A DNA stretch of 64,000 bases from Cordylochernes scorpioides (lineage: Eukaryota > Arthropoda > Arachnida > Pseudoscorpiones > Chernetidae): positions 89,281,993-89,345,992 of the forward strand of contig CP092870.1 of assembly GCA_030710605.1 (NCBI GenBank), in the 5' to 3' direction. Positions 1 to 64,000 of this stretch are shown one piece after another. The notes beneath the pieces were generated by a model. It was given only the letters and a program-made list of their open reading frames with translations, was not told the origin of the DNA and did not search any database. Made by a program: the position numbers and the translations under genes. Each line of letters begins with the position of its first letter. Position 1 is the stretch's first letter.

Positions 1-1380
1 AAATATTTTTAATTATATAATTAATATTTTATATCTAAATATTTTTTCCAGTTTTTAATGTATACATAAAAATGTCTTTCAAAGACTCTATATATTGATA
101 ATATAAACTTTTGTTATTTTTATGTTCATACGCAAATACATTTATTTGATAAAGATATCCTTAATGGGGTTTTATCGAGATATTATTTGCTTTTTATGAA
201 AACTCATTTACTCTATTTCCCTAAAACACAGGCATATATCATTTTCATATTTATGTATTCGAATACTCTATTTGTGTTATCTCTCCTGCAATATACTTTG
301 GATTATGAATATTATTTGTGGTCATATATTATTTTCAAGTCTTTTTATCATAAAAAAAATATATTACTGTTTGTTGTGTTGTTCCTTTTATATCTTAAAG
401 AAGGGTTATCCTTCCTCTCTGATATTTAAAAATATTTTCACACTTTCAATTCTTCAACTATAAATATCGTTTTTTTGAGAATATTTTGCCATTTCATATC
501 AATTATGTATATACATAAATGTACATTTTCAGTTTCCCCTTAAAACTCGCTGTGATGTGTAGATTTTATTTTATCTCTACATTTGATTGTTTAATTTTTT
601 TAGGTTGCGTTTATAATAACAAATTTTATGTTTTACTCTTCTAAATATTTTACTGAACTATCTGATACTTTCATTATAATTACATAATCCTCTTATACCT
701 TCAGGATAGCTATTTTTATATTGTGGACACAATTCACTCCTTTTTTTTTTCAAATTGCATAATTGAAATACAAATACAAATTTTTTTACTAAATATTATG
801 ACAGGAGGATGTATTTTTAGAAAAGACATTAATAAAAATTTGAAATAAATATCATGTGAATATTATAATATACTCGTGTCTGTGTCATATTGAAATTGGT
901 TGAGTATTCAAGTCCCCTGTAATCCCAATGCATTTCTTCTATTAGAAGCACAGGGTCTCTTAGTAATATGTCAACTCTGAGTTGTCATCTAAAGAACGGA
1001 GAGTATTCTGATGACTGCATGTTGAACCACAATATGTAAATGTGTATGTGGAGTAAAGGAAACTAATTCCTACTGTTTAAATGTTTTTTGGTATATTAAT
1101 AGCTAAGTCTACCTCAATATCCAATGAACATACAAAACTATTGGAATCCATGAATCAATTTCTTCTTGCTTCGTTTTTACAAATAACAGTAATAATGATT
1201 ATAATAGCTTGCCACATATTCCTTTTCTACAAATTCTTAAGTATAGAAAGAATGACCTTTAATACATGTATTAAAGTTAATTCTTTATTGAATTAATTTT
1301 TCCCCTAAAATGATATTAGATATTGTTATTTTTAGAATAGTGATGTGAGATGTCAAAATTGAGTGTTTAAATATGACATA
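1..1380. other. 3' flank of gene A, no gene
   Basis: AT-rich, short chance frames only. 893-1080 resembles the gene B 3' flank (about 8505-8995), for example AGAAGCACAG and AATATGTAAATGTGTATGTG-like strings. Confidence 0.5.
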
Positions 1381-1467
1381 AAAGACATAGTTTAAACAAT
1401 ATTTTAAATTTTTATCAAATAGATATATAACATCATATCTAAGAAGACTAGAGAAATTAGGAGAGAC

Positions 1468-4400
1468 CTAGTTGTTCAAGAAGGCGGCAAGGAGACGAGC
1501 GACTGCAGACTTGGACTGAGTGCCTTGGGGCTGGGTACCTGGTGCAGGTAAGAGCTGCGCGCATCGGTCTTCCTTGAAGTTACTGCAGATGGTGCGGGGC
1601 ATGGTGGTGGCGACCGCTTCAAACATCTCAGTGGCATACTGAAGTGTCTCAGCACCACACTTGGGTTCAATCAGACCATGGACGCATTGGACGAAACGAT
1701 TGTAGCCACTGCACACAAAAAAAAAAAAACATTTACGACACTTCATACACTAGAACCTTTTTGAATTCACTTGTAGAGCTTTTGTATATTGTCTCGTTTA
1801 TAATTTTCACCAGATAAGGACAAAAATATTTGTCGACACCTTGAAACAATAAAAACTTTCTCTGACCGATGTGTTTTTTATTAATGAATTCTGCATGCTA
1901 GCCAAGTATTCAAGATCAACAATCTTTTTTAATACTCCAATGAAAATGAATCCATTATATTTATTAATCATATTAAAATAATATAAAATATATTAGCATA
2001 ATTTATAAATAACGTTTAGTTAGATATCGAAATATAAACAAGTTTTGATATATTGAAAATATGAAATTGAAAACCTAATTCTGCAAAATATTCTATGAAG
2101 ATGTATAATTGTGGGTGTGAACTCGCACCCCATATATATAATACAATTTAAATTCCTAATAATTGATATAAATTTTCGAAATAGAATGAAATACAATTAA
2201 AATGCTGAATTTCCAATTAGTGAAATTCTGTGATAGGTATAGTAATACTTGTAAATAAGCTTTATGCATATAAATGACATCATGTTAACCCCATTTATGA
2301 TGTTTGAATTCTATTAAAGGCGGCTTGATGAAAAATAATGCTATCCTAAATATTAGGTGTAAACCTTACAAATATTCCAGAGGCTTATAAATTTCGCATT
2401 CTGATGCATTATCCTAAATTCTAAAGGCTTTGCTTAGTAGAGGCTAAAGTCTAATGTGAAAAATAGAAAAAAAAATTATATTCACCAGCAGAGAATGGGC
2501 AGACGGTCCTCGTTGGTGGTAGCCTTGTCAACAATCTTCTCAATGACGAGTTGGAAGTCCAGGAAGCAAGGACGTTCCTCAGGGTAGACTTCGGCAAGAC
2601 ACCCAGAGTGCTTCAGAAAGTTGGCGCGCATCTCAGATCCGGGGGTGCAGAACTCGTTCAGCCTGGCATTGGAGTCACCCATGAAGACATCCAATAGCTC
2701 ACGGACCATGGGCGTTGTACACTTATCGGTGTAGTTGTTCATACAATGAGTGGCTTCTTGAATGTACTCGCAGCTAGAAGTCATTTCTTCTTCGGTTGTG
2801 GGGATGGGAGAGTCTCCTTGCATTATAAGTACCATAGTAGCCTGGCAGAGTTCAATCTCACGCCAATGGCAATTCTGAGCAAAACCTGGACATGCACAAC
2901 AATCACACCTAAATATCATAGAATAATCATATATCAATCTACTATTGAGTTAGTATCATTTATTAATAAAGAGGGTGAATGCGAATTTTTACACATATAT
3001 CAAAAGTATATAGAATATAATTTCTTAACACCTTGATATTCATACTTTGCTTTCTTTTTATATACCCTCTAATTATGTCAATTATAAACTCAGAATATGG
3101 GTATACACTATATGCGTAAATTGTCAAACAAGAGAACCAATCTACCCAGAGTAGAAGATCGTCCTTATTATAAACAAGTTCCATTAATAAATAAACTCAT
3201 TTGAACTAGGATAGAAAATTATAAATATATAATATTGGATTGATTGAATGTGTGTATAAAAGGTGAGGTTACAGTAAGCCATGTGTGTGTCAGAAATTAC
3301 TTGCTCTATCAAAATATTGAAACATTGATAAAAATTTATTATTTGTAAATATTTTTGTACACAGCAACAATTAGAAAATAAAAAGTAATGAATCTGTTAA
3401 AAAAAAATTTACAATGGTTTTTAGCGAATATTGGTTCAATGAATGTTATTCAACATTTTGTAATGTAATTTTTTTATACTCTTTACATGTTTTGTTGAAC
3501 CGTTATTGTAGAATCTAATAAAATTCTATATATCTATATATTCATCACTTTATATTGAATGAAATTCATTATTTAAGAACCCTTTCAAAACATTTTTGTA
3601 TATAACTATCTGGAACTACTAAAGCTTGACTCTAAATATTATAATATTATACCCTTTACATTTTCACATTCAAGTTTTATATTACATTAAAATTTCTTTA
3701 AAACAAACCTTTATAATTAACCTGAAATAATTCCCATTTGATTTTATAATATAATTAACTATGGCCATAAAAAAAACCGTCGCTATATTGGACTAAAGGT
3801 TCAGTTCCATTGGGCTTTGTTATAGAGGAGTTTCACTATCCAGTAAAAGGCAAGGAATTTCGAGAATTTACATGTTTTGAAAACGTGTTGATGAGCTAAA
3901 CATGGTAATGACTACATTAAATCTTGAAATATTGCTATTATTTTGCAATTGGTGCATCTAATATTTGAACAAAAGAAGCTAACATTGTTGCATAAACAGT
4001 TTATTTTTTGAAGGCCTTTGAACTGATATAATCCTCGAGTAATTATATTTCTTCTGAGTTTCACCTGAGATTATCAGAGGCTACTGATATAGTTAAAATA
4101 TCTGGTTTGTTTATGCAGTGACATAGGCGACTTCTATTCTTGTATTCTTGATATTTCCTTTCTAATTTTGCCTCTAAATAATGGATCAATAAAAAATACA
4201 CATTCCCAAATATATATATTTTTAACCTAAGACTGATAAAAATTAAGATTTTGTGTAAAATATAATTCCTTTAATAGTATACCTTTTCTACGCTATATAA
4301 CAAAAAATTATAAATGAAGCAAATAATTCCATTTTTCTTTTTTATTTCAAATAGAAAAAATATAAATAATACACTTCGTATTTTCTATATCTCTATATCA

Positions 4401-4658
4401 TAACATTCTTGAAATAAAAAAAAAATCATTCTTATAAATATAAAATCCAATAACAAAATACTTCATAGAAATATATTTAGAGAATTTTTTTTTTTGAAAT
4501 AACATAAATAAAAAAATGCAATATATTAATATATATATACATTTACTTAGGATTAAATAGAACTAACGGGCAAGTTTCAGTGACAATATCAAACCAGGGA
4601 GAGCTAGAAGGAACCTACCCAGAGCCAGGACGGTAGCGAGGACCAGGAGGAACTTCAT
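1468..4658 (-). CDS. Gene A: secreted 14-cysteine protein, tandem paralogue 1 of 8
   Basis: Exons by splice sites: 4619-4658, 2486-2885 and 1468-1708 (stop TAG at 1468-1470); 681 nt, 226 residues. Exon 1 encodes a hydrophobic signal peptide (MKFLLVLATVLAL); the phase 1 donor is G|GTAGGT. Exon 2 starts GFAQNCHW, so cleavage is likely after A16. The phase 2 exon 2/3 junction completes a Cys codon and gives an adjacent Cys pair (146-147). Cysteines fall near residues 19, 27, 52, 61, 69, 93, 109, 120, 146, 147, 155, 164, 188 and 196, all presumably disulfide-bonded. One N-glycosylation sequon (NYT) lies near residue 64. A and B share the LLDVFMGDSNARLNEFC and AFLNN stretches. Spacing and length recall the helical DUF19/T20D4.11-like or 27-kDa hemolymph (DUF1397) proteins, but I cannot confirm a family; function unknown. 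No canonical AATAAA is seen just after the stop, only a GATAAA variant. Confidence 0.86.
2886..4618 (-). other. Intron 1 of gene A
   Basis: A 1,733-nt AT-rich intron. It includes a decayed TA-type MITE-like end near 3765-3850 (similar to 41.8-42.0 kb). A segment near 4010-4145 (motif GTTTCACCTGAGAT) is also found in gene B intron 1 (12.48-12.6 kb), supporting duplication of whole A/B units, introns included. Confidence 0.55.
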
Positions 4659-4830
4659 TGTGTGACTGTGAGGATGGAACAACTCCGTTGAGAGTCCTAG
4701 TCTGGACGACGGCTTTTATAATAGTGGTTAGCTGGGGGTGATGATGTAAGGTTTAGGTAAAACGGTCAAGGCTACTGGACCCTCAAACTTCTTACAAACT
4801 ACTTAGAGGATCAGTTGTTTGTAATTATCT
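4659..4830 (-). promoter_or_regulatory. Promoter of gene A
   Basis: TATAAAAG reads on the minus strand at 4713-4720, 55 nt upstream of the ATG, which implies a short 5' UTR. Farther up lies a weak paired half-site, AGGTAA-AA-CGGTCA (4755-4768). The GACGTCA box present in other copies is degraded here to a GATGTAAG-like sequence. Confidence 0.65.
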
Positions 4831-4839
4831 TGTCTTTAT

Positions 4840-5818
4840 GTAATCCTCATTATAATACTCTGTGTTTACTCTTCTTTGAATTTCTAAGAGTATTTTCAGA
4901 GAGAAAAAATAGGTTAGACCAATTCAATTCTTTTTTTTTTTTTTCATTATACAATTAGCGACCTTCTCTTTTTATCTGGGTAAATTTAGTTTGGGTGTGA
5001 AATTATATTTATTTTGATTTAAATGACAGTTATAAAATAACGAGTATTAGAAATAGCATAAAAGCAAATTTTCTGTGATCAGTTGAAAAATTAAGGGAAA
5101 AACATTACAAATTTAGAGGATATCTTATCCTTAAAAAATAAAGAGGATAATATGAAAATAGCTATTTGCTTCAGGTGCCTAGCATATTTTCTACGAAACA
5201 CTTCTAAAAGTAAACGTTTCCTATATATTTAATTGATAGTTTATATTCCATCATTGGAAATATTTTCTTTTTATCCTCTCAATTGCTTTTCATTCTCATA
5301 AATATTAGTAGTTTTATTTGATTGGTTCGGTATATTTGTGTTCAGATACACCTATATTGTATTTCATTTCTATATGGGAGACGGAATTTGTAGAATATTC
5401 TCTTAATCAAATAAATGGAATTTTTCAAAGGAGACTTTTTATTAAAAATAATTTTCTATTTCTTTGATGTAACTATATCTGCTGGGATAATCATATGCAG
5501 TCTTTTTATGAATCTTAGCCTCATTTTAAAGTATTCTATTTTCATATTTCGTTTTTTTTTATTTTGTTTATATAATTTTTCTTGCGATATCTTTTTATTC
5601 TTCTAAATATATGAAATAGTACAAATATGAAATTGTACTGGGACAAGATAGGTACATTAAGAATCATCTCCCAAGAGAGATAATATGCAAGTTTCATCGG
5701 TAAATTCCAGTTTCATATATTCAGGAGATACTTTATCTTAATTTTCTAAATATATTCTTCTTTTTATATAAATTATTTTGAAGTTGGTTATTTTATATGA
5801 GAACGTACATTTACCTTT
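4840..5818. other. Intergenic stretch upstream of gene A
   Basis: AT-rich with long T runs; I see no gene or recognisable repeat before the foldback at 5819. Confidence 0.45.
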
Positions 5819-6028
5819 AATTAAAAAGGCATATATTGGATCAAAATATCATTTATTTTACCAATATTTCAGTTAGTTGAACGCCAACTTTTATCAAGGT
5901 GTTATAACATATTTAATGTGTGTTTAATGTGTTTAATATGTTATAACACCTTGATAAAGGTTGGCGTTCAGCCAACTGAAATATTGGTAAAATAAATGAT
6001 ATTTTGATCCAATATATGCCTTTTTAAT
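5819..6028. mobile_element. Foldback MITE, GGCATATATTGG family, copy 1
   Basis: Two arms of about 90 nt (5819-5910 and 5931-6028) are near-perfect inverted copies around a spacer of about 20 nt. The ends carry AAAAAGGCATATATTGGATC. The same terminus occurs inverted at 20.36-20.46 kb, so this is a dispersed non-autonomous family. No coding capacity. Confidence 0.8.
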
Positions 6029-6518
6029 TGAGGAGTTATTTATGGATTGCTCTATTTTCAAAACATTTATCTTTATTTCATCCTAAATTGTTCCTTGCGA
6101 ATTATATGTGATCAAAATGAATTGCTCTGTCGTATATCCTTATATATTGTACCTTAAATTGTACATATTTGTATATAGTCTTTATTCCAAAGTTTCCCAT
6201 CAATATATTTTATCAGTGTGCATGCCTTTATTTTGATGGATGCCAATAAAATTATTCAAAATATAAAATCTATGACAGCCATTGTTAACAATGTTATTGC
6301 TTAGAGAGAAAGATGTATAGTCCTACATTCAACAAATATGTGAAAAGAAGAAAAACCTCTAACAAGTGACAAATATTTTGAAAAGCATGAAATTAAAAAA
6401 ACTTTATTAAGATCCTATAACGCGATATTCCAAACTCAGGGATATTTGCGTCAATACATTTCTTTTTACATTATAACAAATTGGCTATATTTAATTAAAA
6501 CAATATTTGAATATTTAT

Positions 6519-6570
6519 ATAAAAGGGCGTACCTGGATCTGTAAAGAAAAAAAACATTTTTTCTCAAAAT
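6519..6570. repeat. Remnant of the AAGGGCGTACCTGG repeat
   Basis: A stretch running TATAAAAGGGCGTACC into CTGTAAAG and poly-A matches both arms of the palindrome at 17.655-17.84 kb in gene C intron 2. Here only one arm is present, just past the orphan exon's poly(A) signal. Confidence 0.6.
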
Positions 6571-6627
6571 ATTTAAATAGTTTATTCAACCAAATACACG
6601 ATAGATAGAGATGAAGATGGCCTGTTT

Positions 6628-6850
6628 CTAGAGAAGGCGAGCGAGGGCAGACTGGGACTGAGATCCCTTGGGCTGGGTGCCTGATGGAGGCAAGAGCTGC
6701 TCGCAGCGGTCATCCTGTAAGTTACTGCAGATGGTGCGGGGCATGGTGGTGGCGATCATCTCAAACATCTGAGTGGAGTACTGGACGGTCTCGGCACCAC
6801 ACTTGGGCTCTATCACACCGTGGACGCACTGGTTGAAGTGGTTATAGCCA
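6628..6850 (-). pseudogene. Orphan terminal exon of the array family
   Basis: After the acceptor GCAG at 6854-6851 the sequence reads as a family exon 3: GYNHFNQC, IEPKCGAE, MPRTICSNL and DDRCEQLLPPSGTQ, all four cysteines after the junction in place. It stops at TAG (6628-6630) after RLL, six residues before the usual AAFLNN-type end. AATAAA follows at 6586-6581 (minus). No exon 1 or exon 2 lies between here and gene B exon 3 (9516). It is closest to exon 3 of C and F. The frame is otherwise clean, so loss is recent or the exon may be used as an alternative 3' end of gene B. A relic is the simpler reading. Confidence 0.75.
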
Positions 6851-6867
6851 CTGCGTTCCTTAAACAC

Positions 6868-9180
6868 ATCAACAATATTTTTTGGGACTCTTAAGTAAAA
6901 ATGACTAGATTAATACTGATATACATACCCATATATAAATTAATAAAATAATATATTGTTTAAATCACTGAGGTGACATAATATGAGAATATTATAATGA
7001 AATCATTCAGGGAAGTGTGTATTACGTATTTGCCTCGTATTTGCCTTCATTTTTTATTATCCTCATTCTAAACTGTGTAAATAGAATTATAACTGATTGT
7101 TGTCTTTTGTGATGAGATTATATAATAAAAATAATTTCAAATGCAAATTTTTAGAGATCGAAAATGATAATATAAACATCTCCAATAAAAAAGACAATAA
7201 ATTGCACTTGATGAAGCCGAGTACATGACTATTTTTACTTCTCATAAACATATCTAAACTTTGCATATTGTGAGCTATATACTATATATATATTATATAA
7301 TATATATTCATATTGGTATATACAAAAATGAAATTATAGGTTAACCTGATCATTTAATAATCTTAAAAGTTATTTATCTTCATTCATATGGCAAACCTTA
7401 TCATTTCTCTGAATTTTTTTATTAGGAAGGTACTTGGTATTGTAATAAATAGATTATAAATTTATATAAAAAATATCATTGTTCAGGTTAGAATGATTGG
7501 TAGACATAGGTGTAAAACTGCTGGTCTGGGTCCATGTCAATTTTTTGAAAGGCTGGGGCCATTTCGGGGTATGAGAATATATGGGTAGGTGTTAGTTTCA
7601 CACCAAGAAAATTGTCTAGCCTGATTGTGGATAAATTGGGGGAAATTTATAAGGAAAAAAATTAAATAACTAAATATACATACATTGACTCTTGTATATA
7701 TAATGATTTTTTGCTTTTAAAATTCACTCACTTCACTATTCCAAAATATATGTCCGAGCATTGATTTTCTATTATTATGTATTTACATATTTGTTTTCAT
7801 TTTGTTTTATATTATTTTTTATATAATTAAGCTATATTTCTGACAAAATTTATAAGTTTTTTATATTTCTTCATATTTGTATCAATGTGCTTGTTTTGTT
7901 CTCTTCTGAAATACCTAAAGGGTACTCCTCTGCTACTTTTCATAGGCTCCCTATTTTTTTCTTCAGCTTTAGATTTCATTCTTCGATATTTTTTTTGTAA
8001 TTTCAAATCAATTAAATGTATATTTTGCCTTTTCAATAATAATTTGCAGTAGCTGTTTTCTCTCTTCATGTTTGTATTTCCAATTTTTTAAATAAGCGAT
8101 AGAACTCTTCCTGTTTAGATAATCAAATAAAGTAAATCACGTAGGAAGATGAGTTTTTTTATCTTAATAAAGAATATTAATCTAAATATTAATCTAAACT
8201 GACAAATCTTCCTAAGTGCTTTACTTTATTTAATTTTTTAAATGTTTATCTTAACACAAATTTCACAAATTTTTACTCTTTTAGATTTTTTGTGAAGCTA
8301 TCTACAAAAGCAAACCTTTGCTATATTCACTATAGCTTTCTGATAGCTTTTTAAAATTATGAACAAATAACAGACACAATATTAAAAAAGGTTTTCACAA
8401 ATATATGAAATAGACACAATGAAGCAAAAATATTCATCAAAATTATAAAATATTATTTTATTTCTATATACATTGATAAACATGAATATTTTTAATATTG
8501 AAGGTTAGTTGAATATTCAGGTTCTGTAATTTCAATCCATTCATGAAAGAAGCACAGATTCTCTAGGTCATATTTCAACACCTGAGGTTTTCATACAACC
8601 TGAGTAAGGCTGACAGATTTCCAAAGACCTGTGTGTTTGAGGAAGAATTATTTTATATAATTCCTAGTATATGTCTCATAACCGCAATGAATTCATGGTT
8701 GATAGTGGCTTGTAACTGCTTTCTACTTCATGTATACCTTTAGATTTTGATTTTTAAACTTGAAATATACCAGAGCACTGATTGGTTACATGCACTTATT
8801 AATGGGCTTTTGCAATGATCAGGAGTCAATGAAGATTTATTTTCTTCAGGAGCATGTTCACGATGAGTAATTAAACACTGGATCGTGGCTGTTCATTATT
8901 CGACAGTATGAACCATATTTTCGGTCAACCACCTTTAGAGAAGGCAGAGATACAATATATAAATGTGTATCTGTGGGTTAGAGAAAACTAGATGCTACTT
9001 TCAAGTGAGGGTTGATTAATTGAATGCTAAGTTCACCTAAATATCTCAAGAAGGCGGAGAGAAATAGAAATCTAGATCCTACTTCCATATCATATTTATA
9101 TTTCCATATATCCATTCCATATAATCCACATATTCTCATGCTCAGCAATGGCCGCAGCATTGCAGAAAATTGACATAGAC
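6868..9180. other. Intergenic stretch between orphan exon and gene B
   Basis: No gene seen. It contains an inverted repeat at 8126-8231 (arms of about 26 nt: AATAAAGTAAATCACG... and its complement). From about 8505 to 8995 the sequence resembles gene A's 3' flank at 893-1080, so the A/B duplication extends well past the coding part. Short reading frames here look random. Confidence 0.5.
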
Positions 9181-9292
9181 CCAGAGCAGCAGCTTTACAT
9201 ACCCAAGATAGTGGACATTGCGACTGCTGTGATAGAGATGCATGGAGATATCTGAGGCTCTTCTTTGGGCACGACAACAACAACATATTTAA
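9181..9292 (-). repeat. Dispersed repeat also found at 48.65-48.76 kb
   Basis: The minus strand reads GAAGAGCCTCAGATATCTCC, ATGCATCTCTATCACAGCAG and a diverged GTAAAGC end. The plus strand at 48,652-48,756 has the same order. Possibly a decayed LINE or SINE piece; class not identified. Confidence 0.6.
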
Positions 9293-9515
9293 CTAAGAGT
9301 CGTAATAATATTTTTTACACAATCTGCTACAGCTTATTCAAACAAATCCTAAATGAAATGAAAGGTCTTTAATAAATGTAATATAATGATGCTTGTGATG
9401 TGTGTAGAATTTGAGTGTATAAATATGACATAAATATATAGTTAAAACAATATTTGTAATTTTTATTTGATAAACAACATCATATCTAGGAGGACTAGAA
9501 AAAGTAGGAAGAGAA

Positions 9516-12500
9516 CTAGTTGTTCAAGAAAGCGGCAAGGAGGCGAGCGACTGCAGACTTGGACTGAGAGCCTTGGGGCTGGGTGCCTGGCGCAGGCAAG
9601 ATCTGAGCGCATCGGTCTTCCTTGAAGTTGCTGCAGATGGTGCGGGGCATGGTGGTGGCGAACATATCAAACATTTCAGTAGCATAATGAACAGTCTCAG
9701 CACCACACTTGGGCTCAATCAGACCATGGATGCATTGGACGAAATGATTGTAACCACTGCACACAACAAATGCATCAGCAATTTTGTCAGATTCATCAAG
9801 ATGAACAAATATTTAGTTTACCTGAAAACATTTTAAAACTCTACCCTTTAAAAAAAAAAAAAAAGTAATTTATGTTACTTAGCCTATGTTTAACTGCGTC
9901 ATAATAATTTGTTTTTAAAGATAATATGATTTAATAAATTTTATATTCCATCCTTTAAAAATCAAAATGTTCTTTTTTTTCTTATCCTTCGTTTAAACAT
10001 ATTATACTATTTGAATGCAAGATAAAAGGAAGTTAAAATTCATCATATATTAAATATATTGCCAATATTTATAATTTTTGAACTAAAAATAATATTTGTT
10101 CAACTTTCATTTATTGGGGATATAGCATTTGAAGAATTATTTGAACTTTAACAATAAACATTTTTGAATAGTAAGAGTTTTAATACAGAAACAGTATTTT
10201 TATAAAATTATTATTTTTGATAATAGTGATGAATGAATTTTATAGGTCATATATTTTATATTATATTTTAATTAAGATTATTTGGATCGTGTGGAATAAT
10301 CAGGGATATAACTTCCTAAATATGAATTTTGATAAAAAATATCAAGTTATTATTAGATAATTATTAATCTATTATTTTTTTTGTTGATATAGAAATTGAT
10401 ATATATATAAATAACATAAGCGGTGTCTTTTTATATATATTAGTTCTAAAAATATTCAAAAATATATGTAGGAATTTAGTGATGCATAATGTATATTTTG
10501 GGTCCTGGTCAAAATTCAAAAAACCAAAAATTCCAACAGACCAAAATTAATGAAGATTGTAGAATTTATTTCGTCTTTTTTAACATAATATTCAATTAAC
10601 ATTTTATTCCAAACACAATGTGTGTGTAAAGTGATTTACTCAAATAATATATTTTTTTAAATTTTATTTGTTAGATTTTGATGCCATGTCAAAATTTTGG
10701 TCTGCCTGTATATCAGCTACTAGAAATTTTGGTAATCGAGATTTCGGCCATATGAATATTTTCAGAATATCGTTGAATCTGTTTGTATGATACCTTTGCG
10801 TTCAGTATTGGTGTTAGGATTCTATGAGAGAAGGTTTGGAAATGAAAGTTCTTCACAATATTGCATGCCATCCTTTTTCATGCCAGGCCTCAATCCTTAT
10901 CAACCCCACTCTAGTAGTAAAGGTCTTGCCTTTAATAAATATTCTCAGAGGTTAAATCAGTTGTATTGTTATAAATCCAATACCGATGTAAAAAAGAGAA
11001 AATTTTTGAAAGACTCACCAGCAGAGAATAGGAACACGGTCCTCGTTGGAGGTAGACTTGTCAACAATCTTCTCAATGGTGACCTGGAGGTCCAGGAAGC
11101 AGGGACGTTCCTCAGGGTAGACTTCAGCAAGACACCCGGCGTGCTTCAGGAAGTTGGCACGCATTTCAGATCCGGCGGTACAGAACTCGTTCAACCTGGC
11201 ATTGGAGTCACCCATGAAGACATCCAATAGTTCACGGACCATGGGCGTGGTGCACTTATCGGTGTAGTTGTTCATACAATGATTGGCCTCTTGAATGTAC
11301 TCGCAGCTGGAAGTCATTTCTTCTTCGTTCGTGGGGATGGGAGAGTCTCCTTGCATTAGAAGAACCATAGTAGCTTGGCAGAGTTCAATCTCACGCCAAT
11401 GGCAATTCTGGGCCAAACCTGGGAATGCACAACATCATCATTTAATTATCATAGAGGAATCATATCTCAATCACCACAGGCAACAGCATACCAATATTCC
11501 CCACCATTCAAACATTTCAACCTTTACTCTTAGCCAATGCGAATTGACACATCGATTTTAGTATGACATAGTAAACATCAAAATGCTTAACACTATCTTT
11601 GTAGAATTCTATATCTTTATACCAATTCTAAAAACTCAGAAAAGGGTATGGAATATACATTCATGGGTAAGTTTCATATTTTGATATCGCTGGACATTTG
11701 TTTTTTTTGGAGGGAGAGACAAATTTGCTCTCACACTTAGTTATATCGTTTGTCTTCAATAAAGGTAACTGTGTATTAAATATCCTTCAGAGTTATTGTT
11801 CGAATACCGATATACATATTCAAGTTTTGTCCATGAGTAAATGTTAAAACCCTCAAAAAAGACTAGCAATATTGTCTCAGTAGGATCGTTCCTACTCTAA
11901 GGTAGGATATGTACAATAATGCATTGAATTACTGTTTAAAAGTTAATGTTTCAATAACCTAACATTATGTTCTTGTATAAAATTACTTGCCCTTTTGAAA
12001 TATAGATTAAATTGTTTTAAAAATAATAAAAAAATAAATAAAATAAAGATTTTAAATTAGGAAAATCGGTGTTTAGAAATAAATGCCAACACTCGCGAAA
12101 TCACAGCAGAAATTATAAGGTAAAAAGGTAAAGAATTTGAGGCATCTTTACAAATCTCTTCCACCTTTTGAAGCGCGTTTCTTCGATATCATTTTGAAAA
12201 TATTCCAGAAAATACTATAGCCTTACTCTATTCCACATAATATTATAGTCAAATTTAGTTTGATTATTTTAATTATATTGATCTTATATGAAAACTATAT
12301 TTATTGAATAAGTAAGGAATATAAAATATTTTAGGTACTTTGGATAATTTGTTGATTTCCTTTAATTGGTAAAGAATACTATGATTATATTTGAAGTGTT
12401 GAACTTAGTATGCAATATATCTTTTATATGAATGAAGGTTACGAACATTTGTGTCTATACCAGTTTCCTTTTTTTGAAGGATTTGGACATATATTATCTT

Positions 12501-13135
12501 TAGAGAAATTCTATTTCTACTGGGTTTCACCTGAGATCTCTGAGGCCGTTGATGTTGTTATAACACCTAGTATTTTTATTCTGTGTCATTGGTGCTTTGC
12601 CTTACTCGTAATATGTTTCTTTCTTATTTTGATAATTTAAATTCCATATTGGTATTCAAATTTGTGATCAGACTGAATATATATATATATATATATATAT
12701 ATTCCTCAATATTTATATTAATAGCCTATATAAAAATGCTAAAAAATGGAAACTCTTTTGTAAACATATAATTCCTTTATCATACATTTTCTACTCTCTA
12801 ACGGAAAACAATATAATAAATGAAGTGCATATGTTATTTTACTTTTTAATCTTAATAGAAAATCTGAAAATTACTTCGCCTTCATACTATTTCTATTTAT
12901 CATATAGCCTGGATATCTAAATTTTGAAAAATAATTCTAATAAATCTAAATCTATAAAACATTGTATTGATCAACAGAAATCAAGGTAAAGATAAAAATG
13001 TATGCATATTTTCAGGATTAAATAGAGAGAGAGAGATAGATCTAACATAAAGATTCCAGTGAATATCAAACCAGGGAGAGTTAGAAGGAACCTACCCAGA
13101 GCCAGGACGGTAGCGAGGACCAGGAGGAACTTCAT
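9516..13135 (-). CDS. Gene B: secreted 14-cysteine protein, tandem paralogue 2 of 8
   Basis: Exons 13096-13135, 11019-11418 and 9516-9756 (TAG 9516-9518); 226 residues. Signal peptide identical to A's (MKFLLVLATVLAL). The exon 1/2 junction codes GLAQNC, so residue 15 is Leu where most copies have Met; any model starting translation inside exon 2 would be wrong. All 14 cysteines, the Cys-Cys junction and the NYT sequon are kept. Against A it differs mainly in exon 3 (QCIHG, TVHYATEMFDMF). AATAAA lies at 9467-9462 (minus). The nearest relative is gene A, sharing promoter, intron segments and 3' flank. Secreted and probably extracellular; function unknown. Confidence 0.87.
10490..10765. repeat. 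Degenerate inverted-repeat element in gene B intron 2
   Basis: The left side repeats CAAAATTC/CCAAAAATTCC/GACCAAAATT and the right side has AAAATTTTGGTC and AAATTTTGG in complement. The style matches the better preserved CCCGACA element at 43.1-43.5 kb, so it may be an old member of that MITE type. Confidence 0.4.
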
Positions 13136-13260
13136 TGTGTGACTGTGTGGATGGAACAACTCCGTTGAGAGTCCTAGTCTTGACAACAGCTTTTTATAAT
13201 AGTGGTTAGCGGTAGTTGCTGACGTCAGACTTAGGTAGAAAGGTCAAGGCTACTATACAA
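13136..13260 (-). promoter_or_regulatory. Promoter of gene B
   Basis: TATAAAAA on the minus strand at 13191-13198. Upstream is a perfect palindromic TGACGTCA (13220-13227), then AGGTAG-AA-AGGTCA (13233-13246). This is the only copy with the full 8-bp CRE-type palindrome. Confidence 0.7.
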
Positions 13261-13565
13261 CACTCACACTTATTACAAACTACTTACAGGAGCAATTGTT
13301 TGCAATTTTATTGTCTTTATGTAAACCTTATTATCTTCATCCTGTACTGTTTTCCAAATTGTTCAGGATGTTCAGGTTTTTTTTAAGGAAAAAGAATATT
13401 ACATCAATTCACACAATTCTATTTTTTTTATTCTTACATATTACATGTTGACGACTTTCTTCCCTATACCAAGTAAATTTGTTCAATGTATAAATCACAC
13501 TTCCTTTGATTAAGGTGTCAAGTAGTCGACAAAATATGGTATTATACAATAGGAGAAATAGTCGG

Positions 13566-13935
13566 ATAACATTGCTAAGAAAAAAACCAAAGACAAAAGT
13601 GATGAGTTTCTTCAATCGTTGATTTTTCCGTGTTGATCTCTTCTTAGTTATATTGAATTTTGTGTTTCTGTATGTAAAATGTTCTTTCAACTAAAAGACT
13701 CCTACAATTAAATGATATTCATAACATCAGAGAGAGAGAGTTTATATATTTTATATCGAATAACATTGCTAAGACCATAGATAAAAGCGATGAGCTTCTT
13801 TAATAGTTGCTTTATCCTTTCGTCTCTTCTTTGCTATAGTGTATTTTGTTTAGGTGTGTGAAATTCTAATGTTTTCAACTAAAAGACTTCTATAATTAAA
13901 CGATTTCCATAACTTTAGAGAGAGAGAGCGAGTTT
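13566..13935. repeat. Tandem duplication of about 190 bp upstream of gene B
   Basis: 13566-13738 and 13759-13930 share, in order, AACATTGCTAAGA, GATGAG(T/C)TTCTT, TCAACTAAAAGACT and a terminal GAGAGAGAG run. The copies differ by scattered substitutions and small indels. Noncoding. Confidence 0.65.
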
Positions 13936-14462
13936 ATGGATAATAACTTATAATGTAATTATATATTATAATATAGTTTATTTTAATAATTTAAATGTTT
14001 TCTTCTTTTAACTAATTGTATGTGTGGTTCTAGAATGATGGCTTTCTTATTTTAGAATATTTACATATATATATTATATTTAAATAAAAAAAGATAAGAT
14101 TTCTGTTGTTTTTGATCATCTTGATGATTATGCTATGGTGGTGCAGTCGTGGTTGAATAATCTTGAAATAAAAATAATAATATGGTGAAAAGGTTTAACT
14201 TAAATGCAAATGTTTAAAGGGTATATGGAATGGGAAATATATTTAGGAAAGATATAGAACTAATTATTTGAAGAAAATATGGCATTTTTAAAATGATTCA
14301 AAGTAGTGGCACTATTTAAATGGAAAAAATATTTAAGAATGACATAAAAGGAATATATGTAACTATAAGCAAATAAACGATTGTAAACTATTGTAAACAT
14401 GAGTGAGGATTGAAAAGTTAAAATAAACTGCGAAAAATGGTTGATACAAAGTACCTTGAAGT

Positions 14463-14880
14463 GGATGATAGGCTGGATTTGAAGACCTCGGGAGATTGCT
14501 GGCGTTAGGCGGAAGATGTGATGGCTGGAGATGAAAGGGAGAAGGCTATGGTTTCTTGAATTGGGCTTGGTTGTTTGTGGAGATGGCTATGTTTGTTTGG
14601 ATTGGGCTATGTCTTGTAGATGGCTATTGTTGAATGTAGAAAATTATTGTTGATTGTATAGACTATGATTGATTGAGGTAGGTTATTCTTGGTTGAAATG
14701 AGCTATTTTTGATTGAAATGATCTATTTTTGATTGAAATGAGCTATTTTTGTAGGTGAAATTTCTATTTTTGATTGGAGAGGATTATTTTTGATTGAAGA
14801 AGAATTTGAATATTAGTGAATGAACTATTTTTAGTTGAAGAATTTACATAGTTGAATTTGAAATTTTTGCTTTAGTCATT
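14463..14880. repeat. C-depleted degenerate minisatellite
   Basis: The plus strand is almost free of C over about 400 nt and repeats variants of GATTGAAATGAGCTATTTTT at a spacing of about 24 nt, grading from TGGCTAT/GGTTTG units on the left to TTGATTGAAGA units on the right. No gene recognised. Confidence 0.6.
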
Positions 14881-15999
14881 TTGAAACAATAAACAGGTAA
14901 ATATCCTGTCGACTTATATTATATTATATATATATTTTTTTTTATACAGGGTCATGCAAATGTTAAACCAATTCTTATTCATATGAATAAGATTTTATTG
15001 GACAACATTTTAAAATTATTTTAATTTAATTCTATTTTATATATGTTGAGTAATTATTTGCTATCTCTCTCTATTTATGTTTTCTTATATTTTATTTTCA
15101 GTAATTTTATTTCACTATTTGATTTAAAAAGAGATTTTTGTTGCACTATTATATATATCTTTCTCGGTATAACCTTTTAACTCTTTTATTTATATTAAGA
15201 ATTGAGCAAATGTAAAAATTGAACTGCGATCAAATAGTCTCATAAAAAAAATATCCTGATCTTATAAATGAGAGTAGATGATATCTGATGTCAACAGGTG
15301 GTACAGACATCCAGTTATTATCAGTTTTACCTTAAGAATATTTTTTAAATCTTCTAAATAGTAATGTGCTTGTACTTGTAATTTTTTAATGATAACACCA
15401 TTCTATATTTCGTTATTAATCCCCTTCTTTGAAAACAAATCATTTTTTTCTATAACATAGAGATAATTATTTAATATGTATTATTTTTTGTTTTCCTATA
15501 ATCGGCAGAAGAAATAATTTGTAAAAATCCATTTATATTGAAAATATTTTTAAAAATTAACATTTTTCTTTCAAAATTTTTATCTATCTGCTATATGCTC
15601 AATTAAAAAAAAATCCTTCTATTCAATTTTCAATTAAGTATACATTTTCACTTTCCATTTCTACACTGAATTTTATGAAAAAGCGAAACCACACCACATA
15701 CACTACTCTCATAAAGAAATATTTTTAAATATTATTTTTGATACAATAATAAAAACAAATACCCATTGCAATTTAGGTAGTTTTATATGTAGATTTTGTA
15801 TCTTTTTAATAAACTATTGCGATAGAAATAGTAAGCTTCTACTAGTCAAATACCACCTTTACCTTCTCATACTACAAGTTGGAAAATACCGACAGAAATC
15901 TTAACAATGGTACTATAGCTACAACTTTAAAAAGAAGTAAATGACAATAACATCTACTTTCATGAAGTTTGAGGCTGCTTGGCTAGGATTTATGGGCCT
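14881..15999. other. AT-rich intergenic stretch
   Basis: I see no gene, RNA or recognisable element, only A/T runs and short chance reading frames. Confidence 0.5.
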
Positions 16000-16124
16000 T
16001 CAAATTAAAGATACTTCGGCCAGTAAATCTTTTTATTATCTCGACGTTCTGACAAAGAACAAAATAATATTTCGAAATGTCAAGATAATAAAAAGATTTA
16101 CTGGTCAAAGTATTTTTAATTTGA
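16000..16124. mobile_element. Short foldback element
   Basis: Arms of about 47 nt (CAAATTAAAGATACTT..., AGTAAATCTTTTTATTATCT) repeat in complement with few mismatches around a loop of about 30 nt. No coding capacity; palindromic MITE or hairpin insertion. Confidence 0.65.
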
Positions 16125-16913
16125 AGAACATCTACTTTGTAGATGAGTGTTTTTTACCAATAGATAGATTAATTTTGTATATCTGTCGATAATTAGAAGT
16201 AACAAAGAACGTATATATTTTTTAAGACAACTTTTCCTTGGATTTTAGTTGAGGAGGGTTAACGAAGACCCTCTGATTATCTGAAGGAACAACCTTCATG
16301 GCTAAGGAACTCTTCTCAACTGAACATAATGGTATAAAGTTTCTATTATGTATTTTCTCGTCAAACCCTTGAATTAACTGGTATATATATTTATTCAGAA
16401 GGATATCAATAAAATTGTTCAAAATCTATGATAGACATTGATACCTGTGTTTTAAATTAGGTCTATAGTGTTGCATTCAACCAATATATAAAATGTTGAA
16501 TGACCTCTATAATAAGTGATACACATAGAAGGATTCCAATTTAGTATTTGTGTATATAAAATATATAGTTTGGCTTTAAATAAACATTTCTTGGTTTCTC
16601 AAGAATATTTTTTGACCATAAAGGTACACACTGCACCACGCTGACAAGGGCCAACAGCCCTAAATGTTTTCATGATTGGCTTATTTTGATTTATCAAGAA
16701 AATGGGTTGGCCAAATATCTGGGAGCAGGCTAAATCAACATTTAGCTTATTTCTGTTCCACTAGATGACGCTCTGACATCTAAAATGTTCATGTAAATGT
16801 GTTAAGGATATACCTTTTTTGATAAGATATATAAAACAGATAAAAACAATATTTAAATAGTTTATTCAACAGATTGTAACATATCTAAAACTACTTGAAA
16901 ATGTAAGGAGGAT

Positions 16914-19900
16914 CTAGTTGTTCAAGAAGGCGGCAATGAGGCGAGCGAGGGATGACTTGGACTGAGAGCCCTCGGGCTGGGTGCCTGATGGAGGCAAGAG
17001 GTGATCACAGCTATCATCCTTGAAGTTACTGCAGATGGTGCGGGGCATGCTGGTGGCGATCATCTCAAACATCTGAGTGGAGTACTGGACGGTCTCGGCA
17101 CCACACTTGGGCTCGATAATACCGTGGGCGCATTGGGTGAAACGCTTGTAGCCACTGCAAATAATAAACACATCAATAACACTGTCTGAGAGACTTCAAG
17201 GAAAAATTGATCAGTTTTTAATCATTGTTTGAGAGAGAGATAAAGAGCACTATACATATAAATTGACCAAATTATATTTCATATATTATTATACATTTCA
17301 ATATATATTTGTTAAGATGACCTATTATGATATATTATGAATTAAAGTATATGGTAGAGATTCTTCTTCACCTTTATTTTTATTATCCTTATTTTAAAAT
17401 ACAGAAATAGCCTTGGAACTGATTGTTGTCTATTTTGTAAAGAGATTATGATAGGAGCCTTTTGAATGTCTCCTTTTGTAATCGTTATTGTCAATATTTA
17501 TATTGTGATTAATTATATGATAGCTAATAAAATTTCATACAAGATTTTCACATCCAATAATTTTTGTTTCATAATTGTTTAGTTAATATTATGGTAAACT
17601 ACTTTTTATAAAATTTATAAGACAGATTTGAGTCAAAAGGCGATCCATTAATTAAAATTATATAAAAGGGCGTACCTGGATCTGTAAAGAAAAAAAATAT
17701 TTTTTTCTTAAAATATTTCGAGAGATTGCTCCCTCTTTATGTACTGTGCAATAAATTGATAAAGAGGGAGCAATCTCTCAAAATATTTAAAAAAAAATTG
17801 TTTTTTTTCTTTACAGATCCAAGTATGCCCTTTTATATAATCTTATAAGACAGAGTTAAGAATTTATATTAATTTTGTAGAAAGAAATATATTATAATAT
17901 GAGAATGGTAGAAAGAATCCAACGAAACAGTCTACAATTCTAATTTTTTCTCATAATAAACATCAGAATATTGTAAATTGTGGCTATATAATAATTATAT
18001 ATTTTATACAGATATGAATATGCAAATATAGACTAAATTGACTATGCCTAACCAATATTTCATTTTTCATTCAGGGTTTTAAAATAATTTAAATTGTTCT
18101 GAAGGGAAGCATTTTAAATTTAATTGAATATGAATTTTGATAGAGGATGAAAAATTTATTCTAAACTAATCTCGAACCCATCGTTCTGTAGTGCCTATGG
18201 CTATTCTTTGATGTTTATCGCATTTATTTTACATGTATATAGACTGATTTTGTTATATATTCGCCTTCCATCTATTTGTTTTTACAGAATATTTGTTCAT
18301 AATATTCTATGATGTATCTAAAAAATCATGTTTTATTGGAGGTATATAATTTTGAGTAATATTATAATAAATTCTTTGAATAATTGATTAGGTAGGAAAT
18401 ATAGGTTCTGTAATAGATGAATTATGATATAGAAAAAAGAGACATTTAAAAAAGCTATGATTGAGAAGATTTGCATGATTTCTCCATATTGAGTAGCCGA
18501 GTAAAGATTGATAGATTGATTTCGATATACTCACCAGCAGAGAATAGGTACACGGTCCTGGTTGCTAGTGGCCTTGTCAACGACTTTCTCAAGGGCAGCC
18601 TGGAAGTCCACAAGGCAGGGCCGTTCTTCAGGGTAGGCCTCTGCAAGACATTCAGCGTGCTGCAGGAATTTGGCGCTAAGCTCGGAGCCAGGGGTGCAGA
18701 ACTCATTCATCTGGGAACTGGCATCACCCATGAAGACCTCCATGAGCTCACGGACCATGGGTGTGGTACATTTCTCGGTGTAGTTGCCCATACACTGATT
18801 GGCTTCTTGAATGTATTCGCAGCTGGTTTTAAGAGCCTCTTCATTTGTAGGGATGGGAGAATCGCCCTGCATGAAAAGTACCATGGTGGCCTGGCAGAGT
18901 TCAATCTCACGCCAGTGGCAATTCTGGGCCATACCTGAAACAAAACAACATACATCCACGTTAATTACCCACAACAGACATATATCTTAAATTACACACA
19001 AGTTTTATCAAGAATTTTCTACAATTTATTAAAAAGCCTCTAACTTGCTCACATCTATACTCGAAATCAAAACGGGAATAAAACTAAACCTTTGTTATAT
19101 ATATAAAATTACAAAATAAATAAACAATTTTATGTTTGTCAAAGTATACTATCCTGATAAGATCAGAGTTATTTTATTATAAATATTTAAACTCGCATAA
19201 TTATCTACCACATTCGCAAATTATCTCACTTTTTTTTGCGTGTGGATGCATTTACATTAAAATATGAAAATATAAAGATAATAAGATATATATATTACGA
19301 TGTACTAGAGCGCCATCTGTTATCAAATTATAAAACTATTTTAGAGGCGTATTATTCTTTTTAAAATGAAACAATTTCTACTGTCCTTACTGCGATGAAA
19401 AAATTAAAGGGAGGGCCTGGCTCATCAGTGGTGAACCCTCCCAGCGGTTTCGCCAGTTTAATCTACCATACCGCTGTTATATTGCATTTTTGGAACTTCC
19501 TTTTATAGGTGACCGTTGTAAGAATCTTGGAATGGGTATTTTAGAAGAACTATGGACATAAGCTTTTAGGACAGCAGAATTAAATATAATTATAAATATA
19601 TAATATGCTTCGAGAAATCGCTCTTCCGCAAATATCAAATTGTGTCTTTTATTAGAACTATAATGTTACGATGTACTAGAGCGCCATCTGTTATCAAATT
19701 ATAAAACTATTTTAGAGGCGTATTATTCTTTTTAAAATGAAACAATTTCTACTGTCCTTACTGCGATGAAAAAATTAAAGGGAGGGCCTGGCTCATCAGT
19801 GGTGAACCCTCCCAGCGGTTTCGCCAGTTTAATCTACCATGATGAGCCAGGCCCTCCCTTTAATTTTTTCATCGCAGTAAGGACAGTAGAAATTGTTTCA

Positions 19901-21035
19901 TTTTAAAAAGAATAATACGCCTCTAAAATAGTTTTATAATTCGATAACAGATGGCGCTCTAGTACATCGTAACATTATAGTTCTAATAAAAGACACAATT
20001 TGATATTTGCGGAAGAGCGATTGCTCGAAGCATATTATATATTTATAATTATATTTAATTCTGCTGTCCTAAAAGCTTATGTCCATAGTTCTTCTAAAAT
20101 ACCCATTCCAAGATTCTTACAACGGTCACCTATAAAAGGAAGTTCCAAAAATGCAATATAACAGCGGTATGGTAGATTAAACTGGCGAAACCGCTGGGAG
20201 GGTTCACCACTGATGAGCCAGGCCCTCCCTTTAATTTTTTCATCGCAGTAAGGACAGTAGAAATTGTTTCATTTTAAAAAGAATAATACGCCTCTAAAAT
20301 AGTTTTATAATAAGATATATATATATTTTAGAAAATAGAGCAATCCATAGATAAATCTTTAATTAAAAAGGCATATATTGGATCAAAATTTTGATGATTG
20401 ATTGATGAATTAATTTCAAATGATTTTTTGATCCAATATATGCCTTTATAATTAAAGATATATACATATAGGAAAATTAGAAAGAACATAGTTTATTCCT
20501 TCAAAATAATGAGACAAAAGACTTTCATCATATATTGAGTTTAAAAGTGAACAATTTAGTGAAACTTAAAACTTGCTAAAACCTAGTTGCTACTGATAAT
20601 AATTTATGTCAATTAAAGTTTTTAGGGGTCATATAAATCGAATTGGCCAAAACTGGTAGCTGAAACTATTGTTTTTTTTTTCTTTTTAGCGCTTTCACCA
20701 AAAAAAAGTTTTTTTTTTTTTTTTATTTTAAAAATAGTATTTTTTAAATCATTTATAATATTGTATGAATATCTAAATCTATGAAAAATATCTTGAAAGT
20801 TTTAAATGCTTAAAACAAAAGAATCAGTAGAAACTATATTCCTATACTCTATTTTATGAAACAGAGAAAAATCAGAGAAAGATGAAATAAAAATTATTAA
20901 ATATTTTATATAGAATAGTATATTTTTTAGAATTAAATAGAGAACAAGATGTGTGAAATCACATTGCATATTCATCGTACGTGAGCAGTACCTACCTAGA
21001 GCTACAACGGTAGCGAGGACAAGGAGGAACTTCAT
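16914..21035 (-). CDS. Gene C: secreted 14-cysteine protein, tandem paralogue 3 of 8
   Basis: Exons 20996-21035, 18535-18934 and 16914-17154 (TAG 16914-16916); 226 residues. Signal peptide MKFLLVLATVVAL then GMAQNCHW, with cleavage expected after A16. Exon 2 has the NYT sequon and a MEVFMGDASSQMNEFC segment; exon 3 is GYKRFTQC...DDSCDHLLPPSG and ends AAFLNN. All 14 cysteines are present. Donors are G|GTAGGT and TG|GTGAGT; AATAAA is at 16866-16861 (minus). Both introns carry palindromic insertions (17.655-17.84 and 19.3-20.3 kb), yet splice sites and exons are untouched. Extracellular; function unknown. Confidence 0.87.
17655..17840. mobile_element. Foldback element in gene C intron 2
   Basis: The left arm (17655-17740) runs TATAAAAGGGCGTACCTGG through poly-A/T to GAGAGATTGCTCCCTC. 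The right arm (17755-17840) is its complement. The loop is about 20 nt. Half of this element also lies at 6519-6570. Confidence 0.75.
19417..19475 (-). ncRNA. Hammerhead-like motif, instance 1 (unusual strand order)
   Basis: On the minus strand: AGCGGU-A (H17 = A), UGGUAGA, linker, CUGGC-GAAA-CCGCU, linker, UUCACCA-CUGAUGA-GCCAG. Stem III AGCGGU/ACCGCU and stem II GCCAG/CUGGC are perfect; stem I has one internal mismatch. Core nucleotides are all present. The strand order is cleavage strand, GAAA strand, CUGAUGA strand. Confidence 0.55.
20163..20221 (+). ncRNA. Hammerhead-like motif, instance 2
   Basis: Same 59-nt layout as instance 1, in the inverted arm: stem III strands 20163-20168 and 20090+100 (20190-20195), H17 A at 20169, stem I 20170-20176 with 20203-20209, core CTGATGA 20210-20216, stem II 20182-20186 with 20217-20221. 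Confidence 0.55.
20361..20456. mobile_element. Foldback MITE, GGCATATATTGG family, copy 2
   Basis: Starts AAAAAGGCATATATTGGATC, ends with its complement (TGATCC...GCATATATTGGATC type termini), and has a short AT-rich middle. Shorter than copy 1 at 5.8-6.0 kb. It lies in gene C intron 1 just beyond the composite foldback. Confidence 0.7.
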
Positions 21036-21160
21036 GGTGTGAGTGTTAAAGGTTGGATAAACTGTAATGAGAGAACCAGCCAAGGAAACAGCTTTTTATC
21101 CAACTGTTAATGGAATCAACAGACGTCATACACAGGTGACGAAGGTCAAGGTGTCTTCTA
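21036..21160 (-). promoter_or_regulatory. Promoter of gene C
   Basis: GATAAAAAGC on the minus strand (21091-21100) takes the TATA position. GACGTCA at 21122-21128 is followed by AGGTGA-CGA-AGGTCA (21134-21148), spacer 3 nt rather than the 2 nt of other copies. A CTCCCAT box follows. Confidence 0.65.
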
Positions 21161-21460
21161 ACTCCCATTTTCTGTAAACTACCTGTATGAGCATTAAATT
21201 GCAATCTCTTAATGATCTAGCTATTAATTTATTGTGTCATTTCTCGTTTTTCCAATTGAGGAAGAAACCCTTTTATTGTTATTTTTTCTTTTAAAAATAA
21301 ATTTGTTGTCTATTTTTATCGAAATATTGGCTTTAATTTATTATCTTTTCATGCTATAGTACACACTGTTTTCTTTCATTTTATATTACCCACTTTGAAG
21401 CGATAATGTTTTAATATAATCAATATTTTGATGTATGTATATATATATATCAAACTCAGC

Positions 21461-21765
21461 CGGTCCCAAGCTCAGATGAAAAAAAGAGGAGAGGAGCAAT
21501 AACAAGCTTGCAAAAAAAAAACCTGGGCTATAGGAGAAGCGTGATGGGCTCAGCTAGCCCGGCTGATAGTACCCTGTAAGAGCTTCTGAACCAGAGATAC
21601 AGGATGAGCAGTGTCTGTACTCCATGTTTGGTGCGGCTGCACATAACGTCTGTTCCTCATGTCAGAAGCAGCTATTTCTTTTAGAGATAAGTTAGCCTGC
21701 TACTGAGTAGTACTCCCAGTCTTAATGACAAAGGTAGACGCTTTTTCAGTCATGATGGTTACCAT
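21461..21765. repeat. Dispersed repeat, CATAACGTCTGTTCC family, copy 1
   Basis: Shares ordered blocks with 24.02-24.28 kb in the same orientation: AGCAATAACAAGCT, GGCTGATAGTACCCTGT, TGTACTCCATGTT, CACATAACGTCTGTTCC, GAGATAAGT and ACTGAGTAGT. GC content is above the surroundings. Probably a fragment of a non-LTR element; no intact frame. Confidence 0.65.
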
Positions 21766-22381
21766 AATATGATTGAATGGAGATAAGAAAGAAGAATATA
21801 TATATATATCAAGATACATTTTCTTAAAACTCAATACCACACACAATATGTTCGTCTTTTTCACATCCAACTTTCTACTGTTATGATGTACTTAATATTT
21901 AGGTACAATGATCTCTAATATTATTTTAAAATTCGTCTTTGTGTGGGATTTCACAATAGGTGATTGGCTTCTTTGACCAATACATTGCTCAATATATACA
22001 TATTTAATATTTTACCCAATACCCATACTTAGTAGCTGAAGAAAAACGTAATTTTAATGTGTTATAGGTAACAAGAAGAAACTGTGTCTACATATAAGGA
22101 AACCCAAAACAATGGAGGGTGTATGAAAAATACTGATTAGAGGAAAGTGACTGTCAAAACTTGCATAATGGTAATTGAATATTAGAAAAAAACAATAAAG
22201 AATAATGAACACAAGCAATTGAGTCGAATTGAGTAAACAAGAACTATTAATAAACGTTGATTGTTATTCACATAAAATTGTTTATATATCATTGTAAGGG
22301 GTACCTTTACGCCCTACTTATATTTTATTTATCACTTTATATATATATTTTTTTCAATGTATATAATAACTCAATTCAAAG

Positions 22382-22720
22382 TTTGCAGAAGAGCGATTGC
22401 TCGAAGCATATTATATATTAATAATTGTATGTAATTCTACTGTCCTCAAAGCCTATGTCCATAGTTCATCTAAAATACCCAATCCAAGAGTCTAGCATCA
22501 GTATCACTATAAAAGGAAGTCGAAAAATGCAATATAACAGCGGTATGGTAAATTAAATTGGCGAAACCACTGGGAGAGTTCACCACTGATGAGCCAGGCA
22601 CTCCCATTAATTTTTCCATTTCCGTATGGGCAGTAGAAATTGTTTAATTTTTAAAAGAATCATACGCGTCTATAATAGTTTCGAATTTTCATAACAGATG
22701 GCGCACTAATGCATAATAAT
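22382..22720. mobile_element. Diverged half-copy of the hammerhead-motif foldback family
   Basis: Single orientation, no palindrome. It carries GAGCGATTGCTCGAAGCAT, TATGTCCATAGTTC, the 59-nt hammerhead-like motif and a CAGATGGCGC end. Many substitutions relative to 20.0-20.3 kb, so it is an older insertion in the C-D spacer. Confidence 0.7.
22539..22597 (+). ncRNA. Hammerhead-like motif, instance 3 (diverged)
   Basis: H17 is A at 22545. Core GAAA (22563-22566) and CTGATGA (22586-22592) are intact. Stem II is TTGGC/GCCAG (one G-U), stem III has one mismatch, and stem I is weakened. It shows the core retained in a decaying copy. Confidence 0.45.
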
Positions 22721-23079
22721 ATATTCTGAAAATGATAGAGAAATTCCATAACCAAATACAGTTTTTAACAAAATAAAATAGTTTTTTTTTTATAAAATGT
22801 AGTATTTCTCTATTTAACTCAAAAAAATAGCAGTTATTTTTCTTAGGTTTTATAATGCTTAATAAAAAAATATTTGAAAAATTTTACTTACAAAAGAACT
22901 AACTTATATCTAAAGATATCCAGATTTGGAAATCAAAAAGAAGTAAGAAAGGTTGGTTTAAAATATAGGCGTTATTTATCTAAGGTGTATTTTGCCTTCC
23001 TTAAGCTGCCTTCCTTTGCTTATATCATTCTTATCATAATTTCGTTTGAGAACTACCTCAATTGATAATAACCAGTCAA

Positions 23080-23230
23080 TTTAAGAGAGAGAGAGATTGA
23101 GATTCAAACTGAATCATTATAATGTACATATAAGATTATATAAGGTTAAATACAGAATGAATATAAATATGAATAAATAAGATTATATAATGATAAATAT
23201 ATGAATAAAGAGAGAGAGAGAGAGAAGATA
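23080..23230. repeat. GA microsatellites
   Basis: Two short (GA)n runs near 23086 and 23209-23224 within AT-rich intergenic DNA. Similar runs occur at 13.72, 13.92, 29.28 (CT) and 56.46 kb (CT). Confidence 0.6.
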
Positions 23231-24023
23231 GAGAATGGAAAGAAGAGTTTGAATTTAATTGCCTTATAAATTATATATAAAAATGAATTTTATTTTTTGG
23301 CCAGTATAACCTTATAGTGATTAGAGATCATCTTTTCATATATAAAATTTATATCAGTGTTTTGTGATTTTCACAACCATTATGTACCATACAATCTATA
23401 TAGAAGCCACTCGATATTGATAGAATTTCTGTAAATACGATCTAGAAAATCTGGATACATAATCAGATATATAATTCCCATATTTATTCATTATAAATCT
23501 GCCAGATTCTATAGTTAGAAAAGATTGTCAATGGAGTCTTATCAGTTATTTCAAAAGAGAAGATGATACTTTAGAATTTCAGAAGGTATTTCAGGAAAAT
23601 TATGGGATTTTTCTAGTTTTGAAGCCCGATCATTTAAATCACCTCTAATTATTATTATATATTCATCTTGAATTAGGTTTTCAAATATATTGGAATAGTT
23701 TTCACTCAAAAAATATGTTTGTACTACATTTTGGGAGTAGGAAGGCAAACATTTAAAAATTCAAGTAAAAATTGTATTGAATTTTATTTTATATTAAGAG
23801 TTATATACAATAAAAGGTTTTCACCTCAAACTTTTTTTTCAATATTGACCTTTTATTATAGGGGTCCTACAGCCTATTATAGTCAGAAGTCGCCCCCCTC
23901 TTTACTAATGATATATACTCGATTATATAGGTAGGATTTAACGAATGATGGTTTTGCTATTATATCTGAAGAGAAAAAATTACATTAACTCATGCCACTT
24001 GAAAAAGTAACTCCACCTTTGCC

Positions 24024-24275
24024 AGTCCCAACCTGGATGAAAAAGAAAAAGGGGGAGCAGTAACAAGCTCGCTAAAAACATGGGCTCATCTGTCTCGGCT
24101 GATAGTACCCTGTGAGGGCTCCTGATCCAGGAGTACAAGATGAACAGCATTTGTACTCCATGTTAGGAGCACATAACGTCTGTTCCTTATGTCAGAGGCG
24201 ACCATCTTTTTGGAGATAAGTCGGCCTGCCACTGAGTAGTGCTCCCAATCTTAATAACAAAGGCAGACACATTTT
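24024..24275. repeat. Dispersed repeat, CATAACGTCTGTTCC family, copy 2
   Basis: Same orientation and block order as the copy at 21.46-21.77 kb, with indels (for example, the segment around TGTTAGGAGCACATAACG is shorter). It lies about 400 nt beyond gene D's stop codon. Confidence 0.65.
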
Positions 24276-24687
24276 ACTTCACCAAGTGATTTTTAAACAC
24301 CATCAAAAATCTCAATCTCTACAAGCTTGATATTCTAATATGATTGTGTGAATATAAGAAAAAAGAAGACTTAAAAAGTGAGGATTCAATGAATAATAAG
24401 TTCATCTAAAGGCTATTTTTATCACGTGAAAGAGAAAAAATAAATGTTCATTCAATTATCAATTACTCTTTGTGTGGATAAACATTAACAGCCTATGGTT
24501 ATCCCCTATTGACAGGTTATCCACTTTCAAAAATATATGATAAAAGAATTTCTAAACAGTTTCACATAGAGAGGTTCTAATGAAAATGTTGTGTGAATAA
24601 AAGAAGTTGAAACTATTAATTGAGCTGAAATATATATTGTTTATTCAACAAGTAACATCTAAGGAAGTTAAAGAAAACTGGAGACGC

Positions 24688-27647
24688 CTAGTCATGCATA
24701 AATACGGCGAGGAGGCGAGCGATTGCAGACTTGGACTGAGAGCCTTCGGGCTGGGTGCCAGGTGGAGGCAAAAGTTGATCGCAGCGGTCATCCTTGAAAT
24801 TGGTGCAAATGGTCCGGGGCATGCTGGTGGCGATCATTTCAAACATATGAGTGGAGTACTGGACAGTCTCGGCACCACACTTGGGCTCGATAATACCGTG
24901 GAGGCACTGGTTGAAGCGGTTGTAGCCACTACACACAGAAAAAAACTTCGAGAAAATGCCTGGAAAAAAGATAGGGATTTCAATAAAAATAAATAAACTT
25001 ATAATAAAATAAAATGTTATGAAAACGCTCTATATAATAACAGTGTGCCAAATGCATTTCAAAAATTTGTAAAATGGATGATTGGAAAAATATCTTGAAA
25101 ATGTACCTTTTTTGGGTTCTTAAGTACATATATATCGATATTATTCTAATTATCTATAGATTTAATATAATATATAAGTCTTCAATCTTTACCAAAACCA
25201 ATCATCATTAGGCAACGTTTAAATCTATAGGAAAGAAAGAACGTGTTATGATTTCAGGTATAATCATTGAACTGAAGTTTTTCTTGAGGCCTTGTTCCTA
25301 TGAAAGTATTTGTGCCACTGATTCCTCTCAGATATGTTGATGATATTCTCTATATATTTCATATAATAGTAGGTAGGGCAATACAGAATGTGAGATATAG
25401 AATTCGATGGACTCACCAGCAGAGTAAGGGTACACGGTCCTCATTGATGGTGGACTTGTCGATGATCTTCTCAAAGGCAACCTGGAAGTCTATAAAGCAA
25501 GGACGTTCCTCAGGGTAGACATCAGCAAGACACTGAGAGTGTTGGAGGTAGTTGGCGCTCATATCGGATCCAGGTGTGCAGAATTCAGTCAGATGAGGAT
25601 TGGTCTCACCCATGAAGATATCAAAGATCTCACGAATCATAGGCGTGGTACACTTATCAATGTAGTTGTCTAGGCAATGGCGAACCTCCTCGATGTTGTC
25701 GCAGATGGCTTTCAAGGTATCTGCACTTGTTGGGACAGGATTATCGCCTTGCAGAAAGACCGCTGCAGTGGCTTGGCAGAGTTCAATCTCACGCCAATGG
25801 CAGTTGTCAGCAGCCATACCTAGATACACACAGCATACAATTTTATATTTAATTCCCGGTCCCTTGAAAAATACTCGATAAGTTGAATAAAATCAATATT
25901 AATTGGTTCCCTCGGTAATTGGAAGTTAAAGGAATAGTATCTTGCCTTGGAATTGTATCATTATTCTTGTATGGATGTACCCGGCTTCGCCCGGGTTTTA
26001 CCCGAGTAAAGGTTTGTTTAACGAATCTCTCGATAAAGTGAACATTTTTTTCCCGGTCCCTTGAAAAATACTCGATAAGTTGAATAAAATCAATATTAAT
26101 TGGTTCCCTCGGTAATTGGAAGTTAAAGGAATAGTATCTTGCCTTTGAATTGTATCATTATTCTTGTCTCAAATAAATTGCCGTGTCATCCTGAATTTTG
26201 TCTTTCCTAATTTTCTACATTACAAAATCATCGTATCATCATGATAATATTTAGAGCAGATTGTTGAATTATAACAGATAAATTAGAATATTTATCTTGA
26301 TTATTTCTAGGCGAAAAGTTATTTAAAAAATTTTATTTGCTAGAAACCTTCCCAGTACTATACTAAATAACTTCCCAAAGTTTCATGGCGATCCAATGAG
26401 TGGTTTGGTCAGGCATAAAGGACAAACAAACAAACAGACACACACACATACATTCACTTTTATATATATAGATATGTAGATATCACATTTCAATAACAAA
26501 ACACAAGGAAATATATATTTCAGGATCCACCTAAAATAGTTTTATACTATTCACTCAACGCATCAAGTCACTGAAAATTGCTATTTATATTAACCATATT
26601 TCTCAAAATATAATTTCGCAACTATTTAAATCTTCATATAATCATTTATTCTATGGAAATTTTTTGAAATTTATATAAATTTATTTTAAAAAACAACTGT
26701 CATAATAGTACCTTTTTAATTTATAAGCATTTTATAAAACCCTATCATGAATGTACCCCTTATCCAAGGCTTATATATTTTTTCAAATATTTTTTAATAA
26801 ATTTTAATTTGAACATACTTTTAGAATATGAATATACACCTTTTTAAAAAATAATAAGAATAGCCCATGTGCTATAAGAATTATCGAGGAGAAACATTCT
26901 TTTTAAACAATGTGTTAAATACCTAAATCAGGTCAAGATTGTATGACGATCTGATATTTTTAAATTTGTGTCAAAGTGGTAGTTCTATACCCTAAAAAAG
27001 ACTCAAATTTTGCTGTCTAGAACAAACTTTTTTTTTAAACGTTTGGATCTATTTGGTCTTGAAAAGAATTATAGTAATACCTTAGGTGTACAATTGGAGA
27101 ATCGCAAAATCATTTAAAGTAATTTTAATTATTGAATTATAATACAATATAATACGGCTTACACACGATTATAGAACGACATTTGAAATTTATCCCGCAT
27201 GTGTTTCTTTTAAACGAAAAATCGAAATTTATTTTAAGGAGAAATAACGATTATTTCCAACCTTAGGGATGGAGTATGAAAGGATGATTTGTGAAGAGTA
27301 ATGATAAATTGAAAAATAAAAGTGTCCAGGGATTCCCAGATTCCCATCCCTGGACACTTTTGTTTTCCATTTATCATTACTCTTCACAAATCATCCTTTC
27401 ATACTTCATCCCTAAGGTTGGAAATAATCGTTATTTCTCCTTAAAATAAATTTCGAGTTTTCGTTTAAAAGAAACACATGCTGGATAAATTTCAAATGTC
27501 GTTTTACAATTATTAAATTAATTAAATTAAATTAATTTATGAGATTAAATGTACAAAAATATTATATACTTCAGTAAATATTGAGCCAAAATGCTGCAGC
27601 AACCTACCTAGAGCCAGGACGGTAGCAAGGACAACGAGGAACTCCAT
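24688..27647 (-). CDS. Gene D: divergent secreted 14-cysteine protein, tandem paralogue 4 of 8
   Basis: Exons 27608-27647, 25417-25819 (403 nt, one extra codon) and 24688-24928 (TAG 24688-24690); 227 residues. The most divergent full copy. The signal peptide begins MEFLVV, replacing the usual Lys2 with Glu. Exon 2 starts GMAADNCHW. The NYT sequon is lost (NYIDKC). The central segment is IFDIFMGETNPHLTEFC and the tail AVFMHD. All 14 cysteines and all splice sites remain (donors G|GTAGGT and TG|GTGAGT), so it looks functional rather than decayed. AATAAA at 24645-24640 (minus). Its promoter is also the most altered, suggesting different expression. Confidence 0.83.
25854..26475. mobile_element. 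Element with 117-bp direct repeats in gene D intron 1
   Basis: 25854-25970 and 26051-26167 are 117-bp copies (start TCCCGGTCCCTTGAAAAATA) with one clear mismatch. Between them is the GC hairpin CCCGGCTTCGCCCGGG followed by TTTACCCGAGTAAAGG. A further part, with CATGGCGATCC-type and CACACACATACATTCAC sequence, ends near 26475 in a TATATATAG run. This style of sequence is widespread in invertebrate genomes. Class not assigned; noncoding. Confidence 0.6.
27175..27512. mobile_element. Foldback element in gene D intron 1
   Basis: Arms of about 150 nt (from TAGAACGACATTTGAAATTT and its complement) flank a small inner hairpin, AAAGTGTCCAGGGAT...ATCCCTGGACACTTTT. One arm is also present, diverged, at 55.27-55.43 kb in gene G intron 1. 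No coding capacity. Confidence 0.75.
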
Positions 27648-27800
27648 GCTGCAAGTGAGAGGATAGGACAAACAATCCGATAGGAGAAAGCCTGATAGAA
27701 TAACTGCTTTTATCCTGGCTACTTATAAAACCGCCCACGTCAGACAAGTCACAAAATCAAAGAATATCAGACTCCTCCCACTTATTGATGCCATCTAGGA
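27648..27800 (-). promoter_or_regulatory. Promoter of gene D (degenerate module)
   Basis: GATAAAAGC on the minus strand (27706-27714). CACGTCA at 27736-27742 replaces GACGTCA, and the paired site is AAGTCA-CA-AAATCA (27746-27759), both halves off consensus. CCTCCCAC is kept near 27774-27781. Confidence 0.55.
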
Positions 27801-27927
27801 AAAGAATACCAATAACTATATGATTGCAGATACTTTAAGATATTAATTCAATGACGTTATTCGAATTGAGGAACAATTTTATCCATATTTTTGCCCGTTT
27901 AAAGATATTTATTATATTTGATTCATC

Positions 27928-28258
27928 AAATTATCTCCATACGCAATTGTTTACTATATTTAGTACTTATATAAACTATCTTTTTTATTTCATTCTGTGT
28001 AAAGTCTTTTAATTATCTCCATTTGCAATTGTTTACTATAGTTATTGCTTATTTAGACAATATTTTTTCATTCTGTGTAAAGTCTTTTAAATTATCTCCA
28101 TACGCAATTGTTTACTATATTTAGTACTTATATAAACTATCTTTTTTATTTCATTCTATGTAAAGTCTTTTAAATTATCTCCATAGGCAATATTGTTTAC
28201 TATAGTTATTGCTTATTTAGACAATATTTTTTTATTCTGTGTAAAGTCTTTTAAATTA
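27928..28258. repeat. Tandem repeat, about 85 bp x 4 (two alternating variants)
   Basis: Units begin ATTATCTCCATACGCAATTG or a variant, continue TTTACTATA, and end CATTCTGTGTAAAGTCTTTT. Variants alternate (one with TTTAGTACTTATATAAAC, the other with GTTATTGCTTATTTAGAC), so a dimer of about 170 bp was itself duplicated. It sits upstream of gene D, where other copies have single TGCAAT-containing upstream sequence. Confidence 0.8.
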
Positions 28259-28582
28259 TTATGGTTTTTCTTATATTTGTACATAATATTTTTATCAAGA
28301 TCTTTCATATTTAGGAAATGTGAAGAAATTAAAACGCAAATGTTTCTTTTTGTTATGTAATTAAAATAAGTAAGAAAGATGAATCCGTAACCAATTTAAC
28401 TTTATATATTATTTATTATTAATAGCAATTATACGAAAACAAATCTTGGTATATATGCCTAAATGAAAACAACAAAGACAATAAAACATTATATACATAC
28501 AAGTTCCTTTTCAACCTCAGTCTCATCTATAGCCATTGTTACTCTGTAATATTCCAACACTTTTCACACATAAATCAAATTT

Positions 28583-28608
28583 CTTCTGTCCTTACTGCGA
28601 TGAAAATA
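28583..28608 (+). repeat. Isolated fragment of the foldback family terminus
   Basis: CTGTCCTTACTGCGATGAAA matches the marker of the hammerhead-motif foldback family; nothing else of the element follows. Confidence 0.5.
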
Positions 28609-28798
28609 TATCTCTCATATTTAATTTTCAACTGTTTTTGTTTTCTTCAAACCAATTCTACACAAGTTAATGATTTTATAATAATTTTGTATTTATTTAT
28701 AAAATAATTTTGTGCGAGTTTTTTTTCTATTTTGTTCTTTTAAGTTTGAAAGTATCTTATTGATAAATTATATCAATAATGTTTATGAAGATGAAATA

Positions 28799-29074
28799 CA
28801 CCTATCCCCCGATTTACACGGTACTTGTTTTACACGTTTTCGCTTTTACACGGTTTTCCAAATAAGTTTTTTTTGTTTTTATCGCACTATACTAAATGCT
28901 ACTGTGATTGAACACATGCGCTGTTTACACATCTCACGAGGAATCCCGAGCTTATGTGCTGACTACATATTTTAACCTGTCAATGCATTTTATTTTTATT
29001 TCTGTGTACACCTATCCCCCGATTTACACGTTTTTCTCAGGAACGTATCTACCGTGTAAATCGGGGAATAGGTG
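28799..29074. mobile_element. TA-flanked MITE with CACCTATCCCCCGATTTACA ends
   Basis: The left end CACCTATCCCCCGATTTACA (28799) and the right end, its complement with one base missing, finish at 29074. TA dinucleotides flank both sides (28797-28798 and 29075-29076), as expected of Tc1/mariner/pogo-type elements. A second full left end at 29009 (also preceded by TA) makes an inner 66-bp mini-element sharing the right terminus. Confidence 0.8.
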
Positions 29075-29584
29075 TACTTATTTTATTTTTAAAAAAGTAT
29101 TTTCTTTTCAAATATCTGCCCAAAAACCATATTTATTACATTTTGTGCTTATAGAAAAAACTTAAAATATTTTGTAGATATACATTGTATATAATTTTGA
29201 AACATATTTTTATTGTTTTATATATATATGCATATGTGTTTTTATTTTAGTTTCTTCAACGGCCCCTGAAGGGGTAATTGTTTGCTCTCTCTCTCTCTCA
29301 ATGAATACAGGCACCTTCTTAATTCTATAGCGTTACTTGTGAAAATACTAATATAAATTAGTTATTATAAATGTCCATTCTCCTTTTGACGGCAACTTTT
29401 TAACTTTAATTATTTATTTATGTGTATTATGAATGCATGAAGTTCATATATATATAATTTTATTATTAATCAAGAATGGGTATTTGCCAATTTTGGAATA
29501 ATTAAAAATCAACGATTAGTTGATATTTATACCGACAGATGGAGCAATCTTTAGTTGCACGATCAGCAGATACCTTTTTCTTAA

Positions 29585-29805
29585 TATTGTTGCACCAGGT
29601 TGCGGCTTGACAGACTCTTCAACCTTGATTCTCTCCTGTGCCGGGTCTTGCATCTTCCCAGAGCGTGTTTCAACCATCCTACAAAATTATAAAAGGGAAT
29701 AATGAGATAACTCTACTTTAAGTAGCCTCCAGAATCCTTTATTTATTTCTCTCATCAAAGAGAGCAGTGAAGTCACACAGTGTACCTAAATACAAATGAT
29801 GATTC
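29585..29805 (-). mobile_element. Inverted fragment of the Ty3/Gypsy leader and gag start
   Basis: The minus strand matches 30275-30500 of the retrotransposon: the same leader (TACTTAAAGTAG, TATCTCATTATTCCC), gag start codon at 29677 and first codons including ATGGTTGAAACACGCTC, with scattered differences. The rest of gag is absent. It stands head-to-head with the intact element, separated by about 470 bp of AT-rich sequence. Confidence 0.75.
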
Positions 29806-30274
29806 TATAATACATATATTCTGTTTGATAAAATAAATAGATATAAATTTGAATTTAATATATATGAAAAATAATATTACAAATTAAAATAAAATAGGTT
29901 CATTAGCCATGATGCAACAATATATATATTTAAAAAGGCATAGCCTGACCACTCACGTGATCATTTTAAATAGCGTATTCTAGTGAAACAAATCTCAACT
30001 ATAAGTTTCTCTTCCATCTAAAATGCTCATATAGGTATTTGAATATGCCTTTTTTCATAATTTTTAATATCAAAATCTGACTTTTTATGTCTTTTCTCAC
30101 ACACATATATAATGCATATGCTCTATGACAATAAAATAAACTCAAAGTATATTCTATATTGTTACATCATGATTAATGGCGTATTTCTTATATTATTTTT
30201 AATATATTTGAAATTTAAATTATATATTTATTTATTTTTATATAAAATATTCTATGATATTTATTTAAAACAGA

Positions 30275-30407
30275 TTAGATTATCATCATTTGTATTTAGG
30301 TACACGTGTGACTTCACTGCTCTCTTTGATGTGAGAAAATAAATAAAGCATTCTGGAGGTTACTTAAAGTAGACTTATCTCATTATTCCCTTATATAAAT
30401 TTGTAGG
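30275..30407 (+). other. Leader of the Ty3/Gypsy element
   Basis: Sequence ahead of gag shared with the inverted fragment at 29.59-29.81 kb. I found no matching copy after pol, so an LTR pair could not be defined, nor a convincing tRNA primer-binding site. The 5' LTR may lie partly here (AAATAAATAAAG resembles a poly(A) signal region) or may be lost. Confidence 0.4.
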
Positions 30408-31556
30408 ATGGTTGAAACACGCTCTGGTAAGATGCAAGACCCAGCACAGGAGAGAATCATGGCTGAAGAGTCTGCCAAGCCGCAACCTGGTGCAACAATT
30501 GGTAGAGATGCTAGTTCCGACCCAGTTGTCCTGAATCCCAACATCGACATCCCCAAGTATGATGGAACGGAAGACCCTCGCCCATGGATTGAATCTCTTG
30601 AAGAAATTGGCTTCCTGTACCATTGGGCAGACTACATTATCTCTCGTTATGCCGCCATGAACATGACGGGAAGCGCTAAAACCTGGTTGAATTTACACAA
30701 AACTAGTTTCACGAGCTGGGAAAATATTAAAATCCGCCTCATTCAGGATTTTTCTTTGGACGCGAATAAAGAAGAACTTAGAATGAAGCTCAACAGAATG
30801 CAACACTGGAATGAACCAGCAATCAGGTTCGCGGAAGATATTCTAGTGTTGTGCAACAAGGTTGACCCCGCAATGGAAGAAGAAACAAAAATTGAACATG
30901 TTATTGGAGGACTGAAAAAAGAGTACTCATTCGCGCTCTACCTGAACCCTCCTAAAACGACCGATGACCTTCTTGTCGTGTGCAAGAAAATGGATTCTTT
31001 TGAAAAGAAGTATCGGGAACGTGTGGAGAAATCCAGAAACCTATATAACGGTCCACGCTATTCTAGACCCCAACAACAATCGAGGTACGTGCCGCCGACT
31101 GCCGCACGAAACTACCAGACCACTTCCAGGCCCCAAGCCCCTGTTTCCAATAATTACAAGAACGACTCCCCTCCTACTCCCAGACAGTATCGAAACAACT
31201 TTCCCCAGCCCTCTACCCCTAGACGTCCTTATAATCCTAACTTTGTGCCAAAACCAAACCTTCAGAGAAACACCTACAATAAAAGCCAAGAAGTGAGCAA
31301 AAATAGGACGGAAGATGGAAGACCAATCTGCTTTAAATGTAACAAGCCAGGGCACGTGGCCCGTTATTGTAGGGTCAAGTTTATAAGAATCTTAGAAGAG
31401 GATCCAGCAGATACCCAAGAGAAGGTCGAAGAGAAATGCCAAATGAATGAAATATCAGAGAAATCAGGACCTCGGCTTTATGCCGATGTATGTCATAACA
31501 CACAGACAAATATTCCTACCCGGAATAGATATTCCGTGTTGGAAGATTTAAACTAA
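30408..31556 (+). CDS. gag: Ty3/Gypsy retrotransposon Gag
   Basis: 382 residues; ATG at 30408. It forms the element's RNA-packaging particle in the cytoplasm. A retrotransposon-gag helical region spans roughly residues 45-215 (YDGTEDPRPWIESLE, AAMNMTGSAKTWL, LNRMQHWNEPAIRFAED). A Pro/Arg/Asn/Gln-rich basic linker (about 215-300) follows, then one CCHC zinc knuckle at 308-321, CFKCNKPGHVARYC, for RNA binding. The frame is uninterrupted and ends TAA at 31554-31556, directly after a slippery heptamer that feeds pol. Much less AT-rich than the flanks. A transposable-element gene, not a host gene. Confidence 0.93.
   Translation: MVETRSGKMQDPAQERIMAEESAKPQPGATIGRDASSDPVVLNPNIDIPKYDGTEDPRPWIESLEEIGFLYHWADYIISRYAAMNMTGSAKTWLNLHKTSFTSWENIKIRLIQDFSLDANKEELRMKLNRMQHWNEPAIRFAEDILVLCNKVDPAMEEETKIEHVIGGLKKEYSFALYLNPPKTTDDLLVVCKKMDSFEKKYRERVEKSRNLYNGPRYSRPQQQSRYVPPTAARNYQTTSRPQAPVSNNYKNDSPPTPRQYRNNFPQPSTPRRPYNPNFVPKPNLQRNTYNKSQEVSKNRTEDGRPICFKCNKPGHVARYCRVKFIRILEEDPADTQEKVEEKCQMNEISEKSGPRLYADVCHNTQTNIPTRNRYSVLEDLN
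31547..31553 (+). promoter_or_regulatory. -1 ribosomal frameshift site (T TTA AAC)
   Basis: TTTAAAC is read in the gag frame as T TTA AAC and followed at once by the gag stop TAA. Slipping back one base gives CTA AGC GTC..., which continues without a stop into the pol frame. U UUA AAC is a classic X XXY YYZ heptamer. A downstream stimulatory stem was not clear by eye. Confidence 0.8.
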
Positions 31557-34500
31557 GCGTCGCGCCTGAATCTGTCAATCAAAGCAAGTCGACCATAAAC
31601 GGAATCAAGAAGTTGGACCCTAAATACAAATTAAAAATTAACGTGGACAAGATAGGGACTTTTGAAGCTTTGGTTGATACAGGTGCTGACCTCTCAGTGG
31701 TCGACCTCAGAACGGCCCTCGATACAGGCCATGGTATAAGTAAACTCGCAAAAATTTGTGCAGGACCCGATGGAAAAAAATTGGACATGGTAGGAAGTAT
31801 ATTTTTAAATATAAAAATTGATGACGAAACATTATCACACAACTTTGTGATATTGAAAACGCATTTACGGACATTAATTCTTGGGAGAGATTTCCTTAAG
31901 AAAATGAACGCAAAAATAGATTGTAAGCAAGAAACTATCAAATACGATTTGACGAATAATCATGACGAAATCAATTTTGAAATGTTGAAAATAAAGAGTG
32001 CCAAGGACTCCATTGTACCGGAATGTTCCATGAAATTGATCAAGGCATTGGTAGAAACAGAGGATGGAGAATATATTATCGAGGAGAGCAGAAAAATGTT
32101 TCAAACAAATGGACTTCGTCTAGCAAGAAGCTTGATCAATGTTATAAATAGGGAAACACACATCTGGATAACTAATCCATATCCTCGACCGTTAAAAATA
32201 ATGAAAAACCAAACATTGGCTTTTGGAAGTAGTCCAGCGAAAATAAATGTGAGTCGAGAAAGAGAGGTAGAAGAGAACAAAGAACCTAGATTCCAAATAA
32301 ACGAAAATCTTTCACCAAAGGAACAGAAGGAGTTAAAACAAGTTTTAGAAAGGTATGGAGATCTTTTTTCGTCGAGATTAGGGAGAACCAATTTGGCAAA
32401 ACATCGGATAGACACAGAAGACGCGAAGCCAATTAAACACAAGCCTTACCGGGTAAGTGCTAAAGAACGAGATATTATAAAAGAGCAAATTGACGAGATG
32501 CTTACAGAAGGCATAATTAGGCCATCTTCTAGCCCCTGGTCTTTTCCAGTAATATTGGTCAAGAAGCGAGATGGTAAATACAGATTTTGTGTGGACTACA
32601 GAAAACTGAATAATGTGACAGTAAAAGATGTCTATCCGATCCCTAGAATAGACGAAGTTATGGATACTCTCCAAGGATCTACACACTTCTCAGCAATAGA
32701 CCTCAGGTCTGGATATTGGCAAGTTGAAGTCGAAGAAAGAGACAAAGAGAAAACAGCTTTCACTACAGCACATGGATTATATGAATTCAACGTGATGCCT
32801 TTTGGACTTTGTAACGCGCCTGCTACCTTTGAGAGAAATATGGAGAATATGCTTGGAAATCTGAGATGGCAAATTTGTTTGTGTTATCTGGATGATGTTA
32901 TCATATATAGCCCGGATTTTCCAACGCACCTCAAAAGACTTGAAGCTGTTTTTAGATGTTTTCGTGAATCTAATTTAAGGTTAAACGACAAAAAATGCCG
33001 ATTTGCTTTTGAAGAATTGGAGATTCTCGGCTATATAACGAGCAAACATGGTATAAAACCCGCGGAACATAACATCAAAGCTGTCAGAAATTTCCCTCGG
33101 CCCAAAAAGGTCAAAGAAGTACAATCCTTTTTGGGAATGTGTTCATATTATAGAAAATTTATCAAAGACTTCTCAAAAATTGCTGACCCTTTGACCAACC
33201 TTATAAAAAAAAGTGTATCATTTACCTGGACAGAAAGACAAGAGGAAGCGTTTCAAACCCTAAAAACAGCACTATTAAGTCCACCAATTTTAGGTCACTT
33301 CAATCCAAATGCACCTACTTATGTTCATACTGATGCGTCCAACATCGGCATAGGTGCAACACTTGTCCAAGACATCGGTGGTGAAGAGAAGGTGATCTCA
33401 TATTTGAGTCGTACCCTAAGTAAAGCGGAGCAAAATTATTCAACCACTGAAAAAGAATGTCTGGCCGTTGTCTGGTCAATGTCAAAATTACAACCCTACC
33501 TTTATGGAAGACACTTTAAAATAGTAACAGACCACCACGCCTTATGCTGGCTCAAAAACTTGAAGGATCCAACAGGTCGATTGGCAAGATGGGCATTAAA
33601 AATTCAAGAATATGACTTCGATATAATACATAAATCAGGAAAGAGGCATCTGGACGCCGATGGCTTATCTAGGGGACCCTTACCAGAAACTGATTGGGAT
33701 GAGGATTTTGAAAGGCTATTTTTAAATCAAATAACAGACGAAGAGGATAAGTTTATCGGAAGTGTTAAGAAAAACCTTAATGGAAGCAGGCGATCAATTG
33801 CGCAAAACTTTAAAGTAGAAGATGGATGCCTCTTTAAGAAAAACCCGAACCCTGAAGGCAGGGCGTGGTTGCTTGTGGTTCCAGAGAAGAAAAAGAGAGA
33901 AATTATGAAAGAATATCACAATCATATGTCGAATGGCCATCTGGGTGTCGCCAGAACCATGTACCGAATAAAGAGTAAATACTTTTGGCCATCCATGCTA
34001 AAGGATGTCTCAGAGTTCGTTAAGACGTGTCACCTTTGCCAAAGTAGAAAAGGCTCAAACCAATTACCTTCTGGACTACTACAGCCCATTCCCCCAGCCA
34101 ACTTTCCTTTCGAAAGAATTGGAATTGACTTTGTTGGTCCATTGCCATCTACGAAAAACAGGAAAAAATGGATAATCGTGCTGACGGACTACTACACTAG
34201 ATATGCAGAAACAAAAGCAGTCTCGGAAGCAACAGTGAAAGAAGTTTCAAAATTTCTAGTAGAGGATATTTTTCTCCGGCACGGAGCCCCACAATATCTT
34301 ATTAGTGACAGAGGCTCTCAATTTACCAGTAATTTAATGAAAGAGGTGATGAAAACGTGCAAGATTAAACATTGCTTCACAACGAGCTATCATCCCCAGA
34401 CTAATGGATTGACAGAGCGGTTAAATAGAACATTGATCAATATGCTCAGTATGTATGTGAACACTGATCAGAAGAATTGGGACGAAATACTCCCATTCAT

Positions 34501-34891
34501 CACTCACGCTTACAATACTACAATTCAGGAAACCACAGGATATTCTCCCTTTTTCCTGATGTTTGGAAGAGAACCCACGTCTCTTTTGGACGACAGGAAT
34601 ATCTCGGTGGACATTGACAAGGATGATTATGATGAATACCTAAAACATCACTTAGACAAAATAAACAGAACAAGAAAATTAGTTATTAACAACACAATAA
34701 AGACTCAAGAAAGAATGAAAAAGAACTATGACAAGAAACACATGGAAAGAAGCTACGAACCAGGAGAATTAGTAGCAGTTTGGACACCAATTAGGAAAAT
34801 AGGAAAGTGTGAGAAACTACTGAGAAAATATTTTGGCCCATATAGAATATTAAAGAAGCTGTCCAACGTAAGAATATCAATAAATAGATAA
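31553..34891 (+). CDS. pol: Ty3/Gypsy retrotransposon Pol (protease-RT-RNase H-integrase)
   Basis: Read in the -1 frame from the slippery site: 1,112 codons, giving a Gag-Pol fusion of about 1,494 residues. Numbering from the TTG at 31613: protease LVDTGADLS (D22); reverse transcriptase with YLDD at 425-428; RNase H HTDAS near 573; integrase zinc finger (H..H..CHLC); DDE core with D839, D899 and E935, the last two 35 residues apart. This order (PR-RT-RH-IN) defines Ty3/Gypsy. No frameshift or stop breaks it. The C-terminus ends abruptly, GPYRILKKLSNV then RISINR and stop, where related elements continue; GTAAGA at that point resembles a splice donor. No envelope-like gene follows. Confidence 0.92.
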   Translation, partial: LSVAPESVNQSKSTINGIKKLDPKYKLKINVDKIGTFEALVDTGADLSVVDLRTALDTGHGISKLAKICAGPDGKKLDMVGSIFLNIKIDDETLSHNFVILKTHLRTLILGRDFLKKMNAKIDCKQETIKYDLTNNHDEINFEMLKIKSAKDSIVPECSMKLIKALVETEDGEYIIEESRKMFQTNGLRLARSLINVINRETHIWITNPYPRPLKIMKNQTLAFGSSPAKINVSREREVEENKEPRFQINENLSPKEQKELKQVLERYGDLFSSRLGRTNLAKHRIDTEDAKPIKHKPYRVSAKERDIIKEQIDEMLTEGIIRPSSSPWSFPVILVKKRDGKYRFCVDYRKLNNVTVKDVYPIPRIDEVMDTLQGSTHFSAIDLRSGYWQVEVEERDKEKTAFTTAHGLYEFNVMPFGLCNAPATFERNMENMLGNLRWQICLCYLDDVIIYSPDFPTHLKRLEAVFRCFRESNLRLNDKKCRFAFEELEILGYITSKHGIKPAEHNIKAVRNFPRPKKVKEVQSFLGMCSYYRKFIKDFSKIADPLTNLIKKSVSFTWTERQEEAFQTLKTALLSPPILGHFNPNAPTYVHTDASNIGIGATLVQDIGGEEKVISYLSRTLSKAEQNYSTTEKECLAVVWSMSKLQPYLYGRHFKIVTDHHALCWLKNLKDPTGRLARWALKIQEYDFDIIHKSGKRHLDADGLSRGPLPETDWDEDFERLFLNQITDEEDKFIGSVKKNLNGSRRSIAQNFKVEDGCLFKKNPNPEGRAWLLVVPEKKKREIMKEYHNHMSNGHLGVARTMYRIKSKYFWPSMLKDVSEFVKTCHLCQSRKGSNQLPSGLLQPIPPANFPFERIGIDFVGPLPSTKNRKKWIIVLTDYYTRYAETKAVSEATVKEVSKFLVEDIFLRHGAPQYLISDRGSQFTSNLMKEVMKTCKIKHCFTTSYHPQTNGLTERLNRTLINMLSMYVNTDQKNWDEILPFITHAYNTTIQETTGYSPFFLMFGREPTSLLDDRNISVDIDKDDYDEYLKHHLDKINRTRKLVINNTIKTQERMKKNYDKKHMERSYEPGELVAVWTPIRKIGKCEKLLRKYFGPYRILKKLSNVRISINR

Positions 34892-35016
34892 AAGCATACT
34901 CGCCTTTCCATTTATTTTAGAACCAGATATATTTTATTTTCTATTTATGGAGAGAGGGAGACGATAGAGATGTAATTTACTCAACAATAAATATTATTAA
35001 ATTTAATTTAATTGCC

Positions 35017-35182
35017 ATCTATCGTTAAAATTTTACACAAATAAATTTACTGGCAATGCGTTTCTTTTTAAATATCATCAAATATTATCTCTACAGAGAT
35101 AGTATTCTCTGTATAGATAATATTTGATGATATTTAAAAAGAAACGCATTGCCAGTAAATTTATTTGTGTAAAATTTTAATA
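35017..35182. mobile_element. Foldback hairpin just beyond the Ty3/Gypsy pol end
   Basis: Arms of about 75 nt (AAAATTTTACACAAATAAAT through AAATATTATCT and the complement) with a loop of about 9 nt. It lies about 130 nt past the pol stop, so it probably marks old flanking DNA rather than an LTR. Confidence 0.75.
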
Positions 35183-35213
35183 AATATTATGTACAAGTTA
35201 TGTGACATCATAT

Positions 35214-35375
35214 GTTCAGGACTAGGGGATGAGGTCCGTGTAAGGAGGGGGTGGTGGCAGTAGTTTGAATTAGTGTCGGGATGTTGCAGTGGAGTAACTC
35301 GAGGGTGGGGAGTATTTGGGGGGCGGGTCATCTATGGTGGTGATTGGAGGGCAGGGAGAGAGAGAAGCGAAAGGT
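35214..35375 (+). other. G-rich strand patch
   Basis: The plus strand is rich in G runs (GGGGATGAGG, AGGAGGGGGTGGTGG, GGGTGGGGAG, TTGGGGGGCGGG, GGAGGGCAGGG) in a region otherwise about 70% A/T. Quadruplex formation is possible; no gene is seen. Confidence 0.5.
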
Positions 35376-36900
35376 TTGTTATATTACTCACTCTAACACA
35401 ATTCATTGCCATTTAGAGAGAATATTTGGATAGCCATTTTTGAAATTGGGTCAATCCTTGTCTGAGACCGTTGAACGGGTTAACCGTTTTTCAAAATATA
35501 GCCAGAAATATCTCTAAATATTTTCATTCGTTATTTAGAAGCAACTGTTGAAAGTCATCTGTGCCCACATATATAATTTAATAAACATATCTATTTGATA
35601 TTCATATTGAATAATAGATATTTTAACCTTCGCCCTCTTGGTAAATTCTGTTTTATTTTTATTAATACCTTATATATGTATTTTGTTTTCTTATCATATA
35701 TGCATATATGCACTTTATATATTTTTGAGTTTTTAGTGATGATTTATAGTGATTAAAAATTTAAGATTGTTGGTCCATTTTGTAGTGGTGGGGCTGGAAT
35801 CATACTATGAAGGTCTTTAAAAAAGATCAAATTTCATGGAAAGTGCTATCTGAAAAACGTTAGAAAGAGCCTTTGTAGAATATCATATTTCTGAACATTC
35901 TCTACTAAAGAGATAAAGGATGTGAAAATGGTTATTGTCCGAAAGAATAAAAGAAAGAGCTATTCAGTTTTTGGGCCATTTTCTAGAGATAAATACCATG
36001 AAATATGGTTTGAACAGATATCAAAATTGATGGGAATAACTATGTTAAACCGTTTATGGCGCCTTTGTAGAGTATAATATTCCTGATCATTATGGTGAGA
36101 ACGCTGTTGTGCATCATGATGCAGATGAGACTAGCTAGAGTGAAGATATGATTAAGAAAAATTTATCTTTTTCTAATTCGTATAGATAGAATATTAGAAG
36201 ATAAATTCTGAAACTTGCTTGAAAATGATGGATACTTAGGAAATAGGCTCTCTTGAAATTGATTGAACTAATGAGTTTATATTTTTTAAACAAGAGCTTT
36301 TCACACAGATTAAGTATTTTAATTTTTGAATGTGACTTGAAATATTTTCAAAGTTCAATGCAAACAACAATTTTTCAAAAATATTGACCTTTTTAGGTGT
36401 TTAGAAAGCTATTAAATATGAGAAGTTTGCTTCCAATTAATTATATTATTTAGTGATATTTTAGAAAATATTGTGATAAAAATAAGAATTAGAAATGGAA
36501 TTTGAAGAAATAACATTTGGAGGTGTAATAGAAAACATATTAAAATATGAAATTATGATATATTTTAGAAGTTAACAATGTTATATGTATACTTTTTTAA
36601 TTAGGATATTAGAATTAAAATCAACTCCAAATTTCTGAAAGATGCGATTCTATTGAATAAAACCATAAAGTAAGGCAAGTTTTCAGGAATTCTTTAGATC
36701 TGTCAGAAATATATTCCTAAAAACTTGTCGGCTTTATGGCTTAATAAAATAAAATCATAGCTTCTCAATGAAACCATTCTAATTTCCAAGAGGAATTATA
36801 ATAAGCGTTACATAGAAAGTTTCCAATGTAAAAAATCTCTGGAGTTTATATAATATAACTGACAAAATTATATAGAAACCAATAATTAAAACAGGTTTTT
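35376..36900. other. 3' flank of gene E, no gene
   Basis: AT-rich. From about 36.28 kb to the gene it aligns by eye with the 3' flank of gene G (49.95-50.6 kb), for example CAATGCAAACA and CATAAAGTAAG(G/A)CAAGTTT, part of the E-F/G-H duplication. Confidence 0.5.
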
Positions 36901-36951
36901 ATTGTTTATTCAACAAATGATATCTTGGAAGACTAGAAGAGATATGGAGGC

Positions 36952-39900
36952 CTAGTTGCCCAAGGCAGCTCCAATAAGGCGAGCAAGGGCGGACTTGGAC
37001 TGAGCGCCTTCGGGAAGGGTGCCTGGAGCTGGTAGGAGCTGATCGCAGTTCTCATTCTTGAAACTCTTGCAGATGGTGCGGGGCATGGTGGTGGCGATCA
37101 TCTCAAACATCTGAGTGGAGTACTGGACGGTCTCGGCACCACACTTGGGCTCGATCACATCGTGAACGCACTGGTTGAAGCGGTTGTAGCCACTGCATAC
37201 AACAAATACCTCAAGATCATGTCTGAGAGATATCAAGGTGGTACATCAAGAAAACAAAGTATATGTTCATCAAAGACTATATGTAAGCTATATATAAACA
37301 CAAAGCCTTTATTAAGACACCAGTCTTATATATCATATTCTATTTTATTATGTACTATAGAGGCTAAATAATTCATGGAAATGTTCAATTTTAGTTTATT
37401 ATTGTAATGCATGTGTGGATAAGATAATCATAAAAAGATTAGTAAACTATTGTAAGGTTTGAAAAGAAAAACGTTAATGTTTTTTGTTCAAAAATTTAAT
37501 TTTTTAGCAAATGAAAGAGAATATATAATGAATATATTATATAAATGAATTATTTAAATTAAAATTCATTTTTTTTATATAATTTTGAAAGCCCAGCATA
37601 TCTTTATTCAGAAATACAAATATGCTTACTTTTATAAATTGTTTACATTCAAAAAAATATTCTTAGAGGTAAACCTGTTTAAGAGAATATTTTTAAAATA
37701 TATATTTTATTATGATTTTATGTGTGCACCTCATTCCTATTGCAATTTTTGTACCATTAAATATCTATGTGTATATCAGAAACGTTACTAATATATTATC
37801 TATATCTATATGAAAGGCTCATGTGAGAGTGGTCAGAATATGCTGTATTTCATTTTAATATCAATATAAATATATATTTTCAGTAGTTTCACCCGTTCTA
37901 TATGATATATTTAATAGAGAATTTATAGACACTCACCAGCAGAGAGTGGGCACACGGTCCTCGTTGCTGGTGGCCTTGTCAACGATTTTCTCAAAGACAG
38001 CCTGCATGTCCTGGATACAGGGACGTTGCTCAGGGTAGACATCTGCAAGACACTCGGAGTGCTGCAGGTAGTTGGCACGCAGAGTGGAGCCAGGGGTGCA
38101 GAATTCATTCAGCTGGGAGTTGGCGTCACCCATGAAGACATCCATGAGTTCACGGACCATGGGCGTGGTACATTTCTCGGTGTAGTTGCCCATACACTGG
38201 TTGGCCTCCTGGATGTTCTCACAGCTGGCCTTCAAGGCTTCTTCGCTTGTTGGGATGGGAGAATCGCCCTGCAGGGAGAGTACCATGGTGGCTTGGCAGA
38301 GTTCAATCTCACGCCAGTGGCAATTCTGGGCCATACCTGGATACAAACAACACTCTATATTATTTAACATATAGGAATAGCATTCACAATAAAATAACAA
38401 CATTATATGTAATTCAGTAAACAACAACAACATTTCCTACCATTCACTCAACCCTCCAATTCATTGAAAATTTCAATTCATAAGATATTGAAAAAACATG
38501 ATATCAAAAACATTCACGCCTTCATTTCAATTTCAAGAAATATTCAAATGATCAAAACTTAGTCTAAAAATAGACACAACCACACTTATGATTAACCTCC
38601 TAAAAGAGGCTTTCAATTATCTCAATAATCTGATACTATTTTATTCAAATTCACTTGTTTAAATAATTCCTGAGAAAGAGAGAGAGTGAAGCATATTTTT
38701 AAATTTCTTTCACTCCAAATGTTTTATTTTAAAAGCAACATAACGTCATAAATTTCCAAAAAAATACAAAATTATTAATTTTAATGATACAAATTCATCT
38801 TTTTTGATAATTTCTAAAATCTTTTTTCATACTTATAAAAAGATACATAATTATTGAGAAATCACACATTATATCCAGATGTTTTCCTTTAGATAGATGA
38901 ACATAGACAAGGATATGAAATTGAAGTAAGAAGTTTGGTAATTATATGTGAAACTCATCATTCATACAAACTTTAGGGAAACCTTCATATTAGAAAATTT
39001 CTTTCTATTAAAATCATATATGCAATCTCTATATTTTCATAGACTATATTACACAATGTTAAAACTATTGTTCTATTTATAAATCTTCTAATAAAAATTG
39101 GATTCGAACCAACCTTCTATTGAATAGTAAAGTATATAACTATATATATAGTATCGTTATGAGAATTTCAAGATTTATAAAATTTGTGATTTAGTTTAAA
39201 CATGTGAGGTTTGTTTTTTATTTTTTTATAATAAATAATTAGTTAGAATATAGTATTATTATTATAGAATATAGTAGTACTATTTGATAAAGAATCAGCT
39301 TGCTGTTCTGACTCAAAATTAATTCAAAATCTGTAGTTCTTAATATTTTACTTTTCCTTTTTTTTTTTTCAAAAATGAAAAATTACTATTAACTATATAT
39401 ATATAATAGTTTTTATATATTGATTGGAATGAATGTTTTTTATAATAAGTTGATATTGTAATGTAAGTATAGTGCCAGAGAGAAAGTATAGTAGCTTACT
39501 GAACAATAATTTTAAAGTAGTATTATATATGATACTATACATATAAAAATATAATTAAGATGTAAATATGTTAAAAGAGAGAGTAGTAAAAATCTATTTT
39601 AAGCTTTCAAAATTGATCTTTTAGAGCAAAATATTAGGGGTATGACAAGTTCACGCTGAAGCTTTGGCAGTTTATATATAATAGGTGAATATAAGAAAAA
39701 ATAGGAAAAATGGAAAATAGTATGAGAGCAGAAAAAGAATAAAGAACACAGAATCATATGATAGCATTTGATTAAATTAGTAAAATGTGAAGAGAAAGAG
39801 TATTTACTTTATTTTTATTTGAAGATAGTTTAACTTATTCTATATAATAGGTTTTTATAATATAAATTAAAATTCCAAGAGCAATTTTTAGTTAATTTGT

Positions 39901-40363
39901 TTGTTGATATGGAATGTTTTTATTCAAAGGAAACTCTAATAATTTAACTGGGATGGAAATAGATTGGTACCAAGCTGGGTCTTGTCAAAAATAAACCTTG
40001 CGATAGTTTTGAATTTGCAGGCACAAATGATCAAATTTAATCATTTAAATGAATCTAATATCTGAACCATTATTTAATGGATTATTTTCTACAAGGAGAT
40101 ACATGTTTGGTAAACAATCGGTAGATTGAGAACCAATAGTAAGTAGTAGAGAAATGATAATAATATTATATTTGAAAACAATTTTATCAAAAACACAAAT
40201 TTTCCAAGGTAATATAAAAGAAAATTTTAGAAAAATTAATCATTGTAAATATTATTTTAAGGATCAAATAATTAAAGTGGTAAAATTCTGTGAATATTGA
40301 GGTAAAGAGTGGTAGGTACATACCCAGAGCCACGACGGTAGCAAGGACCAGGAGGAACTTCAT
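36952..40363 (-). CDS. Gene E: secreted 14-cysteine protein, tandem paralogue 5 of 8
   Basis: Exons 40324-40363, 37937-38336 and 36952-37192 (TAG 36952-36954); 226 residues. Signal peptide MKFLLVLATVVAL then GMAQNC. Donors G|GTATGT and TG|GTGAGT. Family-typical exon 2 with NYT and the E/G-specific ECLADVYPEQRPC and QAVFEKIVDK; E itself has IQDM where G has MEDM. Exon 3 has the E/G-specific ICKSFKNENCDQ and the tail ARLIGAALGN in place of ARLLAAFLxN. All 14 cysteines kept. AATAAA at 36910-36905 (minus). Promoter and first exon nearly identical to gene G's. Secreted; role unknown. Confidence 0.87.
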
Positions 40364-40580
40364 GATGTGAGTGAAATGGCGAAGAAAATCCAATAAAATA
40401 GCCAGGCAGGATTACAGCTTTTTATCCTGGCTGTTTGAGGAATAGCAGACGTCAAACATGGGTCACAAGGTCAACCGTGAGTCCCCTCCCATTTTCTTGG
40501 TAATACTTGTCAGAGTAATCGTCTGCAATATTTTTATGGTTCAAACACTTATTACCTTCCTCTCTGACGTTATTCATTTT
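40364..40580 (-). promoter_or_regulatory. Promoter of gene E
   Basis: GATAAAAAGC on the minus strand (40417-40426), GACGTCA 40448-40454, then GGGTCA-CA-AGGTCA (40460-40473) and CCCCTCCCAT. About 260 nt including exon 1 are almost identical to 55.64-55.91 kb upstream of gene G, far more conserved than the neighbouring introns. Confidence 0.7.
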
Positions 40581-40639
40581 GGGGGAAAAATTGATGATAT
40601 TTTAATATTTCTGAAATCTAGTTATTGCATGAAATTCTT

Positions 40640-42300
40640 CTGATTATTGACATGTGTAATCGTTGGCAATATTTAGTAATTATGTAACTTTCCATCTCTT
40701 TATCTACAGTTGATTAATTGGATAAAGATCTCCTATATTTGTCATTCATCTGTTTTATATGTATATACGTTTTTACACTTTCTATACATATATATATTAT
40801 ATAATCTAAAATGTAAATATTTTATTTTTTAAAAACATGCATTTTACCTTCATAATTGACTATTCATTTATTCTTTTATTTTTGACCATAGATTTAGAAC
40901 ACTTTGAATATTGTTGTAAATATGTATAGTTAACCTACCTATTTTTTTAATTCACGAATATAGGATTCATTTTATAAATTCTATATTACTGTGAAAAATA
41001 TTTAATGTGTAATTCTTTCCAAGTAATTGAAAATAAAGACTACTTGATAAGTAAATGACTATCTTTCCTTTTTCACGACTGCACCTCCAATTCTTTATCA
41101 TTCCAAGTTCAAAACATTATAATCATAACATACATACTTGTATATATATATAACTCTTCGAAAATACTAAGAATATCTTACTGATATCTTATGTTTAAGT
41201 GATTATTTATATTATAAATATGACCGTTTTTATTGCATCTCTAACTGCCTGAATAAATAGTTTCTATGCTAGCTATTTCATTATTATTACAAGCACCTTT
41301 TCTTTTTCTAATTAAATATCGCTTCTTGTGTGAAATTTATGAGCCTTTTCATAATTTTATATATTTTATTTATAAACATATCTCTTCTTTTATTTAATCA
41401 ATAATCTGTCCAAGTTATCTTTTGTTCTCTTTACGTGAACAACTTGTTCTTTTGTATTGAAATCATTATAGATTTTAACAAATTCACATTCACAAAAATA
41501 TAATAGGTAACAACTTAAAATTGTATCCATTATTCCTGTAGAAGGGTAGCTTACGCCCGAAAGATCGAATTTATTTTTCAAATAAAGAAACTTATCCTTT
41601 TTGAATCTTTTCGTTATTATAACAGGTAACAGTTTTTCCCATATCAATTATTTAAATGTATTTTCTATAACTCTACTCAAATACGATCTTTTTTTTGTTA
41701 ATTTCTATTAATTATGAGAATACCTTTTCCCTTCTAGTTGGTCCTTTGAAAATAAAACACCATCCTATTTTTAAAATTATTTATCTATTTTAAATCAAGA
41801 CAGAACAAAACCTCGCTAAAACGAACTAGGGATATAGCAGACCTTCCCTTATAACGAACCTAATATAATCCCCATTTTATAATACAGTGAGCTATGGCTA
41901 TATTGAACCATCTTCTTCGTTCTTATCTCAATATATATAAAGAATTATGAATTTAGAGAACCAAGGGTGCAATTCCATTAGGGTTCGCTATAGAAGGAAT
42001 TTACTGTATATGTCTACACAATCAGAGCTTCGTCACACAAAAATCGTGAAATATAAAACAAATTCACATGTATCTTTACTAAAACATTTCTTTTTCCAAC
42101 AACAATGATTTCTCAGTGCAAAGAAATTGTATAAATGTAGCTTTTGACATTGTTTATATACTTTTTGCCTTGTTTATAATAACTTTATATTTTATAGTTT
42201 TATATGTAATTTGATTAATTTGAATTACAATATTGAAAACATTTTAAGACCTTTGTAGAAAGGGGGAATCATAATTCTAAACTTTTTAGAGATGACACGA
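40640..42300. other. E-F intergenic stretch
   Basis: AT-rich, no gene. 41798-42010 looks like a decayed Tigger/pogo-type MITE: AAACCTCGCTAAAACGAACT at the left and GGTTCGCTATAGAAGGAATT...TACTGTA at the right, imperfectly inverted. A related end lies near 3.77-3.84 kb. Confidence 0.45.
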
Positions 42301-42800
42301 GAAAATTGTTAGTGGAACCTGTGTAATGACCAGTTATACCGCCCATTTCCCAATGCCAAGTCTATTGAGAGAAAAGAAAATTTCTTAATTATGAAAACAA
42401 CATTTTACCGCTTTTTATAAAACATTACATTCTTGAACATGACGTTGAGGATAAATGTAAAATGTTTGTTGCTTATGATCCAGCGACCAGTCTCACTTTT
42501 CATATTTCACCATTACCACCTATACAAAAGGTTATTTTTAAGAAGGAATAAATGGTATTACGACATTGTATCACGACAGGATCTTTGTAAAATATCGTGA
42601 CACGATATTTTTGGCTATTTTAAACAGTGTTTATATAATCAGAAATCTGAAACCTTGGATGTGGTTTTGTAGATTCTCCAAGATGGATGGAGGAAATTAA
42701 CATCTGATTTTGCACGATGATTATGTATTCCTGGAAATTCCGCTGTCGAATAATCAAAATTGCAATGCAGCACATGTTCAGTAAATATAGTATAACTATT
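42300..42800. repeat. Conserved intergenic block, copy in E-F spacer
   Basis: Shared with 56.6-57.07 kb (G-H spacer) and in part with 49.22-49.55 kb (F-G spacer). Markers: AATGACCAGTTATACCGCCC, GATCCAGCGACCAGTC, ATCGTGACAC and a region around AAGATG(G/A)ATGGA. No conserved reading frame; this copy is the most diverged. It could be regulatory or a fixed old repeat. Confidence 0.55.
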
Positions 42801-43104
42801 TACAAACCAAAAATTTCATTTGAAAATATTACTAACAAATATATGTTTAGACTCCTTCTGTATTTTAATCTGGCTAAATCAGTATGATATATTCAGTTCA
42901 TGTGTGCCTTATACTTATCACACCTATGTAAGGAATCATTTCAAAATGATATCTAAATGAAAATAAAACTTAAGGTTTCAAAAACGCAAGAAAAGGTACA
43001 CTTTCTCAAAAATACTATTTTACTTAATGATACCCCAAGTTCAAAACAAATAAAAATTAGTGTTAGAGATTTTAAGAAAATATTTCATAGTGCGTAATTG
43101 AAAA

Positions 43105-43485
43105 GACACCCTAGTTAAAAAATCCCGACAACCGAAATCTTGACAACCTAAAATACTGACACCCAAAATCCCAGATGACCAAAATCCCGACAAAGTCAAA
43201 ATATCGACAACCTAAAATCCCGACATCCAAAATCCCGACGAAGTCGAAATCTCGACAGACCAATATCCCGACAAATTAATTTGAAATAAAATTAATTAAT
43301 TCATTTTGTTGGTGTAAAATATAATATTCAAAACATTCTCTCCTCAGAATACAGTCGAATAATTTACTCAAATGTTGATGCTCTCGTATATTTTTTGTTG
43401 GATTATAACCATGTCGGGATTTTAGTCAATTGAGATTTCGTTCCTGCGGGATTTGCTTTTGTCTAGATTTTGGTTTGTCGGGATT
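43105..43485. mobile_element. MITE with repeated CCCGACA terminal motifs
   Basis: The left arm (43105-43275) is a run of AAATCCCGACA(A/T)CC-like units. The right arm has GTCGGGATTT repeated in complement (near 43421 and 43475), around an AT-rich middle with CAGAATACAGTCGAATAATT. Subterminal repetition of the TIR core is typical of several DNA-transposon MITEs. Confidence 0.6.
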
Positions 43486-43499
43486 TCAGATGTTGATTG

Positions 43500-43830
43500 T
43501 TTAATAACGATTTTAGAAATCATTGTCCACTCTCACAGAGTACTCCACTCCATGAAATACAGTCATAAACCCGGCTTGGCTAACTTTGGGGCACCTACAA
43601 ACCTTCAGAGCCAGCAGTTACTAACAACTGGATCTTCTCTAACTCTTCAGGATGGTTCACTGTCAAACTACCTTCACCAGACTTTTGGATCTTCCTCGCC
43701 TGTCTCTTCCTCAATTGATTCCTTTTTTCAATCCCACAATCTCCCCGAAACCAGTAGCATTTTCTTGTCTACCACTTATGTCTGCTTATTTCTTGTGACA
43801 GGGAAAACCAGAAGTAACTATATATTTGTA
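43500..43830. other. Unassigned higher-GC stretch
   Basis: GC content clearly above the flanks, with a plus-strand open frame across it. Neither strand gives a protein I recognise, and the minus strand contains several stops. Possibly the remnant of a DNA transposon next to the CCCGACA element. Confidence 0.3.
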
Positions 43831-44571
43831 TATATTACTTTAACACAAAACACAACATATCACATAATATGTGTTTTTATATTGCTATTAAATAAAGTTC
43901 TGTTATAATATTTTCTCTAAAAATGAATAAATAGTATGATAATAGAAATGAGTAAAATTAACACTTTATATATATATAGACAATTAAAATAATTTTCTTT
44001 ACATCTTGTCAATACATGCAAAGTGCACAGTCTGCAATATATATAGAGAGAGCATTCTCATATTATACAAACTCCATATTTTAAAAATGTATGCTTGAAA
44101 TCTATGATAATAACTATTGTCGTGTCTCTTGAGGCTAGAGTAAAACTAATTAAGTTAAACTCTACTTTATATATCTTAGGCTTTAGTGAAATGACTCCAA
44201 ATATTTTGTTTTGAGTATGATAAATAGAATAAATAGTGCTAGTTACTACCTTGTAAATGTGTAATTGTTAAACAAAATTGGTCCATCTCTAGTGAGCAAC
44301 AGTGAAAATAATGAACTATCGTTAACACTCTCTTTTCTTCTTTGAAGAAGAATATTAAAAATGTTCATATCAATGTATCTATCACTGTTTACAGAGGAAA
44401 TATCTAATTTAAACTAATATTTGAGTGGTAGGACCTTTAAATACCTAAAAATTTTCCAATGCATTATGTAGATGTGTGAATAAAATAGTATAAATATACA
44501 GCTTTACAACAATATTTATTCTTTATTTAACAAATACTATCTAAGAGAAGACTAGAGGAGAAAGGAGGGGC

Positions 44572-47500
44572 CTAGTTGCTCAAGAAAGCGGCAAGAAGGC
44601 GAGCGAGGGCAGACTTGGACTGAGAGCCCTCGGGCTGGGTGCCTGACGGAGGCAAGAGCTGATCACAGCGGTCATCCTTGAAATTGCTGCAGATGGTGCG
44701 GGGCATGGTGGTGGCGATCATCTCAAACATCTGAGTGGAGTACTGGACGGTCTCGGCACCACACTTGGGCTCGATCACACCGTGGACGCACTGGTTGAAG
44801 CGGTTGTAGCCACTGCGCAAAGTAAACCATTTAAGAACAATGTCTAAGATGTATTTATTTATAGACTTCAAGAAACGAAATAAACATATCATTGAAGAAA
44901 AAGTCAAACGAACTATGTTCAATTATATGAACAACATTTTTACTCTTCGAGAGAGAGAATAAATTGCTACAATGAATATATTTCTATTTTATAAGAATAC
45001 TCTTGGAGAATATATTTGAATGGCTCTTTTTATTATAAATATATATTTTATTATATTGCTATACTTAGGTTTAAAATATATTAATATTTTTAAAATTTTG
45101 AAAATAAATATATTATCCATTTTGGATCTTTGAAATAATTAGCTATATGACCCACACAAAATGAATTTAATATATAAAACTTGCCACCAAGGGGTGAAAA
45201 AGAACTATTTTCTCAAAATTTACACAAAGAAGGCATGAAATATTTCTCTAATCGCGCTGATACATTTGTTGATATAAAGATTTGAAGAAAAGGTTATTTT
45301 TAAGTATAAAAATATTCTACTGTGTTTTGTATTAAGAGAAAGAGCGAGGGTATGAAGGCATCATGATGTGTTATTTTTACTTAGGATACCTTTTTATCTT
45401 CGACTCATTCTTATTGTGGTATTTATAATAACAAACATGCCATTCACAAAAACCATCATTATGTTTTCTGTATAGTTCCTACTTCAGTAATTGAACTGAG
45501 GGTGTAAGAGATATAAATAAATTTGAAGGACTCACCAGCAGAGAGTGGGCACACGGTCCTCGTTGCTGGTGTCCTTGTTAACGACTTTCTCAATGACGGC
45601 CTGGAAGTCCACAAGGCAGGGCCTTTCGTCAGGGTAGGCCTCGGCAAGGCACTCAGCGTGCTGTAGGAAATTGGCGCTCAGCTCGGAGCCAGGGGTACAG
45701 AACTCATTCAACTGGGAGCTGGCGTCACCCATGAAGACATCCATGAGCTCACGAACCATGGGCGTAGTACACTTCTCGGTGTAGTTGCCCATACACTGGG
45801 TGGCCTCCTTAATGTTTTCACAGCTGGCTTTCAAATCATCGGCACTTGTTGGGATGGGAGAATCGCCCTGCATGAAAAGCACCATGGTGGCCTGGCAGAG
45901 TTCAATCTCACGCCAGTGGCAATCCTGGGCCACACCTGAACACAAAAAATGTAATATCTTAGTTAACATATAAGTATCATAACTCAATCAACATAACACA
46001 ACACTAGATCAATCTTCTTTCAGAATATAGTTTCTATCATTTCACTACTCACCAAGCAAGTTAGAATTGTGATTCGCTAAATATAGCCTTTACTTACTAC
46101 AATATAACCTTTACTTTCTTAAATTGTTCTGATATCATAATTCTCCCGCCTTATAGTTAAAGGTATATGCAAATATAAACCTAACTCCATGAATCAATGA
46201 AATTAATGAAACTCCAAAATTGTACTATAAATCTTGTCCATAGAAGATACCGATTTTTATTTCAAGTTTACTCTTTCATATATATTTTATGCCATTTTAA
46301 TAAATTATTATTATCACGCCTTTGAAAAATTTGGATATGGAAATTTATGTATGAAATATCCAAAATATACTTTCTAAATACTAATTAAGCCTCATACCAA
46401 ACTTTGGTATAAAATCACTTTTCTATTATAACAGGTCAGTTTTATAAACATTTAGTTAGGATCTCAATCAATACTTCTCTTGTATTATGTTTTACGCAGG
46501 TACTATAGGCATTGGTAAACATATCCATTGTTGAGTTATTCAACAAAATTGTTGATCATTACTCATTATTTGTATTCTTTGTATTTTCATCATTTTAATA
46601 TCTATAAAATATATTTACCTTTAAATTTTTACTCCAATATGAATTATAATTGACCGGGGTTATAATATCAAGAATAAAATGTAAAAATACAATCTCATAT
46701 TATCGTAAATAGATAAAATATTTTAAATTGTAGTTATATATTTGAATTTAGCGCGATCAAGAAAGCGAAAGCTTTATATAAAAATCAATCAATAAAAATA
46801 TAACTTTTATGCATATTCCCAAAATTTGAATTATTATTTCTCACTATGAGCATAACCTATTCTTCATTACTTATATAAACAAGAAATTTAAAGAATATTC
46901 ATCTTTCAAACATCTTGATAGATACCCAAAATATGTTAAGGTCCAAGAAAGACATGAAATCTTTTAATTAGTGTGAAAATGATATTTCTTATATATTTAT
47001 GAAAACTAGACTTATGTCGTCTAGACTAGGTTTCAATTTAACGTTTTAGAGGGATTAGATGTGTATGTCCTTTAAATTAATTATCTTTTCCGCTGGTATT
47101 TTGCGCCTGAGGATTACCAAAGCTGCTCAGGTAGCTTGACTAACTGGTTGGTTTGGCTGTGGCATACTGCCCTCTATTCTCTCTTATCCTTTCTTAACAT
47201 TTCTACTCGCTCAATTTAAGTTTAAATTTTGAATTGTTATCAAAATTTGGGTCAATAATAGATACACAACAAAAATATACTTATAATGTTGAATATATAT
47301 GAAAATAAAAATTATATTGAGATTTATTTTAAATTCGCAGGAAATATTATGTAACCACGGCTCTTTCTTACAAAGCAATTTCAAATACATTCAATAATTT
47401 TTTTATTGAGAATGAAATTTTATATTATAAAAAATATTTTGTCCTCTTTTAAAAGCATATCTATTATAAAAAGAAACATAAACATTTTAATTTTTACTTC

Positions 47501-47852
47501 TTATTCCAATTAATGAATTTTAAATTACCTAGTAATTTCTGTGCTTCATTTAATATAAAAATTCTACTTTAATATCTCATAGTTTGGATATATGAGCGCA
47601 AAAATATATTAAAATGTGAATTTAAAATGATAACAAAAAAAAATAATTTCAATAAATAATACAGAGAAAAATTAATTTTACAGATTAGAAATAGAAAATG
47701 AAGAGTGTTTTAGATTATTTATCCAAATGAAAAATTTAAGATTCAATCGAACTAAGTGGGAAAATTGTAGGAATATTCTAGCAGGAATGAACTACCGGGA
47801 GGGAGTACGTACCAAGAGCCACGACGGTAGCAAGGACCAGGAGGAATTTCAT
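44572..47852 (-). CDS. Gene F: secreted 14-cysteine protein, tandem paralogue 6 of 8
   Basis: Exons 47813-47852, 45536-45935 and 44572-44812 (TAG 44572-44574); 226 residues. Signal peptide MKFLLVLATVVAL then GVAQDCHW; residue 15 is Val, so exon 2 has no Met and translation must start in exon 1. Donor 1 is G|GTACGT. Family cysteines and NYT kept; F/H-specific features are PTSADDLKASCENI, VVNKDTSNEDR and tail AAFLSN. The exon 3 end is DDRCDQLLPPSG. AATAAA at 44527-44522 (minus). Closest relative is gene H, sharing promoter and intron segments. Confidence 0.87.
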
Positions 47853-48050
47853 GGTGTAAGTTGGGAGGTTGGAGATAATCCAATGAGGGTGTCAACCAGG
47901 ACAACACCTTTTTATCCTTGCTGTTAGCGGAACAGGCCGACGTCAGTCACAGGTCACAAGGTCAAGGTATCTGTCCCCTCCCACTCTACTAACTACCTGT
48001 AATACAATCGCTTGCAATCTTGTTTACATTTTTTTATTCTGAACTGTTTT
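47853..48050 (-). promoter_or_regulatory. Promoter of gene F
   Basis: GATAAAAAGG on the minus strand (47907-47916), GACGTCA 47939-47945, perfect AGGTCA-CA-AGGTCA (47951-47964), then CCCCTCCCAC and CTTGCAAT farther up. Nearly identical to gene H's upstream region. Confidence 0.75.
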
Positions 48051-48651
48051 TTTTTTTAATTGAGGTTAAATTATATTGTTCATAAATAATATTAGTTGTA
48101 CTTTAATTTGAAATATTCTCTTAGGGAAATATTTTAAAATAGGTTACTGTGGAGAAATATTTGTGGAGAATATAATTTTTACATTTTTAAAACATTTTTA
48201 TGATAAAAATCTGTGCTTGGATTTATACATATGTTCTTATGAAGTCTAATAAATTAGTGTGTTTATATCGAGTATATACGCTTGGACAAAACTTAAGGAA
48301 GTTGGTTTTTTTTTACATGTATATCAGGATTCAGACAACTTTGAAAGATATTACAATGACCTTTATTGAAGATACATGAGATAACCAAGGGTGAATAAAA
48401 TTATATTTGTCTCCTTAAAAAAAAGACCAGTGACATCAAAATAAGAAACTTCTTAGGTTTATCCATCAGTGTATTTTTTATATTGAAATAGCATACTCTA
48501 TGGAAATAAAAATAGAAATAATTGATGTTTGACAATTGAGTTTTATATTTTGAAAATAATTCAGATTTTTATTTTAATTTATAGGATAGTTATCTGCATA
48601 TCCAACAAACTGCCCCTAAGAAGAACTTTAATAGCTACTGTAATCCTTTTT

Positions 48652-48756
48652 TTTGCGGTGTTGTTGTTTTTTTGTCTAACGAAGAGCCTCAGATGTCTCC
48701 ATGCATCTCTATCACAGCAGTTGAAATATTATCTATCTTAGGGGTGTAAAGCCTTT
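48652..48756 (+). repeat. Dispersed repeat, partner of 9.18-9.29 kb
   Basis: Opposite orientation to the copy near gene B: GAAGAGCCTCAGATGTCTCC, ATGCATCTCTATCACAGCAG, then a diverged GTGTAAAGC end. No coding frame identified. Confidence 0.6.
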
Positions 48757-49039
48757 GCGATATCTATAGTGATTGATATATAATTGATGTATATAGTTGT
48801 TTATTTGTTTTTCATATTTTTCATTTATAAATTAATCTCATAATTTAGTCTGTGAAAATAAAAATATTGGACCGGTGACGAAAACAATATAAACAAATAA
48901 AATATATAAAGTTTAAATGTGTTTTAAACTTTAATAACAAACACAAAACAATATAGTAACCAATGGTTTATCTATAAAGCTCCATACACCCACAGAAATA
49001 ATTGGTTATCAGACTTGTGTCCAGAGGGATTAGCACATT

Positions 49040-49550
49040 TATGGTCAATTATATGCATATGGAGTAAAAATATCAGGCCTCCAGGAAAAAACTTTTCCAT
49101 TTTTTCAGCTGCAATGACATTTTGTAAATCTGATTCAATAAATAATTGATTTGATTTGGCGATAGAATAATGGCTAACTTGAGGTGATAATTCAATAAAA
49201 TAATTCTTTGTATCATTAATGAGTAAAAATTGCAGGCCACCAGGGAAAAGATACCAGTCTTCCCGTTCATATTTCACCAACACCTATACCAAAACGTTAT
49301 TTTTTAAAATCGAAAAACGAATGGTGTATTACAACAGGATCTTTGTCAGATATCGTGACACTATAATTTTTTTTTGTCTATTTTATAGAGCGTTCGCATA
49401 AACAGAAATATAAAAATTTGTTGATATGGTTTGATAGGTACTCTAAGATGAATGGAAGAAAATGTTCCCTGATTTTCCACGATGGCGATGTATCCCTGAA
49501 AATTGTGCTTGTTAATCGAATAAAAATTAAATGGAGTCATGTTGAGTAGA
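49040..49550. repeat. Conserved intergenic block, partial copy in F-G spacer
   Basis: 49,250-49,550 matches 56,765-57,070 closely (CAGTCTTCCCGTTCATATTT, TATCGTGACACTATAAT, AATGGAAGAAAATGTTCCCT, CACGATGGCGATGTATCCCT). Just left of it a shorter internal duplication pairs GGCCTCCAGGAAAAA (49,076) with GGCCACCAGGGAAAAG (49,234). Confidence 0.6.
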
Positions 49551-50658
49551 TACAGTTATAGCTACTTACAATTAATTTTTACTCCATATTCCTACAATGT
49601 ATTATTTTATTGAATTATCTGCATAAGGTTCAATATTTTTGTTTACAGGATATTCTTTTTACCTAAACCCGACCTCACATTGTTGTTCTTGGTAAAGGTA
49701 TATGAGTATTAATCAACTACCCAAGTTTGTTTGGAATTTTTCAATCTAGCTTCATATACATTTATTCACAAGATAGCTACAACATCTTAATAATAGATTG
49801 AATCGATTGATGAATCTGAATTTCAGGCTCCAGAGATTTACTCTTTAGTTTTCATTTTATCCTCTTCTTTTGTTTTAAATAATCTTCTGATAATTTTTGA
49901 AGTTTATTTTATTTCAACTTGAAGCTCATTATATTTAAATAAAGCTAATATTAGTCGAACAAGAGCTTTATTCACAATTTATGTTTCAATATTCGGAAGT
50001 GAAATGGAATATTTTTCAATATATTCAATGCAAACACAAATCTTATTAGAAATATGAGAATTTTCAGCTTTTTATTAGAATCTCTCAAACATATAAAGGT
50101 TTACTACCAATTAACTATTCTATTCGAAAATATTTAGGAATATAATTTGTGATAAAATAGGAATTAGTAATGAAAAAATTGAAGAAGGAATATTTGTAGT
50201 CATAATAGAAAATCAAATTAATAGCAAATGTTCTTATATATCTCAGAAGAGGACAAATATTTTCTACGTATGCCTTTTGATTTGGTAAAATTATAATTCA
50301 AATTAGCATCATCTAATCATTAATTAACACGTGTTTCTATTGAATAAAGCCATAAAGTAAGACAAGTTTCTAAGCATTCATTATATCTGTCAAAGAGCCT
50401 TTTTTTAAAGCTGGTCAATCTTTAATGGCTTAATAAAAAATCCATCCTTTCTCGATGAAATCATTCAAATTTTTAAGAAAAACTCTACTTAGCTTCACAT
50501 AGAGAGTTTCCAATGTAAAGTCATGAGTTTAAATATCTATAATATAATATGAAGTAACCAATTAATCAATAAAATGATAAAGAAACAAGTAATTAAAACA
50601 GGTTTTTATTGTTTATTCAACAAATGATATCTTGGAAGACTAGAAGAGATATGAGGTC

Positions 50659-53600
50659 TTAGTTGCCCAAAGCGGCTCCAATAAGGCGAGCGAGGGCGGA
50701 CTTGGACTGAGCGCCTTCGGGATGGGTGCCTGGAGCAGGTAGGAGCTGATCGCAGCCCTCATTCTTGAAACTCTTGCAGATGGTGCGGGGCATGCTGGTG
50801 GCGATCATCTCAAACATCTGAGTGGAGTACTGGACGGTCTCGGCACCACACTTGGGCTCGATCACATCATGCACGCACTGGTTGAAGCGGTTGTAGCCAC
50901 TGCATACAAAAAATACATCAAGATAAAATCTGAGATATGTTAATGCACATCAAGAAAAAAGATTATGATCAATATATATTTTATATATAAACCATAAATA
51001 AATAAATGTTTACTATTAATGACATTGTAACTCTCTCTTTTCAATACTATTCAAACATATTTCATCTCCTTAAAGAGAATTAAGTTAAGTGTAACCTTTT
51101 TGCATCGTAAGTATAGATATTCTATTTCACTTTAAATTCACTTTATTCATTTTTTGTTATTCCACAGAAAATGTTTTTGAAAATATATTACGCATCCGAA
51201 GTGAATTGATTATTCAAATAACCGAGCCAATAGTATTTGATAAATATTTTTTATACTGTTAAATAGAGAATTTTAAAATATTTTCATAATATTTCTGCAG
51301 TGTTTCAATATGAATTGGTGAAATGTGCGCCTCTTTCCTATTACAGTTGTTGAACAATTAAATATGTATCTCACAAGAACGTTAGTAATATATTCTATGT
51401 ATATATATATATAAGTAGTTTGACTTGTACTGTATGATATATTTAACATATAATTTGATAGACTCACCAGCAGAGAGTGGGTACACGGTCCTCATTGCTG
51501 GTAGCCTTGTCGACGATTTTCTCAAAGACAGCCTGCATGTCCTCCATACAGGGACGTTGCTCAGGGTAGACATCAGCAAGACATTCGGAGTGCTGTAGGT
51601 AGTTGGCACGCAGAGTGGAGCCAGGGGTGCAGAACTCATTCAGCTGGGAGCTGGCGTCACCCATGAAGACATCCATGAGTTCACGGACCATGGGCGTGGT
51701 ACACTTCTCGGTGTAGTTGCCCATACACTGGTTGGCCTCCTGGATGTTCTCACAAATGGTCTTCAAGGCTTCTTCGCTTGTAGGGATGGGAGAATCGCCC
51801 TGCAGAGCGAGTACCATGGTGGCTTGGCAGAGTTCAATCTCACGCCAGTGGCAATTCTGGGCCATACCTGGATACACACAAAACTCTATATTATTTAATA
51901 TATCATAATATCATTCTAAATAAAATAAAAAAATTGTCTACTATCCCCTCCAACACTTCCAAATCAACAGATAATAGTTGTCATTTATATCAGAATCTAA
52001 AAATATTATGCCGAAGACATTCACGCCTTCACTTTATTATTAACAAATATTCTGATGATCAACACTTAGCCAACACATTCAAATATTGATAAAACTAAAC
52101 TATGCTAAACCCCCTAAAAAAGGTTTCCTATCATTTCCATAGTATGATACTTTCTTATAAAATAAAAGGACTTGAAAGCGCGAATGTTTCTTTTATACAT
52201 AAAACGAACTTCTACTGTCCTTACTGCGATGAAAAAATATATTGGGAGGGCTTGGCTCATCAGTGGTGAACCCTCCCAGCGGTTTCGCCAATTTAATCCA
52301 CCAGACCGCTTCTCAGAGCTCTAATACTGTATTGGATCATTCTGCTTTTATATGCTACACTGAAGGATGGAATCTTAGAAATGGGTTTCAAGTAAACTAT
52401 GGACATAAGCTTATAGGACAGTAGAATTACATTCAAATATTTGCTTCGAGCAATGCTCTTCAGCAAACTTTAAAGACGAGGCCAGTTAGGAATAAATTAA
52501 CACAAAGCAATAACGCGCCATCTATACATATAAAATAAAAGGACTTGAAAGCGCGAATGTTTCTTTTATACATAAAACGAACTTCTACTGTCCTTACTGC
52601 GATGAAAAAATATATTCAAGTCCTTTTATTTTATATGTATAGATGGCGCGTTATTGCTTTGTGTTAATTTATTCCTAACTGGCCTTGTCTTTAAAGTTTG
52701 CTGAAGAGCATTGCTCGAAGCAAATATTTGAATGTAATTCTACTGTCCTATAAGCTTATGTCCATAGTTTACTTGAAACCCATTTCTAAGATTCCATCCT
52801 TCAGTGTAGCATATAAAAGCAGAATGATCCAATACAGTATTAGAGCTCTGAGAAGCGGTCTGGTGGATTAAATTGGCGAAACTGCTGGGAGGGTTCACCA
52901 CTGATGAGCCAAGCCCTCCCAATATATTTTTTCATCGCAGTAAGGACAGTAGAAGTTCGTTTTATGTATAAAAGAAACATTCGCGCTTTCAAGTCCTTTT
53001 ATTTTATATGTATAGATGGCGCGTTATTGCTTTATGATACTTTCTTACCCAAATGTACTTCTTTATATAATTCCTGAAACATATTTCTAAACTTTCATCA
53101 TCCCAAATATTTTATTTAAAAAGAAACAAATACCTCATAAATTTCCAAAGAAAAATACACACATTAATAAATTTTATTAAATACAAATTCATCTTCTTAG
53201 CAATATTCAACCAATCTCTTTTTGATATATACTTTGAAAACATATAATTATTAAGATATCAGAAATGATATATCCTGATGTTATTTTCTAGATGGATGAA
53301 CATAGATACGGATATGAAATTGAAGTAAGAAGCATTTTAATTGAATGAAAAACTTATAATTTATAAATATTTTAAGGAGACCTTCATAATAGAATTTTTT
53401 TCAATTGAAATCAAATATGCTCTCAATCTCTACTACCTTTATATAGGCTATACCGCACTGTGTCAAGATTATTGTTCTATTTATATTATATTGTTCTATT
53501 TATAAAATGAAAAATCATAACTAATCCTTATATTGATAAATTTATATTTTTTAATATATATATATATATATGTCATAATTTGTATAGTTAATGCCAAGAG

Positions 53601-55698
53601 ATATAATTTATTTCCGTCAAACTAAGTATGTGAATATGTTACGCTTGTGTTAAAACGTAAATATGTAAATTCGTCCATGTATAAAGGCGGGACAAAAAAT
53701 AAAGTGGCAGACATCGCGGGCGCGCTGTTCGCTTGGCATAACGGTTGCGCCTCTTCATTTAGCTACGACATATATAATGTTTATAATACATTGAAAGAGA
53801 TATTAAAGGGCAAATATATTGTCATTTCAGTAAGATAATAATGATCAATAATTTTGAAATGTTTATTCCTTATTTTGAGAGTTACAATTAAGGCTATAAC
53901 AAGTTCATGCTGAAGTTTTGGTAGATACGCACATTATAAACGAAGCATAATAAAATAAGGGAATAATTTGAAATAGAAAGATTATAAAAAAGAATAAAAG
54001 AGCTAAATATAATAAAATTTGATCAAATTAATAAAAGGTGAAGAGAAAGAAAAGTAAAAATCCTTTATATTGTAAATTTAAATATATATATTTTTATAAT
54101 AATTTTAAATATAAATTAAAATTCTTAGAGAAAGTTTAAGTTAGTTTTTCTAATGTTTTAGAATGTTTTTAGTTAAAGGAAACCATAATAGCTTAACTGA
54201 GATGGAAAGAGATTGGTACCAAGCCGGGTCTTGTCAAAAATAAGCCTGGCGATAGTTTCGACCCTGCAGTCTCAAATTATGAATTTTGATAATTTTCGTA
54301 TACATAATATATGATCAATAAATAAAGAGAATATTATTCAAGAAGATTTTTAAAACAATGTGTTGATTGCCTAAAATCGAGAAGAAATGCATAACGCCTG
54401 AAAATTTTGAAATTAGTGTCAAATTATGGTTATAAAATATTTTGATTAAAGTTGGACTTTCTTATTTTTTGTTTAGACCATGCCTTATTATGAAGGCGTT
54501 TGGATTTATATGCCTTTGATAGGAATTGTATTTTTACTAAGAATTACACACAAAGGATTGCAAAAATTTATTTATTTATTTATGCTTATGAGGTGATACA
54601 GCAACATCTTTACAATTAGAGAGGAGACAAAATGTTCCAGTAGTTTGAACAACCTGTTGTTTTGAACTTAACATCGCTTTCCCGTATTATCTTACCTTTT
54701 CTTTCTGTTTTTTTTTTCTCATTTTGATATATTATATTTTAAAATATTCTCAATTTCTTGTCATTGAATATCTATTCTTCTCTACACTACTAAATTATTA
54801 CGTATTCGGCTCTGAGCCAGGAACTTGTTCATAAAATTTGGGTTGTTTTTAATAAAAAGAGTGAAATTTAGAAACTATATATTGAATATTACATATATCT
54901 TATAGCTAACTATAAGAAAATTAAATTTATATGGTTTCAGAATTTAATTGAAAATTTGAATATAAATTTGTAGTGTGTTTTCAAGCATTACTGAATAAAA
55001 TTAAGGTATTAAATTTTGTAATTAATTTAGAGAATTCATTTTATCTATGAAATAAAGCTCATTTTATTTTCTTTATACTGAATTTTTCGATTAATCAATT
55101 ATATTTATAGAAACTATTTGGTAAAATGATCATATTTAATATTAATCTATAAATATTAATCTAAAAATATAAATTACTTGTCTTTTTATCTCATCATTAT
55201 TATCTCACCTTTATTATTTATCTCACAATTCTAAAATATATTTTTTTACCTATCATATATATATATATGTTCCATTCATCATTATTCTTCACAATTCATC
55301 CTTTCATACTTTATCCCTAAGGATAGGAATAGTCGTTATTTCTCCATAAATAATTAAAATTACGATTTTTCGTTCTGTAATAAGAAACATTTGAGGGAAA
55401 ACTTGTTAAATGTTGTTCTATATATCATATATATTAGAAAGTGGTTTTCTTTATTCTCTAAAAATGTTTCATTCTATTCAAAAAAAACAATAGCAAATTA
55501 TTATATTAAATGAAAAATCATACCGAAAACAGATATTCTTCCAGTTTGAATAAAAGAATGATTTGAAAATAATTATTGCCAATATCATCTTTAGGATTAA
55601 ATATGCTGAATGGCATAAAATACTGTTAATATTGAGGTAAAGAGTGGTAGGTACATACCCAGAGCCACGACGGTAGCAAGGACCAGGAGGAACTTCAT
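50659..55698 (-). CDS. Gene G: secreted 14-cysteine protein, tandem paralogue 7 of 8
   Basis: Exons 55659-55698, 51468-51867 and 50659-50899 (stop TAA 50659-50661, the only TAA in the array); 226 residues. Signal peptide MKFLLVLATVVAL, GMAQNC. Donors G|GTATGT and TG|GTGAGT. Differs from E by few residues (KTICENI, DASSQLNEFC, MEDMQAVFEK; exon 3 KNEGCDQ and GTHPEG). In exon 2 the third cysteine follows Ile rather than Ser. All 14 cysteines and NYT kept. Intron 1 (3,791 nt) is about twice the usual size because it holds the 875-bp foldback insertion. AATAAA at 50618-50613 (minus). Confidence 0.87.
52252..52310 (-). ncRNA. Hammerhead-like motif, instance 4 (best preserved)
   Basis: Stem III AGCGGU/ACCGCU 6 bp, H17 = C at 52304 (GUC), stem I UGGUGGA/UUCACCA 7 bp with one G-U, stem II GCCAA/UUGGC 5 bp, all abutting intact CUGAUGA and GAAA core strings. 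Stem II has changed on both sides relative to GCCAG/CUGGC in the 19-20 kb copies, a compensatory pair change. Confidence 0.6.
52854..52912 (+). ncRNA. Hammerhead-like motif, instance 5
   Basis: As instance 4, with stem III AGCGGT/ACTGCT (one G-U). H17 = C at 52860; CTGATGA 52901-52907. Linkers are TTAAA (52868-52872) and GGGAGGG (52887-52893); the latter can instead pair with CCCTCCC at 52914-52920, giving an alternative hairpin that encloses the CTGATGA strand. Confidence 0.6.
55265..55432. repeat. Half-copy of the 27.2-27.5 kb foldback
   Basis: CATTATTCTTCACAATTCAT, CCTTTCATACTTTATCCCTA and TCGTTATTTCTCC match the right arm of that element in order; the other arm is missing. In gene G intron 1. 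Confidence 0.6.
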
Positions 55699-55910
55699 GA
55701 TGTGAGTGAAATGGCGAAGAAAATCCAATAAAATAGCCAGGCAGGATTACAGCTTTTTATCCTGGCTGTTTGAGGAATAGCAGACGTCAAACATGGGTCA
55801 CAAGGTCAACCGTGAGTCCCCTCCCACTTTCTTGGTAATTCTTGTCAGAGTAATCGTCTGCAATATTTTTATGGTTCAAACACTTATTACCTTCCTCTCT
55901 GACGTTATTC
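55699..55910 (-). promoter_or_regulatory. Promoter of gene G
   Basis: GATAAAAAGC on the minus strand (55752-55761), GACGTCA 55783-55789, GGGTCA-CA-AGGTCA (55795-55808) and CCCCTCCCAC. Near-identical to gene E's promoter over about 260 nt. Confidence 0.72.
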
Positions 55911-56589
55911 ATTTTGGGGGAAAAAAAGATATTAATGATATTTTTATCCATTTGAATCAAGTTATTGCATGAAAATCTTTTGATTATTGACATGTGCAAT
56001 CGTTGGCAATATTTAGTAATTATGTAACTTTTTATTTCCTTCTTCAGATCATTAATTGGATAAACGAGTTCCTATATTTGTCATTTATCTTTTTTTTTAG
56101 CAGGATTTCTATTTTTAAACTTTCGATGGATCTTTTTTTTACAAATTATATTATTTGTATTACAGCTTATTAAAAGACATTATCATCTGGAAAGAGAACC
56201 TCAACAATGTATATCTGTTGGATAAAGAAATTCGTCGCCATTAACTATTTATCTCTTCTTAGTATTTTATGCTAAGATGATGGTTTGTTATATCTTTGTG
56301 TTTATTTAGAATTTTTAATTATTTCGTATTGTTCTTTCAATACATCTTAATCATAATAGAATTGGGTTATAGAGAAAAATGTAATCTAAATGTTTCTTCA
56401 CAATTTTCTATTTTTATAAAATATTTTGAGGAGAAAATATGTTATTATTCAGTGTTATTCTCTCTCTCTCTCTCTCCACAATTTTCTTTTTTAACTAAAT
56501 ATTTTGAGAAGTGAAATTTGTTATTATTCAGTGTGTTCAAAACATTATTATCAATTTTATATTTTACTTTGAAAATATTAAGAATATCT

Positions 56590-57075
56590 CACTTCAACCT
56601 GTATAATGACCAGTTATACCGCCCATTCCCCAATGCCAACAACATTGAGAGAAAAGAAAAGTTGTTAATTGTGAGAATGACGCTATACCGCTTTTTATCA
56701 GATATCACATTCCTAAACATAATATTGAGGACAAATAAAAAGTATATTGGTTATGATCCAGCGACCAGTCTTCCCGTTCATATTTGGCCAACACTAATAG
56801 CAAACCGTTATTCTTAAAAACGAATTGTGTATTACCACATTGTAACAACAGGATATTTGTCAAATATCGTGACACTATAATTATTTGTTTTGTCTATTTT
56901 TTAGAAAGCGTTTGCATAATTATAAACATAAAACTTTATTTTATGGTTTGGTAGGTACTCTAAGATGAATGGAAGAAAATGTTCCCTGATTTTCCACGAT
57001 GGCGATGTATCCCTGAAAAATGTGCTTGTTGAGAAAATAAAAATTCACTGGAGTCTTATTGAGTAAATACAGTAA
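56590..57075. repeat. Conserved intergenic block, copy in G-H spacer
   Basis: Full-length copy of the block at 42.3-42.8 kb: AATGACCAGTTATACCGCCC through GATCCAGCGACCAGTCTTCC and CACGATGGCGATGTATCCCT. In transcription order it lies about 0.9-1.4 kb upstream of gene G's start. Confidence 0.6.
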
Positions 57076-57599
57076 TAGCTATTCACAAACGTAGATTCTT
57101 ATATGAAATTATCAATGACAATCATGTTCAGACCCTTTCTGAGTATTAATCTCACTGTATATGTATAATATATATTCAGTTTGTATTTGCTTCACATGTA
57201 ATGAAAAATATGAAAATATTACACCTAAAGCGTACCTTTAGCGTATTTATATATTTTTGCTTTTAACATATTATATCCTACTAACAATACAATTTATATT
57301 TTCACGTGTATTTTCCTGATGAATTTGAATATTATTTATATTTTGTGCGCTTACTCTCTCCATTCATATTTCCTTTTATTTGCATCATATTATAAATTAT
57401 CTGTGTATAAATTAGTATGATTACTTTTTCCTTATACACTCTATATATAAAACGATGCACTGAAGAATAGTTTTCAGTTTTTGACAAAAATTGGTGTATA
57501 TAAAGTATATGTTTAGGCGTACAACGATTGAAATTCCAGAACAATTAATTTTTAATAATATAATTTTATAATCACCATTTGAGTAAGTCAATATGTCGA

Positions 57600-58870
57600 T
57601 GGGGACCCCCACTGGCCTAGATGCAGGCTGCTACCCAGCGTGTCAAGGACTGATTAAGATTCTGGATTGTTAGTCGTGGGATTTCTTACCAAATTGTTCT
57701 CAAATATTAGGCTAAATAGTTATTATTCCGGGAAAGTTACAATAGCCTTTCTATCACATCCCAGATGTACCCGATGGGTGAGAGATCAGGCGACTTTGCT
57801 GGCCACGGAAGAGTTAGGAATTATTCGAGAAAATCAATGATAACACGTGCTGTTTGTGGCCAGGAATTATCTTATTGAAAGGTTAGCCCTGGATGGTGTG
57901 AGAAGAACGGCAACAAAACAAAATTTTAAAATGTCATCTACTTATCATTATACTTCCAGGATCCAGGAGGGATACCAATAGGGTCCTGCTATCAAATAAA
58001 ATGGCATCCCAGACCATAACGCCATTTTGTAGATCTATGTGGTGTTTGAAAGTAAGGCCAGAATACAGACGGTTAAGAAGGTCTCCAGACACATTTGCGA
58101 CGATCGTCAGGACACAGTAAGAAAAGGGATTATTGATTAAATGTCATATGTCCCGATTCAGCACAGTTTCAAGTTGATCGCTCCTGGCACCACTGTAGTT
58201 GGATTTGTCATTGTATGGGTGCGAGGGGTAGGCATCGTAACATATACTATTATTGTGCCTTCTACAAGCTTCGGTAAGCTTTTTAAGGCATAACTCATAG
58301 TTAGGTGTCTCCGAGCAACCCGCCGCAGAGGAGGGCCAAGGAGAGGGCTGGAGAGGCGACGGCAAGGCCGTGGGCGCCCCGGGGGAGAGGAGGGCTAGTG
58401 CACGCCGTTTTGAGGGAACCAAGGCAGCGCCGAACACAACTCCGGCACTGAAGGCTTCAAAAATAGGGGATCATCAGAGATCAAAGGTCTGGCTTTTACC
58501 TTTCGACCTCCCGAAGGAAGTGTAGGCATCGTAACAGTCATCGAGCTCTTAGATTTCGTTCTCTCAGTTTTCTGTTAATGTCATTTCGGACACTTGGGAG
58601 CCAGTTACACGTTGGAAGATATAAAACATCAAATTTGATGCTGAGACAATCGTTCTGAGAATCGCTCTGTCCTCCCGTTCTGTTGTATCCTTTGGTCGAA
58701 CACTGCCGCCCTGATGTTGCATTCTTCCGTTGTTGAACAACTCATTCCCTCATCAGTTAATAACCGCATCACTTCGACACAGATGTCGCGTGATTAGTCG
58801 ATTGACCAACCAGCCTCTTTCAATCCAATGGCACGACCTCATTCAAACTCTGACATATGTTCATAATGAG
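57600..58870 (-). pseudogene. Tc1-like transposase remnant with a GC-rich insertion
   Basis: Minus-strand pieces in order: an HTH-like start (AIGLKEAGWS) near 58.8 kb, PDDRRKCVWRP near 58.09 kb, a GVMVWGAI-like block near 58.01 kb, a QDN-type motif near 57.87 kb, WPAKSPDLSPIGYIWD near 57.79 kb and a terminal VAACIxAxGG-like block near 57.63 kb. Stops and frame changes break it, so it cannot make transposase. Between the HTH and catalytic parts, roughly 58.14-58.55 kb, is unrelated sequence including a CG-rich stretch (58.32-58.45 kb). No TIRs were located. It cut-and-pasted DNA when intact. Confidence 0.75.
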
Positions 58871-59799
58871 TATTAATCTTCCGGTGAGGCATTGATGTAT
58901 GAAATACGAGTAGGCTAACTGCAAAAAATTTAAATGTAAATTTCGAAAATTAGCTCATGACTCGTCGAATATTGAGTCTAGAATACTCATGCTGGATACG
59001 TAGTTCTGATGCGGTGGAGCTCTTGCTTCGAATATATCAGCCCCCAAAATATCAATCATTTGCATGTTTGGCCAAAATGTATTTTAAATGTATTTTCATA
59101 TAATTTGGACAACTACTTCTTGGTGGATTGGATTTTTGCAATAGAGTATATATTATACTCAAACAAAGCACAACAACCCAATTATATGTGTTCTTCATAT
59201 TGTTATTAAATTTAAGATTTTAAATCAAAAATAGCATGTCAATATATATTTTGGTAAAAGTAACAATTTTACATATATAAATTATATAGATATATGATTG
59301 GAATATTTTTTACAAAGTTCATTTTGAATCTATAAAAATTTATAACTGTTTGGGAGTTTTCTTGAGGTAAAATTTAAACCTACTTTATATATTTCAGGTA
59401 TTGGTGAATGAAGACTCCAATAATCGTGTTATGAGTATATTATCTATATAGAATAAATGGTACTATATCTGCTACCTTGAAAATGTGTATTGGTTCAACA
59501 AAATTAGGTCCATCTCCAGCGTGTATCAGTGGCAAAAATGAGCTATCAATAGCATTCTCTTTCCTTTTGAAGACAAATATTAACAATCTTTATATCACTG
59601 TATACATGGTAAATATCTATCAATATTTTAACTAATATTTGATAAATAGTAGGACCTTTTAATATTTCTCATATATATTTTCCAATATATTATATGTATT
59701 TGTAAATAAAATAGTATGATAATAGAATTAAACAAAGATTTATAATATTTATTCAACAAATATTCTATCTAAGAGAAGACTAGAGGAGAAAGAAGGGGC

Positions 59800-62700
59800 C
59801 TAGTTGCTCAAGAAAGCGGCAAGAAGGCGAGCGAGGGCAGACTTGGACTGAGACCCCTCGGGCTGGGTGCCTGACGGAGGCAAGAGCTCATCACAACCCT
59901 CATCCTTGAAATTGCTGCAGATGGTGCGGGGCATGGTGGTGGCGATCATCTCAAACATCTGAGTGGAGTACTGGACGGTCTCGGCACCACACTTGGGCTC
60001 GATCACGCCGTGGACGCACTGGTTGAAGCGGTTGTAGCCACTGCGCACAGCAAAAATTTCAAACAAAAATGTCTAGAAGAAATATAGATTCCAAAATTAA
60101 AACCAGATAATCAAAGAAAACATCATAAAACCCCTATACCATTGAATAAACAACCCTTTCTCACGATTTGTAAATAAAATTGTTACAATTATTTAATTTA
60201 TTCTATTTGGTTAGTATATAGACTTCCATATTTATTAAATATTTGAATAAAATATATATATAAGTTTGTCGCAGTTATTTGCTATAAATCAAAGACGTCA
60301 TTTAGCACCTGCATGAGGATTACTTGGTTATATATATATATATATTAATAGCACCCATCAAAATAATTTTGAGAATAATCTTACAGCAGATATTATATAC
60401 TTACTTATAATTTCAGTATAATTACTGTACCCTTACTATAATTATATCCCCATATGTAATATAACTATAGTGTAATACCAAAATGAAATAATAAAATTAG
60501 ATTTAATGACAACCGGCGCCAGACAGTAGTAAGGTCTCAGATTGCATCGTCAGTCCATTAAAAACATAGTCGGATTCCTAGGGTTGCCCCCCTTTGCTCA
60601 AATATAGATAAGACCACCCTTAGACCGGTGTCCAGTTGCCTGCATTCTCAATCTCACCCTTTCTAAGGTGACATCCAACATTCCTCGTTCTTTTGTGCAA
60701 TTCATTCACGCCTGAAACCACTATGAACATTGTTTCTCCAACGACTGCATCTAACCAACCACACCACAGTCTTCCTACCGGATGATTTGCATCACAACAT
60801 ATACTAAATTGTGTCATCAAGAAGACATGAAATATTCCTATTATCGTGCTGATACATGGGTGTTTGTATGAAGATTTGAATAAAAGTTATTTTAAAGTTC
60901 GAAGGTATTACACCTTGTTTTGAATCAAGAGAAAGGGCAAGTGTGTCACACTGCATCATGATGTGCTATTTTTATTTAGGACCTATTCTTATCTTCTTTG
61001 AATCATTATTATTATGTAGTAAGGCTAAAAAATCTGCCTCACAAAAACATCATAATGTTTTCTGTATAAATCCCATTTCAGTAATTGAGATGATGGTGTG
61101 AGATATATAGATTAATTTAATGACTCACCAGCAGAGAGTGGGCAAACGGTCCTCGTTGCTGGTGTCCTTGTTAACGACTTTCTCAACTACAGCCTGGAAG
61201 TCCACAAGGCAGGGACGTTCGTCAGGGTAGGCTTCGGCAAGACACTCAGCGTGCTGCAGGAAGTTGGCGCTAAGCTCGGATCCAGGGGTGCAGAACTCAT
61301 TCAGCTGGGAACTGGCGTCACCCATGAAGACATCCATGAGCTCACGAACCATAGGCGTTGTACACTTCTCAGTGTAGTTGCCCATACAGTGGGTGGCCTC
61401 CATAATGTTCTCACAGCTGGCTTTCAAATCATCGGCACTTGTTGGGATGGGAGAATCGCCCTGCATGAACAGTACCATGGTAGCCTGGCAGAGTTCAATC
61501 TCACGCCAGTGGCAATCCTGGGTCATTCCTGAGCACAAAAGACAACATTCAAGTTAAACATATAAGAATTATATTTCAAACAACATAAGACCACACTAGA
61601 TCAGTTTGTTTTCACAATAGTTTCTATCATTGACGCTATACATCAAGAAAGTTATAATTATGTTATTATATTTGACATTTATATATGTGTGTGTGTGTTA
61701 TTAATCATTAAATATAAATTCACCATCAATTGTAACTTCACTTTCTTAAATTATTCTAATATCAAAATCCCCTGTTTCATAGTTCCAAATATTTGCAACT
61801 ATAAACCTAATTTGAAATTTCTTAATTGTACTAAAAATATCTACCCTTCAAAGGATGCTATATATGCTAAGTTTATTCATTTATATAATTTTAGTTTATT
61901 TTATGAATTATTATTATCACTCCTTTGAATATGTATATGGAAATTTATTTCAAATATCGAAAAATATACTTTGTATATTCAAGTCTCTTAATCAAGTCTC
62001 AAACCAAAAACTTCAGTATAAAATAACCTTTCTATTATTGGGTTAGTATTTTATTAACAATTTATTATTATCTAATTCTATACATCTCTAGTATTCTGTT
62101 TTACGCAGGTTCTATACGCACTTCCTAAAGTATTTTCAATCTGTTCGGCAATGGTCCAGTTGTTTTATACATCAATATTGTTTGATCATTACCAATTATT
62201 TCTAACATTTATATTTTAACATTTTTACTTCCTTACCTTTAAATACTCCTATTAGCCTTTAAATAGAATAGGTTATCATCTAGAAAAAAACTATAAAATT
62301 TCAATCTCACATTCTTATAAGTTGAAAAAATATTTTAATAGTTAGATATTTGAATTCAGCGGTGATCTATAAAAATCTTTATATAAAAGTATCAATGCAA
62401 AAATAAAAGTGTCATGCATATATTCTCAAAATATGAATTATCATTTCTTACTAGAAGCCTCCTAATATATTCATTGCTTAAGCAAGAAATTTCAAGATGA
62501 GGCATTTTTTTAATGTCTTGATAGATACCTATAATGTGTTAAGATTGAATGAGGCCATGTAATCTTGAAACTAGTGTCGAAATGGTAGTTCTGATATATT
62601 AATGAAAACTATACTTTTTTGTCTAGACCAGGTTTAAATTTGAAAGTCTCAAAGGACTTAGATTTCTTTTATAGAAGTTATTTTTTCCACTGGAATTATC

Positions 62701-63402
62701 TTAAGGATTTCTAAGGCTGTTGCAGTAACTTGACCAACTTGTTGTTTTGACTGTGTCATAGTGCCCTCTATTCTCTTACCCTTTCTTAGCTTTTACCTTG
62801 CTCAATTTAAGTTTATATTTTGAATTTTTATTAAAATTTAGGTCAATATAAATATATTTATAATATGTTTAATATATATGAAAATAGAAATTATATTTAT
62901 TATATTAAGATTTATTTTAAATTGCAGAAAAAAGTTTTTTTATTATTTTATAACATCCAAAGTATTTCTTAAAATTAATTTAATAATTTAATTTTATTAA
63001 AAGTAATTTATTTAAAAACATTTTAATGACTAGAATAAAACATAATAATATCTATTTTAATTTTCATTTCATTGATGATTATTCTAATTAATTAGTAATT
63101 TCTATGCGTTATTTAATATATAATACTCTAATCTTATATCCCATAGTTTAGATATCTGAGTTTTAAATGATTTGTAAATTTAAACTAATAACTAAAATTT
63201 ATTTTCATAAAATAATTTTACAGAAATTCAATTTCACATATCAGAAATGAAAATTAATTGTTAGAATATTATTTAGCAAATGAAAAACAGGATTGAATTG
63301 AACTAAGTTGGAAAATTGTAGGAATATTCTAGCAGGATGAACTACCGGGAGGGGGTACGTACCCAGAGCTACGACGGTAGCAAGGACCAGGAGGAATTTC
63401 AT
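59800..63402 (-). CDS. Gene H: secreted 14-cysteine protein, tandem paralogue 8 of 8
   Basis: Exons 63363-63402, 61129-61528 and 59800-60040 (TAG 59800-59802); 226 residues. Signal peptide MKFLLVLATVVAL then GMTQDCHW (Thr at 16 instead of Ala, so the cleavage site may shift). Exon 2 resembles F (PTSADDLKASCENI, VVNKDTSNEDR) with EATHCMGNYTEKC. Exon 3 carries KDEGCDELLPPSG, tail AAFLSN. All 14 cysteines and NYT present. Donors G|GTACGT and TG|GTGAGT; AATAAA at 59753-59748 (minus). Intron 2 is about 365 nt longer than in F because of extra sequence at about 60.5-60.83 kb. First gene of the array in transcription direction within this window; more copies may lie to the right. Confidence 0.87.
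60510..60830 (-). mobile_element. Possible non-LTR element fragment in gene H intron 2
   Basis: Higher-GC sequence absent from the matching intron of gene F. The minus strand has an open frame with PVGRLWCGWLDAVVGE, resembling the RPxGRPxxRWxDxV motif near the C-terminus of many LINE reverse transcriptases. Short and weak; identity is a guess. Confidence 0.35.
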
Positions 63403-63620
63403 GGTGTAAGTTGGGAGGTTGGAGATAATCCAATGAGGGTGTCAACCAGGACAACACCTTTTTATCCTTGCTGTTAGCGGAACAGGCCGACGTCAGTCAC
63501 AGGTCACAAGGTCAAGGTATCTGTCCCCTCCCACTCTACTAACTACCTGTAATACAATCGCTTGCAATCTTGTTTACATTTTTTACATTCTGTACTGTTT
63601 TTTTTTTCTCAATTAAGGAT
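63403..63620 (-). promoter_or_regulatory. Promoter of gene H
   Basis: GATAAAAAGG on the minus strand (63457-63466), GACGTCA 63489-63495, perfect AGGTCA-CA-AGGTCA (63501-63514), CCCCTCCCAC, and CTTGCAAT about 160 nt upstream of the start. Almost identical to gene F's. Confidence 0.75.
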
Positions 63621-63675
63621 ACATTCTATTGTTAATAAATAATATTAGCTGTAATTTAATTTAAAATACTCTTAA

Positions 63676-63908
63676 CCCTTTAAGTGCCGGCCGTTTTCAT
63701 GGTCATTCCTGATCATTGTTAGCCTTCAAAAGACATCAAACTATTTTTTTAATTAGCGTTTTTATGATTCATATAAACCTATGAAACACAATGCAACAGA
63801 ATATGCGCTTTAAAATACAGTTAATTAATTTTCATTAGATTTTTTAAAGAGAAAAGAAGTATCAAGTCACATCAAACCGATAAATCGGCTTGCCTGGTGC
63901 TTAAAGGG
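63676..63908. mobile_element. piggyBac-type MITE with TTAA duplications
   Basis: Begins CCCTTTAAGTGCC and ends GGTGCTTAAAGGG, inverted termini of about 13 nt with one base difference. TTAA flanks both sides (63672-63675 and 63909-63912), the signature of piggyBac insertion. 233 bp, noncoding. It lies upstream of gene H and is not seen at the matching site of gene F. Confidence 0.85.
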
Positions 63909-64000
63909 TTAAGTAAATATATTTTAAAATATATATTATTGAGGGGGTGGGAATCAAGTATATAATTGTTTTCTAAAATTGGATTATTTTAATGAGATTA

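Follow-up and report, generated by a model that had tools for sequence, protein, structure and literature searches.

A 64,000-nt stretch of contig CP092870.1 of the pseudoscorpion Cordylochernes scorpioides (Arachnida), referred to here as the window, contains a foldback element in which the conserved strands of a hammerhead ribozyme follow one another in a non-cyclic order. This raises the questions of whether these strands form a ribozyme, to which type it belongs, and how the element that carries it has spread.

The type-SGC motif in the window

The initial annotation had placed a hammerhead core of non-cyclic strand order on a foldback element, and its letters, coordinates, three helices and S-G-C block order at 52854-52912 (plus strand) were borne out by direct reading and by a descriptor search; the foldback arms are 394 nt long and 99% complementary. 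The blocks read S = AGCGGT-C-TGGTGGA, G = TTGGC-GAAA-CTGCT and C = TTCACCA-CTGATGA-GCCAA, and the invariant core is present throughout, namely CUGAnGA, GAAA, A15.1-U16.1, G10.1-C11.1 and an H17 other than G, all of which the descriptor requires (CTGA-N-GA, C-GAAA and U16.1-H17, with stems I, II and III of at least 4, 3 and 4 bp). Four descriptor matches were obtained in the window (H17 positions in Table 1), in the two arms of the foldback at 52 kb and the two arms of a diverged foldback at 19-20 kb, and 60 dinucleotide shuffles of the window gave 0 matches on both strands. The motif occurs once per unit in two repeat families of C. scorpioides, F1 (373 nt) and F2 (371 nt). Beside the core, F1 has stems of at least 7 (I), 5 (II) and 6 bp (III), while F2 has 4 bp followed by a mismatch in stem I, 5 bp in stem II and 7 bp in stem III; stem III of the F1 plus arm is AGCGGT/ACTGCT, with one G-U pair, and that of the other arm AGCGGT/ACCGCT.

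The motif is built from two hairpins, III and X, that abut each other; two pairings between their loops would give stems I and II around the core, with a 5-nt linker between these two stems. What had been annotated as a 7-nt linker, GGGAGGG, can instead pair with CCCTCCC to form a fourth helix (Table 1). This helix connects stems I and II, as happens in type-SGC hammerheads, and a fold within the monomer is therefore plausible. Judged by the structure and the published type, the cut is predicted 3' of H17, hence after 52860 in the plus arm.

The strand order had been thought to belong to no described natural class, and the same succession of cleavage, GAAA and CUGAUGA strands was considered here as new and rejected, as it is that of the type-SGC hammerheads, a non-circular permutation named by Eckert, Friedrich, Weinberg and Weinberg, who predicted 583 such sequences (NAR 2023; PMC10085705). 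In that work, cleavage at the expected base was reported for five representatives, was co-transcriptional and was probed with disrupting and compensating mutants; in SGC-3, all four helices including the bridging helix were needed for cleavage and compensating changes rescued it (PMC10085705). As that report describes them, the type-SGC ribozymes are metatranscriptome finds located near hairpin ribozymes, with none from the genome of a known organism (PMC10085705). A search of the literature outside subscription journals and preprints returned no type-SGC ribozyme in an animal genome and no pseudoscorpion hammerhead. Going by sequence, the setting of a type-SGC motif in an animal genome thus looks new, while the order itself is known.

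Table 1. Window coordinates of the F1 and F2 elements and their ribozyme parts.
Feature	Position	Strand	Remarks
Left target-site duplication of F1 foldback, TATGATACTTTCTTA	52143..52157	.	15-nt direct repeat; last bases possibly the element's
F1 minus arm, ~1.2 units	52158..52616	-	outer end at site A (unit 148)
Type-SGC motif, F1 minus arm	52244..52310	-	H17 52304; descriptor; model match 52232-52318
F1 plus arm, ~1.2 units	52615..53032	+	outer end in zone B (unit 186 as mapped, chance flank matches included)
Type-SGC hammerhead, F1 plus arm	52854..52920	+	direct reading, descriptor; model match 52846-52932
Stem III, F1 plus arm	52854-52859 with 52881-52886	+
H17, F1 plus arm	52860	+	predicted cut 3' of this base
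Stem I, F1 plus arm	52861-52867 with 52894-52900	+
Stem II, F1 plus arm	52873-52877 with 52908-52912	+
GAAA, F1 plus arm	52878-52881	+
Bridging helix, F1 plus arm	52887-52893 with 52914-52920	+	GGGAGGG/CCCTCCC
CTGATGA, F1 plus arm	52901-52907	+
Right target-site duplication of F1 foldback, TATGATACTTTCTTA	53033..53047	.	direct repeat
Left direct repeat, F2 foldback	19278..19295	.	18 nt, AT-rich; part possibly the element's
F2 minus arm	19296..19839	-	outer end at site B (unit 181)
Type-SGC motif of F2, minus arm	19409..19475	-	H17 19469; descriptor, model
F2 plus arm	19836..20306	+	outer end at site A (unit 148)
Type-SGC motif of F2, plus arm	20163..20229	+	H17 20169; descriptor, model
Right direct repeat, F2 foldback	20307..20324	.	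18 nt
Single diverged F2-like copy, ~one unit	22369..22722	+
Decayed type-SGC motif in this copy	22539-22605	+	only 3 bp left in stem III
Fragment with the conserved box found downstream of the ribozyme	28562..28611	-	blastn 86%; no ribozyme seen in the fragment

The window also holds exons of a tandem gene family with retroelements in between (e.g., 51464-51910, 45532-45987 and 38436-37933, all on the minus strand), the matches of which are named DUF19 or T20D4.11-like, and two long ORFs of 385 and 1120 aa at 30399-34891 (plus strand) that by eye resemble LTR-retrotransposon gag and pol.

Energy, conservation and copy number

Hairpins III and X both appear in the minimum-energy fold of the 68-nt F1 motif (-28.9 kcal/mol), in which the loops additionally pair within themselves, and the two hairpins alone account for -19.6 kcal/mol. 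The duplex energies are -7.4 (stem I) and -5.2 (stem II) kcal/mol for F1 and -3.4 and -6.8 kcal/mol for F2, and on energy the knotted form appears plausible, short of proof. The bridging helix is part of the minimum-energy fold, and 95% of its cells are paired in an alignment of 20 sequences. Over this alignment, 94.4% of cells are paired and the covariation score is 0.063, both values exceeding all 500 shuffles, with the relatedness of the copies inflating scores of this kind; when the partners were slid by +1, the score rose to 0.071 and one pair type was added, but the paired cells fell to 49%. Two-sided changes were seen in one of 25 pairs (in stem II), which is not above the shuffles (mean 1.3). 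Covariation being thin, it is the agreement with the published type, together with conservation, that carries the case.

Between F1 and F2, 63 of the 67 ribozyme columns are identical (94%), compared with 198/322 (61%) in the rest of the unit, and part of this conservation falls in a box just downstream of the ribozyme. The four differences concern H17 (C/A), the fifth stem I pair (mismatched in F2) and one stem II pair, both bases of which differ, U-A becoming C-G.

Both families are repetitive, with at least 41 matches to a 191-nt F1 query (40 scored of 234 first-look candidates) and at least 45 to the F2 query (40 scored of 770). A ribozyme model gave 173 matches in 248,528 bases from 40 sources, 39 of which are loci fetched for or beside such copies, and its match list includes many decayed ribozymes. 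A cruder look found 19 clusters beyond each locus's own seed cluster in 260,524 bases, some of them being two arms of one insertion. The window itself has three insertions with a ribozyme, besides one piece of the conserved box; as a crude guess and not a count, this density of three in 64 kb would translate into the order of 10^5 copies in 2.6 Gb. At gathering score, Rfam reported no hammerhead family in the window or in seven loci, and relaxing the threshold to E values of up to 5 on 52100-53100 gave four matches, none of them a hammerhead; therefore, such elements may be unannotated elsewhere.

Anatomy of the insertions

Insertions were mapped with unit numbering from the cleavage site, for F1 in the window, L009-L028 and L179, and for F2 in the window and 19 of 30 F2 loci, overlapping loci being left out. 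The 36 rows with two arms represent 35 distinct insertions, since L029 is the window's own F2 element, and all of them run from a minus arm into a plus arm, with none in the reverse arrangement. Their outer ends fall into two zones approximately 32 nt apart in the unit, A (unit 141-152) and B (unit 173-189), both blurred by chance flank matches. Both ends could be placed in these zones in 32 rows, and 30 of the 31 distinct insertions concerned have one A and one B end (16 AB, 14 BA, one AA in L017 and no BB); with an independent, even choice, the probability of seeing no more than one equal pair would be 1.5e-8. The remaining four rows have an end elsewhere (L014, L015) or are cut by the locus edge (L023, L040). 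Direct repeats of at least 10 nt, mostly 12-15 bp, flank 30 of 34 uncut rows (29/33 distinct), the exceptions being L014, L015, L017 and L024 (6-8 nt).

The inner ends are scattered: with L179 left out, both lie within 6 nt of each other in unit numbering in 4/34 insertions, compared with an expectation of 1.2. At the centre, the arms overlap by at least 1 nt in 16 rows, abut in three and are separated in 17, and joining by microhomology is at best a possibility. Sixteen further rows are single arms, some of which are cross-matches to the other family or locus-edge cuts; the uncut ones in L019, L021 and L027 are flanked by direct repeats of 11-13 nt. Arms can be long, with 15.4 units in one arm of L009, and the tandem array at L011:3704-7608, which lacks a second arm, shows a higher-order pattern of three units.

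Private variants are shared between the two arms of an insertion. Among 13 F1 insertions, 44 of 91 non-consensus states are common to both arms, against 2.9% for arms taken from different insertions, six loci that hold further copies (L016, L018, L019, L024, L027 and L179) having been set aside beforehand. In L010, the same eight variants recur in 12 long pieces (five in one arm and seven in the other), and the four of them that the two partial central pieces cover are found there as well; the outermost minus piece is slightly different. Rolling reverse transcription of one circle fits this pattern; for the three-unit pattern of L011, either a circle of three units or amplification of the DNA at a later time would be required.

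Other strand orders were looked for as well. With a six-order descriptor applied to two tandem units of F1 and F2 on both strands, only SGC was found within 150 nt, a span limit that does not reach a dimer. Elsewhere in the same genome, cores in the type I order (CGS) gave 12 descriptor rows at 10 distinct places, L042 covering the same place as L032; they lie in L020 (1202 -, 1281 + and 1635 +), L030, L032, L024, L026 and L038, with a weak one in L022. None of these cores was reported when six of the loci (all but L022 and L042) were searched with Rfam at gathering score. L020 is an inverted, tandem repeat of approximately 354 bp, in which 12 nt (AGATGGCGCTCT) match F2 and 10 nt (TAGATGGCGC) match F1, perhaps by chance (E 0.22); in F1 and F2, the shared motif sits between sites A and B. 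In viral contigs, the exact ribozyme pattern and the exact pattern of the conserved box gave 0 and 0 matches. A looser pattern hit at least 120 stretches, and among 115 matches scored in 80 of these loci (L059-L138), 97 are best described as GSC (type II), one as GCS, 17 as none and 0 as SGC; type II hammerheads are thus frequent in the scored viral contigs, some of which have up to five pattern matches.

Mobilisation and relation to known elements

An ORF with reverse transcriptase and GIY-YIG parts is absent from the 371-373-nt units and present in separate copies in the genome. Beside an F2 copy in L039, a 163-aa piece matches the GIY-YIG family PF01541 (E 5.7e-5), and relatives of the ORF that contains it mostly carry PF00078, PF28514 and PF26215, the first of which we take to be the reverse transcriptase; Pfam gave no reverse-transcriptase match on the Penelope-like ORF itself, and 0 solved structures matched it. 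Among 150 scored of 33,532 first-look candidates for the GIY-YIG piece, 31 pairs of neighbours lie within 7 kb of each other, and 29 of these are minus-plus, one is plus-minus and one plus-plus. Six further pairs, chosen for short spacing, were fetched and form a set of seven with L179. All seven foldbacks have one end at reference 332-339 (L184 with its right end at 332) and the other at 364-371, approximately 30 nt apart. These ends take in a few bases of flank, and as the long arm of L179 served as the reference, the long end of L179 is fixed by construction. Apart from this pattern of ends, the comparison made between the units and the Penelope-like element revealed no common sequence. The F2 unit was also considered as a pLTR of the Penelope-like element in L039/L179 and rejected, as self-alignment showed instead that an F2 monomer has inserted into a Penelope-like copy and that the junctions share approximately 16 nt. 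In the description given in PMC3846280, one of the inverted pLTRs of a Penelope insert optionally bears a 31-bp tail. The Penelope protein of the anole has two adjacent start sites for reverse transcription, and both target strands are cut and extended; in vitro, the start site does not differ between the strands (PMC11167929). The genomic pattern adds to this that the two start sites are used one per strand.

Taken together, we consider it probable that F1 and F2 are retrozyme-like elements of type SGC and owe their mobility to a Penelope-like enzyme, which uses a single RNA as the template for priming from both target strands. Tandem units would be transcribed, and in each unit hairpin III and the second hairpin would form, their loops pairing to give stems I and II around the core, whereupon the RNA would be cut 3' of H17. 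RNAs of one or a few units may then be closed into circles, a step suggested by arms of up to 15 units that continue across the cleavage site without loss of phase. A GIY-YIG Penelope-like enzyme, proposed because a similar pattern of ends is seen in Penelope-like copies of the same genome, would cut both target strands 12-15 nt apart and prime one cDNA at site A and the other at site B, approximately 32 nt further 3', on the same RNA. Joining of two cDNAs of independent lengths would then yield the head-to-head foldback.

The ribozyme could instead be a relic that persists by descent in elements moved along the Penelope route without self-cleavage. This is what the anole element may suggest, as ribozyme mutants left its insertion in vitro unaffected and its ribozyme needed the protein to cleave (PMC11167929), and the many decayed copies in Cordylochernes point the same way; moreover, the conservation partly covers the downstream box, so sequence recognition by a protein could contribute to it. 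However, no other part of the two families is as well kept as the ribozyme, 39% of the remaining positions being different, which makes a relic unlikely. Equally doubtful is that a single cDNA folds back and is copied, instead of two cDNAs arising from the two target strands. Self-copying would give arms that share variants, self-priming has been proposed for rotifer Penelope elements in the account given in PMC3846280, and the few coinciding inner ends exceed expectation; on the other hand, folding back predicts equal outer ends and not the pairing of A with B, most inner ends do not coincide, and the target duplications fit two staggered cuts, so that snap-back is less likely as the main route.

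The ribozyme would probably act within one unit. The nested fold that the initial annotation proposed for a tandem dimer, in which the GAAA strand of one unit and the cleavage and CUGAUGA strands of the next form a GSC (type II) hammerhead, is possible, as the tandem units provide the strands, and small Penelope-associated and newt hammerheads are described as working as dimers (PMC7229834). It is not needed, though, and would require a loop of approximately 345 nt, compared with linkers of 0-5 nt in the in-unit fold, and leave the well-paired bridging helix without a role. The in-unit fold is favoured because of this extra helix, the counterpart of which is reported as required in SGC-3 (PMC10085705), and because the strands abut directly; we regard action solely as a dimer as improbable. 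That the motif resembles a hammerhead by chance has nothing but the shortness of the core in its favour and is hardly credible given the empty shuffles and the positions kept between the families.

On a broader reading, to which we lean only slightly, type-SGC hammerheads extend beyond unknown RNA replicons to at least two retrozyme-like families in an animal, beside type I-like foldback repeats, and the insertions arise by Penelope-type two-strand rolling reverse transcription of one circle with starts at A and B. If so, one-circle, two-strand copying would account for the inverted and tailed layout that makes Penelope-like elements puzzling, and the paired A/B ends and shared variants turn the question of their tailed head-to-head insertions into a model testable in vitro. 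The non-circular permutation would gain a named host, a home in DNA and a plausible job, none of which came with its discovery in 2023, and the comparison suggests that hammerhead topology is exchangeable within one niche of mobile elements.

With the type-SGC ribozymes of PMC10085705 (HRIMA-1 motif and variants), the Cordylochernes motif, matched on description and not by alignment, shares the order, the core, stems I-III, the helix bridging I and II and the abutting hairpins, although the published motif allows 0-44 nt between hairpins that abut here and has a stem I-II linker of typically 3 nt instead of 5 nt; the published motifs come from metatranscriptomes, whereas the present one resides in nuclear repeats of an animal. 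As described by Cervera and de la Pena (2020; PMC7229834), metazoan non-LTR retrozymes are likewise small, AT-rich tandem units of a few hundred bp with one hammerhead per unit, and both the tandem units of 150-450 bp and the target duplications of more than 4 bp by which retrozymes are recognised are found here (371-373-nt units, direct repeats of at least 10 nt). In contrast, those retrozymes carry type I hammerheads and circular RNA was shown for them, whereas the Cordylochernes units, examined as DNA, have type-SGC motifs and form head-to-head foldbacks, an arrangement absent from the description in PMC7229834 used here for comparison. Endonuclease-bearing Penelope-like elements share the head-to-head inverted copies, the approximately 31-bp tail on one inverted end and the target duplications (PMC3846280; PMC11167929), although the duplications are mostly 12-15 bp in the Cordylochernes units and, as given in PMC3846280, 8-10 bp in rotifer Penelope. 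The paired A/B ends of the units also parallel the two reverse-transcription start sites and the cutting and extension of both target strands in PMC11167929; Penelope-like elements, however, encode the protein, while the Cordylochernes units do not and carry a type-SGC ribozyme.
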